Source: Betaproteobacteria bacterium
GTDB taxonomy: Bacteria; Pseudomonadota; Gammaproteobacteria; Burkholderiales; Burkholderiaceae_A
DNA length: 64,000 nt
NCBI GenBank assembly: GCA_016868305.1
Contig: VGHK01000007.1
Coordinates: forward strand, 1-64,000
Direction: 5' to 3'
The notes beneath the pieces were generated by a model that was not told the DNA's origin, searched no databases, and saw only the letters and a list, made by a program, of their open reading frames with translations. Below, piece after piece: positions 1 through 64,000 of the stretch; the first letter of the stretch is position 1, and each line of letters starts with the position of its first letter. Both the position numbers and the translations under genes were made by a program.

Positions 1-68
1 TTAAGTGAACTGTCACCGTAATAAAGCACTGAGCGAGTCGCCCCCCTCTTCCGGTAACATAACCAGAC

Positions 69-1265
69 ATGATCCCCTACGGAAGACAGTCGATTTCAGA
101 GGAAGACATCGCCGCGGTGGTGTCGGTGCTGCGATCAGACTTTCTTACCCAGGGGCCCGTGGTACCGCAGTTTGAACAAGCCGTTGCCCAAAAGGTGGGT
201 GTGGCCCATGTGGTAGCCGTTAACAGCGCCACCAGCGCCCTGCATATTGCCTGCATGGCTCTAGACGTCGGCCCTGGCGATACAGTCTGGACTAGCCCCA
301 ACAGCTTTGTGGCCAGTGCCAACTGCGCCATTTACTGTGGGGCCGAGGTCGACTTCGTTGATATCGACCCAGACACCCTCTGCATGGATGCCCAGGCACT
401 AGCAGTTAGCCTTCAGGAGTGTCGGAAAAGCGGCAAGACCTTGCCGAAAGTCGTCATTCCTGTCCACTTCTCCGGTCTAAGCTGCGATATGCCTGCGATT
501 CACCGGTTGAGCCTCGAATACGGATTCAAGATTATCGAGGATGCCTCGCACGCCGTCGGCTCAGTTGTTGGGTTCATGATGGGTGAGCCTGCAGAGCCTG
601 TCGGCTCATGCAGGTTCAGCGACATCTGCGTGTTTAGCTTTCACCCCGTCAAGATCATCACCACCGGCGAAGGGGGTGCAGCCCTTACTCAGTCTGATGA
701 ATTAGCCGGTCGATTACGGGCGCTGCGGTCCCACGGTATTACCCGCGCAGAAGGGGAAATGACCGAGCCCTCGCACGGGGGCTGGTACTACCAAATGCTC
801 TCGCTTGGACTTAATTACCGAATGACCGACATCCAAGCGGCCCTGGGCCTAAGCCAGCTTTCGCGCCTAGAGCAGTTCATCGAGCAGAGGCAGAAAATTG
901 CCGCTCACTACTTAAGTCTTATTGCCGCTGAGCCCAAATTAGGCGAGGGAGCCGTTAAGACGCAGCAGATCCCCAGCTATTGCAGCCCGTCTTACCATTT
1001 GTTTGTCGCACAGATTCCTATGGAATGCCATCGCCGCTGCTTTGACGCCCTGCGAGACAGTGGTTACGGGGTTAACGTGCACTACATTCCTATTCACACG
1101 CAGCCTTATTATTTAGAGCGGGGGTTTGCTTGGGGTGATTTCCCACACTCAGAGGACTACTACAGAGGAGCAATCTCTCTGCCCATCTATCCTGGCTTAC
1201 CCCAAGGGGCCCCAGAGGCGGTCATCGACATCATTGCAAAGGAAATAGGCAGGCCATCAGCCTAA
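69..1265 (+). CDS. pseC: UDP-4-amino-4,6-dideoxy-N-acetyl-beta-L-altrosamine transaminase (PseC-like, DegT/DnrJ/EryC1 family)
   Basis: ORF starts MIPYGRQSISEEDIAAVVSVLRSDFLTQGP, the typical PseC N-terminus; PLP-lysine region SFHPVKIITTGEGG. Confidence 0.93.
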   Translation: MIPYGRQSISEEDIAAVVSVLRSDFLTQGPVVPQFEQAVAQKVGVAHVVAVNSATSALHIACMALDVGPGDTVWTSPNSFVASANCAIYCGAEVDFVDIDPDTLCMDAQALAVSLQECRKSGKTLPKVVIPVHFSGLSCDMPAIHRLSLEYGFKIIEDASHAVGSVVGFMMGEPAEPVGSCRFSDICVFSFHPVKIITTGEGGAALTQSDELAGRLRALRSHGITRAEGEMTEPSHGGWYYQMLSLGLNYRMTDIQAALGLSQLSRLEQFIEQRQKIAAHYLSLIAAEPKLGEGAVKTQQIPSYCSPSYHLFVAQIPMECHRRCFDALRDSGYGVNVHYIPIHTQPYYLERGFAWGDFPHSEDYYRGAISLPIYPGLPQGAPEAVIDIIAKEIGRPSA

Positions 1266-1282
1266 CTGGCCTGAAATTTGCT

Positions 1283-2314
1283 GTGATTCCGGTCATGTCA
1301 AGTTCAGAATTCTTCAATGGCAGCTCGATCCTTCTTACAGGGGGAACGGGTTCATTTGGGCGGGCGTTTGCACGCACCGTACTCACCCGCTACCAAAAGA
1401 TCAAGCGGCTGGTGATATTTAGCCGTGACGAACTCAAACAGTTTGAAATGTCACAAGAGTTGTCACAGTCAACATACCCTGCCATACGGTACTTTTTGGG
1501 CGATGTGCGCGACCGTGACCGGCTTACAAGGGCTCTAGAAGGGATCGATACGGTGGTGCACGCCGCAGCGCTCAAGCAAGTGCCCGCTGCCGAGTACAAC
1601 CCCTTTGAGTTTATTAAAACCAATATTCTTGGGGCGCAGAACCTGATTGAGGCCTGCCTAGACTCAAAGGTTAAGCGGGTTGTAGCCTTGTCCACCGACA
1701 AAGCCGCTGCGCCAATCAACCTGTACGGTGCCACCAAACTTTGTTCTGACAAACTCTTTATTGCTGCGAACAACTTTAGGGGCGAGCGAAACCTAAGGTT
1801 CTCGGTTGTCCGCTATGGCAACGTTATGGGCTCGCGGGGCTCTGTCATTCCCTTCTTCCTAGAGAAGGCCAAGGAAGGGGTTCTGCCCATCACCCACCCC
1901 GACATGACGCGCTTTAACATTCTTTTAGAAGAGGGCGTGGACATGGTGCTCTGGGCCCTAGAGAACGCCATGGGTACTGAGATTTTTGTTCCGAAGATTC
2001 CGTCTTACAGAATTACGGATGTGGCTAAGGCTGTAGCTCCGGATTGCAAGATCGAGGTAGTGGGTATTCGACCCGGCGAGAAGTTGCACGAAGAGATGAT
2101 TACTGTAAGCGACAGTTCAACCACTATTGACATTGGCCCCTACTACGTGATTTTACCCATCAATAATGGCGTCAAGAAGCGCTATATCAAAGAACGTAAT
2201 GCACAGGCGGTTCCCGATAACTTTTCTTACAACAGCGGAACCAACCCAGATTTTCTTAGTGTTGAATCTCTTCAAGCCCTTATTAAGAACGAGCTTTTAA
2301 TCAAGGTTCGCTGA
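1283..2314 (+). CDS. pseB: UDP-N-acetylglucosamine 4,6-dehydratase (inverting), PseB-like; real start may be ATG at 1295
   Basis: SILLTGGTGSFGRAF Rossmann motif, YGATK catalytic motif, adjacent to pseC. Confidence 0.93.
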   Translation: MIPVMSSSEFFNGSSILLTGGTGSFGRAFARTVLTRYQKIKRLVIFSRDELKQFEMSQELSQSTYPAIRYFLGDVRDRDRLTRALEGIDTVVHAAALKQVPAAEYNPFEFIKTNILGAQNLIEACLDSKVKRVVALSTDKAAAPINLYGATKLCSDKLFIAANNFRGERNLRFSVVRYGNVMGSRGSVIPFFLEKAKEGVLPITHPDMTRFNILLEEGVDMVLWALENAMGTEIFVPKIPSYRITDVAKAVAPDCKIEVVGIRPGEKLHEEMITVSDSSTTIDIGPYYVILPINNGVKKRYIKERNAQAVPDNFSYNSGTNPDFLSVESLQALIKNELLIKVR

Positions 2315-2319
2315 ACTCA

Positions 2320-3369
2320 ATGCTTAGATACCCTGACCTCAAAAAAGCGTTTGCCTTGCTTGAGAAGCAGAGTGACCTTTACAGGCCCACCTCCTTCTGG
2401 GCTGATGCGTCGCGAAAACTTGCCTATGAATTCGAAGAAATTGGCATAGAAAACTTTCGTCACGGGCCTTTGGCTTTGTCTTATTTTGTCCCAACCTACG
2501 GACCACCCACTATGGGCTTACGAAAGGAACAGGTTGAGCTACTCACCCGAACTTTTCAAGAGCACTATGCAGATCACACAAAGGGCAGGCTTGCTCTTGA
2601 TGCCTATTTAAGCGGCCAACTTAATGCTTTAGCGGACTACCGCGTTCTATTGGCGGCTAACAGTGCACCCGATGCGCTAGGCCTTACTGAATTTTCGGAA
2701 AGTTCCATTGGGAGCCCTATTGAGCAATACCACTTCGATGGCAGAAGCTACAGCCGGTCTTCGCTTAATTACCTTTTGGGGTTAAGCCTGTTAAAACGAC
2801 ATACCGATTTAAGCGGTATTAAAACCGTACTAGAGATTGGGGGCGGCTTTGGAACATTGGGCGAAATTCTTGGGAAAGCACCTTCGAAAGGTCTTAAGTA
2901 CATTGATGTGGACATTCCGCCCACCCACTTTGCCGCCGAGTATTACCTTAAGGAAAACTTTGGCAGTCAAAATGTAGCTAGTTTTTCAGACCTAGAAGGT
3001 CAATCCGAAATTGAAATATCAGACTTACCGGACTTTACGGTGATGTGTTCTTGGCAACTTGAGAAACTTAAGGGGAAGGTCGATTTATTTGTGAATTTCA
3101 TTTCTTTTCAGGAAATGGAACCGGAGGTAGTCGAAAACTACCTTAAAGAGGTCACACGCCTCAAAGCGCGGTGGCTTTTACTTCGAAATATGAGAGAGGG
3201 CAAACAAAAACAGATGGCATCAAAAGTCGGAGTTAAAGTTCCTATCTTGGGTGAAGACTATTCAAATATGTTACCTGATTATTCACTAGTAGCGACAGAT
3301 GTTCACCCCTTCGGGTATCAAACGTTAGATGGTTTTCATTCCGAGGTACAGTTATTCAAGCGAAGCTGA
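2320..3369 (+). CDS. putative sugar O-methyltransferase
   Basis: SAM-binding motif VLEIGGGFGTLGEILG; located in glycan operon. Confidence 0.7.
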   Translation: MLRYPDLKKAFALLEKQSDLYRPTSFWADASRKLAYEFEEIGIENFRHGPLALSYFVPTYGPPTMGLRKEQVELLTRTFQEHYADHTKGRLALDAYLSGQLNALADYRVLLAANSAPDALGLTEFSESSIGSPIEQYHFDGRSYSRSSLNYLLGLSLLKRHTDLSGIKTVLEIGGGFGTLGEILGKAPSKGLKYIDVDIPPTHFAAEYYLKENFGSQNVASFSDLEGQSEIEISDLPDFTVMCSWQLEKLKGKVDLFVNFISFQEMEPEVVENYLKEVTRLKARWLLLRNMREGKQKQMASKVGVKVPILGEDYSNMLPDYSLVATDVHPFGYQTLDGFHSEVQLFKRS

Positions 3370-3518
3370 ATATCGTTTTTGTTTGGAGTAAAATATCTTT
3401 ATGCTCATCGATAATGGTTTTTGGAGGTTTAAGTTATCCGTCTCGCCAATCTTATTGAATATGATACAAGCGAGCGGCTTTGAATTTTTTCGGGTATTTA
3501 ATTAGAAGAACTCAATAA

Positions 3519-4694
3519 ATGCGTGCACTATCAATAGGGGCGGGGTCAGAACAAGTGGCCTCAATTACCATCGCGAAGTCACTTGGAATTAAGTTGCTTG
3601 CTCTTGATGGAAGGCCTGACGCAGAGGGGGCGAAATTAGCCGACCAGTTCATTTGCGTAGATCTTATGGATGCTGAAAGTGTTCTTCAAATTGCTGAACA
3701 GTTTCAACCAAATTTTGTTTTGCCAGTGCCACTTGCGAGCCCGCTGATTACTGCGGGGATCGTCAATGATGCTCTTGAGCTCAAGGGTGTCTCCGAGTTT
3801 GCAGCACGTCTTGCTAATGACAAACTTAAGATGCGCACTGAATTTACGGCGAATGGTGTGTCGATGGCGGAGCAAATCTTAGTTCAAAATACATCCGATA
3901 TCGATAAAGCCATAGAAGATTTAGGGTTTCCATTAATTCTAAAACCACGATCTGGGTCGGGTAGTAGAGGGGTATTACTAATTGAGAACAAAGCCAGTCT
4001 TCCTGAGTTTATCCCTATTGTCCCAAGTGAAGATTTGGTCATTGAGAGAGCGCTAATCGGGCAAGAGGTGGGCATTGATGGGGCCTTCATTAATGGAGGG
4101 TTGGTGTTGTACGCTTTACGTTTTAAACGTCTAACTCCGCCTCCGCATAGGCAAGCAGTTAGTTATCTTGCGAAGGATCCGACGAAGGAGCATTGCTTTC
4201 CTGAAATAGTCAAACTCGTATTGAAATCCCTGAAAACTCTAAGGTGTCAGAATGTCCTATTCCACGCTGACGTTGTTCTAGGAGATGATGGAGTCATCAG
4301 TTTAATCGAGCTTTCGCCTCGCCCCTCGGGGCATTCGATACACGGTGCTCTCCTTCCAATTTGCTATGGCACTAATTTGATTGAAGACTTTATTCTACGG
4401 GTTTACATGTATAAAAAGTTACCCCCTAATCGTTTTCAAAAACCCGCTTTTATGTCGTTTTTGCCCCTAGCGGCTGGACGCGTTGTCATGCCCCTTAACA
4501 TTGAAAAGGCTGCAGTAGAAGGAGGAGCAATTACTGTTCAGTGTCAGCTCAAGACTGGCGATGAAATAGGGCCAATGATTGACGGGTCGAGTGCATTGCA
4601 ACGCGGCTATATGACGATGCTTACTGACAATGAGCTACACGGCGCACAAATGGCAAGACGGATTGCCGACGCAGTCAGCATCGAGTCGATCTGA
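3519..4694 (+). CDS. ATP-grasp domain protein (carboxylate-amine ligase-like)
   Basis: ATP-grasp pattern FPLILKPRSGSGSRGVLLI ... LVIERALIGQEVGIDG ... LIELSPRPSGHS. Confidence 0.8.
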   Translation: MRALSIGAGSEQVASITIAKSLGIKLLALDGRPDAEGAKLADQFICVDLMDAESVLQIAEQFQPNFVLPVPLASPLITAGIVNDALELKGVSEFAARLANDKLKMRTEFTANGVSMAEQILVQNTSDIDKAIEDLGFPLILKPRSGSGSRGVLLIENKASLPEFIPIVPSEDLVIERALIGQEVGIDGAFINGGLVLYALRFKRLTPPPHRQAVSYLAKDPTKEHCFPEIVKLVLKSLKTLRCQNVLFHADVVLGDDGVISLIELSPRPSGHSIHGALLPICYGTNLIEDFILRVYMYKKLPPNRFQKPAFMSFLPLAAGRVVMPLNIEKAAVEGGAITVQCQLKTGDEIGPMIDGSSALQRGYMTMLTDNELHGAQMARRIADAVSIESI

Positions 4695-4696
4695 TT

Positions 4697-5380
4697 ATGA
4701 GTCAAGAATTAAGAAAAGGCGTCTCAACTTTTTGGGGAGCTGAGGCTTTAGCTAATGTCTTGAGTTGGCCCGATGAGAGCCTCATCAGATTTCTCGGCTC
4801 CCGTTTTCCAGATCGTACTTTGAACGCCAAAAAGCGTGCGCTAGAGATTGGCTGTGGTAACGGTCGTAATCTGATTGCTTTAATCCAGCAAGGTTTTGAT
4901 GCAACTGGCGTAGATATCTCAGAGGATGCAGCCGCAAACTGTCGAGCCATCTTGGAGGCAGCTAATCTCAAGTGCAATGTCATCACTGGTGCGTTTCAAG
5001 ACGTAGTGTCTCTCAATGAGCAGTTTGACCTAATCGTTTGGGATAGCCCTTTCATCGACACCCAAACAGGCATGACACTTGGATTCGCCCGCTCGATACA
5101 ACTGCTTAAGGTAGGAGGTTTGCTGTGGGTCAAATTTCGTCATCCAGATAGCTGGTTCTCTGGGTTGGGCAAGCCTCTAGAGGAGCGTACTTTCCTTTTA
5201 GACGAGCGTGCAGGGGCGTATTCCGGTGCGCTTTACTCCTTCCACGATAGAGCACAAGGATCTACGATGCTGCAGGCGGCCGGTTTCGAGATCTCTAACG
5301 TTGAGCGGGTTGAGCTATGGAAGAAGAATGAGGCAGAGCGGCACGTTTGGACGGTGTTTTGGGCATGCAGACCCTATTAA
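4697..5380 (+). CDS. class I SAM-dependent methyltransferase
   Basis: motif I ALEIGCGNGRNLIALIQQGFDATGVDIS. Confidence 0.8.
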   Translation: MSQELRKGVSTFWGAEALANVLSWPDESLIRFLGSRFPDRTLNAKKRALEIGCGNGRNLIALIQQGFDATGVDISEDAAANCRAILEAANLKCNVITGAFQDVVSLNEQFDLIVWDSPFIDTQTGMTLGFARSIQLLKVGGLLWVKFRHPDSWFSGLGKPLEERTFLLDERAGAYSGALYSFHDRAQGSTMLQAAGFEISNVERVELWKKNEAERHVWTVFWACRPY

Positions 5381-6432
5381 ACCAAGGCTTTTGTCTTGCA
5401 GATAGGCAAATCGGAGGGGAAGCCCCCTGCTTCATCGTTGCAGAGATTGGAGCAAATCATGATGGTGATCCAAAGCGCGCGATGGAACTTATCGAAATGG
5501 CTGCTGCCGCTGGTGCAGACGCCGTAAAGTTTCAGACCTACTCCGCTTCGGAATTAGTGGCGGATCCAGAACGCGTGCTCAATTGGGGGCGTGAGGGATA
5601 TGAGCGTGAGGAGACGATAGGTTCTTTGTTTGACAGACTCGCCTTACCGCGAGAAGCTCACAAAGACCTTTTCGATTTCGCAAAGTCGAAGGGCCTGATA
5701 GCCTTTTCAACTCCTTTTAGTCTGGACGGCGTTGACTTTCTAAATGATTTAAACGTACCGCTCTGGAAGGTCGCGTCATCCGATGTCCGGGATAAGCGAC
5801 TGTTAGATCATATCGCCAGCAAAGCCAAGCCAGTTATTCTGTCTACTGGCAAGTCGCTCCTGCAGGAAACCGCTCGAGCGGTCGACATTCTGCGATTCCA
5901 TAAAGTTCCATTTGCTGTTCTTCATTGCCTCGCTCAGTACCCCGCACCAATGGAGGAGGTTTGTTTGTCGACGATTCCCGCCTTCAAGGGTATTTTTCCA
6001 GATGCGGTTATCGGTTTTTCGGACCACACTATCGGAATCACAGCTGCGCTAGGTGCTGTAGCGCTAGGAGCGAAGATTCTAGAGCGGCATGTCACCTATG
6101 ACGAAGGTGCTGAAGGTCCAGACCACTGGTTTTCTTCCCCACCAGAGGAGTTTACGCAGCTTTGTCAAGAGATTCGGCGTTTGGAGGTTGCCATACGCGG
6201 GGTGCGAACTGGGATACTCCCCTCGGAGGTACGAGAGCGTGAAGTGTCAGTTAGATCACTGGTTTTGCGAGTAGGCTTGAAAGCGGGCGACTGCATTCGG
6301 CCCGAGCATCTTGAGGCCAAGCGTCCAGGCTATGGTATCGATCCTTTTGATGCGGACAAGATCATAGGAATAATGGTGCCTAGAGACCTTCCCGGCGGAT
6401 CCATTCTTACCTGGGAGGCGCTGAAGCCTTAA
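5365..6432 (+). CDS. pseI: pseudaminic acid synthase / NeuB-family synthase (start refined to ATG 5365; overlaps upstream stop)
   Basis: FIVAEIGANHDGDPKRAMELIEMAAAAGADAVKFQTY NeuB signature; C-terminal SAF-like domain. Confidence 0.88.
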   Translation: MQTLLNQGFCLADRQIGGEAPCFIVAEIGANHDGDPKRAMELIEMAAAAGADAVKFQTYSASELVADPERVLNWGREGYEREETIGSLFDRLALPREAHKDLFDFAKSKGLIAFSTPFSLDGVDFLNDLNVPLWKVASSDVRDKRLLDHIASKAKPVILSTGKSLLQETARAVDILRFHKVPFAVLHCLAQYPAPMEEVCLSTIPAFKGIFPDAVIGFSDHTIGITAALGAVALGAKILERHVTYDEGAEGPDHWFSSPPEEFTQLCQEIRRLEVAIRGVRTGILPSEVREREVSVRSLVLRVGLKAGDCIRPEHLEAKRPGYGIDPFDADKIIGIMVPRDLPGGSILTWEALKP

Positions 6433-7436
6433 TGCGTGTATTAATTTGGACGAAAGGCGGGGGCAGATCTGGCGTTGGGCATCTAACCAGATGCCAGGCA
6501 TTAATTCATGCGTTAGCTCGTCGCGGCGCATCACTTGAGGTTTTCGCTGAAGCAGACGATACGCTTGCCCCATTCATCCAGGTGAATGGGATAGATGTTC
6601 AGTTTGTTGCCGACCGCCAGTCAAGTTTCGCAGCCCTAAGGCGTGCGCTCCCAGCCCCACTGCTGATCGCTGACAGGCCTGATCTCACCGCTGAAGACAG
6701 CAAATCGTTTCGTGCAGCAGGTGCCGGAAAACTGGTTCTGCTTGCAGGTTCCAGGGTTGGCTATTACCCTAGTGACTTGGCGATTATTGATGACCCGTTT
6801 CTAACCGAAACGCAGGAGCCATTGACTCAACGACTTGAAGTGGGAATTCACCTTCATATGATTCGTCCCGAAACATTAGCTCTTCGCCCCGATCATTTCA
6901 CTGATATCAGCGCGAGAAAACCTCTTGGGCTGTTAATCGCCCTAAGTGGAACGGATCCTGGTGAGATGACGGAAGCCTTAGTGTCGAGCCTTAATAGGCT
7001 TTGCTTGCACGAGACCCTATCACTGAGCCTTCGTGTAGTTGCCGGGCCAGGCTGGTCTGAACAACGCCTAGGTAGCTTTCTCAACGCAATAAAAAGCGGC
7101 GTTGAGGTGGTAATCGCGCCGCGTAATCTCGGTGAAGAGATTCTAAAAAGTGACGCTGTTGTTACGCTCGGCGGTCAAACAACCTACGAAGCGTTCGCCT
7201 TGGGGCGTCCAGCTATGTGTATACCCTGGAAGACCACGAGAAGTTATGCAATTGCTCTCGATCAGCAGGGCCTCGCACTTCTGCTAGATTCCGATCCAAG
7301 TCAGGCAGCGTCAAAGATCATTAACGCACTGAAGAAGCCAACGAAAATTATTGAACGTGCTCGGCGCGCTTTCTTTTTAATCAATAGTTCGGCAGCAGAC
7401 GACGTGGCTGAACTGTGCCTTGATGGGGTGGCATGA
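6432..7436 (+). CDS. pseG: UDP-2,4-diacetamido-2,4,6-trideoxy-beta-L-altropyranose hydrolase-like (PseG)
   Basis: GGGRSGVGHLTRCQALIHAL N-terminus and VTLGGQTTYEAFALGRPAMCIP typical of PseG/GT28-like. Confidence 0.8.
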   Translation: MRVLIWTKGGGRSGVGHLTRCQALIHALARRGASLEVFAEADDTLAPFIQVNGIDVQFVADRQSSFAALRRALPAPLLIADRPDLTAEDSKSFRAAGAGKLVLLAGSRVGYYPSDLAIIDDPFLTETQEPLTQRLEVGIHLHMIRPETLALRPDHFTDISARKPLGLLIALSGTDPGEMTEALVSSLNRLCLHETLSLSLRVVAGPGWSEQRLGSFLNAIKSGVEVVIAPRNLGEEILKSDAVVTLGGQTTYEAFALGRPAMCIPWKTTRSYAIALDQQGLALLLDSDPSQAASKIINALKKPTKIIERARRAFFLINSSAADDVAELCLDGVA

Positions 7437-8179
7437 AATCAGCAGCCATTATCCAAGCGCGCATGTCCTCTTCTCGGCTTCCCGGCAAGGTATTGATGCC
7501 TATAGGCGATCGTCCGATGTTGCAGCTTATTTTTGAACGTCTCCGGCTTAGCAAGTGCCTCTCGGACGTCATTGTCGCAACAAGCCTAGACGTTGCTGAC
7601 GACGCGATTGAGGAACTTTGCTCTTCGCATGGGATTGGGGTCGCACGGGGCTCACGGACTGATGTTCTGGCTAGGTTTATGGATGCGCTTGAACTCACCA
7701 AGGCAACGGCTATTGTTCGAGTAACAGCGGATTGCCCCCTGATTGATTACCGCTTAATCGATATGGCTTTAAACATATTTAGTTTCGAATCCTTAGACTA
7801 CCTTTCAATGGGTTCAGATAGTGGTTATCCTAGAGGCATTAATGCTGAGGTCATTGCGCGATCTGCATTAGAGATCTCCGCCAAGGAAGCTATCGAGCCT
7901 TATGAGCGCGAACATGTCACACCTTTTATCTATACCAGGCCACAGCGGTTTAGTCTCAAAGTGTTGGTTTCCCCCGAGTCGTTGATGAGAGCAGACTATC
8001 GGGTCACCGTTGATGAGCAATTAGATATAGATATGATTCGCTTGCTTGTTTCTGGAATAGGAATTGACCCTCTCGATATTAGCCTAGCAGATGTTGTAAA
8101 GTTTTTAGACATGAACCCTGAAATCGCACGAATGAATATCGACGTGTATCAAAGGCACTTTTCTGAGGCAAATGGATGA
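7433..8179 (+). CDS. pseF: CMP-pseudaminic acid cytidylyltransferase-like (PseF/SpsF family)
   Basis: IIQARMSSSRLPGKVLMPIGDRPMLQLI, SpsF/cytidylyltransferase signature. Confidence 0.8.
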   Translation: MKSAAIIQARMSSSRLPGKVLMPIGDRPMLQLIFERLRLSKCLSDVIVATSLDVADDAIEELCSSHGIGVARGSRTDVLARFMDALELTKATAIVRVTADCPLIDYRLIDMALNIFSFESLDYLSMGSDSGYPRGINAEVIARSALEISAKEAIEPYEREHVTPFIYTRPQRFSLKVLVSPESLMRADYRVTVDEQLDIDMIRLLVSGIGIDPLDISLADVVKFLDMNPEIARMNIDVYQRHFSEANG

Positions 8180-9537
8180 AGGAGGCGACGGTAGTTGGCG
8201 GCGGGCCAGTAGGGCTTGTATCGTCTGTTCTTCTAGCTTCCCAAGGCTTCAAAGTTTTATTGTTGGAACGTGAGCGAGAACTGGGGGGCCTAATGCGCTC
8301 GCTGCCGCTCATTGATGGTTTCGAGTTCGATTACGGTACCAGATTTGCACCGCGGCTTGATAACCCACAAATTGATTTGCAACTCTGCAACACTAGCGGC
8401 GACTGGCTGGAGTTTAAACATCTTCTTTCGGGGACCTTCTTCGCTGGAAAGTTACAGGAGGGGACTGCTTTTCTTGACGTTAATGGTCTGCCTCCTAGCT
8501 TGGTTAAAGCAGTTGAGCGCGACTACTTCAGCGCCAGGAACAAGAATCTAGAGTGCCATAATGCGGAGAATTATGTTATCGATAGATTTGGTACGGCAGC
8601 TTTATCATATATCTTTGAACCCGCTCTGAGAAAAATCACCGGGCTTTCGCCTGGCGAGCTATCCCCAAGTGTCATACAACTTTACGGACTCTCTAGGCTA
8701 TTAATGTTTTCAGCACAACGTACGAGAGAGCTTAAGGTTGAAGATGAACATAATGAAAGATTGGCTTTCCATTCACGCGATGAGGGTTTACCAACAGACC
8801 CTAAGCGAGTTTTTCGGTATCCGAGACGAGGCGGGATTGGGCTTTGGACAAGGCGATTGGAGGTTATCGCAAGACGAGCAGGGGTGGTTATCCGCACTGG
8901 TGTATCTGCCAAGGGGATTGAACGTTTGAGTGACAGCAGCGCTCGCTTGACACTCAACGATGGAAGTGAAATCACCACTTCTAGATTGATTTGGAGTATT
9001 CCGGGTTCTCTGTTGCTTCACGCTGCCGGCGTATTGCCACCTGGCGCTCCGCCACGCATGACATCTGGACTTACGTTGTTTCATTTTGTGTTCGACCAAC
9101 CCCCGCGCTCGGAGCTTTTTTACATTACAAACTACGACCCTGATTTCGCCACCTATAGAGTTACGCTATATACAAATGTGCAAGGCGAGTCCGTAAAAAA
9201 AGGGCTCTACCACCTGACAGTTGAAGTGATTCAGAACGCATGGCTTACCGAACCCCCAACTCCTGAAGTAATCGTCCGTGAGTTATTGTGTATGGGGGTA
9301 CTCGCTCCAAATGTTAGGGTATTGGAAACTGCTGTAACCCAAATTAGACAAGGTTTCCCCCTTCCAACTCCAGATCTTGCAGCCCAAGCACGATCACATG
9401 ACAACCTAACTAAGCAGTTATTTCCGAAAGCGGTAATATTGGGTCGCGGTCAAACGGGGATTTTTTTTCTCCGGGATGCCCTGCGTGAATGCACAAGAGA
9501 GCTAAGTGAAGAAAAGTTAAATGATTGCTCTAAATAG
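8176..9537 (+). CDS. FAD/NAD(P)-binding amine-oxidase-like oxidoreductase
   Basis: ATVVGGGPVGLVSSVLLASQGFKVLLLERERELGG dinucleotide-binding motif. Confidence 0.7.
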   Translation: MKEATVVGGGPVGLVSSVLLASQGFKVLLLERERELGGLMRSLPLIDGFEFDYGTRFAPRLDNPQIDLQLCNTSGDWLEFKHLLSGTFFAGKLQEGTAFLDVNGLPPSLVKAVERDYFSARNKNLECHNAENYVIDRFGTAALSYIFEPALRKITGLSPGELSPSVIQLYGLSRLLMFSAQRTRELKVEDEHNERLAFHSRDEGLPTDPKRVFRYPRRGGIGLWTRRLEVIARRAGVVIRTGVSAKGIERLSDSSARLTLNDGSEITTSRLIWSIPGSLLLHAAGVLPPGAPPRMTSGLTLFHFVFDQPPRSELFYITNYDPDFATYRVTLYTNVQGESVKKGLYHLTVEVIQNAWLTEPPTPEVIVRELLCMGVLAPNVRVLETAVTQIRQGFPLPTPDLAAQARSHDNLTKQLFPKAVILGRGQTGIFFLRDALRECTRELSEEKLNDCSK

Positions 9538-9593
9538 TCAAAGCAACCAGATTGCCTTTGGATCCTAATTTAATTTATTTGAAGCGTGTGTAA

Positions 9594-10499
9594 ATGGTGA
9601 CCATACGCAAAGAAGCAGCAATAGGTATTTTTTGTCACGATGCAGGAGCTGCAACATTTTTGGCTCTTTGGGCGTTAGCACATGAAGGTCCCAAGTACTT
9701 CTGCGTCCAGGGGCCATCTTTAGCAATTTTCCACTCAATTTTGGGCATCATTCCTCTTTCAAGTCTAGAAGAGGCTACAAGTCAAGCAAATATATTTTTG
9801 TGTGGGAGCAGCTGGCAAAGTGATCTAGAAAAGATAGCAACCAGAGCTGGAAAGTTACTTGGAAAGCGTTCAATTGTTTATCTTGATCATTGGTCGAATT
9901 ATAAAGATCGATTCGTTTTAAACGAAGTAGAGTCGCATCCAGATGAAATTTGGGTGTCTAATGTTCATGCGTTTGATATAGCTTCAAAAATTTTTTCCTC
10001 AGTAAAGATTACATTAGTTTCGGACATTGTTAGAGCAAGTTATTTAGAAGAAGCTAATCGTCTCAAATCTGTTGTCCGAAAGATCCCAGGGATGGTTTTA
10101 TTCGTTTGCGAGAATATCAGTGAACATTATGGCAAAAAATACGGGAATCCAAGGGCCCTAGGTTATGACGAGTTTGACGCAATTGACTTCTTTTTTTTGA
10201 ACTTGTTTCAGATCTCACCAAACGCCACTAGAGTGAGAATCAGACACCACCCCTCTGAACCTGCAGACAAATACAGAAGTTATTTCAGGGTAAAGCCCAC
10301 TCTTCAGTTTAGTGGCCCTGATGTGCCTTTATTGAAAGATTTATTGGAAGCGGAAGTAATTGTAGGATGCCAAAGCCAAGCGTTAGTCACTGCGGTAGAA
10401 CTAGGTCTCAACACCGTTTCTTGTATACCCCCGAATGGGAAAAAATGCTGCCTCCCTCAGTCCGGAATTCGGCACTTCAAAACCTTTGAAGAAAAATAA
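9594..10499 (+). CDS. hypothetical protein, possible GT-B-like glycosyltransferase
   Basis: C-terminal RIRHHPSEPADKY ... EAEVIVGCQSQALVTAVELGLNTVSCIPP resembles nucleotide-sugar-binding halves of GT-B enzymes; AT-rich. Confidence 0.55.
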   Translation: MVTIRKEAAIGIFCHDAGAATFLALWALAHEGPKYFCVQGPSLAIFHSILGIIPLSSLEEATSQANIFLCGSSWQSDLEKIATRAGKLLGKRSIVYLDHWSNYKDRFVLNEVESHPDEIWVSNVHAFDIASKIFSSVKITLVSDIVRASYLEEANRLKSVVRKIPGMVLFVCENISEHYGKKYGNPRALGYDEFDAIDFFFLNLFQISPNATRVRIRHHPSEPADKYRSYFRVKPTLQFSGPDVPLLKDLLEAEVIVGCQSQALVTAVELGLNTVSCIPPNGKKCCLPQSGIRHFKTFEEK

Positions 10500-10506
10500 G
10501 TGATTG

Positions 10507-12189
10507 CTATAATCTGGGGGGATTTGGTATCTCCACACAGTCCGTTGCTGCGTTCAAATCGGTTAAGCCTTCCGCAATCGAGCATAGGTCAGGAATTCTT
10601 TCTGAGAATCTCGATCCGTGCATAGGTGCCAAAACGATATTATTCTTAAACCACAAAGATCTGTCCGAATCTGACCCCATCATCGTCCAAGATTTGCCTT
10701 GCACGGTTAAAACGGGGGCACCTATTGACGCAGCCATCCTGAGTGGGGCGGTATTGACAGAAATTACCAAGTCCAAGCATGCAATCAAGGAGAAAACCCT
10801 GTCTAGTTGGTTTTTTTGATCCAAGTCGTCCCATCTTATAATTTTAACGCCATGACTTTTCTCGACTTCTTGAATTTCAGATTCGCAATCCCCATACTGC
10901 AAGGAAACCACATGAAGTTTATCGCTCTTAAGCATCGGCAACCAGTCTTCCAGTGCAGAATAACTCAGATTTCTTACAGGACTAAGTTTACCGCTTCTCC
11001 AACAAATTCCAACAAGAGGACGATCTCTGTAGGGCTTAAGCCGTTTAGTAAAATCAGCCATTAACGTGTCTGAGGGAATCAAGTAGGGCTTCGACCTGCT
11101 GAAGCTCTCAATCGTTGGTCGAAAAATCCGCATAAGAGACCCTAATGGAATGTGGTAGTCGAAGTCACAAATGGCTGGTCTACCAGTTGAAATCAAAAAC
11201 GACTGCTCTCGAACAAAAAAATTCGGGAAGCTTCTCGAAAATATATCAACAAGCCTTTTGTCAGTTTCAAGAATAATCGCCTCAGAATCTAACGACTCTA
11301 ATTCGGGCAAACAACTACCAAACAGGAGTTCATCGCCCAACCCTTGCTCCCGCCACACTAAAAGTCTTTTCTTCTTCAATGATTCACCTCTCCACTGGGG
11401 AACTGAAAAATTCCTTTTTGGAGACCGTGCACCAGTAAGGGGGACCATGGGACTGAAGCCGCCCTCATAATAGTCCCAACCTTTACTTAAGTTACCCATT
11501 TTCAAATACTCAAAACTACAAAAAAATCTAATTGCATCTGCCCTTTGCTTTTCCCTTTCAGGTATGAGTGAAATTGTTTTTTCATACATTTTTACAGAGT
11601 TCTCCGGAGATCCTAAGCGGGCTTCTAGCGCTGCTAGGTTGATGAGTGTGTCAATCTGGTTCGGTTCGAGTATTGCTGCTGTTTCATATGCGTGTTTCGC
11701 CTCCTTAAACATCGCCAGTTCAGACAACGCTGACCCCAGATTGTTAAATGCAAGTGCTGAGGTGGGCTCTATGGAAACAGCTTTCAAGGCACTGTCCAAA
11801 TTGCCCTGCAGATCGCCCAAAGCCTGAAATACGCCCCCCAGATTTACATAAGCATAAAGACACTTGGGGTCTAACTCGATTGCATACTGCAGTATTACTT
11901 TAGCATCGTGAGGCTTCCCGGCCCTATAAAGAGCGCCACCCAGGTTACTCAAAGCAATAACGTGCCTTGGCTCAAACTCGAGAACCTTGGCGAATGCCTT
12001 GGTAGCGTCTTCGAACCGCTCAAGTTGCATTAAGCAGTGTCCGAGATCTATCCAGGCAACAAGATCCTTTGGGTGGGTTTTTAGGTACGCAGCAAATGCT
12101 TCTGCTGCTTGAGTGTAATCTCCCCTTTCCCTAAGCTGGTAGGCTTGGGTCTTTAGACGAGGTTCTTTCTGAAAGCGTTTAAAGTTCAT
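10507..12189 (-). CDS. TPR-repeat protein with C-terminal GT-B-like glycosyltransferase domain (FlmG-like flagellin glycosyltransferase candidate)
   Basis: at least five TPR units (e.g. VAWIDLGHCLMQLERFEDATKAFAKVLEFEPRH) then LLVWREQGLGDELLFGSCLPEL...RPLVGICWRSG...DLVISVNTAPLRMAASIGAPVLT; directly downstream of fliC. Confidence 0.8.
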   Translation of the reverse strand: MNFKRFQKEPRLKTQAYQLRERGDYTQAAEAFAAYLKTHPKDLVAWIDLGHCLMQLERFEDATKAFAKVLEFEPRHVIALSNLGGALYRAGKPHDAKVILQYAIELDPKCLYAYVNLGGVFQALGDLQGNLDSALKAVSIEPTSALAFNNLGSALSELAMFKEAKHAYETAAILEPNQIDTLINLAALEARLGSPENSVKMYEKTISLIPEREKQRADAIRFFCSFEYLKMGNLSKGWDYYEGGFSPMVPLTGARSPKRNFSVPQWRGESLKKKRLLVWREQGLGDELLFGSCLPELESLDSEAIILETDKRLVDIFSRSFPNFFVREQSFLISTGRPAICDFDYHIPLGSLMRIFRPTIESFSRSKPYLIPSDTLMADFTKRLKPYRDRPLVGICWRSGKLSPVRNLSYSALEDWLPMLKSDKLHVVSLQYGDCESEIQEVEKSHGVKIIRWDDLDQKNQLDRVFSLIACLDLVISVNTAPLRMAASIGAPVLTVQGKSWTMMGSDSDRSLWFKNNIVLAPMHGSRFSERIPDLCSIAEGLTDLNAATDCVEIPNPPRL

Positions 12190-12200
12190 ACTCGGAAAGT

Positions 12201-12216
12201 AGCATGGAGCGTGCCA
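12201..12216 (-). promoter_or_regulatory. sigma54 promoter TGGCACG-CTCC-ATGCT for the TPR/glycosyltransferase gene
   Basis: GG-N10-GC; one mismatch to TGGCACG-N4-TTGCW; 12 nt between C(-12) and ATG. Confidence 0.75.
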
Positions 12217-12222
12217 ATCCAG

Positions 12223-12249
12223 AAAAAAAGCCCCCAGTTGGGGGCTTTT
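12223..12249 (-). terminator. Rho-independent terminator downstream of fliC
   Basis: minus strand AAAAGCCCCCAACTGGGGGCTTTTTTT. Confidence 0.93.
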
Positions 12250-12273
12250 GCGTACAACGGGTTAGTCAGAAAG

Positions 12274-14433
12274 CTATTGCAACAAGGCAAGCACTGACTG
12301 CTGCTGCTGGTTAGCCTGCGCGAGCATTGCGGTAGCCGCCTGTTGAATGATCTGCGCCCTGGCGAGAGCGGTCGTCTCCGTGGCATAGTCTGTGTCAAGA
12401 ATTCGACTACGTGAGGCAGACATGTTCTCCGACGACTCCGACAGAACATTAACGATCGCATCCAGCCTATTTTGGAAGGCACCAGATCTGGCCTGAGCAG
12501 CTGAAACATCCGAAATCGCGTGATCAATAGCAGTGATAGCATTTTGAGCGCCCTGCTGTGTAGAGACGTTTACATCAGCAATTTTTTCGCCCGTGTATTT
12601 TCCACCGAAGGTGCCCTGACGGAATCCTAAGGTTTCCATTACATCATCACCACTAGCGTCTCCCTCATTTCCGCGAGTAACCGAGAATGCCTTGTCGGAG
12701 GTAAGTCGTACGGAGGCAAAAAATGCTTGCGCAGTAGCAGACGTCTCTCCCCCGGTAATCGCAACACCTTGTAAACCCAAACCTGCAGCCGAGGCTGCAT
12801 CCGTAGTCAGGTAAATATTTCTGCCATCCTCTGCAACAAGCTCAATACCCTCACCCCAGGCCCTCGCTACGACACCTGTTTGCCCCGAAAACTCATTAAT
12901 CTGGTCAACGATACCGTTACGAGTGGTTGACTTAACAGTAAACGAGACACCATTTAAAAATACTGCAGCCGAGGCAGCCGTTGCATTGAAGCCCGTGCCA
13001 CGAATTACATTAGCCTCTGCAGTGGCTGTGACGCCATGTAGCGAAGTCTTTTTATTTATCGCAGCAGCAATAGCTATAGCACTCGCCGCCTTGAAGCCAG
13101 AGGTGAATGTTGCCCCGTCGGTATGGGATGACATATCATCCTTCGCGACAGAGGCACCAATCGCAATATCGTTAATTACGAGTGTGTCGCCTGCGAAAAC
13201 GGTAGCCGCCGCGCCCGCGCTAAGCGCTTCTCGATGCTTTGTAACCATGGTTGCTATATCAGCCTTGAAGACACCGGCACGCAAGCCCGAGTTCTCTAGC
13301 GCGTCAACGTCTTTATCGTAAGCTTGACTTATGGTGATATCTCTACCGTCCACGGAGTATAGAGAGAATGTACCTACATAGGTTGCTGTTGCCTGTACAC
13401 CTGTATTTGCAGCAGACAATGTGTCGTACTCGATAGTGATGTTTCTACCATCGTCAGCAACCAGGGTAATGCCCTGCTTATCGTCCCCAGTGTTGATAGC
13501 GCGAACACCGGTTTGGGCAGATATTGCATTGATCGCATCGATGACCATCGAACGTGACAACTCTGAGTCTGTCGTTACTGTGATCGTACTGGTTTCTACT
13601 CCATTGATCGTAATCGTGCCTGATGCGGAAACGTTTAACGCGGACATTGTAGAACCCATAACTACGGTATTGTCGACCTTAGCAAAAACGCCGCTCTGCT
13701 CAGTAACGCGGTTGATTGCAGCTACTTTCGCAATTGCACTGGCGGCGACAATAGAGGCTGAAGCAAGGGCGTTGGCGTTTGCTGTCGTACCTCTGAACGA
13801 TAAGGTGTCATCTTCAGCGAACGACTGCCCTACAAGTACCCCATTAATGGTAAGAACACCCGAACTCAGACGTCCTACATCTGTAGCGTCCCCACCAAAC
13901 GAGGTAAGCGCTGGGCGATCACCAGACCCAATGTCTTTTGTCTTTACCGAATCAAAGCCTATATTGATCGTCTCGAGCTGATTCGCGCCAGTTTGAATCT
14001 GGATCTTTCTTGCCGAACCATCCAGCAATTTAATCCCGTTAAACTGGGTGGTTTCGGAAACGTTAACAATCTCTGCTTTTAGTTCATCGACCTCCAACTG
14101 AATTGACGTGCGATCACTTGCGGTCAAAGAACCGGTAGAGGCTTGAACCGCGAGCTCACGCATGCGCTGCAGCATATTGGTAACCTGACCATAAGCACCG
14201 TCTGCTGTCTGCGCCATTGAGATGGCATCGTTAGAGTTCCTAATGGACATACTCAATCCACGTACCTGCGCCGTCATACGGTTACTAATCGCAAGCCCCG
14301 CAGCATCATCCTTGGCACTGTTAATCCGCAGGCCCGTAGACAAACGCTCCATGGCAGTCGAAAGCTTTAAGTTGTTCGACCGCATAGACTCCGTTGCTAC
14401 TAGGGCCTTGAGGTTGGTGTTAATCACTGACAT
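12274..14433 (-). CDS. fliC: flagellin, 719 aa with enlarged central variable region
   Basis: conserved N-terminus MSVINTNLKALVATESMRSNNLKLSTAMERLSTGLRINSAKDDAAGLAI and C-terminus ILDTDYATETTALARAQIIQQAATAMLAQANQ. Confidence 0.97.
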   Translation of the reverse strand: MSVINTNLKALVATESMRSNNLKLSTAMERLSTGLRINSAKDDAAGLAISNRMTAQVRGLSMSIRNSNDAISMAQTADGAYGQVTNMLQRMRELAVQASTGSLTASDRTSIQLEVDELKAEIVNVSETTQFNGIKLLDGSARKIQIQTGANQLETINIGFDSVKTKDIGSGDRPALTSFGGDATDVGRLSSGVLTINGVLVGQSFAEDDTLSFRGTTANANALASASIVAASAIAKVAAINRVTEQSGVFAKVDNTVVMGSTMSALNVSASGTITINGVETSTITVTTDSELSRSMVIDAINAISAQTGVRAINTGDDKQGITLVADDGRNITIEYDTLSAANTGVQATATYVGTFSLYSVDGRDITISQAYDKDVDALENSGLRAGVFKADIATMVTKHREALSAGAAATVFAGDTLVINDIAIGASVAKDDMSSHTDGATFTSGFKAASAIAIAAAINKKTSLHGVTATAEANVIRGTGFNATAASAAVFLNGVSFTVKSTTRNGIVDQINEFSGQTGVVARAWGEGIELVAEDGRNIYLTTDAASAAGLGLQGVAITGGETSATAQAFFASVRLTSDKAFSVTRGNEGDASGDDVMETLGFRQGTFGGKYTGEKIADVNVSTQQGAQNAITAIDHAISDVSAAQARSGAFQNRLDAIVNVLSESSENMSASRSRILDTDYATETTALARAQIIQQAATAMLAQANQQQQSVLALLQ

Positions 14434-14464
14434 GTCTTTCTCCTTAGAAAGGGTGGCAATAATT

Positions 14465-14488
14465 CAGAACGACAACATGTCAGTTCTG
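14465..14488 (-). promoter_or_regulatory. hairpin at the predicted 5' end of the fliC mRNA
   Basis: minus strand CAGAAC-TGACATGTTGTC-GTTCTG inverted repeat just after sigma28 -10. Confidence 0.55.
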
Positions 14489-14497
14489 ATGGGCTAA

Positions 14498-14524
14498 AGA
14501 TCGACCCTTTTTTTACAAACTTAA
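14498..14524 (-). promoter_or_regulatory. sigma28 promoter of fliC: TTAAGTTT-N11-GTCGATCT
   Basis: -35 at 14517-14524, -10 at 14498-14505, 11-nt spacer. Confidence 0.8.
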
Positions 14525-14533
14525 GCATCCGCA

Positions 14534-15103
14534 TTAAAGTTCCTCATCAAACAGCAAGCCTTTGATGTCCTGGGGGTTCTGCAAGAGCTTTACAGCCACC
14601 TCGGTGGGAATCTGGCGCACCAATTCGCCGGTCTGCCTTTTCATTACCTTAATCACCAGTGAATCTGTCGCCTGGTCTACCTGAAACCCCACCTTGGTCT
14701 GGCTTTCTTGAAGCTGGTCGTTCAGACGGCTAATCGCCTCGTCTACCTTCTTGCGCAGCTCTTCGACATCGATTAGGGGTTCGGTCTTTGCGGCAGCCGC
14801 CTGCTGCGCCTGCAGTGCGATGGCCTGTCGGGTGGCCTGGCTGGCCTGAGCCGCCTGGGCGGCCACCTTGGTAGCAGCCTCTTTGGCATTGGGCATCGAC
14901 AACGCAGGAGACTGGCTGGGCGAAGGCGTACCAGACCCACCGCCTTGACCTGCGGGGCCCGATACAGCAGCAGGGCTAGCTGGGGCTGATGGGACTGCCC
15001 GCGTGGGGGCAGAAACAATCGGTTTTACAGAAGGCGCAGGCGCAGCCGACCCCTGCAGGCTTGGCTGCAGGCCGGGCGCTGAAGAGGTTGAAATACTGGT
15101 CAT
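14534..15103 (-). CDS. flaG: FlaG family flagellar protein
   Basis: C-terminal VGFQVDQATDSLVIKVMKRQTGELVRQIPTEVAVKL; between fliC and fliD. Confidence 0.9.
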   Translation of the reverse strand: MTSISTSSAPGLQPSLQGSAAPAPSVKPIVSAPTRAVPSAPASPAAVSGPAGQGGGSGTPSPSQSPALSMPNAKEAATKVAAQAAQASQATRQAIALQAQQAAAAKTEPLIDVEELRKKVDEAISRLNDQLQESQTKVGFQVDQATDSLVIKVMKRQTGELVRQIPTEVAVKLLQNPQDIKGLLFDEEL

Positions 15104-15178
15104 GGCTGCGTCCTTTAACTCGGAAGCCCGAAAGGCGCAGTACCCAAAGAACGCGACCTTTTACCGGACTCGATTCAA

Positions 15179-15205
15179 ACATCGGCAGGCCAATGGTGAA
15201 CTTAA
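15179..15205 (-). promoter_or_regulatory. sigma28 promoter P2 of flaG: TTAAGTTC-N11-GCCGATGT
   Basis: -35 15198-15205, -10 15179-15186. Confidence 0.7.
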
Positions 15206-15240
15206 GGGGGATAAAACTGTAGCTTCTGTAAGTAGTGTAA

Positions 15241-15267
15241 GAATCGGCTAAGAGAGAAAAAACTTAA
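15241..15267 (-). promoter_or_regulatory. sigma28 promoter P1 of flaG: TTAAGTTT-N11-GCCGATTC
   Basis: -35 15260-15267, -10 15241-15248. Confidence 0.8.
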
Positions 15268-15279
15268 GCGGGGAGAAAG

Positions 15280-16725
15280 TCACTTCTTATAGGCATTCGC
15301 AAGGTTTTCAAACTGTCCTTTAAGGTTCTCGCGCATAGCATTCATCTGGCCCACTAGGCTTTCCATCGCGGCAAACTGCTTGGTGTAGCGTTCTAGAATT
15401 TTTTCCATACGTGCTTCGAGCGTTACCAGGTCGCGCTTGTGTCGCGCCACCTGGCTTTCGGCACTGGTGGTCTGGTTCATCACAATGCCACTGGGACCCA
15501 TCAGCTCGCGCAGCCGAGCAGACATGGCCACCCCAATACCGCGCTTGGTAACCGTCTGGTCGTTTTGGGTCACCACCTGGCGACCCGCCAGCATTTGTAC
15601 GACTTCTTCAAAGTTGTTGGAAACGGCGGTATCTAAGGTGGCCTCATTTAGGCTAAGAACGCCATTGCGGTCAATCGATACGCCCAGGTCGCGCATATTA
15701 CGTACAGCGCTGCCTGCGGTTTCAGACTCACCAAAAATCACGGTACGAACCTGGGCAAGCACCGCGCGCACGGTTGAGTCGCCACGCAAAGATCCGCTAA
15801 AGACATCGTCGGGGTCATCAGAATTGGGCCCGGTAAGCACATTAAAGTCTGACACCATGTCGTTATAGGCATTGACAATGGCTTGGATCTTCTGCTTTAC
15901 CCCACTGGGCTCGCGCACGACAGTAAGGCTTGCCGGAGCGCTGGTAGTGGCCTGCAGGTCGAGGGTCACACCGGGAATAACATCGCTAATGGTATTCGCC
16001 GACCGGGTGACCTGTATCCCGTTAATGGTGACAGACGCATCAGAGGCTGTCTGCCCTGCTACTGGGAGGGAGAATGACAGCTGGTTAGGGTCGGTTGCAT
16101 CATTCGAGACGGAAAACTCTTTGGCAGCTCCCAATTGGCCAGTGAGTACCAGGCGGTAGCGGTCAGCAGCGCCTTGCACGCCGGTATCGAGTACCTGCGC
16201 AGTGACCCCTGCACCAGACAGGTTGATCTGGTTGGCGACGGCTGACAAATTGGCGTTGGCCTGACTGATTTCAACCTGCGTCGTGGTCTGATTGCCCGGA
16301 GGTCCCACTATAATCGTTAAGGTAAAGGCCTGACCGTCGTTAACCGGTGAGGTGACGTTACCAAAGCCATTGACCGAGTTGCTTCGCTGCGCCCGCGCCA
16401 GGGAATTCACCTCAATACTGTGACTACCCGGGGCGGCCAATGCCGAGGTGCTGGCCCCAAATGCCAGCGGGTTAGAGCTGCGCACACTGGTCTGGGCAAA
16501 GTCGGTGGTGCTGTCAATCTGGTCAATAGTGGCCTTAAACCCATCGAGCACGGCCATAACGGCCGAATAGCCCGAAATCTTGGCCTCAGACCGATCAATC
16601 TTGGCCTGAATGGCATTTTTGCGCGGGTTAATCTCGGCGTCGGTGAGGCCCTTGGCCAGGTCGCGGATATTAATGCCCGAGCCAGCCCCTAAGGCGGAGA
16701 CGATTCCTGACGAATCTATCGCCAT
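15280..16725 (-). CDS. fliD: flagellar filament cap protein FliD (start refined to ATG 16725, MAIDSSGIVSALG)
   Basis: GAGSGINIRDLAKGLTDAEI N-terminus; FliD C-terminal coiled coil; position. Confidence 0.95.
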   Translation of the reverse strand: MAIDSSGIVSALGAGSGINIRDLAKGLTDAEINPRKNAIQAKIDRSEAKISGYSAVMAVLDGFKATIDQIDSTTDFAQTSVRSSNPLAFGASTSALAAPGSHSIEVNSLARAQRSNSVNGFGNVTSPVNDGQAFTLTIIVGPPGNQTTTQVEISQANANLSAVANQINLSGAGVTAQVLDTGVQGAADRYRLVLTGQLGAAKEFSVSNDATDPNQLSFSLPVAGQTASDASVTINGIQVTRSANTISDVIPGVTLDLQATTSAPASLTVVREPSGVKQKIQAIVNAYNDMVSDFNVLTGPNSDDPDDVFSGSLRGDSTVRAVLAQVRTVIFGESETAGSAVRNMRDLGVSIDRNGVLSLNEATLDTAVSNNFEEVVQMLAGRQVVTQNDQTVTKRGIGVAMSARLRELMGPSGIVMNQTTSAESQVARHKRDLVTLEARMEKILERYTKQFAAMESLVGQMNAMRENLKGQFENLANAYKK

Positions 16726-16773
16726 AGCCGGAGCCCCAGGCAAAACCGAGTAAAAACTTTCTTCATAAGCTTT

Positions 16774-16800
16774 GCATCGGCCCAAAAGCGGCAAACTTTA
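16774..16800 (-). promoter_or_regulatory. sigma28 promoter of fliD: TAAAGTTT-N11-GCCGATGC
   Basis: exact -35, 6/8 -10 match, 11-nt spacer. Confidence 0.9.
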
Positions 16801-16808
16801 GCCGCTTT
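16785..16808 (-). terminator. hairpin AAAGCGGC-TAAAGTTT-GCCGCTTT(T), possible terminator of the flgL operon, overlapping the fliD promoter
   Basis: 8-bp perfect stem, loop equals the sigma28 -35 box; short T-run. Confidence 0.55.
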
Positions 16809-16911
16809 ATGGCTTTTACACCGCTGCTCGGGGGCCTCGCTTCCCACCGCTGCGCCGTTAGTCGCACGGGGGGAGCACCAAAAGGGTTATAGGTTCTAAG
16901 CCGCATCTGTC

Positions 16912-17838
16912 TTACCTAATGTACTCAAACAGGTTTAGCCGCGAAATCTGGGCAAAGCTCGACTGGCTGGCCTGCAGGGCCATCATCTTTTTCTGCATCT
17001 CTGTGACGGCCTCGGTGTAGTCCAGGTCTTCGATCTGGCTTAACACGGTCTTGAGCTGCAGCCGGGTTTCTTCGAGCACGGCCTTTTGGTTGTCCACCAC
17101 GTTCATGGCAGAGCCCACCTTGGCCATGCTTACGGCCACGCCCTGGTTAAGGGTCTCTAGCTCGCCTAAGCCACGATTCATGTTCTCGCGGTCTGAGCTG
17201 CGCACGGCATCCACCAGGTCTTGCATGGCCTGAAAAAAGCTGCGGCCTTCGCTGGTGCCATCGGGCTGCGGGCGAATCACCCGGCCAAAGACTTCGGTAC
17301 CGGTGCGGTTGAGCCGCACCTGGCGCTGATCGCCGACATCCACCAGGTTAACGGTCTCGTCGCCCTGGTAGACAATGTCGCCCTGGGCATTGGCCCCAAA
17401 AGGCGGCGTAAACACCCGAGACCCGCTAAACAAATAGGCGCCGTTGACATCGCGGGTGTTGGCAAAGCTGAGTAAATCTTCCTGCAGGCCCTGTAGTTCT
17501 ACCGCGATAATCTCGCGGTCTTTGGGGCCATAGGTATCGTTAAGGGCCTGAATGGTGAGTTCTTTAAACCGGGTAAGGATATTGGCCGTGGCCTCAAGTG
17601 CAGTCTCTTCGGCCTTTAATCGATTCTCGGTGGTCTGCACGGCCTTCTCAAAACTGTCTTGCCGGGCAATCACCGACTTAAGGCGTTGAATAGCCGTGGC
17701 CTCGTCTGGCGCGTCGCTGGGCTGCACCACCTTTTTGCCCGTAGACATCTGGGTCTGGGCCTGCGACAGGTTGTTCTGGGTTGCCACCATCTGGCTGGTG
17801 GCGCGGTCAAAAAAGTAGCCGGTCGAAATCTTCATCAT
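16912..17838 (-). CDS. flgL: flagellar hook-filament junction protein FlgL
   Basis: MKISTGYFFDRATSQMVATQNNLSQAQTQMSTGKKVVQPSDAP. Confidence 0.95.
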   Translation of the reverse strand: MMKISTGYFFDRATSQMVATQNNLSQAQTQMSTGKKVVQPSDAPDEATAIQRLKSVIARQDSFEKAVQTTENRLKAEETALEATANILTRFKELTIQALNDTYGPKDREIIAVELQGLQEDLLSFANTRDVNGAYLFSGSRVFTPPFGANAQGDIVYQGDETVNLVDVGDQRQVRLNRTGTEVFGRVIRPQPDGTSEGRSFFQAMQDLVDAVRSSDRENMNRGLGELETLNQGVAVSMAKVGSAMNVVDNQKAVLEETRLQLKTVLSQIEDLDYTEAVTEMQKKMMALQASQSSFAQISRLNLFEYIR

Positions 17839-17843
17839 CAGTC

Positions 17844-20800
17844 CTAACGAATACCAATAATCGCGTCAAACAAAGTGCTGGCCGTCTGCATCACCTTGGC
17901 ACTGGCCTGGTAGGCCTGCTGAAACCGAATCAGGTCGGCAGCCTCTTCGTCTAGGCTTACCCCCGAGACCTTGTCGCGGGCCTGCACGGCCTGGTCTTTT
18001 ACGACCTCAAGTGCTTTTTGGGCGATGCTGGATTGGAAGGCCAGGTTTCCAATATTGGTAACCGTCTGGCCATAGGCATCGGACAGCGTGCGGCTCTCGG
18101 CACCGCCGACAATCCGCGCGTTCTGTAGCTCGGCGATACGAATCATGTTGGCGTTATTGCCAATGCCATCCACGTTGCCGTCTACTGCAAAACGATCACC
18201 AGCCAATGGTGGCCTGTTTAGAAATAGCGTGGTACCCCGGTAGCCAATGCCAAGTTGGGGGTCGTACTGACGGTCTGCCACAACACTGCCGGTATTGCGA
18301 TCAACAATCTGGTATCGGCTATTGCTGGTAAAGACCACCTCAAAAGGTTCGGCACGCAGAGCCGCCACTGCATCCAGGCTGCCGGGCCGATAGGTGGCAC
18401 CAAGCCTAAAGCTAGCCCCAAGGTCTGGGCGCTGGGTAAGGTCGTCTGGGTTGGGCACATGGGTAAGCGAAGAAAAAACCAACAGGTCTTCCTTTACCGT
18501 GCCGCTGACATACACCCCGGTGCGAAAGCCTAAGCTTGCCAGGTTGGTGGTAAAGCCAGCACTGCCCAGACCTATCCGCACCTGCGAATCGGCCCGCTCG
18601 CCATCAGGCACAAACTCACGGGTAACCGAAGTCATGGTAACCCCTGCTGTACCCAGGTTTGAAAGGGTAAGGTCGCGTACGTTGCCCGCCCCTGGAGAAG
18701 ACCGCACGGTAAGCGTGCCATCAAGGTTCAAAATGAATTCGCGCTGCGACCCGGTAAGAGACGAACTGCCGTACTCGCGCTCAAGGGCTCTTTTTACGGC
18801 CTGGGCGATATCTTTGGCGGGAGTTTCGGCAAGCACCGCGACCCGCACCCCGCCAATCTCAATCTCACCATTGCCAATTGCATTTGAGAAGCTTAGGGTC
18901 TGCTCCTCACCCTGGCCCAAGAGGGTTTGGCGAAACCGTAGGCTCTGAAAAGGCTGTTCGTCTGAGTCTGTGAAAACACTCACCGACCCGTTGGGGTTCA
19001 CGACGCGATCCACATCGAGCTGCAAAGCGATTTCCAGCCCACGAAAATCGCGGGTGGTGAGGTTCATAAAAACCCCAGTGTCCGTACCTGGTGTTCCGAC
19101 AGCAGACGAGAAACCAAGATTGGTCACATTACCAAGGGCTGTCGCAAACCTTACGGTAAGGCTTCCATCCGCGCCCACATCCAGCCCAATGCCCTGGGCG
19201 TCATAGCCCAAGCGTTCAAGCCCCGCGTAATTTTCGGTGCGCGTGCGGAGCGCCTGGGCTACCTTGTTTGCTACCTGTAAAGAGGAATCCCCTTGGGCAA
19301 CCGCTACATCCACGTCGCCAACCCGAATACTGCCCGCAGCCGTAGCAGGCCCAAACCGCAGAACCTGCTGCTCACCCACGCCGAGACTGCCCTGGCTCGC
19401 GGGGTCTCTTGTCAGACGACTGGAAATACCGGAGTCGGCCGAGCTCACCTGAATGGGACCTCGGGCAGTTTCGGTGAGGGCAAACTCAATCAGCACCTGT
19501 CCATCATCAAAGGCCTGCACATGCCGGCCCTTAAACGATGCAAAGTCAGCATCGTTACCAATCGCATTGGCAACCTGCTGGGCAACCTCAGACGGGGTGG
19601 CGCCAGCGGCAATCGTAAGGTTTAAGGTCTTGTCTGCCCCCCCGGCCGTAATGCCAGGCAAAACCAGACTAAGCGTGCCATCGCTACCAATCCCAGAAAA
19701 ACTGAGGGTCTGCTGCTCGCCTCGGCCCCAGGCGGGCTGCGCATGTATCCAGGCCTGAAGGTGCTCGGCCTTAATACGAAACGCTCCTGGATTACCAGGG
19801 TCTGGCGCCGGAAGGTTTTCCACCGAAACCTGCCTACGAATCAGCCGCCCCTCACGGTCGGTGAACTCGGTAAACAGGGTTGGAACGGAGTTCACCTGCT
19901 CGAGCCTTAATGCGCCCAGGGGCTGGCCGTTTAAGGTTAGGGCGCCTTCCTGGTAGATTGCTTCCCCAGGTACTGCGGTCTGAATGCCGATGCGGCCAGA
20001 AAGAATCTCTGCTGGAATGCGCTCGATACTGCCAAAGACATGGTCTTCATTGAGCCGGGGCACCTCTTGCACCGAGGCCTTCACACCATAAAAGAGCTCC
20101 ATGCCCTGGTACGACAGTTCGTCTGCAGCATTAAGGTACTGCGTGGAGTAACTGGCCCCGGGCTCAAACGACACACCTGCTAGGCGCGCCTGGGTCATAA
20201 ACTCCTCGCCTGCCTGGTCTATGAGGGACTGACGCTCCTCACGGGTAAGCGCACGACCAAGGCTCTGTTCGGCCTGGGCAATGCGCAGATCCGCCAGCTG
20301 CCGGCCCAAAAGATGTCGGCCATCGCGTGTGAATACCTGTAGGTCAATAGGCTCACCATTAAGGTCGCCGAGATAAAGGCTGGTATCTGCATAGCCTGCG
20401 GGAATTATCGATATCGGGGTGGGACGAATGCGGTCAAACCGAATCGCCTGATCTACCAGGCTATTGTTGTCTAGTACCGTGCGGCCATCGTCTGACACCA
20501 CCCGGTCGAGCCAGAGGCTGCGGTCTTGGGCATAGTCTTGGGGGGTCTCAAACAGCCGGGCCCCGGCCCCGCTGGGATTAAACTGGTTTTCAATCACCCG
20601 AAACCGGGCGGCAGCGGCAATACGATTAGGGTCTTCAATGGCCAGTCGAATTCCCGCAGCGGCGTTATTGCCAATATTCAAAAATAAAATCTCACCATCC
20701 CGCGGGCTTCCGGAGAAATTAATCTTGATACCGTTAATCTCTGCAGAGCCCACACCCGTGGCCGAACGCCCCGTAACCGTGTCAGTAACGGTCCATTGCC

Positions 20801-22301
20801 CTCGGGTTTCCAGGTTGTCAACACGGGCTGTCGAGACACCATTAACCAGACGAAATGACAAGTTGTAGGCACCCAGTACGGGGCTGGTAACGATCAGCCC
20901 AGCGTCTACCCCGGGCTCCACCGCAAGCTGCCGACCAAAGGCGCCTTCAAGCGAGGCCTGTCCGGTGCGGTAATAGTCGGCAAGCTCCTCGGGGCTAAGC
21001 CGCTGTCCACCTTCCAAAAAATTGCGCAGCTGCTGCTGTACCTGTGGCAGTTCAAGCACGGTGCCTGCACTAAGGGTCTCGGTAACGGACACGGCGCCCG
21101 ACAAGACCAATGCCTTACTGAGCCCATTAAGGGTAACGACAATCTGGTCACCGACCCGAAACTCTCCAGATAGGCTAAGGTTATTTACCTGGCCTGAATT
21201 GGCCTGGTAAGAAAGCTGCAGGCTATTGGCAGAAAAGTCATCAACGGTCTTAAGGCTTGCCGCCACTACCGCCTGGGTCTCACCGACTGCGGGAGTTACC
21301 GTAAACTGCGGATCCACCGAAAAAACATCCTGGCCATTGCGGCCCTGAAGGTCTATGCCCTCACGGTGTATCGCATTTACCTCACGAATCACCACCTTGG
21401 CAAGGTCGTTAAGCTCATTGACAACCGGCTCTAGTAGCTGGCTGCGAAAGCCCATCAGGCCTGCGATGGCACCCCCGGTAAAACCGGAGACAATCTCGGC
21501 ATTAGAGACGCCCCGATTGATCACCAGATCAATCTTTCCTGCCTGGGCATTGCTAAAAACCGTAGATACTGGTCGGCTTACCTCGTTCTCCACCAAAACC
21601 CCAGCGGTATTCGACGACCCAATGCGAACTGTAACGACCCCACTACTAGACTCAGACACGCGAATCTTGGCAAGCTCAGCCATCTCACGTAGCACCTGGT
21701 CACGCTGGTCTAAAAGGGCTGGGGGCTGACGCTCCAGATACTTGGTCTTCAAAAGCTGGGTATTTATCTGCGCCAACTGAGAAGACAGGTTGTTAAGCTT
21801 ATTAACGTTTGTTGCAATCGCCTCACGGCTTTCTTGTTCCACCAGCTGAAGCTGACCCTCAAGTGTCTGAAAACGGCTGGCAAGCCCCTCGGCCTTACTC
21901 ACAAACTGGCTGCGCAGTATTAATGAAGAGGGGTCGGAAGACAGCTGGCGGGCCGCATCGAAGAACTGGTCAAAGGCGGAAAGCAGGCCCACGTCTTCGC
22001 TGCCCATAATGTTGACCACCCGATTGGCATAGTTCAGCAAAGGCGTCTGAGTGCCAAGCTCGGTTGTCGCATCGCGCAGGCTGTTCTCAATGAACTCATC
22101 ATAGAGTCGGCGAACCCCGGTCATTACCACCCCTGTACCCAGATAGGTCGTGGCCTGCTGGCGTGGAGCCCCCTCTATAAGATTGGCCTCCTGGCGGCTA
22201 TAGCCAACACTGCCCACGTTGGCTATATTGTTTGATACCACCCCCAGGGCACGCTGATAAACCGAAACAGCGCCACTGGCAATCGATACCAAGTCGCTCA
22301 T
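17844..22301 (-). CDS. flgK: giant flagellar hook-associated protein FlgK (1485 aa)
   Basis: N-terminus LVSIASGAVSVYQRALGVVSNNIANVGSVGYSRQEANL and C-terminus VSGVSLDEEAADLIRFQQAYQASAKVMQTASTLFDAII. Confidence 0.95.
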   Translation of the reverse strand: MSDLVSIASGAVSVYQRALGVVSNNIANVGSVGYSRQEANLIEGAPRQQATTYLGTGVVMTGVRRLYDEFIENSLRDATTELGTQTPLLNYANRVVNIMGSEDVGLLSAFDQFFDAARQLSSDPSSLILRSQFVSKAEGLASRFQTLEGQLQLVEQESREAIATNVNKLNNLSSQLAQINTQLLKTKYLERQPPALLDQRDQVLREMAELAKIRVSESSSGVVTVRIGSSNTAGVLVENEVSRPVSTVFSNAQAGKIDLVINRGVSNAEIVSGFTGGAIAGLMGFRSQLLEPVVNELNDLAKVVIREVNAIHREGIDLQGRNGQDVFSVDPQFTVTPAVGETQAVVAASLKTVDDFSANSLQLSYQANSGQVNNLSLSGEFRVGDQIVVTLNGLSKALVLSGAVSVTETLSAGTVLELPQVQQQLRNFLEGGQRLSPEELADYYRTGQASLEGAFGRQLAVEPGVDAGLIVTSPVLGAYNLSFRLVNGVSTARVDNLETRGQWTVTDTVTGRSATGVGSAEINGIKINFSGSPRDGEILFLNIGNNAAAGIRLAIEDPNRIAAAARFRVIENQFNPSGAGARLFETPQDYAQDRSLWLDRVVSDDGRTVLDNNSLVDQAIRFDRIRPTPISIIPAGYADTSLYLGDLNGEPIDLQVFTRDGRHLLGRQLADLRIAQAEQSLGRALTREERQSLIDQAGEEFMTQARLAGVSFEPGASYSTQYLNAADELSYQGMELFYGVKASVQEVPRLNEDHVFGSIERIPAEILSGRIGIQTAVPGEAIYQEGALTLNGQPLGALRLEQVNSVPTLFTEFTDREGRLIRRQVSVENLPAPDPGNPGAFRIKAEHLQAWIHAQPAWGRGEQQTLSFSGIGSDGTLSLVLPGITAGGADKTLNLTIAAGATPSEVAQQVANAIGNDADFASFKGRHVQAFDDGQVLIEFALTETARGPIQVSSADSGISSRLTRDPASQGSLGVGEQQVLRFGPATAAGSIRVGDVDVAVAQGDSSLQVANKVAQALRTRTENYAGLERLGYDAQGIGLDVGADGSLTVRFATALGNVTNLGFSSAVGTPGTDTGVFMNLTTRDFRGLEIALQLDVDRVVNPNGSVSVFTDSDEQPFQSLRFRQTLLGQGEEQTLSFSNAIGNGEIEIGGVRVAVLAETPAKDIAQAVKRALEREYGSSSLTGSQREFILNLDGTLTVRSSPGAGNVRDLTLSNLGTAGVTMTSVTREFVPDGERADSQVRIGLGSAGFTTNLASLGFRTGVYVSGTVKEDLLVFSSLTHVPNPDDLTQRPDLGASFRLGATYRPGSLDAVAALRAEPFEVVFTSNSRYQIVDRNTGSVVADRQYDPQLGIGYRGTTLFLNRPPLAGDRFAVDGNVDGIGNNANMIRIAELQNARIVGGAESRTLSDAYGQTVTNIGNLAFQSSIAQKALEVVKDQAVQARDKVSGVSLDEEAADLIRFQQAYQASAKVMQTASTLFDAIIGIR

Positions 22302-22853
22302 TTATTTGAGCGCCTTAAAAGGGTTGGGGTCAATCGGCAGGCTTGCAGGCCGCACTGGCAGGGCAATACCGGCTGCTGGGCTCGGGGCTGCGCCCAGAGG
22401 CAGGCCTTGGTTATCGGTTACCCCAAGTCCATAGGTCTTTCTCTCAAGCCGCATAGGCTTGGTTGCGCCAGGTGCCTCTAGCCGCCTTTGGTTCAATACC
22501 TCTGCGGCAGACTGTTGCCGCTCCAGATTACTAACCAGCATGTCGGCAATACCGACTGCGCCACGCTTGGCCATCTGTAGCGATATCTCGCGGTCGAACA
22601 GAGCCTCATAGGTTTCTGTAGTGGAGTCATTGGTGAGTTCATCTTTTTCAATCGAGGCCCGCATCGACTTCAGCATCTCTTGGATGAACAGGGCCTCAAA
22701 CTGCTCGGCTGCCTTGCGCAGCGCTGCCTTCTGACCCGCCTGCGCTGCCGGGGCATCGCCTACCGTGCCACCAGGCACCGCCGAAGCCTCCCTACGCGCC
22801 TGGGCCTTGAGGCTCTGCAGGCTATCGAAGTCGAAGGCGGATTTTACGTCCAT
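22302..22853 (-). CDS. flgJ: FlgJ rod-scaffold domain protein (no muramidase domain)
   Basis: AAEQFEALFIQEMLKSMRAS...EALFDREISLQMAKRGAVGIADMLV. Confidence 0.92.
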   Translation of the reverse strand: MDVKSAFDFDSLQSLKAQARREASAVPGGTVGDAPAAQAGQKAALRKAAEQFEALFIQEMLKSMRASIEKDELTNDSTTETYEALFDREISLQMAKRGAVGIADMLVSNLERQQSAAEVLNQRRLEAPGATKPMRLERKTYGLGVTDNQGLPLGAAPSPAAGIALPVRPASLPIDPNPFKALK

Positions 22854-22896
22854 TGATACGTTCCTTATTTCGTTTGCGGTGCGGTAGTAAAAGGGC

Positions 22897-24087
22897 TTAG
22901 ATCACCACGAGCTCGGCCCTAAGACTGCCTGAGCTTTTCAAGGCCTCCAGAATCGCGATTAGCGCTGACGGGGTAGCCCCCACCTGATTCACAGCGTCTA
23001 CGATCTGCCGCAGGTCCACCCCAGGCTGAAAGAGAAACATAGGCTTTCGCGGTTCTTCCACCGTCACCTCTGCATTCTCAACAGGTGCGGTCTGTCCTGC
23101 CGAAAGGGGTGCTGGCTGACTAATCTCATTGGTGGCGGCCACCATGACGGAAATCGTGCCGTGGGATACGGCTGCGGCAGTCACTTTCACATTGCGACTG
23201 ATCACCACCGTACCGGTTCGAGAGTTGACCACCACACGGGCGGGCGGCTCTCCGGGCGTTACCCGGAGGTTCTCGACCATACTCATAAAAGACACCCGCT
23301 GCCCGGGGTTAGCAGGGGCCCGTATGGCAATAGACACCGGATCAATCGCTGTAGCCACACCCTGGCCAAAGTTGCTATTGATCGCATTAACAATGCCGTT
23401 AGTGGTGGTGAAGTCTGAGGCGTGTACATTCAACACCATGTACTCAGAGGTCTCAAAAGGCGTAGGAACAGACCGCTCTACAATGGCCCCATTCGGAACG
23501 CGGGCCGCGGTTGCCACACCGATTGTCACTCGCGAACCGGCAGCCTCTTCGCGTACGCCAGTAGCAGTGAGCGCCCCTTGGGCGAGGGCGTATACCTGAC
23601 CATCCACGCCACGCAGGCTGGTAAGAATCAGGTTGCCGCCGCGCAGGCTCTTGGCCTTGCCAATTGCAGAGACATTAATATCGATACGCTGACCGGGTTT
23701 GGCAAATCCTGGGAGCTCGGCCGTTACCATCACGGCCGCGACGTTTTTCACATCCATCTTTCCGCCCGCAGCGGTGTCGAAGTCGCCGAGAGATCCTCCG
23801 ACATTCACGCCAAGCCGGGTGAGCATGGCCTTAATGCTTGAGGCAGTCACGCTAAGATCGGCGCCGTCACCTGTGCCCTCAAGGCCCACCACCAGGCCGT
23901 AGCCAAGCAACTGGTTTGACCGCATGCTAGCCAAAGAGGCAAGGTCTTTTACCCTATCTGCCTTAGCAACCGGCGTAAGGATAATGCCAAGCAAAATTGC
24001 TACAAGCATCATAGAAACCATACGCAGGGACCGCTGCAGCCTGGTCTCGTATGCCGTCGGATCGTTTAAAAAGTAGATCATGGCCAC
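22897..24087 (-). CDS. flgI: flagellar P-ring protein FlgI
   Basis: ADRVKDLASLASMRSNQLLGYGLVVGLEGTGDG. Confidence 0.96.
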   Translation of the reverse strand: MAMIYFLNDPTAYETRLQRSLRMVSMMLVAILLGIILTPVAKADRVKDLASLASMRSNQLLGYGLVVGLEGTGDGADLSVTASSIKAMLTRLGVNVGGSLGDFDTAAGGKMDVKNVAAVMVTAELPGFAKPGQRIDINVSAIGKAKSLRGGNLILTSLRGVDGQVYALAQGALTATGVREEAAGSRVTIGVATAARVPNGAIVERSVPTPFETSEYMVLNVHASDFTTTNGIVNAINSNFGQGVATAIDPVSIAIRAPANPGQRVSFMSMVENLRVTPGEPPARVVVNSRTGTVVISRNVKVTAAAVSHGTISVMVAATNEISQPAPLSAGQTAPVENAEVTVEEPRKPMFLFQPGVDLRQIVDAVNQVGATPSALIAILEALKSSGSLRAELVVI

Positions 24088-24125
24088 TTCCTTGGGTTGT
24101 TTTTGTTATGGGTCAGGGCCAATGA

Positions 24126-24809
24126 TTAGAACGGCCAGAGCTTCATCAGAAACCCGGTACCCCAGGGCACCTTGGCAGCACTGGCAAGGTCTCCGGTACC
24201 GGTGTAAGAAATCTGGGCATTGGCAAGTCGGCGGGAGAACACTGTGCCATCGGGGCCCACGTCATCGGTACGCACAATGCCGGCCACACGAATCACCTCA
24301 CTACCCTCAGAAAGATCAAGCTGCTTTTCGCCGCGTACCACCAGGTTTCCATTCGGGAGCACCTGGGTTACCGTAGCGGCAATTGACCCGCGCAGGGTGG
24401 CACGTTGGGCCGCAGTGCCCGAACCGTTACTCTCAATTGTGCTACCCGATAAGGGCAGGCCAGCCAATGCCTTCGGAAATGGCAGCTTCGGGGTTAGGCT
24501 CTCCATAATGTCGTTACTACTCTCACGGGTTGCGGTGGTACTGTTACGGCGGTCGGCCTGTGTCTCTTCATTAAGAATCACGGTAACAATGTCACCCACC
24601 TTGTAGTCACGCTTGCGACCAAACCAGTTGTCGTTACGACCCCCGTTATAGATAGACCCTGTGGCCGCTGAGGGCGGCTCCACCGGAATCTGCACCATGG
24701 GTGCAAACTCGGCATCGGCCATTTTGGGTTTGCTGGCACAGCCAGCTACAGTTAAAGCTAGGCAGGCCGATACCAGAACATGGGTAGATGTCACTTCAAA
24801 GCGTCTCAT
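24126..24809 (-). CDS. flgH: flagellar L-ring lipoprotein FlgH
   Basis: lipobox TVAGCAS; RKRDYKVGDIVTVILNEETQADRRNST. Confidence 0.95.
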   Translation of the reverse strand: MRRFEVTSTHVLVSACLALTVAGCASKPKMADAEFAPMVQIPVEPPSAATGSIYNGGRNDNWFGRKRDYKVGDIVTVILNEETQADRRNSTTATRESSNDIMESLTPKLPFPKALAGLPLSGSTIESNGSGTAAQRATLRGSIAATVTQVLPNGNLVVRGEKQLDLSEGSEVIRVAGIVRTDDVGPDGTVFSRRLANAQISYTGTGDLASAAKVPWGTGFLMKLWPF

Positions 24810-24881
24810 GGTGCGGTTTCCTATTTGTCTTGTGGCAGTTAAATTAATGGATGGTTAATGGGCTAGAAGGCTAAGTGCTGC

Positions 24882-25688
24882 TTAGAGGTTCTGGTTCAGG
24901 AACCGCAGCATGCCGTCGGTCGCCGAGATGCTCTTAGAGTTCACCTCGTAGGCGCGTTGGGTCTCAATCATGTTGACCATCTCTTCAACCACATTCACGT
25001 TTGAAGCCTCCAACATGCCCTGGCGAAGAAAGCCAATGCCCTCGGTACCCGGAACCAGCACAATCGGGGCACCGCTGGCGGCAGTTTCTTTGTAGAGGTT
25101 CTGGCCCATGGGCTGAAGCCCTGCGGGATTAATAAACCGTGCCAGGTTGATCTGGCCAAGCGCCACCTGGCCACCACCGGCAACCAGTTCCGCGGTAACA
25201 ATGCCGTCGCGGCCAATAGAAATAGAAGAGGCATTCGGCGGTATCACGATGGCTGGATCGAGAAAGTCGCCATGGCCAGTAACCACCTGCCCTCCGGCGT
25301 TGATCTTAAAGGCGCCATCGCGGGTGTAGGCGATCGTGCCGTCTGCCTGGGTGATCTGCATAAAGCCTGGGCCGTCAATGGCAATGTCCAGGGCATTATC
25401 AGAATTAATCATGTTGCCCTGGGAATGAATCTTTTCCGTGGCAAGAACTCGTGTTCCCGTTCCGACCATTAGCCCCGTGGGTGTCAGAGTATCGGCACCT
25501 GTCTGGCCGCCCGGCTGGCGAACGTTTTGGTAGAGCAGGTCTTCAAAGTTGGCCCGGTCTCGCTTGAAACCTGTGGTGTTAACGTTTGCCAGGTTGTTCG
25601 AGATCACGCTCATGCGCTTTCGCTGCGCATCGAGTCCGGTTTTGGCAATCCAAAGAGATGCATCCATGCTGAGGTTCCTTCCCACCAA
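24882..25688 (-). CDS. flgG: flagellar distal rod protein FlgG
   Basis: SLWIAKTGLDAQRKRMSVISNNLANVNTTGFKRDRANFEDLLYQN. Confidence 0.96.
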   Translation of the reverse strand: MVGRNLSMDASLWIAKTGLDAQRKRMSVISNNLANVNTTGFKRDRANFEDLLYQNVRQPGGQTGADTLTPTGLMVGTGTRVLATEKIHSQGNMINSDNALDIAIDGPGFMQITQADGTIAYTRDGAFKINAGGQVVTGHGDFLDPAIVIPPNASSISIGRDGIVTAELVAGGGQVALGQINLARFINPAGLQPMGQNLYKETAASGAPIVLVPGTEGIGFLRQGMLEASNVNVVEEMVNMIETQRAYEVNSKSISATDGMLRFLNQNL

Positions 25689-25710
25689 TCAGTCTTGACA
25701 GGCAGACCTA

Positions 25711-25726
25711 AGCAAGCTTCTTGCCA
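25711..25726 (-). promoter_or_regulatory. sigma54 promoter of the flgG operon: TGGCAAG-AAGC-TTGCT
   Basis: one mismatch to consensus; GG-N10-GC. Confidence 0.85.
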
Positions 25727-25738
25727 GATTTTGGGAAT

Positions 25739-25765
25739 AAAAAAGCGGCATGTCGTTGCCGCTTT
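25739..25765 (-). terminator. Rho-independent terminator between flgF and flgG
   Basis: minus strand AAAGCGGCAACGACATGCCGCTTTTTT. Confidence 0.85.
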
Positions 25766-25857
25766 GGGGGGGCTGGCCGTGAACCTTGAGGGCGGGTAGC
25801 CTTGCCGTTTTTACCGCGCCTGTGCCAAGAGCAGGCAGGCGATGAGCGAATGATTAA

Positions 25858-26625
25858 TTAGCCGCGCAGCATGGTGGCGCCCGACTCGTCGATATTCTTA
25901 GCCTCACGAATGAACTTAATGCTCTGCTCAAAAGACCGGCTTTCATCGATAAGCTTCACCAAAGCCAGAATAGGGTTCACGTTACTGCCCTCAAGCGCGC
26001 CCGAGACAACTTCTACAGGCACAGGCCCTGTGGGAAAATCACCAGTCACCCGGGTGTTATTTTGAAACGACTCAAAAAGGCCATCTTCACGCCGCACGAT
26101 TATCGTCTCGCTGGCATCGCGTAATAACAACTGCCCAACCAACACCTCTGCGGCCACCCCGGGCAGATTGGGGTCACGGGCAAAAACCTCGCCGCGCGGG
26201 GTAATGTTCACAGCGAATCCAGGGGGCACGTTTATGGGGCTGCCGCCTTCTGCGATCACCGGATGCCCCTGACCGTTCTCTAGAACCCCGCTGAGATTCA
26301 CCCGCAGATCGCCTCGCCGGGTAAAGGCAAGGTCGCCATTGGGTGCCTGAACCCCTAATAGGGTCTGCCCCTTAAAGGCAATATCCGTAGAGCTGCCGGT
26401 AACCATGAGTGCCCCCGGCGTAAGCAGCACGCGCTCAATCTTCTCCATCTGCGGAGAGATTCTCGTGTCATAGCCCATGCCCTCTGTCTTATTGGCCTGC
26501 ATGGCCGCTTCATAGCTCTTTTTAAAGCCAGGCGTGGATACGTTTGCCAGTTCATTGGTAAAAACATGCCGGGCGAGCCTGCGCTCGTTAATGGCATTTA
26601 AAGAGGTGTAGGCGAAACGGTCCAT
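25858..26625 (-). CDS. flgF: flagellar proximal rod protein FlgF
   Basis: MDRFAYTSLNAINERRLARHVFTNELANVSTPGFKKS; position between flgE and flgG. Confidence 0.93.
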   Translation of the reverse strand: MDRFAYTSLNAINERRLARHVFTNELANVSTPGFKKSYEAAMQANKTEGMGYDTRISPQMEKIERVLLTPGALMVTGSSTDIAFKGQTLLGVQAPNGDLAFTRRGDLRVNLSGVLENGQGHPVIAEGGSPINVPPGFAVNITPRGEVFARDPNLPGVAAEVLVGQLLLRDASETIIVRREDGLFESFQNNTRVTGDFPTGPVPVEVVSGALEGSNVNPILALVKLIDESRSFEQSIKFIREAKNIDESGATMLRG

Positions 26626-26697
26626 GGGCGACTCCTTAGGGGGCGGCGGCGCAGCTTAGCAGTCAGACTGGTAAGGCGCGCTGCCTAGCCTCTTTTA

Positions 26698-29600
26698 TTA
26701 GCTCCGGATGTTAATAATGGCCTGGGTCAGGGTGTTATTGGTCTCAATGGCCTTGGCATTGGCCTGGAAGGCCCGCTGTGCGGTAATGAGGTCAATTAGC
26801 TCCTGGGTCAGGTCTACGTTGGCCCGCTCACGAGCACCCGAACGGACCGTACCGAATCCCGCCTTGCCAGGCTCACCAAAGGTAATCAGGCCGGACTTTG
26901 ATGTCGCGTAATAGCTGGCATCACCGATCTGGCGCAGCCCTTGCGGGTTGGTAAAGTTAGAGAGAATAATCTTTGCAAGATTGTTCTGGCTGCCGTTAGA
27001 GTATTGGGCGGTAACCAGACCATCGTCGGCAACATCTAGCCCAATTAAGTCACCCTCGGGACGCCCATTCTGTGTCTGCGCGAGAACGCCAAACGGGCTT
27101 GAAAACTGTGTGGTGCCATCGTAGTTAATGGCAAACTGCAGTGTGGCACCGGTCTCTTCGATGGTGGCGGGTTTAAAGTTGATCGGAACTGCCGGAGAGA
27201 CGAGCTCGCCGCGGTTGCTAAAGGTTAGCTCCCCCTTGTCAAGGAAAATCGGGGCATAGAGATCACGGGCCTCCTCTTCTGAAAACTCGCCTGCCTCGGT
27301 TGTCTCATTGCCATCTCGGTCTACATATAAAGGCACACCGTTGTCATTCTCTGCCTGCGGGGGAGCAATCCAGCGCTCAGTGGTTCCCCTGCCATTGGGA
27401 AGATCTCGCAGTCCCCATATGCTGGGGCCGGAAATCTTCAAGAACGAATCGTTTCCTTCAGTGCCTGTCGTAACTTCCAGACGAGTAATATTCCCCTCGG
27501 TTTTGTATTCAACCTTTACATTAGCAACGGTGCGACCCCGGGAGTCTTCCAGAGAATTAATCCGGTCTTCCAGCAAGCGGCGAAAGCTCTCCTTGGTAAA
27601 CTCTCGGCCCACAGGCAGTTGGATAAGCCCTGTTACGTTGTCTACAGTAACTGTAAATGTGCTGGTTTCGGGGTTAAGCGTAAACTTATTGTCAAGGTTG
27701 ATACCGATCGGGTTGCCTTGAACAATCGCAGGTGTTGACCTCACGCCGCGCAGCGGAAGCCGCTCTACAGGCGTATCCCCAGGCTCAAGCTCAAAGATGT
27801 TCAAAAAATTCAGGTATGCGGCGATACGCGGGTTGTCTGAGGTGCCAGCCTGCCTAGCCTGGGCAAGAGTTTCCGCATCAATCCGCTCTCCTTCAACCTC
27901 GTCAATGCTCAGTGGATCGGCCAACGGCGCCAAGATCGCCACCGACGAACGATCTCCGGTGGTTCCTGAGAAGATGCTAAAGGTGCCAGTCTCGTCGTTA
28001 AACCGCACCCGTATTCCTGTCCGCTGGTCGCTCTGGCCATAGTTGGAGTTGCTTGCGCGGATGGTGGCTCCGTTTGGAATCGCTAGGCCGCCATAGGTCC
28101 CCGATTCAAGATCAATACTGGTCAACTCCCTGCCAAGACCGAAAACCTCATTGACTCGGTTATTGTCAAAGGCGCCAATCCGAAGCTCGGCCTTATTGTC
28201 TGTAGGCGTGATTAGGAAAGTCTGCTTCTCAGCAGAGTAGCGAATCAGAACCCTGGGGCTTCCGTCTTCGTTTACGCCAACGCCACCGGAGCCAAGCTCT
28301 CCATCATCCTCTACTGGATCGCGATTAATTGCCCTTTGCAATAACCGGGTCAGGGTGTCTGTTTTGAGGTCTGCAGGCGGCCGCTCTCCGGGCGCAAGTG
28401 CAATATCGCTAAAGGTCTCATCCTCAAAAACAAATAACCCTGTCTCCTCATCAATATCACCCGCCAGATTCAGAGAAATCTTTGCCTCGGGTTCGTTTCC
28501 GATTCGAATCCGAAGTAGATCATAGGTATCAGGCCGTTCCTCGTCACTTGCTACCAGAGAGTCAAGGTCAAAATACCGCTCGTCTCCGTATGCCTTATTA
28601 ATGCGCGCCTCTAGGATTCGGGAAAGCTCGATACCACTGTATTTGGTGTTAGCCTTTCTTATATCTATTGCACCATCCTCATTGAGAATGAGGTCTGAGA
28701 GGTCTACCCTCACCGGAGACGGAGAGTCATCCACATTCAGCGTTACCTGAAGCCCAGACAACGCGACTTCATCATCAAGGTCATCTAATGCATCTTGGTC
28801 CAGTCCCACAAGGTCTGGGAACAAATAGTGCTCGCCGGCCTTTAGGTTATTCAACTGAACAGGCCCTACCTGACGGCCCACGAACTCCGCTGAGACCGAG
28901 GCCTGCTTGTTTGCCAATCGGTCCAGGTTAAAAAGTTTTGTAACGCCACGCGCGATATCCTGGGGGGGGATTTCCGCCTCAGCCTTGACCTGGCCGTACT
29001 TATTGACAAATAGCTTCTCTCCTGCATTGGACTGCGCCTGAATCAATAGCTCATCAAGCTTTGTATCCCCAATCAATACGTGCGTCTGCCATTTGTTGGT
29101 GGGGTCTTCTGGGCTGGCGCGCTGGGTCTTTACGTAGTACACCGTTGCCAGGTACTCGTTACCGCCCGCGTCAAAGATTGTGACTGCGGTAGTCAGGCCG
29201 TAGGTATTAGGATCACGTGGGTCGAATTTTGTTGTAATCACCGGGGCATCTGCCGGGAGGTTTAGCCCAAATTCGATCTCGGTAGTCTCGCGGGCATCTC
29301 CGTTCGTACTGCGCGGAATCACCAGCTTACGTAGGGTTTCAAGGTCTGCCTTGCCCTGAGAGTCTACGCTTGCCGCCATCAGTGCCTGACCCGCCGAGTT
29401 CACCACCGAAAAGGAGTCATCCAGGATAAACGTTCCGTTGCGGGTGTAGATGTCCTGCAGGCCATCGGCTGACTTCAAAGGAAAAAAGCCGTCACCGGTA
29501 ATGGCAATGTCGAGCACACTGGCAGAGAACTGCAGGTTGCCCTGGCTAAACTCCTGGGTAACCCCCTTGAGCGCAACCCCTTGGCCAATAACTGAGGAGG

Positions 29601-29751
29601 CCTTTTGGAGAGGCGAGGTGGCGAAAATATCGCCAAAGTCGGCCCGAGACCGTTTAAAGCCTGTTGTACCAACGTTGGCAATATTGTTACTGATCACGCC
29701 AAGAGAGGCGGTGGCAGCATTCAAACCAGTAAGGGCGGTATAGAAAGACAT
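26698..29751 (-). CDS. flgE: large flagellar hook protein FlgE (1017 aa)
   Basis: MSFYTALTGLNAATASLGVISNNIANVGTTGFKRSRADF; C-terminus RANVDLTQELIDLITAQRAFQANAKAIETNNTLTQAIINIRS. Confidence 0.95.
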   Translation of the reverse strand: MSFYTALTGLNAATASLGVISNNIANVGTTGFKRSRADFGDIFATSPLQKASSVIGQGVALKGVTQEFSQGNLQFSASVLDIAITGDGFFPLKSADGLQDIYTRNGTFILDDSFSVVNSAGQALMAASVDSQGKADLETLRKLVIPRSTNGDARETTEIEFGLNLPADAPVITTKFDPRDPNTYGLTTAVTIFDAGGNEYLATVYYVKTQRASPEDPTNKWQTHVLIGDTKLDELLIQAQSNAGEKLFVNKYGQVKAEAEIPPQDIARGVTKLFNLDRLANKQASVSAEFVGRQVGPVQLNNLKAGEHYLFPDLVGLDQDALDDLDDEVALSGLQVTLNVDDSPSPVRVDLSDLILNEDGAIDIRKANTKYSGIELSRILEARINKAYGDERYFDLDSLVASDEERPDTYDLLRIRIGNEPEAKISLNLAGDIDEETGLFVFEDETFSDIALAPGERPPADLKTDTLTRLLQRAINRDPVEDDGELGSGGVGVNEDGSPRVLIRYSAEKQTFLITPTDNKAELRIGAFDNNRVNEVFGLGRELTSIDLESGTYGGLAIPNGATIRASNSNYGQSDQRTGIRVRFNDETGTFSIFSGTTGDRSSVAILAPLADPLSIDEVEGERIDAETLAQARQAGTSDNPRIAAYLNFLNIFELEPGDTPVERLPLRGVRSTPAIVQGNPIGINLDNKFTLNPETSTFTVTVDNVTGLIQLPVGREFTKESFRRLLEDRINSLEDSRGRTVANVKVEYKTEGNITRLEVTTGTEGNDSFLKISGPSIWGLRDLPNGRGTTERWIAPPQAENDNGVPLYVDRDGNETTEAGEFSEEEARDLYAPIFLDKGELTFSNRGELVSPAVPINFKPATIEETGATLQFAINYDGTTQFSSPFGVLAQTQNGRPEGDLIGLDVADDGLVTAQYSNGSQNNLAKIILSNFTNPQGLRQIGDASYYATSKSGLITFGEPGKAGFGTVRSGARERANVDLTQELIDLITAQRAFQANAKAIETNNTLTQAIINIRS

Positions 29752-29842
29752 GGTGCAAAACTCCTTAGGTCTATCGGGTGGTGTGGCGTGAGTAAGTTGG
29801 CGTTAAGAGAAAACGTTTGGGCGGGTCTAAAGGGGGGCTGCG

Positions 29843-30541
29843 CTACAGGTCACCATCGATCTTCTTCACTTCACGGAAGTTGATCGTGGCGCCGTTGGAC
29901 ACCTCAAGCACAAGGTCATTGGCCTCGGCACTAAAGCTCACACTCTTCACCACGGCGGGCGTAGCGATAGGCACCTGTGTGAGCTGACCTTGACTGCGCA
30001 CGGTGGCGATAATGCGGTAGGAGTCATCGGGTAGCAGCTGTCCGTTGCGGTCGGTCCCGTCCCAGCGCACGGTAACCTCGCCGGGCATGCGCCGGCCCAT
30101 GGTCTCGGTCTTCACCAGCTGGCCAAGCTTGTTATAGACATTCATTTCAATACTGTCGGCGCCATTGGGAATGCTGATAATTCCGCTAATCGGAGCACCA
30201 TTTTTTAAAATGGCCGGCCCATTGGGAACCGCCACTTTCTTGCCAATCAGGGACGCCCCCTGCAGCATGCGCTCGCCCATCATGGCGTCGAACACATTAT
30301 TCATTTTGTCGGCCATCGATACCGTGGCCTCGAGCTGAGAGAACTGGGCAAGCTGGGCCACAAACTGTTCGTTTTTCATGGGATCAAGCGGATCCTGGTT
30401 TTGCAGCTGCGTGGTGAAAAGCAACAGAAATTCCTTTTGCCCCATCTCGTCATTCACGGGCTTCATCAGTCGCTTTTCCTGCTCGGTTCGTACCGTAGGA
30501 ATACTCTGAGGTAGCTGAAAAGTGCTTGCGGTAATCGTCAT
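29843..30541 (-). CDS. flgD: flagellar hook cap/assembly protein FlgD
   Basis: MGQKEFLLLFTTQLQNQDPLDPMKNEQFVAQLAQFSQLE. Confidence 0.95.
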   Translation of the reverse strand: MTITASTFQLPQSIPTVRTEQEKRLMKPVNDEMGQKEFLLLFTTQLQNQDPLDPMKNEQFVAQLAQFSQLEATVSMADKMNNVFDAMMGERMLQGASLIGKKVAVPNGPAILKNGAPISGIISIPNGADSIEMNVYNKLGQLVKTETMGRRMPGEVTVRWDGTDRNGQLLPDDSYRIIATVRSQGQLTQVPIATPAVVKSVSFSAEANDLVLEVSNGATINFREVKKIDGDL

Positions 30542-30544
30542 AAC

Positions 30545-30967
30545 TTATGCCTTTGTAATCTCAAGGGTCTTCATCATCAGCGCCTTGGCGGTGTTCACCA
30601 CCTCAACGTTGTTCTGGTAGGCACGAGCCGAGGCCATCATTTCCACCATCTCGGTCACCTCGTTAACGTTGGACATCCAGACATAGCCCTCGGCATCGGC
30701 ATGCGGGCTACCAGGCTCATAGACCCGCGGATTGGGGTCCTGCAGGTCAACAATCTTGTCGACCCGTACCCCACCCACATAGGGGGCACCGGCATGGGTG
30801 TCTGCGCGCGAGAGTAGCGCCTTGAACACCGAGCGCTTGGCCTTAAAGGCCTCTTCTTCGGTGGGCGCGGTGGTGTTCTGGTTGGCCAGGTTAGAGGCCG
30901 TAAGGTTCATGCGGGTGAGCTGCGCATTTAAGGCCGTACCCGCAATTCCAAAAATGTTGTCAATCAT
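30545..30967 (-). CDS. flgC: flagellar rod protein FlgC
   Basis: IFGIAGTALNAQLTRMNLTASNLANQNT; position. Confidence 0.95.
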   Translation of the reverse strand: MIDNIFGIAGTALNAQLTRMNLTASNLANQNTTAPTEEEAFKAKRSVFKALLSRADTHAGAPYVGGVRVDKIVDLQDPNPRVYEPGSPHADAEGYVWMSNVNEVTEMVEMMASARAYQNNVEVVNTAKALMMKTLEITKA

Positions 30968-31060
30968 GTCTGGCCATCCTTCACGATTCTGTGGCGTCTG
31001 GTTCTGTGGTGCATTTGGCTCTGGGTTTTAGGCGCTGTCGCTGTCTAGAGGCCAATTACC

Positions 31061-31447
31061 CTATTCGCCGCGCAATGCCTTACGAATGCCTGAAATTCGG
31101 TTTTCGAGAAACATCAGAGTGGCCTGGTAGTCGGCCGTGGCCTTGCTGAACTGGGCCTGCTCTATGGTCATTTCCACCGTGTTGCCATCAGTCGCGGCGT
31201 TAAACGGCACGCGAAACTTCAGGCCATCGGGGGTGTTTTCCAGATGGGCAATCTCGTAGTGCTTGTCATTAGTGGCCATTACCCTCACCCCCTGGGTGCC
31301 GGCAATAATCCTTTTAAAGTCAATATCGCGCGCCTTGTAGTTCGGCGTATCGACGTTGGCAATGTTCTGCGAGATCAGCTCCACCCTGCGGTTGCGCACA
31401 GAGAGCGCATGTTCATGAATACCGAATGCGTTTTGAACCAGATTCAT
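31061..31447 (-). CDS. flgB: flagellar rod protein FlgB
   Basis: ALSVRNRRVELISQNIANVDTPNYKARDIDFKRII. Confidence 0.95.
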   Translation of the reverse strand: MNLVQNAFGIHEHALSVRNRRVELISQNIANVDTPNYKARDIDFKRIIAGTQGVRVMATNDKHYEIAHLENTPDGLKFRVPFNAATDGNTVEMTIEQAQFSKATADYQATLMFLENRISGIRKALRGE

Positions 31448-31491
31448 GGCAGCCCCTCCTCTCTAAAGTGTTTGCCGCTCGTGCCGAGGGA

Positions 31492-31507
31492 TGCAACGCG
31501 CGTGCCA
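31492..31507 (-). promoter_or_regulatory. perfect consensus sigma54 promoter of flgBCDEF: TGGCACG-CGCG-TTGCA
   Basis: exact match to TGGCACG-N4-TTGCW; followed by a normal leader with GAGGAGGGG Shine-Dalgarno. Confidence 0.95.
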
Positions 31508-31510
31508 AAG

Positions 31511-31538
31511 AAAAGAGCGGCAAACCATTGCCGCTTTC
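31511..31538 (-). terminator. Rho-independent terminator downstream of the LysM/lytic transglycosylase gene
   Basis: minus strand AAAGCGGCAATGGTTTGCCGCTCTTTT. Confidence 0.75.
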
Positions 31539-31608
31539 AAGAAGGGTCGCTGCAAAGACCCTCCGTGGAGAACGCTGTGTAAAAACCTGCGAGAACGGGT
31601 GCTGCGCA

Positions 31609-32709
31609 TCACGATGTCCGTGGACGGCTCTGCAAGACCGACTCGGTTGAGAAGGTTGGTAGTGAGAAGTTGGGCAGCAGTTCGGGCATGAAGTCAACAC
31701 GCGCACCCATGGAACCCGGGGCCCGTGCCGCTGCCACTGGCGCAACGGCAGCAGTAGGCGCCTTAAACCCAACCGGGGCTGGCCTTTCTTGGGGTGACAC
31801 GGCCTGCTCTCCGGCCTGCCGTGATAGAGCGAGTGCCTCTTTGGCCTGTTGTTGGGCAAACTGGGTGAGCCTGAGATTGGCATTCTCAATAAGCCCTTTG
31901 CGCAGCGATGCCCGCGTAATGGCATTACTCTGGTGTCCACCCACATGCAGCACCGAGGCCTGAGGCCCGGGAATCGGGAGGGCCTTGTGCATCTGTCGCT
32001 CATCGCGGGCCGCTGGGTACAACACGGTGAGATACAGGGCATCTAAAGAGGCCGGACGATACTGTGCCAGTTGGGTGTCTTTGAAATACCGATCGACCAG
32101 ATCAAGCTGCTCAAGCACCGACATGCCCAGAATCTCTTTTGGGTTCTTGCCGAAGCCCACACTGGCCGCGCCCCGATCGGGACCATCACAGAACTGGATC
32201 ACTCCATGACAATTGCCGTTGGTGGCACGCGGATTAAAACCATCACTTTCAATCAGCCCCACGCGAGCAAAGTCATCAGGCAGAAACTTGTACTCGCGCG
32301 ACATGTCGAGAATTCGTCGCCGTACCTCGGCAACGTCCTCTTCAGGGATGTAGCCCTTAGCCACCGCCCGCTCAAGAGTACGCTCAAGCACCCGATGGCT
32401 GCTCTGGCCCTGGCCCAACCCTGACACTGGGCGAATATCGCTCAGGTCTTGGGGGGGCGGCGCGGCCATCGCTGCGCTGGGCTCTGGCTCTGTTGGGCGC
32501 CCCGCGCCGCTGATGGCGGAAAAATCAATGACCTGACCGGGGAAGATCCGATCAATATTGCTTATCTGGTTTTCATTGGCCACGGTTTGCATCCTTTTCA
32601 TCAAATCTGCAAACGACAAGGACGGCGCCTTACCCGATGGGCTGCTCTGGCCTAAAGCCTGCTGAGTCAGCCGGGTAAGCGTGTCGCCGGGTTGTACCGT
32701 CAGTTTCAT
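31609..32709 (-). CDS. LysM + lysozyme/SLT-like murein hydrolase, candidate flagellum-dedicated transglycosylase (start refined to ATG 32709)
   Basis: MKLTVQPGDTLTRLTQQ...IFPGQVI LysM; VGLIESDGFNPRATNGNCHGVIQF SLT-like catalytic region. Confidence 0.75.
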   Translation of the reverse strand: MKLTVQPGDTLTRLTQQALGQSSPSGKAPSLSFADLMKRMQTVANENQISNIDRIFPGQVIDFSAISGAGRPTEPEPSAAMAAPPPQDLSDIRPVSGLGQGQSSHRVLERTLERAVAKGYIPEEDVAEVRRRILDMSREYKFLPDDFARVGLIESDGFNPRATNGNCHGVIQFCDGPDRGAASVGFGKNPKEILGMSVLEQLDLVDRYFKDTQLAQYRPASLDALYLTVLYPAARDERQMHKALPIPGPQASVLHVGGHQSNAITRASLRKGLIENANLRLTQFAQQQAKEALALSRQAGEQAVSPQERPAPVGFKAPTAAVAPVAAARAPGSMGARVDFMPELLPNFSLPTFSTESVLQSRPRTS

Positions 32710-32720
32710 GGCAGAGGCTA

Positions 32721-32736
32721 AGCAGGGTCTGTGCCA
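32721..32736 (-). promoter_or_regulatory. sigma54 promoter of the LysM/SLT gene: TGGCACA-GACC-CTGCT
   Basis: GG-N10-GC, two mismatches; 12 nt between C(-12) and ATG. Confidence 0.7.
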
Positions 32737-32761
32737 TAAAGAGCCCATACCATGGGTAAGT

Positions 32762-32777
32762 TGGCACGAAGACTGCT
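32762..32777 (+). promoter_or_regulatory. sigma54 promoter of flgA: TGGCACG-AAGA-CTGCT
   Basis: GG-N10-GC, one mismatch; 11 nt between C(-12) and ATG 32788. Confidence 0.8.
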
Positions 32778-32787
32778 ACTGCGGGCT

Positions 32788-33657
32788 ATGAAAAAGATTT
32801 CAGGCACCTATCGCTTCTTCCCATGGCCGAGGCATGCCCTGTCTGCTTTGGCTGCCCTGTCTGCTCATTCGGTCCTGTCTGCCTCTTCGGCACTTGCCTC
32901 ACAGCCCTCCCTGGGTGCTGAGCTTGCCTGGCTCGAAGACGAGGCCCGGCAATGGGTGGTAAAAACCTATGGCATCACGCCGCAGTCAGTTGGATTCGCC
33001 CCGATAGACCGACGGATTGCTATTACACCCTGTCCAGAGGCGTTGGCCATTGATGCGCCCTTTGGCGGCACCAAGACCGTTCGCGTACGGTGCGCATCAG
33101 ATCTATCCGAAAAATGGCAGGTGTTTCTGCAACGTACCGATCCAGGCGCCGATGCCAAAGGCTCGAGGCATGGCTCAGCACAACAGACACAATACGGCAA
33201 GGTGACGGTGCGATCGGAGTCTACCGCTTCGCAGGGCAGGCCCGCCGCGCCCACCCCACAGGCAGAAACCCAGGCAATGATGGTAGTTGTGGCGAAGCTA
33301 AACCTAGCGGCCGGCCAGGCCTTGGAGCCCGGGGCCTTTGCACTGGAATCCCGAACAATTACGGGGAACCCCGGCAATTACTTTCTGCAGGCCGATGGGC
33401 TGGAGTTCTCCGAGCTCGTGCGCAATGTGAAGGCCGGAGACCCGATTCGGCAGCGTGACCTCAAAAAGGCACTGCTTATCCGGCGTAATCATTTGGTTCA
33501 GTTTTCACTTTCCAACGCTCCCGGGCTTCAGGTATCGTTGCAACTGCAGGCCATGGACGATGGTCGAATTGGCGACCAGATCAGGCTTAAAAACCCCGAT
33601 TCGGGCCGCGTGCTTACGGGCTTGGTGGTTGGGCGCAATATGGTTCGGGGGCTTTAA
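32788..33657 (+). CDS. flgA: flagellar P-ring chaperone FlgA (start refined to ATG 32788)
   Basis: LNLAAGQALEPGAFALESRTI...VRNVKAGDPIRQRDLKKALLIRRNHLVQ...LKNPDSGRVLTGLVVG (SAF domain). Confidence 0.92.
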   Translation: MKKISGTYRFFPWPRHALSALAALSAHSVLSASSALASQPSLGAELAWLEDEARQWVVKTYGITPQSVGFAPIDRRIAITPCPEALAIDAPFGGTKTVRVRCASDLSEKWQVFLQRTDPGADAKGSRHGSAQQTQYGKVTVRSESTASQGRPAAPTPQAETQAMMVVVAKLNLAAGQALEPGAFALESRTITGNPGNYFLQADGLEFSELVRNVKAGDPIRQRDLKKALLIRRNHLVQFSLSNAPGLQVSLQLQAMDDGRIGDQIRLKNPDSGRVLTGLVVGRNMVRGL

Positions 33658-33701
33658 CTGTATGTTTCGTAAAAAAATGCGCAAACTTTTGAATCTAGGG
33701 C

Positions 33702-33728
33702 TAAAGTCTGGGTGTAATCTGCCGATCT
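33702..33728 (+). promoter_or_regulatory. sigma28 promoter of flgMN: TAAAGTCT-N11-GCCGATCT
   Basis: -35 33702-33709, -10 33721-33728. Confidence 0.85.
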
Positions 33729-33792
33729 CTTCTCTAGCCAGTAAGCGGCCCCCCATATTTATTCTAAGTATCTGTTTTTAAAGGAAACTCTC

Positions 33793-34092
33793 ATGACCGA
33801 TGCCATTAACTCTGCAAACCGTGCGGCTCGGGTCGACCTTCTTGCCGAAAATGCCCGCCTGAAAAAGGCCGAGGAGGCAGAAAAGTTTCGCAAGGCTGCG
33901 CCCACAAACGAGCCGGCTAGACCCCCCGCCGACGAGATTCGCCTCAGTGCAGCGGCCACCAGGGTAATGGAAGGCCCCGACTTCGATGCCGAAAAGGTAG
34001 AGCGTATTAAGCAGGCCATCCGCGATGGCAACTATCCGCTCGATTCTCGCCGTATCGCAGAAAGCTTCCTGGCCATTGAGAAGATGATCTAA
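33793..34092 (+). CDS. flgM: anti-sigma28 factor FlgM
   Basis: DEIRLSAAATRVMEGPDFDAEKVERIKQAIRDGNYPLDSRRIAESFLAIEKMI. Confidence 0.93.
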   Translation: MTDAINSANRAARVDLLAENARLKKAEEAEKFRKAAPTNEPARPPADEIRLSAAATRVMEGPDFDAEKVERIKQAIRDGNYPLDSRRIAESFLAIEKMI

Positions 34093-34103
34093 GGCTGCGG
34101 CTG

Positions 34104-34496
34104 GTGAGCTTCGCCTCAGAAAAAACCTCTGCATCCCGCTTAGCCGCCCTTCTCGACGAAGAATTCGAGGCACTCAAGGCCCAAGACCTCGATCGGTTCG
34201 AGTCTCTGCAGCCCGAGAAAACCAGTCTTATTGCCAAGCTGGCCGGGGTACAGCCACCAGCGGTTGGGGCCGACGACACCGCTGCCAGCGCAGACTGGCG
34301 CAGCTTTCAAGACACGGTGCTCGAATGCCGCGACCGCCATCGGCGCAACAGTATTCTTATCCAGCGCAAACTCGACGCGATTCGCGCGGCACTTAAAACG
34401 CTGCAAGGCGCCGACCCCACCAGCTCTGTGGAAGTCTACGACCGACTTGGCCGCATTGCCATGGGCAGAAAAAAAAGCAGCTTTACCGACGCATAA
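34104..34496 (+). CDS. flgN: FlgN-like export chaperone
   Basis: small alpha-helical ORF directly after flgM with RRNSILIQRKLDAIRAALKTLQG...VEVYDRLGR. Confidence 0.85.
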   Translation: MSFASEKTSASRLAALLDEEFEALKAQDLDRFESLQPEKTSLIAKLAGVQPPAVGADDTAASADWRSFQDTVLECRDRHRRNSILIQRKLDAIRAALKTLQGADPTSSVEVYDRLGRIAMGRKKSSFTDA

Positions 34497-34512
34497 AGGC
34501 GAAAAGCCTTTT
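34495..34512. terminator. short bidirectional terminator between convergent flgN and FlhB-like gene
   Basis: AAAGGC-GAAAA-GCCTTTT. Confidence 0.6.
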
Positions 34513-34523
34513 GCTGCTATTCG

Positions 34524-34799
34524 TTATTTTTCATCGCCGGGCTTCATGCCTTTAAGCCAGTAGGCCCAAGACAAGATAACAGCCACGGCCGCATACAGGT
34601 GCTCGGGGATTTCCTGATCGAGCTCAAGCTTATAGAGCAAGGCCAGCAACTGCGGGTCTTGGGCGATATAAACCCCCTGCCTCTGGGCCTCTTCGATAAT
34701 CGCCTGGGCCATCTCTTCGGTGCCCTTGGCCACCACCACAGGCGCACGGTGCTGGCCATACTCCAAGGCAACTGCCTCAAGGCTGCGACGCGAGACCAT
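34524..34799 (-). CDS. FlhB C-terminal-domain-like protein (FlhX/YlqH-like)
   Basis: VALEYGQHRAPVVVAKGTEEMAQAIIEEAQRQGVYIAQDPQLLALLYKLELDQEIPEHLYAAVAVILSWAY. Confidence 0.9.
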   Translation of the reverse strand: MVSRRSLEAVALEYGQHRAPVVVAKGTEEMAQAIIEEAQRQGVYIAQDPQLLALLYKLELDQEIPEHLYAAVAVILSWAYWLKGMKPGDEK

Positions 34800-34825
34800 G
34801 CCTACCTACCCTCTACCCTTTCGCG

Positions 34826-35950
34826 CTAGGCCTGTCGGTCAAAGACCGCCCCAGGGGCCTCGCCAAGAACCGGCGATGGCTCGGGCGGCCTGCGGCCGGG
34901 AACGACAAGAAAAGAATGCACTGTCAGGCCTACTGCCTCCAGATCCTCTCGGAGTTCGGGCGCCGCCTTCTGAGCCCGCTGGGCAATGTCGGGGCGCTCT
35001 GCCCACATCACCATGTCAAGGGCTCGACTGCCCGACACTACCGTCTTCATCCAGACCTCGCCAAGGTGGTTACTACTGGCATGCAGGTTAATGGTGTATG
35101 GCGGGTCAGGCTGCTCTGGGCTACGAGGAGGACGAAAAAACTGCACCAGAACAGGGTCGGCATCTTTAAAAGGGATCACAAACCCGTAGGAAAGCTCACG
35201 CTGGGCGGCGGCTGCCAAAGAGTCAGCCTGAGACGACTCGATCTCTCGGACAGCGGCCTGCGTGGCCTGGCGCAGACCATCGGCAAGCTTTGGCATCTGG
35301 GCCATGCGCGCCAAGGCCTCTCGCAATGCCAGTTTGAGATCAGACTGAACGCCTTGTCCACCGGCAAGCCGAGACTCGGTAAACAGACCAGATGCCTTAA
35401 GGGCGTTTTTTACTGCCTCGGGAGAAAGCCGGGCCATGGCGGGCCGGCCCTGAAACAAAATACCCAGCGGCCCAAGGCTGGCAGAGGGCCGAAGGCTATT
35501 GACCAGCCCGGCCAGGGCCCCCGAGCTGGAAAGCAGCGCCGCTAGGCCACTGAGGTTTGCGGGCTGGGCGAAAAGACTCGATACCGTCGGAGAGATGCCT
35601 GGCTGGGCACCGGCTGGGGCAAGGGGCGCGCTGGCAGCCGGACCCTGTGACTGGCCCGCGGGGGCTGCCACCTGCTTAAACGCCAGACCTCCCTGGGGAA
35701 GGTCGACAAGCCGCAGCCACAGGGCATCACCTGGCCGATACCGTGTCTGCGCGCCGAGCTCGAGCGCGCGCCCATTCACGAGCAGCACAAGCGACTCTCC
35801 GCGCATCTCCACCAGCGCCCGCACCACCTGATTGGCACTGAGCCCAAGCTCCCGACCAGTCGCATCGGGAACGGGAATCAGCCGCCCCTCAAGGTAGATG
35901 GGCAGGATCTTGCCGCCCCCTTGGGCGATGGCTTCGGTTCCGGTCAGCAT
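34826..35950 (-). CDS. FliK-like protein (hook-length-control C-terminal domain)
   Basis: C-terminal YTINLHASSNHLGEVWMKTVVSGSRALDMVMWAERPDIAQRAQKAAPELREDLEAVGLTVHS. Confidence 0.7.
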   Translation of the reverse strand: MLTGTEAIAQGGGKILPIYLEGRLIPVPDATGRELGLSANQVVRALVEMRGESLVLLVNGRALELGAQTRYRPGDALWLRLVDLPQGGLAFKQVAAPAGQSQGPAASAPLAPAGAQPGISPTVSSLFAQPANLSGLAALLSSSGALAGLVNSLRPSASLGPLGILFQGRPAMARLSPEAVKNALKASGLFTESRLAGGQGVQSDLKLALREALARMAQMPKLADGLRQATQAAVREIESSQADSLAAAAQRELSYGFVIPFKDADPVLVQFFRPPRSPEQPDPPYTINLHASSNHLGEVWMKTVVSGSRALDMVMWAERPDIAQRAQKAAPELREDLEAVGLTVHSFLVVPGRRPPEPSPVLGEAPGAVFDRQA

Positions 35951-36019
35951 AAAGGCAAGACTAGCCCGAGGGCAGCCTGAATGGCAACCTTTAGAGAAAG
36001 GAAATTACCTAACGCTGCC

Positions 36020-36574
36020 CTAGGGAAACCGCACCCAGCCTCGTCGGGGGTCGGATGGCGCTGTGGCCTGAGCCGCGGCGGCCGAGGCCGTTGGGTAGCT
36101 GGGCTTTGCAGCGGCCGTATGGGCACCCCGGGCATGCATGGCATCGGTGCTTGCAGGTCGACCGACCGCAGCCTGAAACTGGGGATGCTGAGCAGTAAGG
36201 GCCAGATGTAATTCGGAAGGGCTCGGAAGAAGCAGTTGTACGCCCGCCTTGAGCCGATTGTGGTTGCCCCCCACAAATGCATCCGGGTTACGCTGCACGA
36301 TCAGCCGAAACACCGGCGCATCTTTGTAGGGATGGCTGCCATAAACCTGCTGCACCACCCGCGCAAGGGTCTCGCCGGGACGAACAATATGACTTATCTG
36401 CCCCGCAGAGGCGTGTGGCCCGGAGGCGGCATCCTGGCCATTGCTGTGCTGAGGACCATCCATAAGCGTCTTTAAGGCGCGCGCGGTATCTGGCATAGGC
36501 TGCGCGAAGGCCAAGGCAGTCGGAAGAGCCATGAGCCATGGCAGAGACCTCGAGATCGAAGGAAAATTCTTCAT
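36020..36574 (-). CDS. secreted LysM-domain protein (FimV-like LysM)
   Basis: signal peptide; SHIVRPGETLARVVQQVYGSHPYKDAPVFRLIVQRNPDAFVGGNHNRLKAGVQLLLP. Confidence 0.7.
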   Translation of the reverse strand: MKNFPSISRSLPWLMALPTALAFAQPMPDTARALKTLMDGPQHSNGQDAASGPHASAGQISHIVRPGETLARVVQQVYGSHPYKDAPVFRLIVQRNPDAFVGGNHNRLKAGVQLLLPSPSELHLALTAQHPQFQAAVGRPASTDAMHARGAHTAAAKPSYPTASAAAAQATAPSDPRRGWVRFP

Positions 36575-36602
36575 GGATAAGCGTCCTTGTGAATACCTGT
36601 CA

Positions 36603-38150
36603 TTAAAAAGGAAGTCCGACCAAAGCGCCAGATGATGCAGGAGCAGGGCCAGCTACGCGACGCACCAAGGCGCGGTCTTGATCAACAGACTCAACCACTG
36701 CCAGCATCAGTGAGGCGGCTACCTCGGGCTGCAGAATTTTTGAGGGTATCTGGGCCGGGGCAGACAGCAAAACCTGGGTACCCACCGCAAGACCAAGCCG
36801 TTTACCGCCATTTAAAAGAAACCGCCCCTCCGCCTGGCGCTCTAGCACCGGATACTCGGGGGACACGCATCCCATGCCGGTGCGCAACCCCTGCTGAAGA
36901 CTTTCTAGAGCGCGCTGTGCCTGAACGACGTCTGAGACGACCGCGCGGGGCGCATCGAGATAGCCGGTACGAACCTGCTGCATGGGAAGGGCGATAGACC
37001 GGGAAAAGACGGTCAGACCGGTCAACCGGTCACTCACCACCAGGACAACCCCGAGCAGGCCGAGTTCCGGAGGCTCCGGAGAAAGCCCGGTCTGCACCGC
37101 AAGGCGACGAACCCAGGCGGGAGGCGCTACGGCTGGTTCGGCGCCGGGGTTGGCTGCGGGGGCGGCTTCGGGGCGGCGCCCCATATCGACCAGCCGCACG
37201 GAAAGCTCAAACGGCGCGGAGTCTTCTACCCGGCCAAGCAGACGCTCTTCATACAGAGAATCGGGGCGAGAGCGCCCAGCCCCAAAAGGGCTTTGACTAA
37301 AGGCCCATCCAGTATCGGCGGCCAGAAGGGTAAGAAGCTCGGGGCCAAGAGACTCTGCTAAGGCGGAGAGCTGCGCACTAGTGAAGAATCCTGCCCCTGG
37401 CTCAGTGCGCACTGAAAAATAGGCATGGCGCTTAAAGGGGCTTGACTTCGGGCTGCAACTCTCTGAGGCACTTAGGGGTTGGAGCTGGTCTAGCTCAACC
37501 CGCGTCTGAGAATCACCCGCACCTCGGTTTATCCGGATTCCCTGAACCTTGGCATCAGACCGAAACTCATTGGCCTCGTGTAACTGCCCCTGGCCATCGA
37601 GCCACGAGATGGCCTTAACGCGCACCTGCGCCCGAGTCGCCGCAGCGATGAGTTCAGCCCGAATGGCAGCAAGCTGCGCCTCATAATCCTGGGAGCCAAG
37701 GGCTGCCCGCGGCGATGCTGATGGCGCTGAGCCAGGCTTTCGATTAGATACCGGCCGATTGGCCCGTTCCTGCGCGCGGGCACGTTCACGGGCCTGAGAC
37801 TCTGCCCTTTGTGTCGCCGCCTTCGGCACGGGCGCCAAGAGTACCCGACCCGCTGGAGAGACGGTAGCATTCACGGCAGGGCCCGGTTGCGCCTGAGATA
37901 GTCCAACCGATTGGGGTCCCTTGCCTGCCTTTGCGCCCTTGGGTGGGGGTGCGAGAAGCACTCGAGCCTCCGGGGACATAGATGGATTGAGCGACTGGGC
38001 GCCTGCCTTGGAATGCGGGGCAAGCAAGACAGACCCGGTTGGCGACACAGAAGGATTGACACTCTGCGCCCAAACCGGGCTGAAAACCACGCCCATGTTC
38101 AAGAGAAAGATCGCCAGGGCGAGACGCGGAGGCAATCGCATCAAAGTCAT
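36603..38150 (-). CDS. FlgT-like H-ring/assembly protein with N-terminal triplicated motif
   Basis: signal peptide; C-terminal RFLLNGGKRLGLAVGTQVLLSAP...LAVVESVDQDRALVRR resembles FlgT C-domain; adjacent to flgP. Confidence 0.6.
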   Translation of the reverse strand: MTLMRLPPRLALAIFLLNMGVVFSPVWAQSVNPSVSPTGSVLLAPHSKAGAQSLNPSMSPEARVLLAPPPKGAKAGKGPQSVGLSQAQPGPAVNATVSPAGRVLLAPVPKAATQRAESQARERARAQERANRPVSNRKPGSAPSASPRAALGSQDYEAQLAAIRAELIAAATRAQVRVKAISWLDGQGQLHEANEFRSDAKVQGIRINRGAGDSQTRVELDQLQPLSASESCSPKSSPFKRHAYFSVRTEPGAGFFTSAQLSALAESLGPELLTLLAADTGWAFSQSPFGAGRSRPDSLYEERLLGRVEDSAPFELSVRLVDMGRRPEAAPAANPGAEPAVAPPAWVRRLAVQTGLSPEPPELGLLGVVLVVSDRLTGLTVFSRSIALPMQQVRTGYLDAPRAVVSDVVQAQRALESLQQGLRTGMGCVSPEYPVLERQAEGRFLLNGGKRLGLAVGTQVLLSAPAQIPSKILQPEVAASLMLAVVESVDQDRALVRRVAGPAPASSGALVGLPF

Positions 38151-38154
38151 GGAA

Positions 38155-38706
38155 CTAACGGGTGCGGGCAGAGGCCAACTGCTTCAGATAAAGGCTGCGA
38201 ATATCGTCAACCACGCTGGAATCAAGCGACAGCGTTGTCTCGTAGGTGTCGTCACCCACAGGCGTAATACTGACCAAGGTTGCCCCGTAGATAACCCCCT
38301 CAACGCGTGCGCGGAAGCTATCGCTCTGCACCACCATATCGGCCACAGTAGTCGTGGCATCAAGGTACTGGCCATAGACCTGTTCGGTGAGGGCCCGGTA
38401 GGCATCAAGCTTAGAGGCGCGTATCGCCAATAAGCGTTGCTGGGCAGGAAGCCGATGGTTCTGTACGCTAATTACCGCATAACCGGTAGCAGTCATGGAC
38501 TGGCGTCGCTCGATCATGGACTGTACGAGCCCACTTGAGCTTGGGCGGAGTTTGTCCGCCTCGGCGGCCTCTGGCTTAGGCGCTTCTGCTGCTTTCGTGG
38601 GTGCTGGGGTGGTAACTTGAACCGGAACTCCCGCGCAGCCCGCAAGGGTCAGACTGGCAAGACCAGAAATCAAGGTAAATTGCAGGCGTTTGTGCATGGC
38701 TGACAT
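38155..38706 (-). CDS. flgP: FlgP-like outer-membrane lipoprotein (LPP20 family)
   Basis: lipobox LTLAGCAG; LLAIRASKLDAYRALTEQVYGQYLDATTTVADMVVQSDSFRARVEGVIYGATLVS. Confidence 0.85.
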   Translation of the reverse strand: MSAMHKRLQFTLISGLASLTLAGCAGVPVQVTTPAPTKAAEAPKPEAAEADKLRPSSSGLVQSMIERRQSMTATGYAVISVQNHRLPAQQRLLAIRASKLDAYRALTEQVYGQYLDATTTVADMVVQSDSFRARVEGVIYGATLVSITPVGDDTYETTLSLDSSVVDDIRSLYLKQLASARTR

Positions 38707-38744
38707 CCTTCAGAAAAGTAAACAAAGCAACGCGATTGGTTTGG

Positions 38745-38771
38745 GGTTCGGCATGGAAAACCATTGCTTTA
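38745..38771 (-). promoter_or_regulatory. sigma28 promoter candidate of flgP operon: TAAAGCAA-N11-GCCGAACC
   Basis: -35 38764-38771, -10 38745-38752, 11-nt spacer. Confidence 0.55.
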
Positions 38772-38835
38772 GTAGTTTTGCGCCTATTTCCCGTAAACTC
38801 AAGCCTCATGTCCGCTCTTTATATTCGTCTCCGCT

Positions 38836-40014
38836 GTGAGTCTTGACTCTTTAATCGGGCAGAGCGCCGCGATCTTGAACCTTAAACGGTTGATCGGGTC
38901 GGTCGCCCATTCCGACGCCACGGTTTTGGTCATTGGGGAAAGCGGCACCGGCAAAGAGCTTGTGGCGCGTGCCCTGCATGACCACTCTGGCCGAAAACAA
39001 GCACGTTTTGTGCCCGTAAACTGCGGTGCCATTCCCCGCGACCTGATCGAAAGCGAGCTCTTTGGCCATCGGCGCGGTGCCTTTACCGGGGCAATCTCTG
39101 ACCGCACGGGCCGTTTTGAGCTTGCCCAGGGCGGCACGCTGTTTCTCGACGAGATCGGCGATCTGCCGCTCGACATGCAGGTCAAGCTTCTGCGGGTGCT
39201 CCAAGAGCGCAGCATCGACCCTGTGGGCTCAAGTAAGCCCATCGATATCGATGTCCGGGTGGTCGCCGCAACCCACAAAGACCTGGAGGCTGAGGTTGCA
39301 GCCGGCCGGTTTCGGGAAGACCTGTACTACCGGCTCAATGTGCTGCCGCTTACTACCCCGCCACTGCGTGACAGGCCAGAAGACATCGAAACCTTGTGCC
39401 AGTTCTTTTCCCAGGTGCATGCTCATGCCCAGCACGGATCGGTGCGGTTAACGCCGGTGCTGCTCGGGGCCCTGCAGTCCTATCTCTGGCCGGGCAATAT
39501 CCGTGAGCTCTCGAATCTAATCGCCCGGTTTAGCGCGCTCTTTGCTGGCCAGTGCATCTGTTACCCAGATATTCCGCAGGTGATGCTGCCCAAGGGGCTG
39601 CGCGACCTGCAGCCAGAAGGCGCAGCTGCCCAGGTGGCCGCTACCGAAAAAGCACCCCCGGTCTACCGTGATGGCGCCGTACCTGTCTCGCAGCCTGGGC
39701 CAGCTAACAACAATACTGCAAAGGCCTCTGCCAACGGCAGCGAATTTAGCCCCAGTGAATTCAATCCCATTGATGACCTGATTGCCCTAGCCCAGGGATC
39801 ACCTCTACCGGCCCTTGATGCAATTCCGCTCAAAAAACGCATTTCTGACATTGAAAAAGCCCTTATTGAGCAGGCGCTTACTCAGGCGGACGGCAATGTG
39901 TCACAGACTGCGCGGATCCTGAACATTCAGCGCACCACGCTAATAGAAAAGATCAACAAATACGGGCTGAAGTTTCAGGCCGAAGACCCGATCTCTACTA
40001 CTAGGGATCACTAA
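38836..40014 (+). CDS. sigma54-dependent transcriptional activator without N-terminal regulatory domain (AAA+ + Fis HTH; GTG start)
   Basis: GESGTGKELVARALH Walker A, GAFTGA loop, C-terminal ALTQADGNVSQTARILNIQRTTLIEKINKYGL HTH. Confidence 0.93.
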   Translation: MSLDSLIGQSAAILNLKRLIGSVAHSDATVLVIGESGTGKELVARALHDHSGRKQARFVPVNCGAIPRDLIESELFGHRRGAFTGAISDRTGRFELAQGGTLFLDEIGDLPLDMQVKLLRVLQERSIDPVGSSKPIDIDVRVVAATHKDLEAEVAAGRFREDLYYRLNVLPLTTPPLRDRPEDIETLCQFFSQVHAHAQHGSVRLTPVLLGALQSYLWPGNIRELSNLIARFSALFAGQCICYPDIPQVMLPKGLRDLQPEGAAAQVAATEKAPPVYRDGAVPVSQPGPANNNTAKASANGSEFSPSEFNPIDDLIALAQGSPLPALDAIPLKKRISDIEKALIEQALTQADGNVSQTARILNIQRTTLIEKINKYGLKFQAEDPISTTRDH

Positions 40015-40552
40015 CCAGCAGAAATAACATCGGGTCCACCCGTCGAGACCGGCAGTGCCCATGCCCTGTATGGGTATAAATGGAACAGGCCTGCCAGGGA
40101 GAGCCCCTTTGGGTTGTGGTGGTCCAGAAGTTTTCGATCGGCAGATCCGGAAAGGCATTGGGGTTGTAGGACGGGTTATCGCAGGCCTTTTCTGACAAGG
40201 CCTTCATCTCTTTGTATTCCGGAACCCGCCAGGTGCGGCCAGAGGCCGAGGAAAACTCTTTTGCGAAGTCTTGGGCCGCCTGCCAGTCGAGCACCAGAGG
40301 GTCGCCCGTACACCGGCCATCGATTAGGGACTGGCCTGCGCTGCAGCGATACCAGAGAAGCCCAGAGCGAGAATCCCGAACCACCTCAGGGCTTTGAAGC
40401 TTGAAATGCCCCAAGTCACCGCTTTTAAAATAGCTCGTGCATGACGGGGTCTGCCGCAGGTCTGAACAGCCCGACAGGCCAGCAAGGCCAGCGAGGCCTA
40501 GCGCGGCGAGGACGAGCATTTTTGGCAAGGTTCGTGCATGAGATACGCGCAT
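40001..40552 (-). CDS. putative lipoprotein with Lcl C-terminal/DUF1566-like domain
   Basis: lipobox GLAGLSGCSD; VVRDSRSGLLWYRCSAGQ...DWQAAQDFAKEFSSASGRTWRVPEYKEMKAL. Confidence 0.75.
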   Translation of the reverse strand: MRVSHARTLPKMLVLAALGLAGLAGLSGCSDLRQTPSCTSYFKSGDLGHFKLQSPEVVRDSRSGLLWYRCSAGQSLIDGRCTGDPLVLDWQAAQDFAKEFSSASGRTWRVPEYKEMKALSEKACDNPSYNPNAFPDLPIENFWTTTTQRGSPWQACSIYTHTGHGHCRSRRVDPMLFLLVSDP

Positions 40553-40578
40553 TAAGTCTTCTACGGTTTTGACGATTC
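40552..40578 (+). promoter_or_regulatory. weak sigma28 promoter candidate of pomAB: TTAAGTCT-N11-GACGATTC
   Basis: same 11-nt spacing as other sites in window. Confidence 0.45.
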
Positions 40579-40636
40579 TGTGTGTACTATACGTGACTCA
40601 ATTCCGTGTTCTTTACTAAGGAGCGTTTGAAATATT

Positions 40637-41395
40637 ATGGATATCGCAACCATCGTGGGGCTTGGGGGAGCATTTGCCATGGTGGCCATGGCATGTGGAG
40701 ACCCGGGCCCGTTTATTGACATGCCTTCGGTCTACATTGTGGTCTTGGGCACAGCGTTTACTGTGTTGGCGCGCTCGAGTATCCCTGAGTTTATTGGCGC
40801 AATTGGCACGGGCATGAAGACCATCAAGTACAAGGCCGAGACGCCTCTGCAACTGATTGAAAAGCTCTACGAGCTCGGTACGATTGCCAAGAAGGATGGC
40901 ATGGTGGCCCTCGAAGGTCAGGAGATCTCAAACAAATTCCTGGCCAAGGGCGTGCGCATGATGGTCGACGGCACCGATCCCAAGCTGATTCAAAAAGCGC
41001 TTGAGATCGAGGCTGCCCAGGTCACAGCGAGTAACAAGGCCGCCCTGACCGTTTGGGATTCGATTAAAGAGGTTGGCCCGGCCATGGGCATGATCGGAAC
41101 CCTTGTGGGCCTGGTGATCATGCTTGGAAACATGAGTGACCCGAAGTCCATTGGCCCCGCTTTTGCGGTGGCCTTGCTCACAACCATGTATGGCGCGGTG
41201 ATTGCCAACATGATCTGCATCCCAGTGATCCAGAAGGTCTCAAACCTAGACAGCTCTCTTGCCACCAATAATGCGCTGATCATCGAGGCCATCCTGTTCA
41301 TTGCCAGTGGCGGTAATCCCCGCATGCTTCCCACGGTGCTTGCCGGGTACGTTCCGCCCAAAGATCAGGCAAAGCTTGAAGCCATTGGCGGCTAA
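40637..41395 (+). CDS. pomA: flagellar stator protein PomA-like (MotA family)
   Basis: GPAMGMIGTLVGLVIMLGNMSDPKSIGPAFAVALLTTMYGAVIANM matches the PomA subtype. Confidence 0.92.
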   Translation: MDIATIVGLGGAFAMVAMACGDPGPFIDMPSVYIVVLGTAFTVLARSSIPEFIGAIGTGMKTIKYKAETPLQLIEKLYELGTIAKKDGMVALEGQEISNKFLAKGVRMMVDGTDPKLIQKALEIEAAQVTASNKAALTVWDSIKEVGPAMGMIGTLVGLVIMLGNMSDPKSIGPAFAVALLTTMYGAVIANMICIPVIQKVSNLDSSLATNNALIIEAILFIASGGNPRMLPTVLAGYVPPKDQAKLEAIGG

Positions 41396-41431
41396 TTCTT
41401 GCCGCTCTCTATAGAAGGATCGCCACAGGCC

Positions 41432-42817
41432 ATGGCAGAAGAAGCTGCAAAAGTAGAGGCTACCGAACCGCCAGAGGGCGCTCCGCCCGAAGGCGGTGAG
41501 GCTGCCGCTGCGCCCCCGCCGCCTCCAGTCGAGGAGGAGGCGCCGCCTCCTCCTGCGGCCGATGAACCCGAGGAGAAAAAGTGCGAGGAGTGCCCGGATT
41601 GCCCACCCGTGGGTGCGCCGGCCTGGATGGCCACGTTTGCGGACATGGCGACCCTGCTCATGGCCTTCTTCGTGTTGATTCTCTCCTTTGCCGAGATGAA
41701 CGTGCCGAAGTTCAAGCAGATCTCCGGCTCCTTAAAGAATTCTTTCGGTGTCCAGCGGCTCATTCCCACCGTAGAACCCCCAAAAGCCCAGAGTCTCATT
41801 GCCCAGCAGTTTTCGCCGGCAGTGGCCCAGCCCACGGTAATTGACACCATTCGCCAGGACACTACCGACGATAATCAGAAAGAGGTCGAGCTCAAAACCG
41901 AGTCCAAGACTGAAGACCCCCGGCCCGATCCTCAGACCCAGGCACAGGCAAAGGCAGTGGAAAAGGCACTGGCCGAAGAGGTCGCCAAGGGGCTGGTAGA
42001 AGTGCGGGCCGAAGGCCAGAAGGTCGTGGTGCAGATGAACCCGCCGCAGGGCCGCGAGGCCGGCAGAGGTGGTGGCGCGGGAGACCAGGGCCAAAAGTCT
42101 GCAGGCTCGGGCCAGAAGGGCGAACAGTCTGCGGGCGCGGCTGATAAGGGAGAAAAATCAGCCGGTGCCATGGGCCAAAAAGGCGAAAGCACCGGGGGCG
42201 TGGTCAACCAAGAAACCATTGAGCTTTTTGCAAAGATTGCCGAGGCCCAGACGCAGGTTACCGCCCAGGTGGAGGTGCGCCAGGCAGGGCCTCAGACAGG
42301 CGCGCGCAGCGGCGCCACAGGGCCCGACGGTAAGTCAACCGGCTCGGGCGGTGGTGGTGCAAACGAGGCCGAGGTGGCCAATCGGTTCGAACAGATCAAG
42401 GCAGACCTTGCCAAAGAGATTGCTGCCGGTCAGGCCGAGGTGATGCGCGATGGACTGAAGATTGTCATTCGGCTTGCAGAACAAGGGTCGTTTGTCAGCG
42501 GCCGAGCCGACCTGCAGCCCGGATTTATGCCTCTGCTTCAAAAGGTAGGAAAAACAATCTCCAGCGGCAACGGCCAGGTGAAGATCGAGGGCCACACCGA
42601 CAATGTGCCGGTAATCATGAACGAGCGGTTTAAGTCGAACTGGGACCTTTCCGCGGCCCGCTCTTCGGCGGTTGCTGACTATATTTCAAGCCGTGCGGGG
42701 GTGCAGATGTCACGTATTAGCGTAAGCGGCCATGCAAACACCCGGCCCGTGGACACCAACAATACCGCCGAAGGCCGGTCGCGTAATCGACGCATCGAGA
42801 TCATCGTAGACGGTTAA
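41432..42817 (+). CDS. pomB: flagellar stator protein PomB-like (MotB family) with long repeat-bearing linker (start refined to ATG 41432)
   Basis: CPPVGAPAWMATFADMATLLMAFFVLILSFAEMNVPKFKQISGSLK; C-terminal OmpA domain IEGHTDNVPV...GRSRNRRIEIIVDG. Confidence 0.93.
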   Translation: MAEEAAKVEATEPPEGAPPEGGEAAAAPPPPPVEEEAPPPPAADEPEEKKCEECPDCPPVGAPAWMATFADMATLLMAFFVLILSFAEMNVPKFKQISGSLKNSFGVQRLIPTVEPPKAQSLIAQQFSPAVAQPTVIDTIRQDTTDDNQKEVELKTESKTEDPRPDPQTQAQAKAVEKALAEEVAKGLVEVRAEGQKVVVQMNPPQGREAGRGGGAGDQGQKSAGSGQKGEQSAGAADKGEKSAGAMGQKGESTGGVVNQETIELFAKIAEAQTQVTAQVEVRQAGPQTGARSGATGPDGKSTGSGGGGANEAEVANRFEQIKADLAKEIAAGQAEVMRDGLKIVIRLAEQGSFVSGRADLQPGFMPLLQKVGKTISSGNGQVKIEGHTDNVPVIMNERFKSNWDLSAARSSAVADYISSRAGVQMSRISVSGHANTRPVDTNNTAEGRSRNRRIEIIVDG

Positions 42818-42915
42818 CTAATCTGCGGTGTTGGGTATCTTCTTAACAAGCGACCGCACTGCCAGCCATCAGCACTGGATGCTGCATCCAGGTAAGCAAC
42901 TAGGATGTGTTCAGT

Positions 42916-42950
42916 AAAAAGGCCCGCAATTAATCGTTGCGGGCCTTTTT
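42916..42950. terminator. strong bidirectional terminator between pomB and convergent operon
   Basis: AAAAAGGCCCGCAATTAATCGTTGCGGGCCTTTTT. Confidence 0.95.
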
Positions 42951-42983
42951 ACTGGAACTTCTTCGCCAAGCAGAGGGGTGTTT

Positions 42984-44060
42984 CTAGTTAGCTACCGTAG
43001 GACGGGGTCCAGTGGATTCGCCCGGAGCACCCGAGGCATCGCGCTTGGGAAAGGCCACCATGGCTTCTGACTGATTCCTGCGGGTAGCCTCTTGAATGGT
43101 CTCGCGGTAGCGCTGTTGCTCAAGTGCAATCAAGGCTTCGAGCTGACGCTTAAGGTTATTTACGTTACTGCCTACCGTCTGCAGCTGCTTGATATCGCTA
43201 TTTACCGTAGAAACTTGCTTGGTAACGCCAGAGACTTCTTTGGTTACCGAACCAAGCTTGGAGGAGGTTTCGGCCAGGGCCTTTGACTGCGCCTTGATCT
43301 GACCATCAAGCGACCGAACCTGCTTTAAAAGCTCCTCGATCTGCGGATTAGGCGGAATGGGCCGTGGCTTGGCGAGCTCTGCAAAACGCGCCACGTCCTC
43401 TTTGGCGCGCTTGGTCTGAGCCTCGTCCTGAGCCTTGATCGTTGCAGCAAGCTGTTCTACCCGGGCAGCAATCTGCTGATAAGTTTTGCCCAGCTCTTCG
43501 TTACGCTGAGACATGGCCAGCATGTCCTGGTTGGTAGAACGTACCTGGGCAAGGTTGTCGCGAAACTCAATAAGCTGGGTGCCCATCCGCACCATAAGCA
43601 TGTCGGCCTGGTTGATCTTGCTGCCAAGCTGCACACTCATTGCCGCAAAGACCCCGGCCGCACCGAAGATAAAGATTGCGGAAGCACCCAGAAGCGCCCC
43701 CGATATCTTTGCGCCTCGGGCTGAGCCCTTTGAAATCTTCAGTGTGGCTTCGCTTAAAGACTTATGGCTAAGCGAGGCAGAGCTTGCGGCCTTGTTGGCA
43801 ACTTCGGCAGCATCCAGCACGGTAGCGATAATCTGCTGCAGCTGTTCTGCGGCCTGCTCAGCCTGCCGACGCGTCTCCAGGTGCGCCTTTTCTGCGGCGC
43901 GAAAGTCGGCCTCTGCCGCCCTGAGCTCTTCGACGAGCTCTGGATCTATGGGCTCCTGGGCAATCGCCTGTTCCAAGGCATCCGAAATGGGAGCAGACTC
44001 GCTGTCAGCCCCGGTGGGCGATTGCTCGGAGGCTACTTCGGTAGCTTTCTCTTCAGCCAT
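42984..44060 (-). CDS. hypothetical single-TM coiled-coil protein
   Basis: acidic N-term, helical region, TM ISGALLGASAIFIFGAAGVFAAMSV, coiled coil VTKEVSGVTKQVSTVNSDIKQLQTVGSNVNNLKRQLEAL. Confidence 0.75.
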   Translation of the reverse strand: MAEEKATEVASEQSPTGADSESAPISDALEQAIAQEPIDPELVEELRAAEADFRAAEKAHLETRRQAEQAAEQLQQIIATVLDAAEVANKAASSASLSHKSLSEATLKISKGSARGAKISGALLGASAIFIFGAAGVFAAMSVQLGSKINQADMLMVRMGTQLIEFRDNLAQVRSTNQDMLAMSQRNEELGKTYQQIAARVEQLAATIKAQDEAQTKRAKEDVARFAELAKPRPIPPNPQIEELLKQVRSLDGQIKAQSKALAETSSKLGSVTKEVSGVTKQVSTVNSDIKQLQTVGSNVNNLKRQLEALIALEQQRYRETIQEATRRNQSEAMVAFPKRDASGAPGESTGPRPTVAN

Positions 44061-45109
44061 GGGCTTACCTTTCTCGATAATTCATTAGGCGCCGTCGCCG
44101 ACAAAGCGGGAGACAGCCGTCTTCTTATATCGGCTGTTTCTGTCTGAATTCCAGACATTCTTTTCGATAAACCCGCAATATTTCGGAACATCTCCACGGG
44201 TTCATAAACAGGCTTAGGCACCTGGCGCAACAGCTCGTCTACTCTCAAAGGCTGGCGGGTGCCCCGGTGGGGGTGCACTGCTGGCTCCAGTACATCCTCA
44301 GGTAAGTCTATGCGGTCACGGTCAGTGCCGCCGTCTGCTCCGCCCCCATAACGGTCTTCGGCGAATGGTCCACCCGCCCCACCCTGGTATCGGTCCGTAT
44401 AGGCATCGGCAGACCCCCCTCCCTGCATACGGTCTTGGATGCCGCCAGCACCAGCCCCGCCGGCATTGCGGTCCTGGATGCCACCACTGCCCATGCCGCC
44501 TGCATGGCGGTCTTCAATACCAGTATTACCCATTCCTCCGGCAAGGCGATCTTGAATACCGCCATTGCCCATGCCTCCGGCATTACGGTCTTGAATGCTC
44601 GAGCCTCCGAAGCCGCCCCGAAAGTCGTCCTTAAAATGGGCTGCACCAAGAACAGGGCCATCGGCAGAACTGGTATTGGGCGCCTGTCGGTCAGCACCGA
44701 GCATACGATCAGTAATTCCTGCTCCGGCAGAACCACCTGCAAATCGGTCCCGTAGCGGCTCGGCCTGCAGCGTGGGGCCTTGGGCACCTGAGGACGATGG
44801 GCTGGCGGAGGTTTCGCCGCCAGCAAACCGGTCCCTTCCAAACGAACCAGTACCGGCTGGCCCAAAGGCCAGGCGGTCTCGTCCCAGTTCGCGGGCCTCT
44901 TCGCTCTGCGGCGTTGCCCTGCGGCCTATGGCATCGCCGGAGCCTTCGACTACAGAGACCTCATGCGGCCCGCCCAAGCGAATAATCTCGCCACCGCGCG
45001 TGCTCCAGCGCAGCCGTCGCTTGAGCCCCTTCGGCTGGGCAGGCGAATCCGTTGGGGCGCTGCCATCGCCTCTGGCTTGAGGTAACGGCTGGTCTACAGG
45101 GTCATCCAT
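44033..45109 (-). CDS. hypothetical protein with tandem DRxxGG (GIQDRxAGGMGNG) repeats
   Basis: ORF overlaps the next gene by 28 bp; 13-aa tandem repeats. Confidence 0.75.
   Translation of the reverse strand: MDDPVDQPLPQARGDGSAPTDSPAQPKGLKRRLRWSTRGGEIIRLGGPHEVSVVEGSGDAIGRRATPQSEEARELGRDRLAFGPAGTGSFGRDRFAGGETSASPSSSGAQGPTLQAEPLRDRFAGGSAGAGITDRMLGADRQAPNTSSADGPVLGAAHFKDDFRGGFGGSSIQDRNAGGMGNGGIQDRLAGGMGNTGIEDRHAGGMGSGGIQDRNAGGAGAGGIQDRMQGGGSADAYTDRYQGGAGGPFAEDRYGGGADGGTDRDRIDLPEDVLEPAVHPHRGTRQPLRVDELLRQVPKPVYEPVEMFRNIAGLSKRMSGIQTETADIRRRLSPALSATAPNELSRKVSPWLKRKLPK
44312..44599 (-). repeat. 39-bp (13-aa) tandem coding repeats GIQDRNAGGMGNG, about 7 units
   Basis: SIQDRNAGGMGNG/GIQDRLAGGMGNT/GIEDRHAGGMGSG/GIQDRNAGGAGAG/GIQDRMQGGGSAD/AYTDRYQGGAGGP/FAEDRYGGGADGG. 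Confidence 0.9.
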
Positions 45110-45160
45110 GGCAATACTCCGTTTAAGCTTGTTTTCGGCCAGCCATGGTCGAAAACCAGG

Positions 45161-46900
45161 TTACTGCGAGTTGGGAAGCAGTGGGCGAATCTTCGATGCC
45201 TCACGTACCCACATATCTTTCGGCAGACCAGGGCGATTCATAAAGGTTCTGGCCTGGGTGATTGTGGGAAAGGGCCCAGAGACCAGAATAAAGTTCGGCC
45301 CCTCGGCGCCAATACGGGTAAGTTCGACCAGCCGAGCCAGCCGCAGGCTGGGATTGCGCCGCCAGAAAGCCTCAACCACTTCCCGCTCGCCTGAGGACAT
45401 GTGCTGCACATAAAAACCAGCCGGAATAGACTTGATCTCGGTCGGGGCATTACCCGCTGGGGCCTGCGCAGCCGATGGCGGGGTGTCTGGGCGGGCGGTC
45501 GGGGGTGGTGCGGGCTGCGGAGTTGCGGTGGGCGCGGTCGTCGTAGCCCGCGGCGCGGGGGCGGGGGCGGGGGCCGGAGCCGCTGCCACAGGGGCGGGGG
45601 CGGGGGCCACTGTCACCGGAGCAGCGGCAGGGGCCGTCTTGGCCGCCAGCCGACTGGCGGGATCGGAATCTTCGGGAACGGGCAGGGGCCCTACCAGGCC
45701 CTTGGTGGCTGCCGACCCAGACGGCGCTGTTGCCGCGCCCTGCGCAGACCCGTTGGTATCTTGCGCGGCTGGGCTCGGCTCGTCTGCACCTGCAGGCCCT
45801 GGCATTGCCGTTCCGGGCGCGCCTGGCAGACTAGCTCCCGAACCCGAGGGCTCCGGTGCTGGCTCCAGACTCTTATTCTGAGCGCTAGTAAGTTCCGGAC
45901 GCTTGGACGTGTCATCGGCCATGTGCTGCCATAGGGTAAGCAGGGCCGAGGCCGCCAGGGCTGCAAGGCCCACCCAGAGGATCGTGGGCATCCGCTTTTT
46001 GGGCTGTGCTGCCGATAAGGCAGCGGCGGCTATGGCTGGGTCCACAGCCATGCGGGCTGCTGCAGCCGATGACTCTTGGAAGGCAGGCTCTTCGCGCAGG
46101 GCAGCCGAACGGGCAGATAGCGCAGCCAGGGTGGTCTCCGCGGCGAGTACCGACGCCTTGGAAGATGCTGACGCTAAACCATTGTTAGCTGCGGCTGGAG
46201 CCCCTGCTGCACCCGACGCCTCCGAAGGCGTGGGATCTGCCAGGGCTTCTTCGGCACGGGCCAGCACTTCTAGTGTTTCCTGCAGCGTACGACTTGCCTC
46301 ATCCTGGCTACCAATATAGGCAAGAAGAGCTTCAGCCTCGGGCAGCTGGCCCTCGGCATGGGCCCGCTCTCGTAGCGCCTTTGCCTCATCAGCCGTGGGC
46401 CCAAGCACGTCCCATCGGATCATCCGCCTGCCGAAGGCCTCTACTTTCTTTCCAGCCTCAGGGTGTGTATGCAGTAGTAAGGCAACCCGGGTGTTCGCAC
46501 CCGGAAAGTCTTTGAGAAGTCGGGCAAGCAGCTGCATCTCGCGTATGCCGGTGGCACGGCCATCGTAGACCAGCAGCAGCCTGGCTGGCGCGGTGGAACC
46601 CTGAGGCTTGAGTGCCTCAGACACGGACATGCTCGCCAGAATTCGGTTAAACCGGTCGATCAGGGCATCAGTACTATCGGGGGAATAGATCTCTACCGCG
46701 AGCTTGGCGGTATAGCGCAGGGCATCAGCCAGAATGCGGCCGTAGTGGTCGAGCAGCGCGTCGCTCTCTGACACTAAGGCCACGCTGCTCGAATCCTCCG
46801 CAATGGCATTTACCAAGTGCTTTAAGCGCGCCTCATCGCTGGGGCGCAGAAAAATATCGGCAGATGGCGGCAGAGAGAAGCTGGGGCTTTCGGTAGTCAA
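45161..46900 (-). CDS. DamX-like protein: degenerate ExeA/AAA-like N-domain, TM helix, A/P-rich linker, C-terminal SPOR domain
   Basis: ARLLLVYDGRA Walker-B-like without clear Walker A; TM ILWVGLAALAASALLTLW; GFYVQHMSSGEREVVEAF...FILVSGPFPTITQARTFMNRP. Confidence 0.7.
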   Translation of the reverse strand: MTTESPSFSLPPSADIFLRPSDEARLKHLVNAIAEDSSSVALVSESDALLDHYGRILADALRYTAKLAVEIYSPDSTDALIDRFNRILASMSVSEALKPQGSTAPARLLLVYDGRATGIREMQLLARLLKDFPGANTRVALLLHTHPEAGKKVEAFGRRMIRWDVLGPTADEAKALRERAHAEGQLPEAEALLAYIGSQDEASRTLQETLEVLARAEEALADPTPSEASGAAGAPAAANNGLASASSKASVLAAETTLAALSARSAALREEPAFQESSAAAARMAVDPAIAAAALSAAQPKKRMPTILWVGLAALAASALLTLWQHMADDTSKRPELTSAQNKSLEPAPEPSGSGASLPGAPGTAMPGPAGADEPSPAAQDTNGSAQGAATAPSGSAATKGLVGPLPVPEDSDPASRLAAKTAPAAAPVTVAPAPAPVAAAPAPAPAPAPRATTTAPTATPQPAPPPTARPDTPPSAAQAPAGNAPTEIKSIPAGFYVQHMSSGEREVVEAFWRRNPSLRLARLVELTRIGAEGPNFILVSGPFPTITQARTFMNRPGLPKDMWVREASKIRPLLPNSQ

Positions 46901-46918
46901 GACATCCTCAGACGGAGA

Positions 46919-48073
46919 TTAATGGACCTTTTCGGGCTTACCGTTGACATCGAACTGCATCGACTCCGGAACCTCTGGATGCGGCTTCTGCGGTACAGAT
47001 CCATCGGCGCTGGCAGTGTTCATGTTAAAGACGTAGGCAATCACCTGGGCTACGGCATAGTACAACTCATGGTGGATCGGCTGGTCAATCTGTGAGGTGA
47101 AGTACAGGGCCCGCGCCAGGGGAGGTGCGGCAAAGATCTCCACGCCATGCTTGGCTGCCTCTTCGCGAATGCGAAAGGCGATGGCATCGGTGCCCATGGC
47201 CAGAACGATTGGTGCTTCATCACCATTCGGATCGTACGCCAAAGCGACCGAAAAGTGCTCTGGGTTGGTAATGACCACGTCGGCGTCCTTTACCTTTTGC
47301 ATCATCCGGCCTGCGGCCATTTCCATCTGACGCTGGCGGATCTTGCGCTTGATCTCCGGATTACCCTCAATGTCCTTCATCTCATCCTTGACCTCCTGCT
47401 TGGTCATTTTCATGCGCTCATTGAACTGGTGCTTCTGATAGGGCACATCGATCATGGCGATCAAGACAAGCGTGCAGGCAACAATAAGGGCAGAAATACC
47501 GATAAGCTCGGCCGACCGGGTAAGCGCGGGCCGCAGGTCCATGTCCGCAAGGGTCATAAAGTCGTGAATCTGCAGCAAGATCGTGAAGTACAGCGCCGTT
47601 GCCACAAGGCCAAACTTCAGAATAGCCTTGGTAAGCTCCACCAAGGCATTAAGGCTCACCATCCTTTTTATTCCTGAAATCGGGTTGAGCTTATTAAACT
47701 TGGGCTCCAGCCCCTTCCAGGTAAAGTTAAACCCACCGGTAACGCTCGACGAGACGATGGCCACAATAAAACTGACGATGAAAATTGGGGCTATAACCAA
47801 AAAGCCATAGAACATCGCCCGGGCAAGGATGCCGGGCAACAGGCTGGGTGTGTCAAGCGCCCGAAAATCGAAGTTAAAGCTGGCCGAGAAATTGTCCGTG
47901 GTCTGACCAAGAAACCATGCCCCGGCCAGAAGCAGCACGACCAGCACCAGAACCAGTTCCGCTGCGGCAGGAAGTTCTTTGGATCGGGCAATCTGCCCCT
48001 CCTCACGCGCCTTTTCTAATTTTCTGGCGGTTGGGTCTTCGGTCTTTTCGAGGTCTGAGTCTTGGTCCGCCAT
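46919..48073 (-). CDS. flhB: flagellar export switch protein FlhB (NPEH in place of NPTH)
   Basis: DSDLEKTEDPTARKLEKAREEGQIARSKEL; VVITNPEHFSVALAYDP. Confidence 0.95.
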   Translation of the reverse strand: MADQDSDLEKTEDPTARKLEKAREEGQIARSKELPAAAELVLVLVVLLLAGAWFLGQTTDNFSASFNFDFRALDTPSLLPGILARAMFYGFLVIAPIFIVSFIVAIVSSSVTGGFNFTWKGLEPKFNKLNPISGIKRMVSLNALVELTKAILKFGLVATALYFTILLQIHDFMTLADMDLRPALTRSAELIGISALIVACTLVLIAMIDVPYQKHQFNERMKMTKQEVKDEMKDIEGNPEIKRKIRQRQMEMAAGRMMQKVKDADVVITNPEHFSVALAYDPNGDEAPIVLAMGTDAIAFRIREEAAKHGVEIFAAPPLARALYFTSQIDQPIHHELYYAVAQVIAYVFNMNTASADGSVPQKPHPEVPESMQFDVNGKPEKVH

Positions 48074-48859
48074 TTACTGTAGCCCCAGAATCATACGAAT
48101 CTGCTCAAACGCCGACATCCAGAGCCACTGCATCCGCGCGGCAATCGAGTTCATGCCGGCATAGAGAATAAGAAAGCCTGCGAGAATCATGGCAGGAAAG
48201 CCTACGGCAAATATATTTAAGGTAGGGGCGGCCCTGGTCACAACCCCAAGACCAATATTTACGGTTAGCAGAATTACAAGAATGGGTAGCGCCAGAAGCA
48301 CACCGCCCACAAACATCATAGAAGACCAGGCAATTAGGTGCCCCATGGCATCAAGGCTTAAAAGGCTCTGACCAATCGGCAACAGGTGAAAGCTTTCAAG
48401 CAAGAGTTGCAGTAGCAGGGCATGGCCCCCCAGACCCAGAAAAATAAGGCTTGCCAGTATCACCAGAAACTGGGCAATCACAGGAACATTACCCAGGTTG
48501 GGGTCCATCATATTGGCCATCGCCAGGCCCATACTTGCCGCAATGGCATGGCCGCCCACGACCACGGCCGCCATGGCCACCTGCAGCATTAGGCCCATGA
48601 GGGCACCAATGGCCACCTGGTTAAATACCTCTAAAAGCCCAGCAGGGGTAGTGGGGTCCAGGGCGGGCCATTCGACCAGGGGGTAGATGAGCCAGGTAAG
48701 GGCAAAGGCAAGCACCACGCGAATGCGTACAGTGACAGCGTTAATCGAGAGTACTGGCGCGATCATCAAAAGCGCAGAGATGCGGATCATGGGCCAGAGG
48801 AAAAAGACAAACCGGTCTACGATGTCGGCAACCAGCAGAGACGATGCGGGAGTGATCAT
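48074..48859 (-). CDS. fliR: flagellar export protein FliR
   Basis: polytopic, order fliP-Q-R-flhB. Confidence 0.94.
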   Translation of the reverse strand: MITPASSLLVADIVDRFVFFLWPMIRISALLMIAPVLSINAVTVRIRVVLAFALTWLIYPLVEWPALDPTTPAGLLEVFNQVAIGALMGLMLQVAMAAVVVGGHAIAASMGLAMANMMDPNLGNVPVIAQFLVILASLIFLGLGGHALLLQLLLESFHLLPIGQSLLSLDAMGHLIAWSSMMFVGGVLLALPILVILLTVNIGLGVVTRAAPTLNIFAVGFPAMILAGFLILYAGMNSIAARMQWLWMSAFEQIRMILGLQ

Positions 48860-48901
48860 GGCACCGGGAGCAGCAAAGTACGAGTCGCGATACGAACCCG
48901 G

Positions 48902-49171
48902 CTAGCCAAAAAGCGCCGGGATGCGCTGGAACACCGATCGTGTGAACTCGACAATGGTGGCGATCTGCCAGCCCCCAAAAATCGAGAGTGCAATACCCAT
49001 GGCAACGAGCTTAGGAATAAAGCTCAGGGTCATCTCGTTAATCGACGTGGCTGCCTGAAAGATACCCACCAGAAGTCCCACCGCGAGGGCAATGCCAAGC
49101 AAGGGCAAGGACACCAGCATGGTAATAAAAAGCGTATGTCGGGCTAGGTCTACAACACTGGAGATGTCCAT
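48902..49171 (-). CDS. fliQ: flagellar export protein FliQ (start refined to 49171)
   Basis: LPLLGIALAVGLLVGIFQAATSINEMTLSFIPKL. Confidence 0.95.
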   Translation of the reverse strand: MDISSVVDLARHTLFITMLVSLPLLGIALAVGLLVGIFQAATSINEMTLSFIPKLVAMGIALSIFGGWQIATIVEFTRSVFQRIPALFG

Positions 49172-49188
49172 ACAAAGACTCCTTCGGT

Positions 49189-49929
49189 CTACGGGTTCAC
49201 AAAGCTTGCCGCCATTGAGCCCATGATTAGGCTCCAACCATCGACAAGGACAAAGAGCATGAGCTTGAAGGGCATCGAGATCATCATGGGCGAGATCATC
49301 ATCATCCCCATAGACATCAACACACTGGCAACCACAAGGTCGAGCACAACAAATGGGATATAGATCAGAAACCCGATGGTGAAGGCGCTCTTGAGTTCTG
49401 AGGTGAGAAAGGCCGGGACCAGCGTGGCAAAAGGCACGGTCTCTGGGCCACCGGTTATCTCCTGACGGGCAATCTCTAAAAAGAGTGCCAGGTCATCCTC
49501 TCGGGTCTGGCTCATCATGAAGGCATGAATCGGGGCGCGCACATTGGCAAGCGCCTGATCAAAAGGCATGGTCTGGGCCAGATACGGCTGAATGCCTGTC
49601 TCCCAGACCTGGGTGAGGATGGGAGACATAATGAAGATAGTAAGAAAAAGAGACAGCCCCACCAGCACCTGATTGGGCGGGGTACTACCGGTACCAAGCG
49701 CCTGCCGAAGAATCGACATGACGATGATGATCCGTACAAACGAGGTCATCATCAGCACCAGCGACGGAATCAGGGTAAGAACAGTGAGCAGTGCTAAGAG
49801 CTCAAGCGTCAGGCTATAGCGCCCCCCTTCTACCGTAATCGCTGGTAATCCCTGGGCGAATACCCAAGATGGCATTGCTGCAAATCCGAGAGCAACAAAA
49901 GCCCTATGCAGTCTTAAGAGCATCTGCAT
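49189..49929 (-). CDS. fliP: flagellar export protein FliP
   Basis: TSFVRIIIVMSILRQALGTGSTPPNQVLVGLSLFLTIFIM. Confidence 0.97.
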   Translation of the reverse strand: MQMLLRLHRAFVALGFAAMPSWVFAQGLPAITVEGGRYSLTLELLALLTVLTLIPSLVLMMTSFVRIIIVMSILRQALGTGSTPPNQVLVGLSLFLTIFIMSPILTQVWETGIQPYLAQTMPFDQALANVRAPIHAFMMSQTREDDLALFLEIARQEITGGPETVPFATLVPAFLTSELKSAFTIGFLIYIPFVVLDLVVASVLMSMGMMMISPMMISMPFKLMLFVLVDGWSLIMGSMAASFVNP

Positions 49930-49932
49930 GGC

Positions 49933-50394
49933 TCAGGCCCTTCGCTTAAAGAACCGCACCAGCCCATTGGGCATGCGGGCATGCTCGAGCACTGCCGCAA
50001 ACGACAGGGCGCCGGCAGGGGCAGACCCCCCGGTCTGAGGAGAAGCGGCCGAAGGCGGTGTACTGGCGCGCGGTGCCAAGCCATACGGCGAGGCCTTTGG
50101 CAGCACTGCAGTCTCGCCGGTTACAGGGTCAGTCCATTCGGCCAGCGCGGTAATCTGTGTTGCCGATACGCCCACGAGAATCTCGCGGTCCTTGACCCGC
50201 AGCAGCACGATTTTCTGTCGCGTTCCGGCAGAAAGGCTCTCTAGCTGCTGAATCTGACGCTGGCCACCTGCTGTAAGTGACATACCCTGCATGCGCTTTA
50301 GGGCAAAGAGCAGCAGAGCCAAAAGGCCCAGGACCAGCAGAAAGCTGCTGGCCAGGCCAATCCAGTTAAGACCGGAAGATAAAGAGGGTGTCAT
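49933..50394 (-). CDS. fliO: flagellar export protein FliO
   Basis: single TM then LESLSAGTRQKIVLLRVKDREILVGVSATQITAL. Confidence 0.9.
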   Translation of the reverse strand: MTPSLSSGLNWIGLASSFLLVLGLLALLLFALKRMQGMSLTAGGQRQIQQLESLSAGTRQKIVLLRVKDREILVGVSATQITALAEWTDPVTGETAVLPKASPYGLAPRASTPPSAASPQTGGSAPAGALSFAAVLEHARMPNGLVRFFKRRA

Positions 50395-50462
50395 GGTGTC
50401 GGTTGCCCGTCGTAGGTAATGTCTGTTGCCTAAGGGGTAGCAACAAACAGGCCAACGACACC
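50395..50462 (-). promoter_or_regulatory. structured fliN-fliO intergenic RNA element
   Basis: outer arms GGTGTCG/CGACACC (50395-50401/50456-50462) and inner perfect TGTTGC/GCAACA hairpin (50424-50429/50440-50445) abutting fliO start. Confidence 0.5.
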
Positions 50463-50483
50463 TGTCGGGAAAAAAGCTTTACA

Positions 50484-50810
50484 TTACAACTGCTTAAGGC
50501 GCTCCGCTGCGGGAACCACACGGGTAAGACGAATACCATACCGGTCGTTGACGAGAACAATCTCGCCCTGAGCGACTACGGTGCTGTTGACCAACAAGTC
50601 AAGCGGCTCGCCTGCCAGCCGATCGAGCTCCACCACGCTGCCCTGGGAGAGTCGCAGTAGGTCGCGGATTTTGAGAGAGGCCCGCCCCACTTCGATGGAG
50701 ATCGTCACAGGAATGTTTTGCAGCACCTCGGGGTTGATCTGGCCACGCTCTGCCTCGTCAACGCCCTCCTCGCCCTCGGGGAGTTCCTGCGCTTCTACGG
50801 TGTTGTCCAT
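50484..50810 (-). CDS. fliN: flagellar switch protein FliN
   Basis: VLQNIPVTISIEVGRASLKIRDLLRLSQGSVVELDRLAGEPLDLLVN. Confidence 0.96.
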   Translation of the reverse strand: MDNTVEAQELPEGEEGVDEAERGQINPEVLQNIPVTISIEVGRASLKIRDLLRLSQGSVVELDRLAGEPLDLLVNSTVVAQGEIVLVNDRYGIRLTRVVPAAERLKQL

Positions 50811-50819
50811 GATGATTTC

Positions 50820-51821
50820 CTAGTGGGTTTCGATCTCGCCAATAACATCTAGCGAATGCTTAATTTGAATGGCCATCTGGGTATCAACCACGCCCACATC
50901 GGCCTGATAGACACCAATATCTGAAATATTGACACGCGCAGCCTCTGGCTTTTTGAAGTACAAGACATCACCGACGCGCAGGTTCTGCAGGGTATGCAGA
51001 GTCGTAGGAACCTGCCCTAAGATAACCTGCATCTGCAAGGCTGCCTCATAGGCGGCGTCTTGCAGCTGCGCATGCCATACCCGCTCGGAGCTCTCATTGC
51101 CGTCGCCAGTCTGCACCCGACTGCGCAACACATCACGTATGGGTTTGAGCGAGGCATAGGGGTGGACCAGGTCGATAAAGATATCTTTGGCGTTGTCGAC
51201 CTCAAACCGGCTGAGCACCACCAGGTCGTTTTCATCGGCAATCTGGGCAAACTGCGGGTTGATCTCGGAGTTCACCTGCTCAATATCGAGCTTGAGCACC
51301 GGAGACCAGCCCTCTTTAAGAGCCCGATAAAAAATATCGAGAATAATGCTGATCACCCGCGTCTCGGTGGGCGTGAACACCCGAGTGGGTGGCAGCGCCC
51401 CCTTGGTAGCCGCGGCGCCAAAGCCCCCAAAAAAGACATCCAGTGAGCTAAAGATCACCTGCGGCTCGATCACCACCAGCGAAAAGCCGCGCAGCGGGTT
51501 CATGCGAATCATGTTGACTGACAGCGGTGCCTTGAGCATCTTCAGGTAGTCGCCATAGCGAACAATCTCTGCCTTAAGCGGGGCAATTTTGGGGGTAGAC
51601 CGTAATACCTCCACAAGCCCCAGGCGAAAGAGGCGCAGCAGCCGCTCATTGATCATTTCAATGGCGCCCACATTAATGCCAAGCGTGCTGTCTTCACTGG
51701 CCAGGTCGTGCTTACGCACCCTAACCCGGGTGTTATAGCCGGTGTCTACGGCAATAGAACCATCGTCAACCCCCTCCTGCAGGGCCGCTAGTTCTTCTTC
51801 GCTTAATAGACCTGTAGACAT
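50820..51821 (-). CDS. fliM: flagellar switch protein FliM
   Basis: MSTGLLSEEELAAL; FliM core DYLKMLKAPLSVNMIRMNPLRG. Confidence 0.96.
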   Translation of the reverse strand: MSTGLLSEEELAALQEGVDDGSIAVDTGYNTRVRVRKHDLASEDSTLGINVGAIEMINERLLRLFRLGLVEVLRSTPKIAPLKAEIVRYGDYLKMLKAPLSVNMIRMNPLRGFSLVVIEPQVIFSSLDVFFGGFGAAATKGALPPTRVFTPTETRVISIILDIFYRALKEGWSPVLKLDIEQVNSEINPQFAQIADENDLVVLSRFEVDNAKDIFIDLVHPYASLKPIRDVLRSRVQTGDGNESSERVWHAQLQDAAYEAALQMQVILGQVPTTLHTLQNLRVGDVLYFKKPEAARVNISDIGVYQADVGVVDTQMAIQIKHSLDVIGEIETH

Positions 51822-51905
51822 GGTGTGAATGTTCTTTGGACTTTTTCTGACCCGGAAGGGATACGCGTTATCAATAAAGAGCGGCTGTCATCTGACTGTA
51901 ACGCG

Positions 51906-52550
51906 CTACTGAATAATAAATTCGGTAAAGAGTACTTGCTCAATGCCGCCAAAGTCTTCATAGCGCTCCAGCACGGCATTTAAAGCAAGCCGCAGCTTTT
52001 CGGCAAGCTCTATGCGAAAGGTGGGCCGGTCAATCTCGGCCTCGGTTACCTGACGCAGTACATCTAAGGCGGCAGAGCGCAGCGCAAACTCGTGCTTCTC
52101 CATATTAGCGAGCACCCGGTCATCGTAATGGGTCATGATGGCCATCGTGACCGACATCACCTTGCGGGAACCGGCTACGTTTGCCAAGAGCGGGCGGCTC
52201 ATCTCTTTATACCTGCTCTCAAACTTGGTTACCTCGGGCTGGGTCTTGAGCGTCTTTTCCGGGCCCTTGGGGGTCTCTTTTAGATTCGGCAGTGGCTTAC
52301 CATCAGGGCCCAGCTTGGGCTCGCCAGAGGCCTGGCCCTCGGCGCCATCTGCAGCAGCCTTTTCTTCCTCTGCCTTCTTCAACAACTCCTCAACGCTGGC
52401 TTCGTCGGGTTTGCTAAAAAAACCGGTTGCGGCGAGAGTGCCGACTACCGCTCCGACAATAAGAAGCAGAATGACCACCACCAGGATGATGATCATAAGC
52501 AGAGGGCCTTTTTTCTTTTTACCCTCTTCTGGTGCCTGTTCTTCTGCCAT
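51906..52550 (-). CDS. fliL: flagellar basal-body-associated protein FliL
   Basis: KKKKGPLLMIIILVVVILLLIVGAVVG TM; C-terminal LNAVLERYEDFGGIEQVLFTEFIIQ. Confidence 0.93.
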   Translation of the reverse strand: MAEEQAPEEGKKKKGPLLMIIILVVVILLLIVGAVVGTLAATGFFSKPDEASVEELLKKAEEEKAAADGAEGQASGEPKLGPDGKPLPNLKETPKGPEKTLKTQPEVTKFESRYKEMSRPLLANVAGSRKVMSVTMAIMTHYDDRVLANMEKHEFALRSAALDVLRQVTEAEIDRPTFRIELAEKLRLALNAVLERYEDFGGIEQVLFTEFIIQ

Positions 52551-52573
52551 CGTCTTTCCTTCCTAAAATTCGT

Positions 52574-54322
52574 TTACGCCCAGACATCTAACCGGCCGTC
52601 ATCTAGTCGAGATGACTGAGACGCACCCGTTACAGCCTCTGCAGAAGAATCCTCTGCTAAGGCCTGCTGGCCTGAACCATGTCTGCCCGAAGACGACTGC
52701 CCACCGGACTGACGACGATCCTGCTGACCCACCGAAAGCGAAGCAACGTCCATGCCATTGCGCTCGAGTGTCTCGCGTAGTCTTGGCAGGCTTTCCTGCA
52801 AAAGCTCGCGCGTGCTCGCCTGGCTGGCCTTGATCGATGCCTCGATTTCACCCTTGCGAAGTTCCAGTTCAATACGTATCGACCCCAGATCGCCAGGCTC
52901 AAGGTCTAACTCTACCCGCCAGTTTCCCTGACTCACCTGCTGGAGCAGTCTCTGACCGAGTAACTCACCGAATCGTTGCATGACCTGCTGGGGAAGTCCG
53001 CGCGCCTGACCGGACTGGGCATTGGCATCGGGCCTACCGCCCTCGGCGCCCCCGCTCTGCCCGCCAGGGCCCATACCAGACCCCAGCGATGCGGCCGAGG
53101 TGCTAGCTGCCGAAGACAGCCCCGACGTCTGCGGAGTTGTCCCATCTAGGCCGACGCCCGCGGCCGCTTCAGGCTGCTCAAGAAGGCTGATGGATTCAAG
53201 CCGGGCCCACTGCGACTGGCCATCCTGCGCTGCCCGAAGTGCCTCGGGCCCAAGAAGCTTCATCAGGCGCTGCTTCACCGAGAGGTTGGCAAAATCAAGC
53301 CTTAAGGTCACCCCCTTTTCGGGAAAGCTATCTTTGCCGGTACCTTCAGGGGCTAGCCCAACCACTTCTATGGCTGCTTGGGGTGGTCCTGGATCCGCTT
53401 TCGGGAGGCTCGCGGGCGAGCCTACGCTTTCGCCGGTTCGGGACTGAACCCAGGCGCTGGTGGCTAGCGGCTGGGCCACGGCAGAGTCGGGCGTTGAACC
53501 CGTTACCGCGAAGGCAGTCGCTCCAGTAGTGGTTAAACCGCTTGGGCCATGGATGCCCGGGCCACTGGGCCCACTAGGGCCAACCGCGCCCGAGCCAATC
53601 GGGGACTGTCCCTGAATTCCCTGGCTAGATGAATGATCTGACAATGTGGGGCCGTTGGCGCCCGACAAAAGAGGAACGGGAGACATCAACCCAGCAAGCC
53701 GATGATGGCTGGAAGTCATCGGCGGAGTCTCATTAAATTCCGGCGCCGCGGTCAGCGACTGCAGTGAACCAGACAGGACGGGGCTTAGTAACAACGGGAA
53801 TTCCTCTGGATGGGTCTCTACATCACCCTCTCCATCGGGCGATACCCCTATGAATCCATTCTGGGAAGCAAGTAGCGCGGCAATCGAGGCCTCATCTAAC
53901 TCGGCCTCCCGGGCAAACCGCACCAGGTCTTCTTCTGCCAGGGGGGGTCCCGCGGTAATGATCTGGGTTGCCCTCCCGATCTGCAGACTGCGCAGGGGTT
54001 CGAGCCCATGGGTTGGGCCTTCGCGTCCTTCGGAAGTTTCAGGATTTCCAGACCCTTCAGGATCAGGCCCTTTCAACGTTTTGGCCGTAGCAGCGCTACC
54101 CCCCTCGTGCCCCTCAGTCGCCGTTTTTTCGGCCGATGCGGGCACACCACCGGCAGGTTCTTGCCGCATCTGTTGCCCAAAGACGCGGGCAAACAGCCTT
54201 CGAAACTCTGCCGCCTGAGGGTCGGCAGAAGGCGGGGCTTTCGGCAGTGAAGCCGCACCGCCTGTTGCATCTGGCGTAGCAATTACCGACAAAGAATCTA
54301 GGTGCGAGGCTGAGATACCCAT
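52574..54322 (-). CDS. fliK: flagellar hook-length control protein FliK (start refined to 54322)
   Basis: C-terminal GNWRVELDLEPGDLGSIRIELELRKGEIEASIKASQASTRELLQESLPRLRETLERNGM. Confidence 0.9.
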   Translation of the reverse strand: MGISASHLDSLSVIATPDATGGAASLPKAPPSADPQAAEFRRLFARVFGQQMRQEPAGGVPASAEKTATEGHEGGSAATAKTLKGPDPEGSGNPETSEGREGPTHGLEPLRSLQIGRATQIITAGPPLAEEDLVRFAREAELDEASIAALLASQNGFIGVSPDGEGDVETHPEEFPLLLSPVLSGSLQSLTAAPEFNETPPMTSSHHRLAGLMSPVPLLSGANGPTLSDHSSSQGIQGQSPIGSGAVGPSGPSGPGIHGPSGLTTTGATAFAVTGSTPDSAVAQPLATSAWVQSRTGESVGSPASLPKADPGPPQAAIEVVGLAPEGTGKDSFPEKGVTLRLDFANLSVKQRLMKLLGPEALRAAQDGQSQWARLESISLLEQPEAAAGVGLDGTTPQTSGLSSAASTSAASLGSGMGPGGQSGGAEGGRPDANAQSGQARGLPQQVMQRFGELLGQRLLQQVSQGNWRVELDLEPGDLGSIRIELELRKGEIEASIKASQASTRELLQESLPRLRETLERNGMDVASLSVGQQDRRQSGGQSSSGRHGSGQQALAEDSSAEAVTGASQSSRLDDGRLDVWA

Positions 54323-54552
54323 GGTCTGGCGTAATCCGGTTAGAAGGGGTGTCGGAAATCCAGCAAGTTTTAGACCAGGCTGCTCAAGGCCCCCAAGACG
54401 GTCCCGATAGCGCCCCCGGTAATGTACCCAGTACTCCCCCCTACCACTGCTCCGCAAGCGCGGGACCCCCTGGGCGAACGGCAAACAACCGCCACGGGGG
54501 TGGTCAACACGCGACCCCGAGAAGACAGCAAGAGTTCTTTCTGTAAGCAGTC

Positions 54553-54568
54553 TGGCATACCGGTTGCT
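54553..54568 (+). promoter_or_regulatory. sigma54 promoter of flhA-flhF-flhG-fliA operon: TGGCATA-CCGG-TTGCT
   Basis: GG-N10-GC; two mismatches. Confidence 0.75.
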
Positions 54569-54643
54569 TCATAACCCTCGACCCCATCCGGGGAAACTTA
54601 ACAATATTCTGATTTTAAAGGAAAAAATGAATCGGAGCGGGCA

Positions 54644-56761
54644 ATGGCCACACTGAGTTTGTCGACGGTACGACAGACCCTATCAAAGATCGACGCCACC
54701 GGTCTAGGCATTCCTTTGCTTGTACTGCTGATTATGAGCATGCTGGTGCTGCCCTTGCCAGCCTGGCTGCTCGACATTCTTTTTACTTTTAACATTCTGG
54801 TAAGCCTGATCGTAATTATGGTCTCGATCGGGATCACCCGGCCACTGGAGTTCTCCTCCTTCCCAGCCATCCTGTTGCTCACCACCATGCTTCGGCTCGC
54901 GCTCAACGTGGCCTCAACCCGGGTGGTTCTTATTGACGGCCATACCGGCCCGGATGCTGCTGGGAAGGTGATTCAGGCCTTCGGGGAATTTGTGATCGCG
55001 GGAAACTACTTTGTGGGGATCATCGTCTTTGCGATCCTGATCATCATTAACTTCATGGTGATCACCAAGGGCGCGGGCCGGGTATCAGAGGTGTCCGCAC
55101 GGTTTATGCTCGATGCCATGCCGGGCAAGCAAATGGCCATCGACGCCGACCTGAATGCCGGGGTGATCGACCAGGAGACCGCCAAAAAGCGCCGCGAAGA
55201 GATCTCGCAAGAGGCTGACCTCTTTGGCTCCATGGACGGTGCCTCAAAGTTTGTCCGTGGGGATGCGGTAGCCGGTCTCATCATTATGCTAATCAACATT
55301 ATTGGAGGCATCATCGTTGGGGTCGCCCAGCACGACCTAAGCCTGAAGGTCGCTGGCGAAACCTATGTGCTGCTCACCATTGGCGATGGTCTAGTGGCCC
55401 AGATTCCTGCCCTGTTCTTGTCCCTGGCAACTGCCATTGTGGTAACCCGGGTAACCACATCCGAGTCGATGACCGATCAGGCCAAGAACCAGCTCTCTAG
55501 CCCGTCTGCCCTTTATATTTCCGCCGGTATTCTGGCCATTCTCGGTGTGGTTCCCGGCATGCCCACCCTGGTGTTTCTAGCACTGGCGGGCTGTGCAGCC
55601 GGTATTGCCACGATGGTCTTGCGGCGCCGGAACGAAGAGCAGCGGCCCAAGACTCCCGAAGAAATCGTTGCCGCAGGCGGCGAAGACCCCAATGCCCCCA
55701 AAGAGCTCGACTGGGACGACCTCGATACCGTCGATGTCATTGGCCTTGAAATAGGCTATGGCCTTATTCCCTTGGTTAATGCGGAGACCGGCGGGCAGCT
55801 CATGACCCGCGTAAAAGGCGTACGCAAAAAACTTTCGGCTGAACTGGGCTACCTGGTGCAGCCCGTGCGCATTCGCGACTCTCTCACGCTCGACCCGGAT
55901 AGCTACACCATCATTATCAATGGGGTGGTACGCGGCAAGGGTGAGGCAAAGGTGGGAAGAGAACTCGCTATCAGTCCCGGCCAGGTCTACGGCACGCTTG
56001 AAGGCCTTGCCACCAAAGAGCCCGCCTTCGGTCTGGACGCCGTCTGGATCGATCCGTCCCAGCGCGACTATGCCCGCACGCTAGGCTATACCGTGGTTGA
56101 TGCAGCAACCGCAATCGCTACCCATTTGAATAAGGTGCTGCGGGAGAGTGCTGCCGAGCTGCTCAGCCGTGATGAGACACAGCAGCTTCTGGACAAGCTT
56201 GCCGCCAAGTTTCCGAAGCTGGTCGAAGACCTGGTTCCGGCAAAACTGCCGCTCGGCGTGGTTACCCGTGTGCTGCAAAATTTATTAGAGGAAGGCGTGT
56301 CGATCCGCGACATGCGCTCGATCATGGAGGCGCTCTCAGATGCCTGCGTGAAGACCCAGGACCCCCACGAGCTTACCGGGCTGGTGCGCCCGAGGCTTGG
56401 CCGCATGATCGTGCAGGCCTTGCTTGATGGCCAGGACACCCTTCCGGTCATGACCCTTGACCCGGCCCTTGAGCAGATGCTGCACAACGTGGTGCAGCAG
56501 CACCGGGGGGACCTTTCCAATATCGTGCTTGAGCCTGGTCTGGCCGAGGGCCTGTTTAGGGCGCTGCGGGAGAGCACCAAAAATGTCGAGGACGCCGGCA
56601 ATAACGCGGTTCTGGTGGTCTCACCCGTGCTTCGGCCCTGGCTTTCCAGGGCAGCCCGCCATCGTGTGGAGGGCCTCACGGTGATGTCCTATTCCGAGAT
56701 TCCCGATGACCAGGCCGTAAAAGTAATTGAAACCGTAGAAATTCGTGAGCGGGTGGCCTGA
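54644..56761 (+). CDS. flhA: flagellar export gate protein FlhA
   Basis: polytopic N-term; RFMLDAMPGKQMAIDADLNAGVIDQETAKKRREEISQEADLFGSMDGASKFVRGDA. Confidence 0.98.
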   Translation: MATLSLSTVRQTLSKIDATGLGIPLLVLLIMSMLVLPLPAWLLDILFTFNILVSLIVIMVSIGITRPLEFSSFPAILLLTTMLRLALNVASTRVVLIDGHTGPDAAGKVIQAFGEFVIAGNYFVGIIVFAILIIINFMVITKGAGRVSEVSARFMLDAMPGKQMAIDADLNAGVIDQETAKKRREEISQEADLFGSMDGASKFVRGDAVAGLIIMLINIIGGIIVGVAQHDLSLKVAGETYVLLTIGDGLVAQIPALFLSLATAIVVTRVTTSESMTDQAKNQLSSPSALYISAGILAILGVVPGMPTLVFLALAGCAAGIATMVLRRRNEEQRPKTPEEIVAAGGEDPNAPKELDWDDLDTVDVIGLEIGYGLIPLVNAETGGQLMTRVKGVRKKLSAELGYLVQPVRIRDSLTLDPDSYTIIINGVVRGKGEAKVGRELAISPGQVYGTLEGLATKEPAFGLDAVWIDPSQRDYARTLGYTVVDAATAIATHLNKVLRESAAELLSRDETQQLLDKLAAKFPKLVEDLVPAKLPLGVVTRVLQNLLEEGVSIRDMRSIMEALSDACVKTQDPHELTGLVRPRLGRMIVQALLDGQDTLPVMTLDPALEQMLHNVVQQHRGDLSNIVLEPGLAEGLFRALRESTKNVEDAGNNAVLVVSPVLRPWLSRAARHRVEGLTVMSYSEIPDDQAVKVIETVEIRERVA

Positions 56762-56806
56762 TGGTTGCTTTAGCCAGCCACGCACAGAAAAGCGCCTAAG
56801 GAGAGC

Positions 56807-58210
56807 GTGATGGAACTCAAGCGAATACTTGCCAAAGACCTTCGGGCGGCCACCGAAAAGGCGGTCAGCCTGTATGGGGCAGACGCCTTGGTGGTCTCAC
56901 ACGAGCAGGTCAATGGCCAGACCGAGGTGATTGTGGCTGTCGACCTCGAGCCTCGGTTTGACCCCTATGCGGCGATATCGGACAACAGCACTGATACGGC
57001 CCAGGCTGTCTCCGTCGCCCCTGGTGCCGCCCGCGTCTTTCAGGCAGAAGACCTGGCCACAGAGGCGTTTCGTCCCATTGAGCCCAAGATCCACAAACAA
57101 GAAGGCTTTGCCCAGACCTTTGGGCAGGCCTTTGACCCCGTGGCAGCAAAAAAAGGGGCAGGAAGGTCAGCAGAAAAGTCTGGGTCAGCAGCCATCGCTG
57201 TCGAGGCCAGTCCTGCGCCAGCCAGCCCTTTAGCCGATGACCGCGAGCGTCTTCGGGCGCGCGAGATCGTCGACCTGGTACGCCAGGAAATGGCGGCCCT
57301 GCGCCGGGAAATTCGTCTTCAGCAGCGCATGGGGCCTTGGGCAGCAGCCGGCCTGACGCCCCTGGGACAGCAGCTTGATGGGCTTCTGGAATGCCTGGGT
57401 GCCTCAAGCAGCATGCGTGCGCTGCTGGTAGAAGAAATACAAGAGGAAACCGATATCGAGGCGGTCCTTAAGAAGACAGAAGAGGTCGTGCGGGCGGGGC
57501 TGTCCAGCCCCCAGGTAGGCGGCCCATTGCAAGGCTGGCAGGTGGTCATGGGGCCGTCAGGATCTGGTAAGACCCTCACCGCAGCACGCCTTGCCCAGCA
57601 GGCCATCGAGGCCTGGGGGGCCGAAAAAGTTGCCGTGCTGAGCTGGAGCGATAGCCGGCTCGGTGCCTGGGCACAGGTGCAGATGACCTGCGCCAAGCTG
57701 GGTGTGGACTGCTTTCGGGTCCATGAGGACGGGCTTTTGTCGCAGATGCGCCAGGAACTCGGAGACCGTCAGTGCGTAATTATCGACACCCCGGGCGTGG
57801 GCATGGCGGGCCACGCCGAGCAACTGGCTGCCCTGCTGCCCGAGGCCCAGTTTCAGCTGGTACTGCCGGCAGACACGAGCGCCTCCCATGCCACGCGGCT
57901 GCTTGCCGCGCGCTCCTGGGCAAGCCTGATTATTACGAAGGTCGATGAGGCATGTCAGTCCTGGGGGCTGGTGCAGGCCCTCGGTCAGCATCCTGTGCCG
58001 CTCTACGCCCATGCCTCAGATGGGCCCGGGCTGCAGGCCCATCTACCAATGAATGTCTCGGTACTGGCGCGGCTTGCCGTGGGCCAGCTGCGCGACCAGA
58101 TCGCCCAAGACCTTGGGCCAGCAAAGGACCCTGAGGACCTGTCTGCCAGTACAATGGGGAAGCTTTTTATGCCAACGCAGGCCCGGCTCTCCCCGCGGGT
58201 CCGCAGGTAA
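56807..58210 (+). CDS. flhF: polar-flagellum SRP-type GTPase FlhF (divergent G motifs)
   Basis: MELKRILAKDLRAATEKAVSLYGADALVVS; VVMGPSGSGKTLTAARLAQQA; position. Confidence 0.92.
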   Translation: MMELKRILAKDLRAATEKAVSLYGADALVVSHEQVNGQTEVIVAVDLEPRFDPYAAISDNSTDTAQAVSVAPGAARVFQAEDLATEAFRPIEPKIHKQEGFAQTFGQAFDPVAAKKGAGRSAEKSGSAAIAVEASPAPASPLADDRERLRAREIVDLVRQEMAALRREIRLQQRMGPWAAAGLTPLGQQLDGLLECLGASSSMRALLVEEIQEETDIEAVLKKTEEVVRAGLSSPQVGGPLQGWQVVMGPSGSGKTLTAARLAQQAIEAWGAEKVAVLSWSDSRLGAWAQVQMTCAKLGVDCFRVHEDGLLSQMRQELGDRQCVIIDTPGVGMAGHAEQLAALLPEAQFQLVLPADTSASHATRLLAARSWASLIITKVDEACQSWGLVQALGQHPVPLYAHASDGPGLQAHLPMNVSVLARLAVGQLRDQIAQDLGPAKDPEDLSASTMGKLFMPTQARLSPRVRR

Positions 58211-58223
58211 GGCGCGACCCTCC

Positions 58224-59033
58224 ATGAAAAATTCAGTAAAGCCCGAAGTAATCGGTGTGGCAAGCGGAAAAGGCGGTGTCGGCAAGACCACCGTCTCCGT
58301 GAACCTGGCCGTTGCGCTGGCAGCCAAGGGCAAAAAAGTCTTGCTCTTTGATGCAGACCTGGGTCTGGCCAATGCACAGATCGCGCTGGGTCATCGGGCA
58401 GAGTTCAATGTGAGCCACGTCTTGTCTGGCCAGAAAACACTACAAGAAATTGTTACAACCACGGCCCATGGGGTGCGGCTCATTCCTGGGGGTTCGGGCC
58501 TTCTCGATATGGCAGCACTCAGTGGCCGAGAATCGGCCGCAATCGTCCAGGCCTTTAGCGACATTGAAGACGAGCTGGATTTTCTTATCGTAGACATCGC
58601 CGCGGGCATCTCGCCTCAGGTCATGACCTTTATGCGGGCAGTGCAGCGCAGGCTTATTGTCGTGCGCGATGAGCCATCGAGTATTGCCGATGCCTACGGC
58701 ACCATTAAGGTTCTCTGCCAGGAGGGCATCGGTGACGAGGTCACGCTCGTGCCCAACATGGTGGACAGCCAGGCCGCGGGAGAGCAGCTCTATCGGCGCA
58801 TCCAAGATGTATCGCTGCGTTTTTTGGGCCAGCCTTTGGGCTACCTTGGCTCCATTGAGGCCGACGATATGGTCTTACAGTCGCTACGGCAGCATAAGCC
58901 CCTGGTGGCTGGCTGGCCAGGAAGCCTAGCCAGCCGCAACTTTCGGGCGCTGGCCCAGGAGCTCTGTGAGCTGACACCCCTGGAGGGCAGCCCCGGGGGC
59001 CTGTCATTTTTTATTGAACGCCAGCTCGCCTAG
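58224..59033 (+). CDS. flhG: MinD-like ATPase FlhG/FleN (start refined to 58224)
   Basis: VIGVASGKGGVGKTTVSVNLAVALAAKGKKVLLFDADLGLANAQIALG. Confidence 0.94.
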   Translation: MKNSVKPEVIGVASGKGGVGKTTVSVNLAVALAAKGKKVLLFDADLGLANAQIALGHRAEFNVSHVLSGQKTLQEIVTTTAHGVRLIPGGSGLLDMAALSGRESAAIVQAFSDIEDELDFLIVDIAAGISPQVMTFMRAVQRRLIVVRDEPSSIADAYGTIKVLCQEGIGDEVTLVPNMVDSQAAGEQLYRRIQDVSLRFLGQPLGYLGSIEADDMVLQSLRQHKPLVAGWPGSLASRNFRALAQELCELTPLEGSPGGLSFFIERQLA

Positions 59034-59062
59034 GCATTCCCAACCCGAATAAAGTAACCGCC

Positions 59063-59782
59063 ATGAGAGTCGCCAACCCTTACCAACAGCCCGAAAAGGA
59101 TATCGAGGGCATGGTGCTGGCGCACCTGGGCCTGGTTAAGCGCGTGGCGCTACATCTTAGGCCCCGACTGGCCTCGTTTATGGAGCTCGACGAGCTGGTG
59201 CAGGTGGGCACCATCGGGCTTATCGAGGCTGCCAAATCGTTTGACCTTAGCAAGGGCGTGCCCTTTGAGCACTTCGCCCACAGCCGGGTGCGAGGGGCAA
59301 TCATCGATGAGGTGCGACGCATGTCGAACCTGCCTCGATCGGCAGTTGCTATTAACAAGCAGCACGCCGAAGAGGCGCGTGCCCTGTCTGCTACCCTGGG
59401 GCGAGAGCCATCACAGGCCGAAGTGGCCGCATCGATGGGCAAAGAAATCGACGACTTTCAAGAGGAACGACGCCGGGCTGCACAGTTTCATACGGTGTAT
59501 CTTGAGGATGTCGCGGAACAGGCGCTTGCCGTACCCGATGCCAGTTCAAGCCAGCCTGAGGCGCAGGTAGAAGAATCTCAGTTCATGCAGGCCTTAGTGG
59601 CCGCCATCGAGGCTCTTCCAGAACGTGACCGCCTCGTTATGGCCCTGTACTACCAGGAAGAACTCAACCTCAAAGAGATCGGCATGACCCTCAACGTCAC
59701 CGAGTCTCGGGTTAGCCAGATCCTCTCGGCCAACATAAAAAAACTGCGTAAGACACTCGGTTTTCTCGACGTGTCGGCATAA
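59063..59782 (+). CDS. fliA: flagellar sigma factor FliA (sigma28)
   Basis: VQVGTIGLIEAAKSFDLSKGVPFEHFAHSRVRGAIIDEVRRMSNLPRS. Confidence 0.97.
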   Translation: MRVANPYQQPEKDIEGMVLAHLGLVKRVALHLRPRLASFMELDELVQVGTIGLIEAAKSFDLSKGVPFEHFAHSRVRGAIIDEVRRMSNLPRSAVAINKQHAEEARALSATLGREPSQAEVAASMGKEIDDFQEERRRAAQFHTVYLEDVAEQALAVPDASSSQPEAQVEESQFMQALVAAIEALPERDRLVMALYYQEELNLKEIGMTLNVTESRVSQILSANIKKLRKTLGFLDVSA

Positions 59783-59833
59783 TCGACTTCGTGCAAAAGA
59801 TGCTGCCCTTCTACCTACTGTTCCCGCCCTTAT

Positions 59834-60400
59834 GTGAGTGTCCTTATGCTTGGTAATCTTTTTGGTGGTGCGAAGAAAGAAGAAATGCTCAAGGCCAAAC
59901 AAGAGTATGAAAAGGCCCGTCAGAGCCCCGGGGACACACGCCCTGAGATCGCAGCCCGCATTCGAGTGGGGCTTCGCTGTCGGGCGGTGATCGACAAGAC
60001 CTTTATCGAGGGCGCTGAGAAAACCGCCGACTTCACCGAGCGCCGCATGGTCGCCCTTGCGGCTGGAGACGAGAAGCCCCATGCACCAGCGGCCACGGCA
60101 TTTCAAAAGATCAAGTCGGTAAACGGTGAGATCCTCGCCTATATCCCTCTGGAGTTTGCAGAAGAGGTGTTTAAGATCGGCGCGGCCTTTCAGCTTGAAG
60201 AGGTCTCGGCCGAGCAGGCCATCGAGCTTGCACAGGCCGTTGCCGAGCGCCTGTCTGAAGACATACATTTAGACCCGCCGATTCAGGCCCTTGGGTTTTT
60301 GCGCGAAGAACTGGCGGAGGGCGGGGGTGAAGACTCAGATGATGACTCGCAGAGCGCCGACCAGGAAGGCGGCAGCCATGATGCCCAAGACAGAGCCTAG
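59834..60400 (+). CDS. hypothetical flagellar-cluster protein (paralog A)
   Basis: intact ORF; AFQKIKSVNGEILAYIPLEFAEEVFKIGAAF. Confidence 0.75.
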   Translation: MSVLMLGNLFGGAKKEEMLKAKQEYEKARQSPGDTRPEIAARIRVGLRCRAVIDKTFIEGAEKTADFTERRMVALAAGDEKPHAPAATAFQKIKSVNGEILAYIPLEFAEEVFKIGAAFQLEEVSAEQAIELAQAVAERLSEDIHLDPPIQALGFLREELAEGGGEDSDDDSQSADQEGGSHDAQDRA

Positions 60401-60406
60401 CGCAGT

Positions 60407-60433
60407 TAAAGATTGTTTCGACAGCGCCGAATC
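60407..60433 (+). promoter_or_regulatory. sigma28-like candidate upstream of paralog B: TAAAGATT-N11-GCCGAATC
   Basis: 11-nt spacer; -10 ends 8 nt before ATG. Confidence 0.4.
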
Positions 60434-60441
60434 CTGAGGCT

Positions 60442-61221
60442 ATGAGTACCATTCTGCTCTTCTCAATTCTCGCGATGCTCGCCGTCATCGTGCTGCTTAT
60501 GATCCTGATCGTGGATCAGGTGCGCGGTGTGCACCGCGCGATTGTTCCCGAACTCGAGGAAGAGCCAGAGGAGCTTGAACCGCTGCAGGAAGAGAAGAAG
60601 AAAGAGGAAGAGCCGGCCAAGGCGATTGCAGACGAGGATGGTACCGACGAGACGCCCCTGCCCCTGGCCTCCGAAGAGCAGCCCGATGCCTCCTATGGCA
60701 ACCTGGTTGGCAAGCGTCTCTGGGACGCAATGACCGGCAAGCCTTTGCCGGATATCGACGAGGCCAAGGTGGCCGAGCTAAAACCTCGTTATCACATCAT
60801 TCTTACCAAGCATATTGAAATGCTCTTTGCCGAGGGTACCGAAGATGGCAAGCAGGGCAGCGCCCGCGTGGCGGCTAATAAGCACAAGATTCAAGGGCTG
60901 CGGGGAACAGTGATCTCATGGATTCCGCAGCAGTACGCCGATACCATCTATAGGGCGGGGTTTGATTCGGCCTCGGCAACCGATGCTGCGGCACGGCAGG
61001 CAATTGAAGCAAGCCTGTCAGAGGCGGTGGATGCCCTGTCTGCCCGAACCGAACTCAAGCCCGCAGAGCCCTTGGCGGCCAAGCTGCTTGCCCTATCGGC
61101 CGGCCCGGCCGAGGGACCGACAGAGCCGCTGCAACTGGAAATGGCGCCGCAGCCAACGCCTGCGGGCAGTCCAGCCCAGGGCAAGGCAAAGACCGCTGAG
61201 AAGGCCGAGGCGGTGGCCTAG
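60442..61221 (+). CDS. hypothetical membrane-anchored flagellar-cluster protein (paralog B)
   Basis: N-terminal TM ILLFSILAMLAVIVLLMILIV, acidic linker, NKHKIQGLRGTVISWIPQQYADTIYRAGFDS. Confidence 0.75.
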   Translation: MSTILLFSILAMLAVIVLLMILIVDQVRGVHRAIVPELEEEPEELEPLQEEKKKEEEPAKAIADEDGTDETPLPLASEEQPDASYGNLVGKRLWDAMTGKPLPDIDEAKVAELKPRYHIILTKHIEMLFAEGTEDGKQGSARVAANKHKIQGLRGTVISWIPQQYADTIYRAGFDSASATDAAARQAIEASLSEAVDALSARTELKPAEPLAAKLLALSAGPAEGPTEPLQLEMAPQPTPAGSPAQGKAKTAEKAEAVA

Positions 61222-61434
61222 GGTAGGTCTCACCGGTTCCCTCACCTCGCCTACTCGCCTACCTTCGCTGTTTTTGTTGTTCGCGCTTGGATCGGCCGGC
61301 GCGTCGGTTCCGACAGCCCCACCCTTTCCTGCTTTTTTCTTTTGCTAGCGTTCCTCTTAGTAACCCTCCAAAGGCCGCTTTCACTGGCCCAAAGCAGCCC
61401 GGCCAAAGGACAAACCCCAATGCCTTCAGCCTGC

Positions 61435-61461
61435 TAAAGATTTCAAGGCTCTCTCCGATTC
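61435..61461 (+). promoter_or_regulatory. sigma28 promoter candidate of fliS: TAAAGATT-N11-TCCGATTC
   Basis: -35 61435-61442, -10 61454-61461. Confidence 0.65.
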
Positions 61462-61507
61462 TGCTTATGTAGGACGTTTAATCCGACCATAAGAAAAGGA
61501 CAAAGCT

Positions 61508-61936
61508 ATGCGCCCGATGAAGCGAGGAATCGACAGCTACGGTGAGGTAAAGGTCTCCACTGGTGTGGCTACCGCCGACAGTGTGCAGTTGATTCAGATG
61601 TTATTTGACGGGCTCATTGAAAGCTTACGGGCCGCAGAGGGGCAAATCACCCGCGGTGCCATCGAGGAAAAATCCCGCAGCCTCGCCCGCGCCGGAAAGA
61701 TCGTGCTAGGCCTTCAGAGCGCGCTTAATTTCGAATCTGGTGGCGAGATCGCCCGCAACCTTGATGAGCTCTACGGCTATGTCACCCGCCGCCTGCTGCA
61801 TGTCAATCTGCACAACGACCTTGAGGCACTCAAAGAAGTCTATGGCCTCATGGCAGAGATTCAGAGTGCCTGGTCTACCGTGCCCAGCATGCTGGAGGGT
61901 CGCAGGGCTGAGCCAGGTATGCGGCTTGCCTCGTAA
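61508..61936 (+). CDS. fliS: flagellin export chaperone FliS
   Basis: VQLIQMLFDGLIESLRAAEGQITRGAIEEKSRSLARAGKIVLGLQSALNFESGGEIARNLDELYGYVTRRLL. Confidence 0.96.
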   Translation: MRPMKRGIDSYGEVKVSTGVATADSVQLIQMLFDGLIESLRAAEGQITRGAIEEKSRSLARAGKIVLGLQSALNFESGGEIARNLDELYGYVTRRLLHVNLHNDLEALKEVYGLMAEIQSAWSTVPSMLEGRRAEPGMRLAS

Positions 61937-61959
61937 ACCAAAGCCTCTGTAATTAGGGT

Positions 61960-61987
61960 AAAAAACCCGGCAAGGCCGGGTTTTTTT
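61960..61987. terminator. Rho-independent terminator after fliS (bidirectional)
   Basis: AAAAAACCCGGCAAGGCCGGGTTTTTTT. Confidence 0.95.
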
Positions 61988-61992
61988 ATGGG

Positions 61993-63630
61993 CTAGACCG
62001 ATCGCGGTAAAGGCCCAAACCGCTCGGCGCTTGCAAGAGGCCAGTGGGTCTTAAACGGCTCGGGCAGCGACTGGGTGTCTGCGGCATTGGCATTCGCGTG
62101 CAGCGTGCCAATAGGCAGGTTCAGAATCGTGGAACGTAAGGGAACCGCCCCGCCAGACTTGTCACGGGTCATGATCAGGTCAGAGGTAATCTGCCGGGGG
62201 TGGGTCAGACCAGCTGCCCCCATCATCTCTGCCAGGTTCTTTAAAGTATTGCCATGGAAGTTGGCAACCCGTGCCGCCTTATCTGTCACCACCAATGCCT
62301 TCTGCCTAAGGGGGTCTTGAGTTGCCACGCCGGTAGGACAGTGGTCGGTATGACAGCTCCGCGACTGAATGCAGCCCAGGGCAAACATGAATCCTCGCGC
62401 GGAGTTGCACCAGTCGGCCCCCAAGGCCATGCACCGGGCAATGTCAAAGGCCGAAGTAACCTTTCCTGAGGCACCGATCTTCACCTGGTCCCGCAGGCCT
62501 GCCCCGACCATGGTCATGTGCACCAGGCGAAGACCATCGCGCATGGGCATGCCCATGTGGTCTGCAAACTCCACCGGGGCCGCCCCCGTGCCGCCCTCTG
62601 AGCCATCGACCACAATGAAGTCTGGAAAGATGTCGGACTTCTGCATGGCCTTGACTACCCCAAACCACTCATGCACCTGCCCTATGCAGAGTTTGAATCC
62701 CACAGGCTTACCCCCTGAGAGTTCACGAAGCTGGGCAATGAATGACAAGAGCTCTACGGGCGTAGAGAAGGCCGAGTGATGGGCGGGGGAGACACAGTCT
62801 TTCCCCATGGGCACGCCACGCGCCTCGGCAATCTCGGCATTGACCTTGGCCGCAGGCAATACGCCACCATGGCCTGGCTTTGCCCCCTGGGAGACCTTGA
62901 TCTCGATCATTTTCACCTGGGGATCCTTGGCCTGTTCGGCAAACCGCTGCGGGTCAAACCGCCCTTCGGAATCACGACAGCCGAAATAGCCCGAACCGAT
63001 CTCCCATATGAGGTCTCCGCCATGCTTGCGATGGTGCACCGACATGCTGCCCTCGCCCGTGTCGTGGGCGAAGCCGCCCTGCGCGGCCCCTTTGTTTAGC
63101 GCCAGGATGGCATTTGCGGAGAGTGAGCCAAAGCTCATCGCAGAGATGTTGAACACCGAGATCGAGTAGGGCTGCCTGCAGTCCTTGCCCCCGACCTGTA
63201 CGCGCAGGTCTGTGGGCTCGACGTGAATGGGCCCCATCGAGTGGGCAAGCCACTCGGTGTTCACGGTGTACAGGTCTTCGATCGTGCCAAAGCCAGACTT
63301 GTCATTTTGCACCTTTGACCGGGCATAGACCAGTGCACGCTGCTTGCGGGAGAAGGGAAGCTTCTCGGCATCACTCTCAATGAAGTACTGGCGAATCTCT
63401 GGCCGAATAGACTCCAGGGCATAGCGCAGCCGGCCGGTCATGGGGTAGTTGCGGCGCACGGCCTGGGCGGTCTGGGTAATGTCTTTGACACCAAGATAGA
63501 AAAGCACCAGGCCCAGGATGCTCAACAGCGGGTGCACAAAGTGGCCAACCAGCGCTAAAACGCCAGCCCCCCACCATGGCCAGTAGCGCAGGTGTAGATA
63601 GTGCAAGGGATTGGCGGTGTTCGTAGTCAT
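61993..63630 (-). CDS. FMN-binding glutamate synthase family protein
   Basis: KVSQGAKPGHGGVLPAAKVNAEIAEARGVPMGKDCVSPAHHSAFSTPVELL; two N-terminal hydrophobic segments. Confidence 0.9.
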   Translation of the reverse strand: MTTNTANPLHYLHLRYWPWWGAGVLALVGHFVHPLLSILGLVLFYLGVKDITQTAQAVRRNYPMTGRLRYALESIRPEIRQYFIESDAEKLPFSRKQRALVYARSKVQNDKSGFGTIEDLYTVNTEWLAHSMGPIHVEPTDLRVQVGGKDCRQPYSISVFNISAMSFGSLSANAILALNKGAAQGGFAHDTGEGSMSVHHRKHGGDLIWEIGSGYFGCRDSEGRFDPQRFAEQAKDPQVKMIEIKVSQGAKPGHGGVLPAAKVNAEIAEARGVPMGKDCVSPAHHSAFSTPVELLSFIAQLRELSGGKPVGFKLCIGQVHEWFGVVKAMQKSDIFPDFIVVDGSEGGTGAAPVEFADHMGMPMRDGLRLVHMTMVGAGLRDQVKIGASGKVTSAFDIARCMALGADWCNSARGFMFALGCIQSRSCHTDHCPTGVATQDPLRQKALVVTDKAARVANFHGNTLKNLAEMMGAAGLTHPRQITSDLIMTRDKSGGAVPLRSTILNLPIGTLHANANAADTQSLPEPFKTHWPLASAERFGPLPRSV

Positions 63631-63897
63631 AACTGTCTCCTTTGTTATTACCCCTTAGTAGGGCTTGTTTTTGCTTAGCCGTTTTCTCGTTATGCGGCTA
63701 GTGCCTGATTATCCACAAATAATCCCTGGGTCTACCATTGGTATTTCGACTATCCGATAGGGCTCAGACTGGGCAGTCCGTCGCTTGAGGAGATTGGTCT
63801 TCGTCTAGGGCGGGTTCTAGACAGTCGTGTTGCTTTGCGGTAGTTTTTCTCATGCCGCACACAGATACGGTTTTCTTGGATAGCAGGGAGACAGACA

Positions 63898-64000
63898 ATG
63901 GACTGGCAGCCGTACATTAAAGCCAGCTGGGAGCTGGTGGTGCAGGCCGAAGGGCGTACCAAGGTAATGCTCGATAACGACCTTGAGGCCTACCTTGTGC
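63898..64000 (+). CDS. truncated ORF at window edge, unknown (MDWQPYIKASWELVVQAEGRTKVMLDNDLEAYLV...)
   Basis: open reading frame from ATG 63898 through the window end. Confidence 0.4.
   Translation, partial: MDWQPYIKASWELVVQAEGRTKVMLDNDLEAYLV

Follow-up and report, generated by a model that had tools for sequence, protein, structure and literature searches.

The 64-kb window, meaning the whole stretch of DNA that was analysed, contains a flagellar gene cluster of a bacterium placed in the Burkholderiales by way of named relatives; its 2.26-Mb assembly consists of 97 contigs and is 97% complete. Within this cluster, flgA, which encodes the P-ring chaperone, and a LysM/lytic-transglycosylase-like gene are oriented divergently. 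Their start codons are separated by 79 bp, and this gap is taken up by a back-to-back pair of entire sigma54 promoters (Table 1). RpoN is encoded in the genome (PF04552, 1.2e-62 in a profile search), and the cluster itself carries a sigma54 activator lacking a receiver domain, while FlhC has no detectable match in the genome. Other products of the cluster include a very large FlgE-like hook protein (26698-29751, 1017 aa), a similarly very large FlgK-like protein (17844-22301, 1485 aa), and a FlgJ (22302-22853) that consists of the rod-binding domain only, without the muramidase.

Table 1. Genes and promoter elements, in window coordinates unless a contig is named; distances are counted from the -12 C to the ATG, and SD energies are in kcal/mol.
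Feature	Position	Strand	Remarks
LysM/lytic-transglycosylase-like gene	31609..32709	-	ATG 32709 at predicted +2
flgA (P-ring chaperone)	32788..33657	+	Pfam ChapFlgA 3.1e-22; ATG 32788 at predicted +1
sigma54 -24/-12 promoter of LysM/transglycosylase gene, TGGCACAGACCCTGCT	32721..32736	-	16-bit-class weight-matrix site
sigma54 -24/-12 promoter of flgA, TGGCACGAAGACTGCT	32762..32777	+	16-bit-class weight-matrix site
Small inverted repeat, CCCATGGTATGGG	32744..32756	.	Between both promoters; spacer not conserved
TPR/GT9-like gene adjoining flagellin fliC, predicted leaderless	10507..12189	-	sigma54 site at 13
Third sigma54 promoter of short-spacing kind, TGGCACGCTCCATGCT	12201..12216	-	13 bases to ATG
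CP-ATP-grasp gene with sigma54 promoter, window genome	G000:C16:25648-25677		13 bases to ATG (genus loci L123-L132)
sigma54 promoter of flgB, leadered	31492..31507	-	46 bases to ATG; SD -12.5
sigma54 promoter of flgG, leadered	25711..25726	-	45 bases to ATG; SD -6.4
sigma54 promoter of flhA, leadered	54553..54568	+	77 bases to ATG
sigma54 site inside 3' part of fliK	52742..52757	-	Strong; 193 bases before fliL ATG; SD -6.4
sigma54 activator	38836..40014	+	AAA+ domain PF00158 and Fis-type HTH (HTH_8); inside flagellar cluster

The N-terminus of FlgA, as read from the sequence, resembles a signal peptide. The product of the opposite gene lies beside flgBCDE and has no evident signal peptide. It matches a LysM domain at 19.4 bits, just under the cut-off, and the lytic transglycosylase 9udh at E=0.002, with an ESDG-NP motif that is kept in homologues; this protein may be a separate flagellar wall-cutting enzyme. 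M1-K2 and the GDT motif are invariant in 4/4 aligned homologues, and use of a later ATG would delete the LysM motif, in line with the view expressed in the initial annotation that a later start is unlikely.

The two promoter sites, whose coordinates and sequences had been given exactly in that annotation, fit the pattern GG-N10-GC with a TGGCAC / TTGCW-like context. In an approximate sigma54 weight matrix, for which a strong site was defined as at least 15 bits, the two sites score 16.6 and 16.1 bits. Seven sites reach this threshold in the window, compared with 0.6 expected from first-order Markov simulations, and the five others precede flgB, flgG, flhA, fliL (within fliK), and the TPR gene adjoining fliC. 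A loose consensus with 2 mismatches is not enriched in the window, giving 82 matches versus 76 by chance, and the claim therefore rests on strong or conserved sites. It is extremely improbable that the pair represents chance matches in G+C-rich DNA, since despite the chance-level frequency of the loose consensus, strong sites exceed expectation and relatives retain both sites at the same place and on the same strand. No sigma70-type promoter passes a scan of the intergenic region, and the best sigma70/sigma28 matches near the pair are weak.

The position of these promoters relative to the start codons is the central observation. On the LysM side, the -12 C lies at 32722 and the A of the ATG at 32709, a distance of 13 bases; on the flgA side, the corresponding positions are 32776 and 32788, a distance of 12 bases. 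In sigma54 promoter numbering, this C is position -12, which puts the predicted +1 on the A of the flgA AUG itself and, on the LysM side, on the nucleotide that directly precedes the AUG. Moreover, the earlier statement that neither gene has a Shine–Dalgarno (SD) sequence agrees with anti-SD pairing energies of -1.1 and +0.7 kcal/mol before the two ATGs, whereas leadered sigma54 genes of the same genome reach -6.2 to -12.5 kcal/mol. The exact anti-SD pattern of the 16S 3' end was not found in the assembly, where the rRNA is probably missing. Folding of the first 45 nt of the mRNAs revealed no clear pattern.

Genomes of three other species in the genus contribute four more copies of this divergent pair: one each in G003 and G008 and two in G004 (G004a and G004b). 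Loss of the promoter/ATG spacing in close relatives had been named in the initial annotation as a refuting observation; instead, the distances for flgA/LysM are 13/13 in G003, 14/14 and 14/13 in G004, and 13/14 in G008. This spacing is kept at only 35-46% identity of FlgA and about 60% identity of the LysM protein to the congeners, and when the copies are aligned, invariant columns are essentially confined to the -24/-12 boxes and both start codons. The spacer separating the -24 boxes is variable, ranging from 25 down to 6 bp. Several congener sites, at 12.2-13.6 bits, are weaker than the window pair, and the lysM gene of G003 is an exception in having an SD-like GAGAGGGG before its ATG (-6.4 kcal/mol). 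The second LysM copy of G004 (G004b; L053:3105-3614) is frameshifted, and the two locus versions in this genome possibly reflect a strain mixture. A public assembly titled Bordetella parapertussis (L064) is apparently the congener contig G003:C40 (12306 bases), and its title looks misnamed.

Conservation also bears on the proposal that longer mRNAs arise from upstream sigma70 or sigma28 promoters and are translated from earlier ATGs, which would place the sigma54 sites inside coding frames. In the window genome, in-frame ATGs do exist at 32752 for flgA (36 nt upstream) and at 32748 for LysM (39 nt upstream), both of them upstream of the predicted transcription start. They are not conserved in relatives, however: in G004a lysM and G004b flgA, a stop in frame lies 9 nt ahead of the ATG and no other start follows it, and in G008 flgA and G004b lysM, the next upstream stop is reached without an intervening start. 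Together with the weakness of sigma70- and sigma28-like matches and the constant M-K start of the LysM protein, this makes longer messages quite improbable. FlgA of G008, for its part, could start later.

Other sigma54 promoters serve as internal controls. Orthologous leadered distances in the genus are 46, 41, and 37 for flgB, 45 and 60 for flgG, 77 and 77 (G008) for flhA, and 100 and 111 for motA, and an SD is present at nearly all of these leaders (37-111 bases). G008 also has a sigma54 site within a long ORF near flhA (L063:19556), similar to that in fliK. Promoter and leader counts at the genome level refer to 459 kb of stretches from the window genome. In these, sites of at least 15 bits with a credible gene nearly all lie either 12-13 bases from the ATG without an SD (flgA, LysM, TPR) or 41-193 bases from it with an SD of -6.2 kcal/mol or better; the site at C1:140135 has an ATG at 33 bases, no SD, and no clear gene. 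Across the genus, 32 sigma54-gene pairs, which were gathered by hand and are neither a random sample nor independent where orthologous, include 13 at 12-14 bases, none at 15-27, and 19 at 28 or more. The median SD energies of the short and leadered classes are -2.2 and -6.4 kcal/mol, respectively (p=2e-5), and the coincidence in spacing, if counted by gene family, has a probability of only about 1e-3. The empty interval suggests two workable states, one leadered with an SD and the other leaderless.

The initial annotation had described a designed pair of leaderless sigma54 messages as unusual. The promoter arrangement is confirmed, but this description was too narrow, as at least two more genes of the genome share that arrangement. 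One is the TPR gene beside fliC, for which no clear orthologues were found in the genus. The other is a CP-ATP-grasp gene, whose sigma54 site is conserved in 8/10 genus members at distances of 54 (G001, G002), 28-33 (G004, G005, G006, G010), and 13 bases (window genome, G003). Leaders of 28-33 bases contain an SD-like stretch, whereas the 13-base cases have no clear SD, and the series offers a natural view of a leadered gene turning leaderless. Additionally, 8 genes, compared with about 1.9 expected, have a TATAAT-like hexamer whose first base is 12-15 nt ahead of the first ATG. In these genes (contigs C1, C2, C4), which judging by their N-termini probably include glmM, pgsA, rppH, hemA, and purL, the box is followed after 6-9 nt by the first ATG and no SD is found, so leaderless genes of the sigma70 type are likely in this genome too.

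In the short-spacing class, the start codon is ATG in 13/13 cases, and it is preceded by a pyrimidine in all 13. Among leadered sigma54 genes a pyrimidine occupies this position in 8/19 (p=6e-4), and among SD-led background genes of the genome in 114/155 (p=0.04). This is modest evidence, which fits a Y/R initiator with transcription starting on the A. It also bears on whether transcription begins a few bases earlier and yields leaders of 1-5 nt without an SD, a sub-case of the leaderless reading. Such near-leaderless messages would agree with the distance of 13 bases at LysM and of 14 in some relatives, with the known variation of sigma54 starts by a base or two, and with C. jejuni sites located 8-13 nt from the start (PMC3847290). 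The pyrimidine at -1 favours the A of the AUG as +1, modestly so when set against the genome background, and the version with very short leaders appears somewhat unlikely. A caveat applies to flgA, where a transcription start at C+13 would clip the AUG, which is sited at 12.

The prediction that flgA and LysM/transglycosylase mRNAs start at the AUG or 1-2 bases ahead of it draws support from the kept spacing of 12-14 bases, from the lack of an SD and the constraint on the start codons, and from a genome that encodes both RpoN and an activator. This reading of the sequences, which upholds the earlier suggestion that each message begins on the start codon or about 1 nt ahead of it (to which the in-frame stops of some relatives add support), is very probably correct. 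In the proposed mechanism, sigma54-RNA polymerase would remain on each -24/-12 pair in a closed complex until acted on by an activator that uses ATP. The AAA+/HTH protein of the cluster is the candidate, and probable, activator of both promoters. Once triggered, the polymerase would initiate on the A of either start codon or 1-2 bases ahead of it, and the resulting leaderless mRNAs would be read without SD pairing. The same design may serve the TPR gene and the CP-ATP-grasp gene. In effect, the genus probably has a class of flagellar genes under tight control whose messages lack a leader and a ribosome-binding site.

This arrangement resembles the sigma54 flagellar promoters of Vibrio, Pseudomonas, and Campylobacter in its -24/-12 elements, rpoN, an AAA+ activator within the cluster, and middle-gene targets, but differs from them in that the ATG follows the -12 C at 12-14 bases, congeners included. 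To our knowledge, sigma54 flagellar promoters drive leadered mRNAs as a rule. Leaderless mRNAs, with the AUG at the 5' end and no SD, have been described in C. jejuni and H. pylori (PMC3847290), S. meliloti (PMC3616915), and C. metallidurans (PMC7563307). Leaderless mRNAs account for 4.67% of the primary starts in the last of these, Cupriavidus metallidurans, another member of the Burkholderiales (PMC7563307), and leaderless genes of B. japonicum show a TGnTA motif (PMC4842269). Those of C. jejuni have a sigma70 -10 box, and within the Epsilonproteobacteria their leaderless status shows poor conservation (PMC3847290). Leaderless genes in the cited studies are linked to sigma70-type promoters and show poor conservation between species; the present pair has sigma54 promoters, and its predicted leaderless state is kept on both genes in four congeneric genomes. 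A literature search confined largely to papers outside subscription journals found no description of sigma54 leaderless genes. Leaderless mRNAs and sigma54 promoters are each well known, and the novelty would lie in their predicted combination, by which the most strictly gated mode of bacterial transcription, dependent on an activator and ATP, would be coupled to the simplest mode of translation start.

The purpose of the tight spacing is a separate matter, on which opinion can be evenly divided. The spacing may have no regulatory value and may simply reflect compaction in a small genome that is already able to translate leaderless mRNAs, an explanation compatible with the mechanism above. Genomes of the genus measure 1.3-2.3 Mb, leaderless genes of the sigma70 type also seem to occur, and relatives have face-to-face promoters in the same gap. 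Against compaction, other sigma54 promoters in the cluster keep their leaders, and the ATP-grasp and TPR genes are predicted to be leaderless yet have no divergent pair of this kind. A more ambitious regulatory reading, which we consider doubtful, is that a genus-wide class of activator-gated, AUG-first mRNAs (flgA, transglycosylase, TPR, ATP-grasp) operates within the flagellar programme, that leaderless translation forms part of that programme, and that the abutting promoters, whose -24 boxes are 6-25 bp apart, block or assist one another and so fix the ratio of the pair.

In relation to origin, an order-wide habit of short spacing was considered and rejected. Across 300 Burkholderiales genomes, the distances that separate strict sigma54 sites from the ATG that follows show no peak at 12-14, and among the 150 matches listed, 16 fell there, near the 14.5 expected. 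A genus-wide pattern peak at 13 (12/36 matches) was also dropped, as most of the matches examined lay inside genes or had no ORF. The flgA/LysM-transglycosylase pair is also present in Limnohabitans, Comamonadaceae, and similar Burkholderiales assemblies (L066-L071). These loci contain the same genes, and where sites occur on both strands, the sigma54-like sites face each other; long leaders and an N-terminal extension of the LysM protein also set them apart from the window genus. The lack of an order-wide peak and the leadered, face-to-face organisation of these relatives suggest that the short-spacing design is lineage-specific and derived. With face-to-face sites (L066-L070, about 5690-5790), each transcript would cross the promoter of the other, and in some of these loci the likely flgA ATG adjoins or overlaps the -12 region of the opposing promoter.
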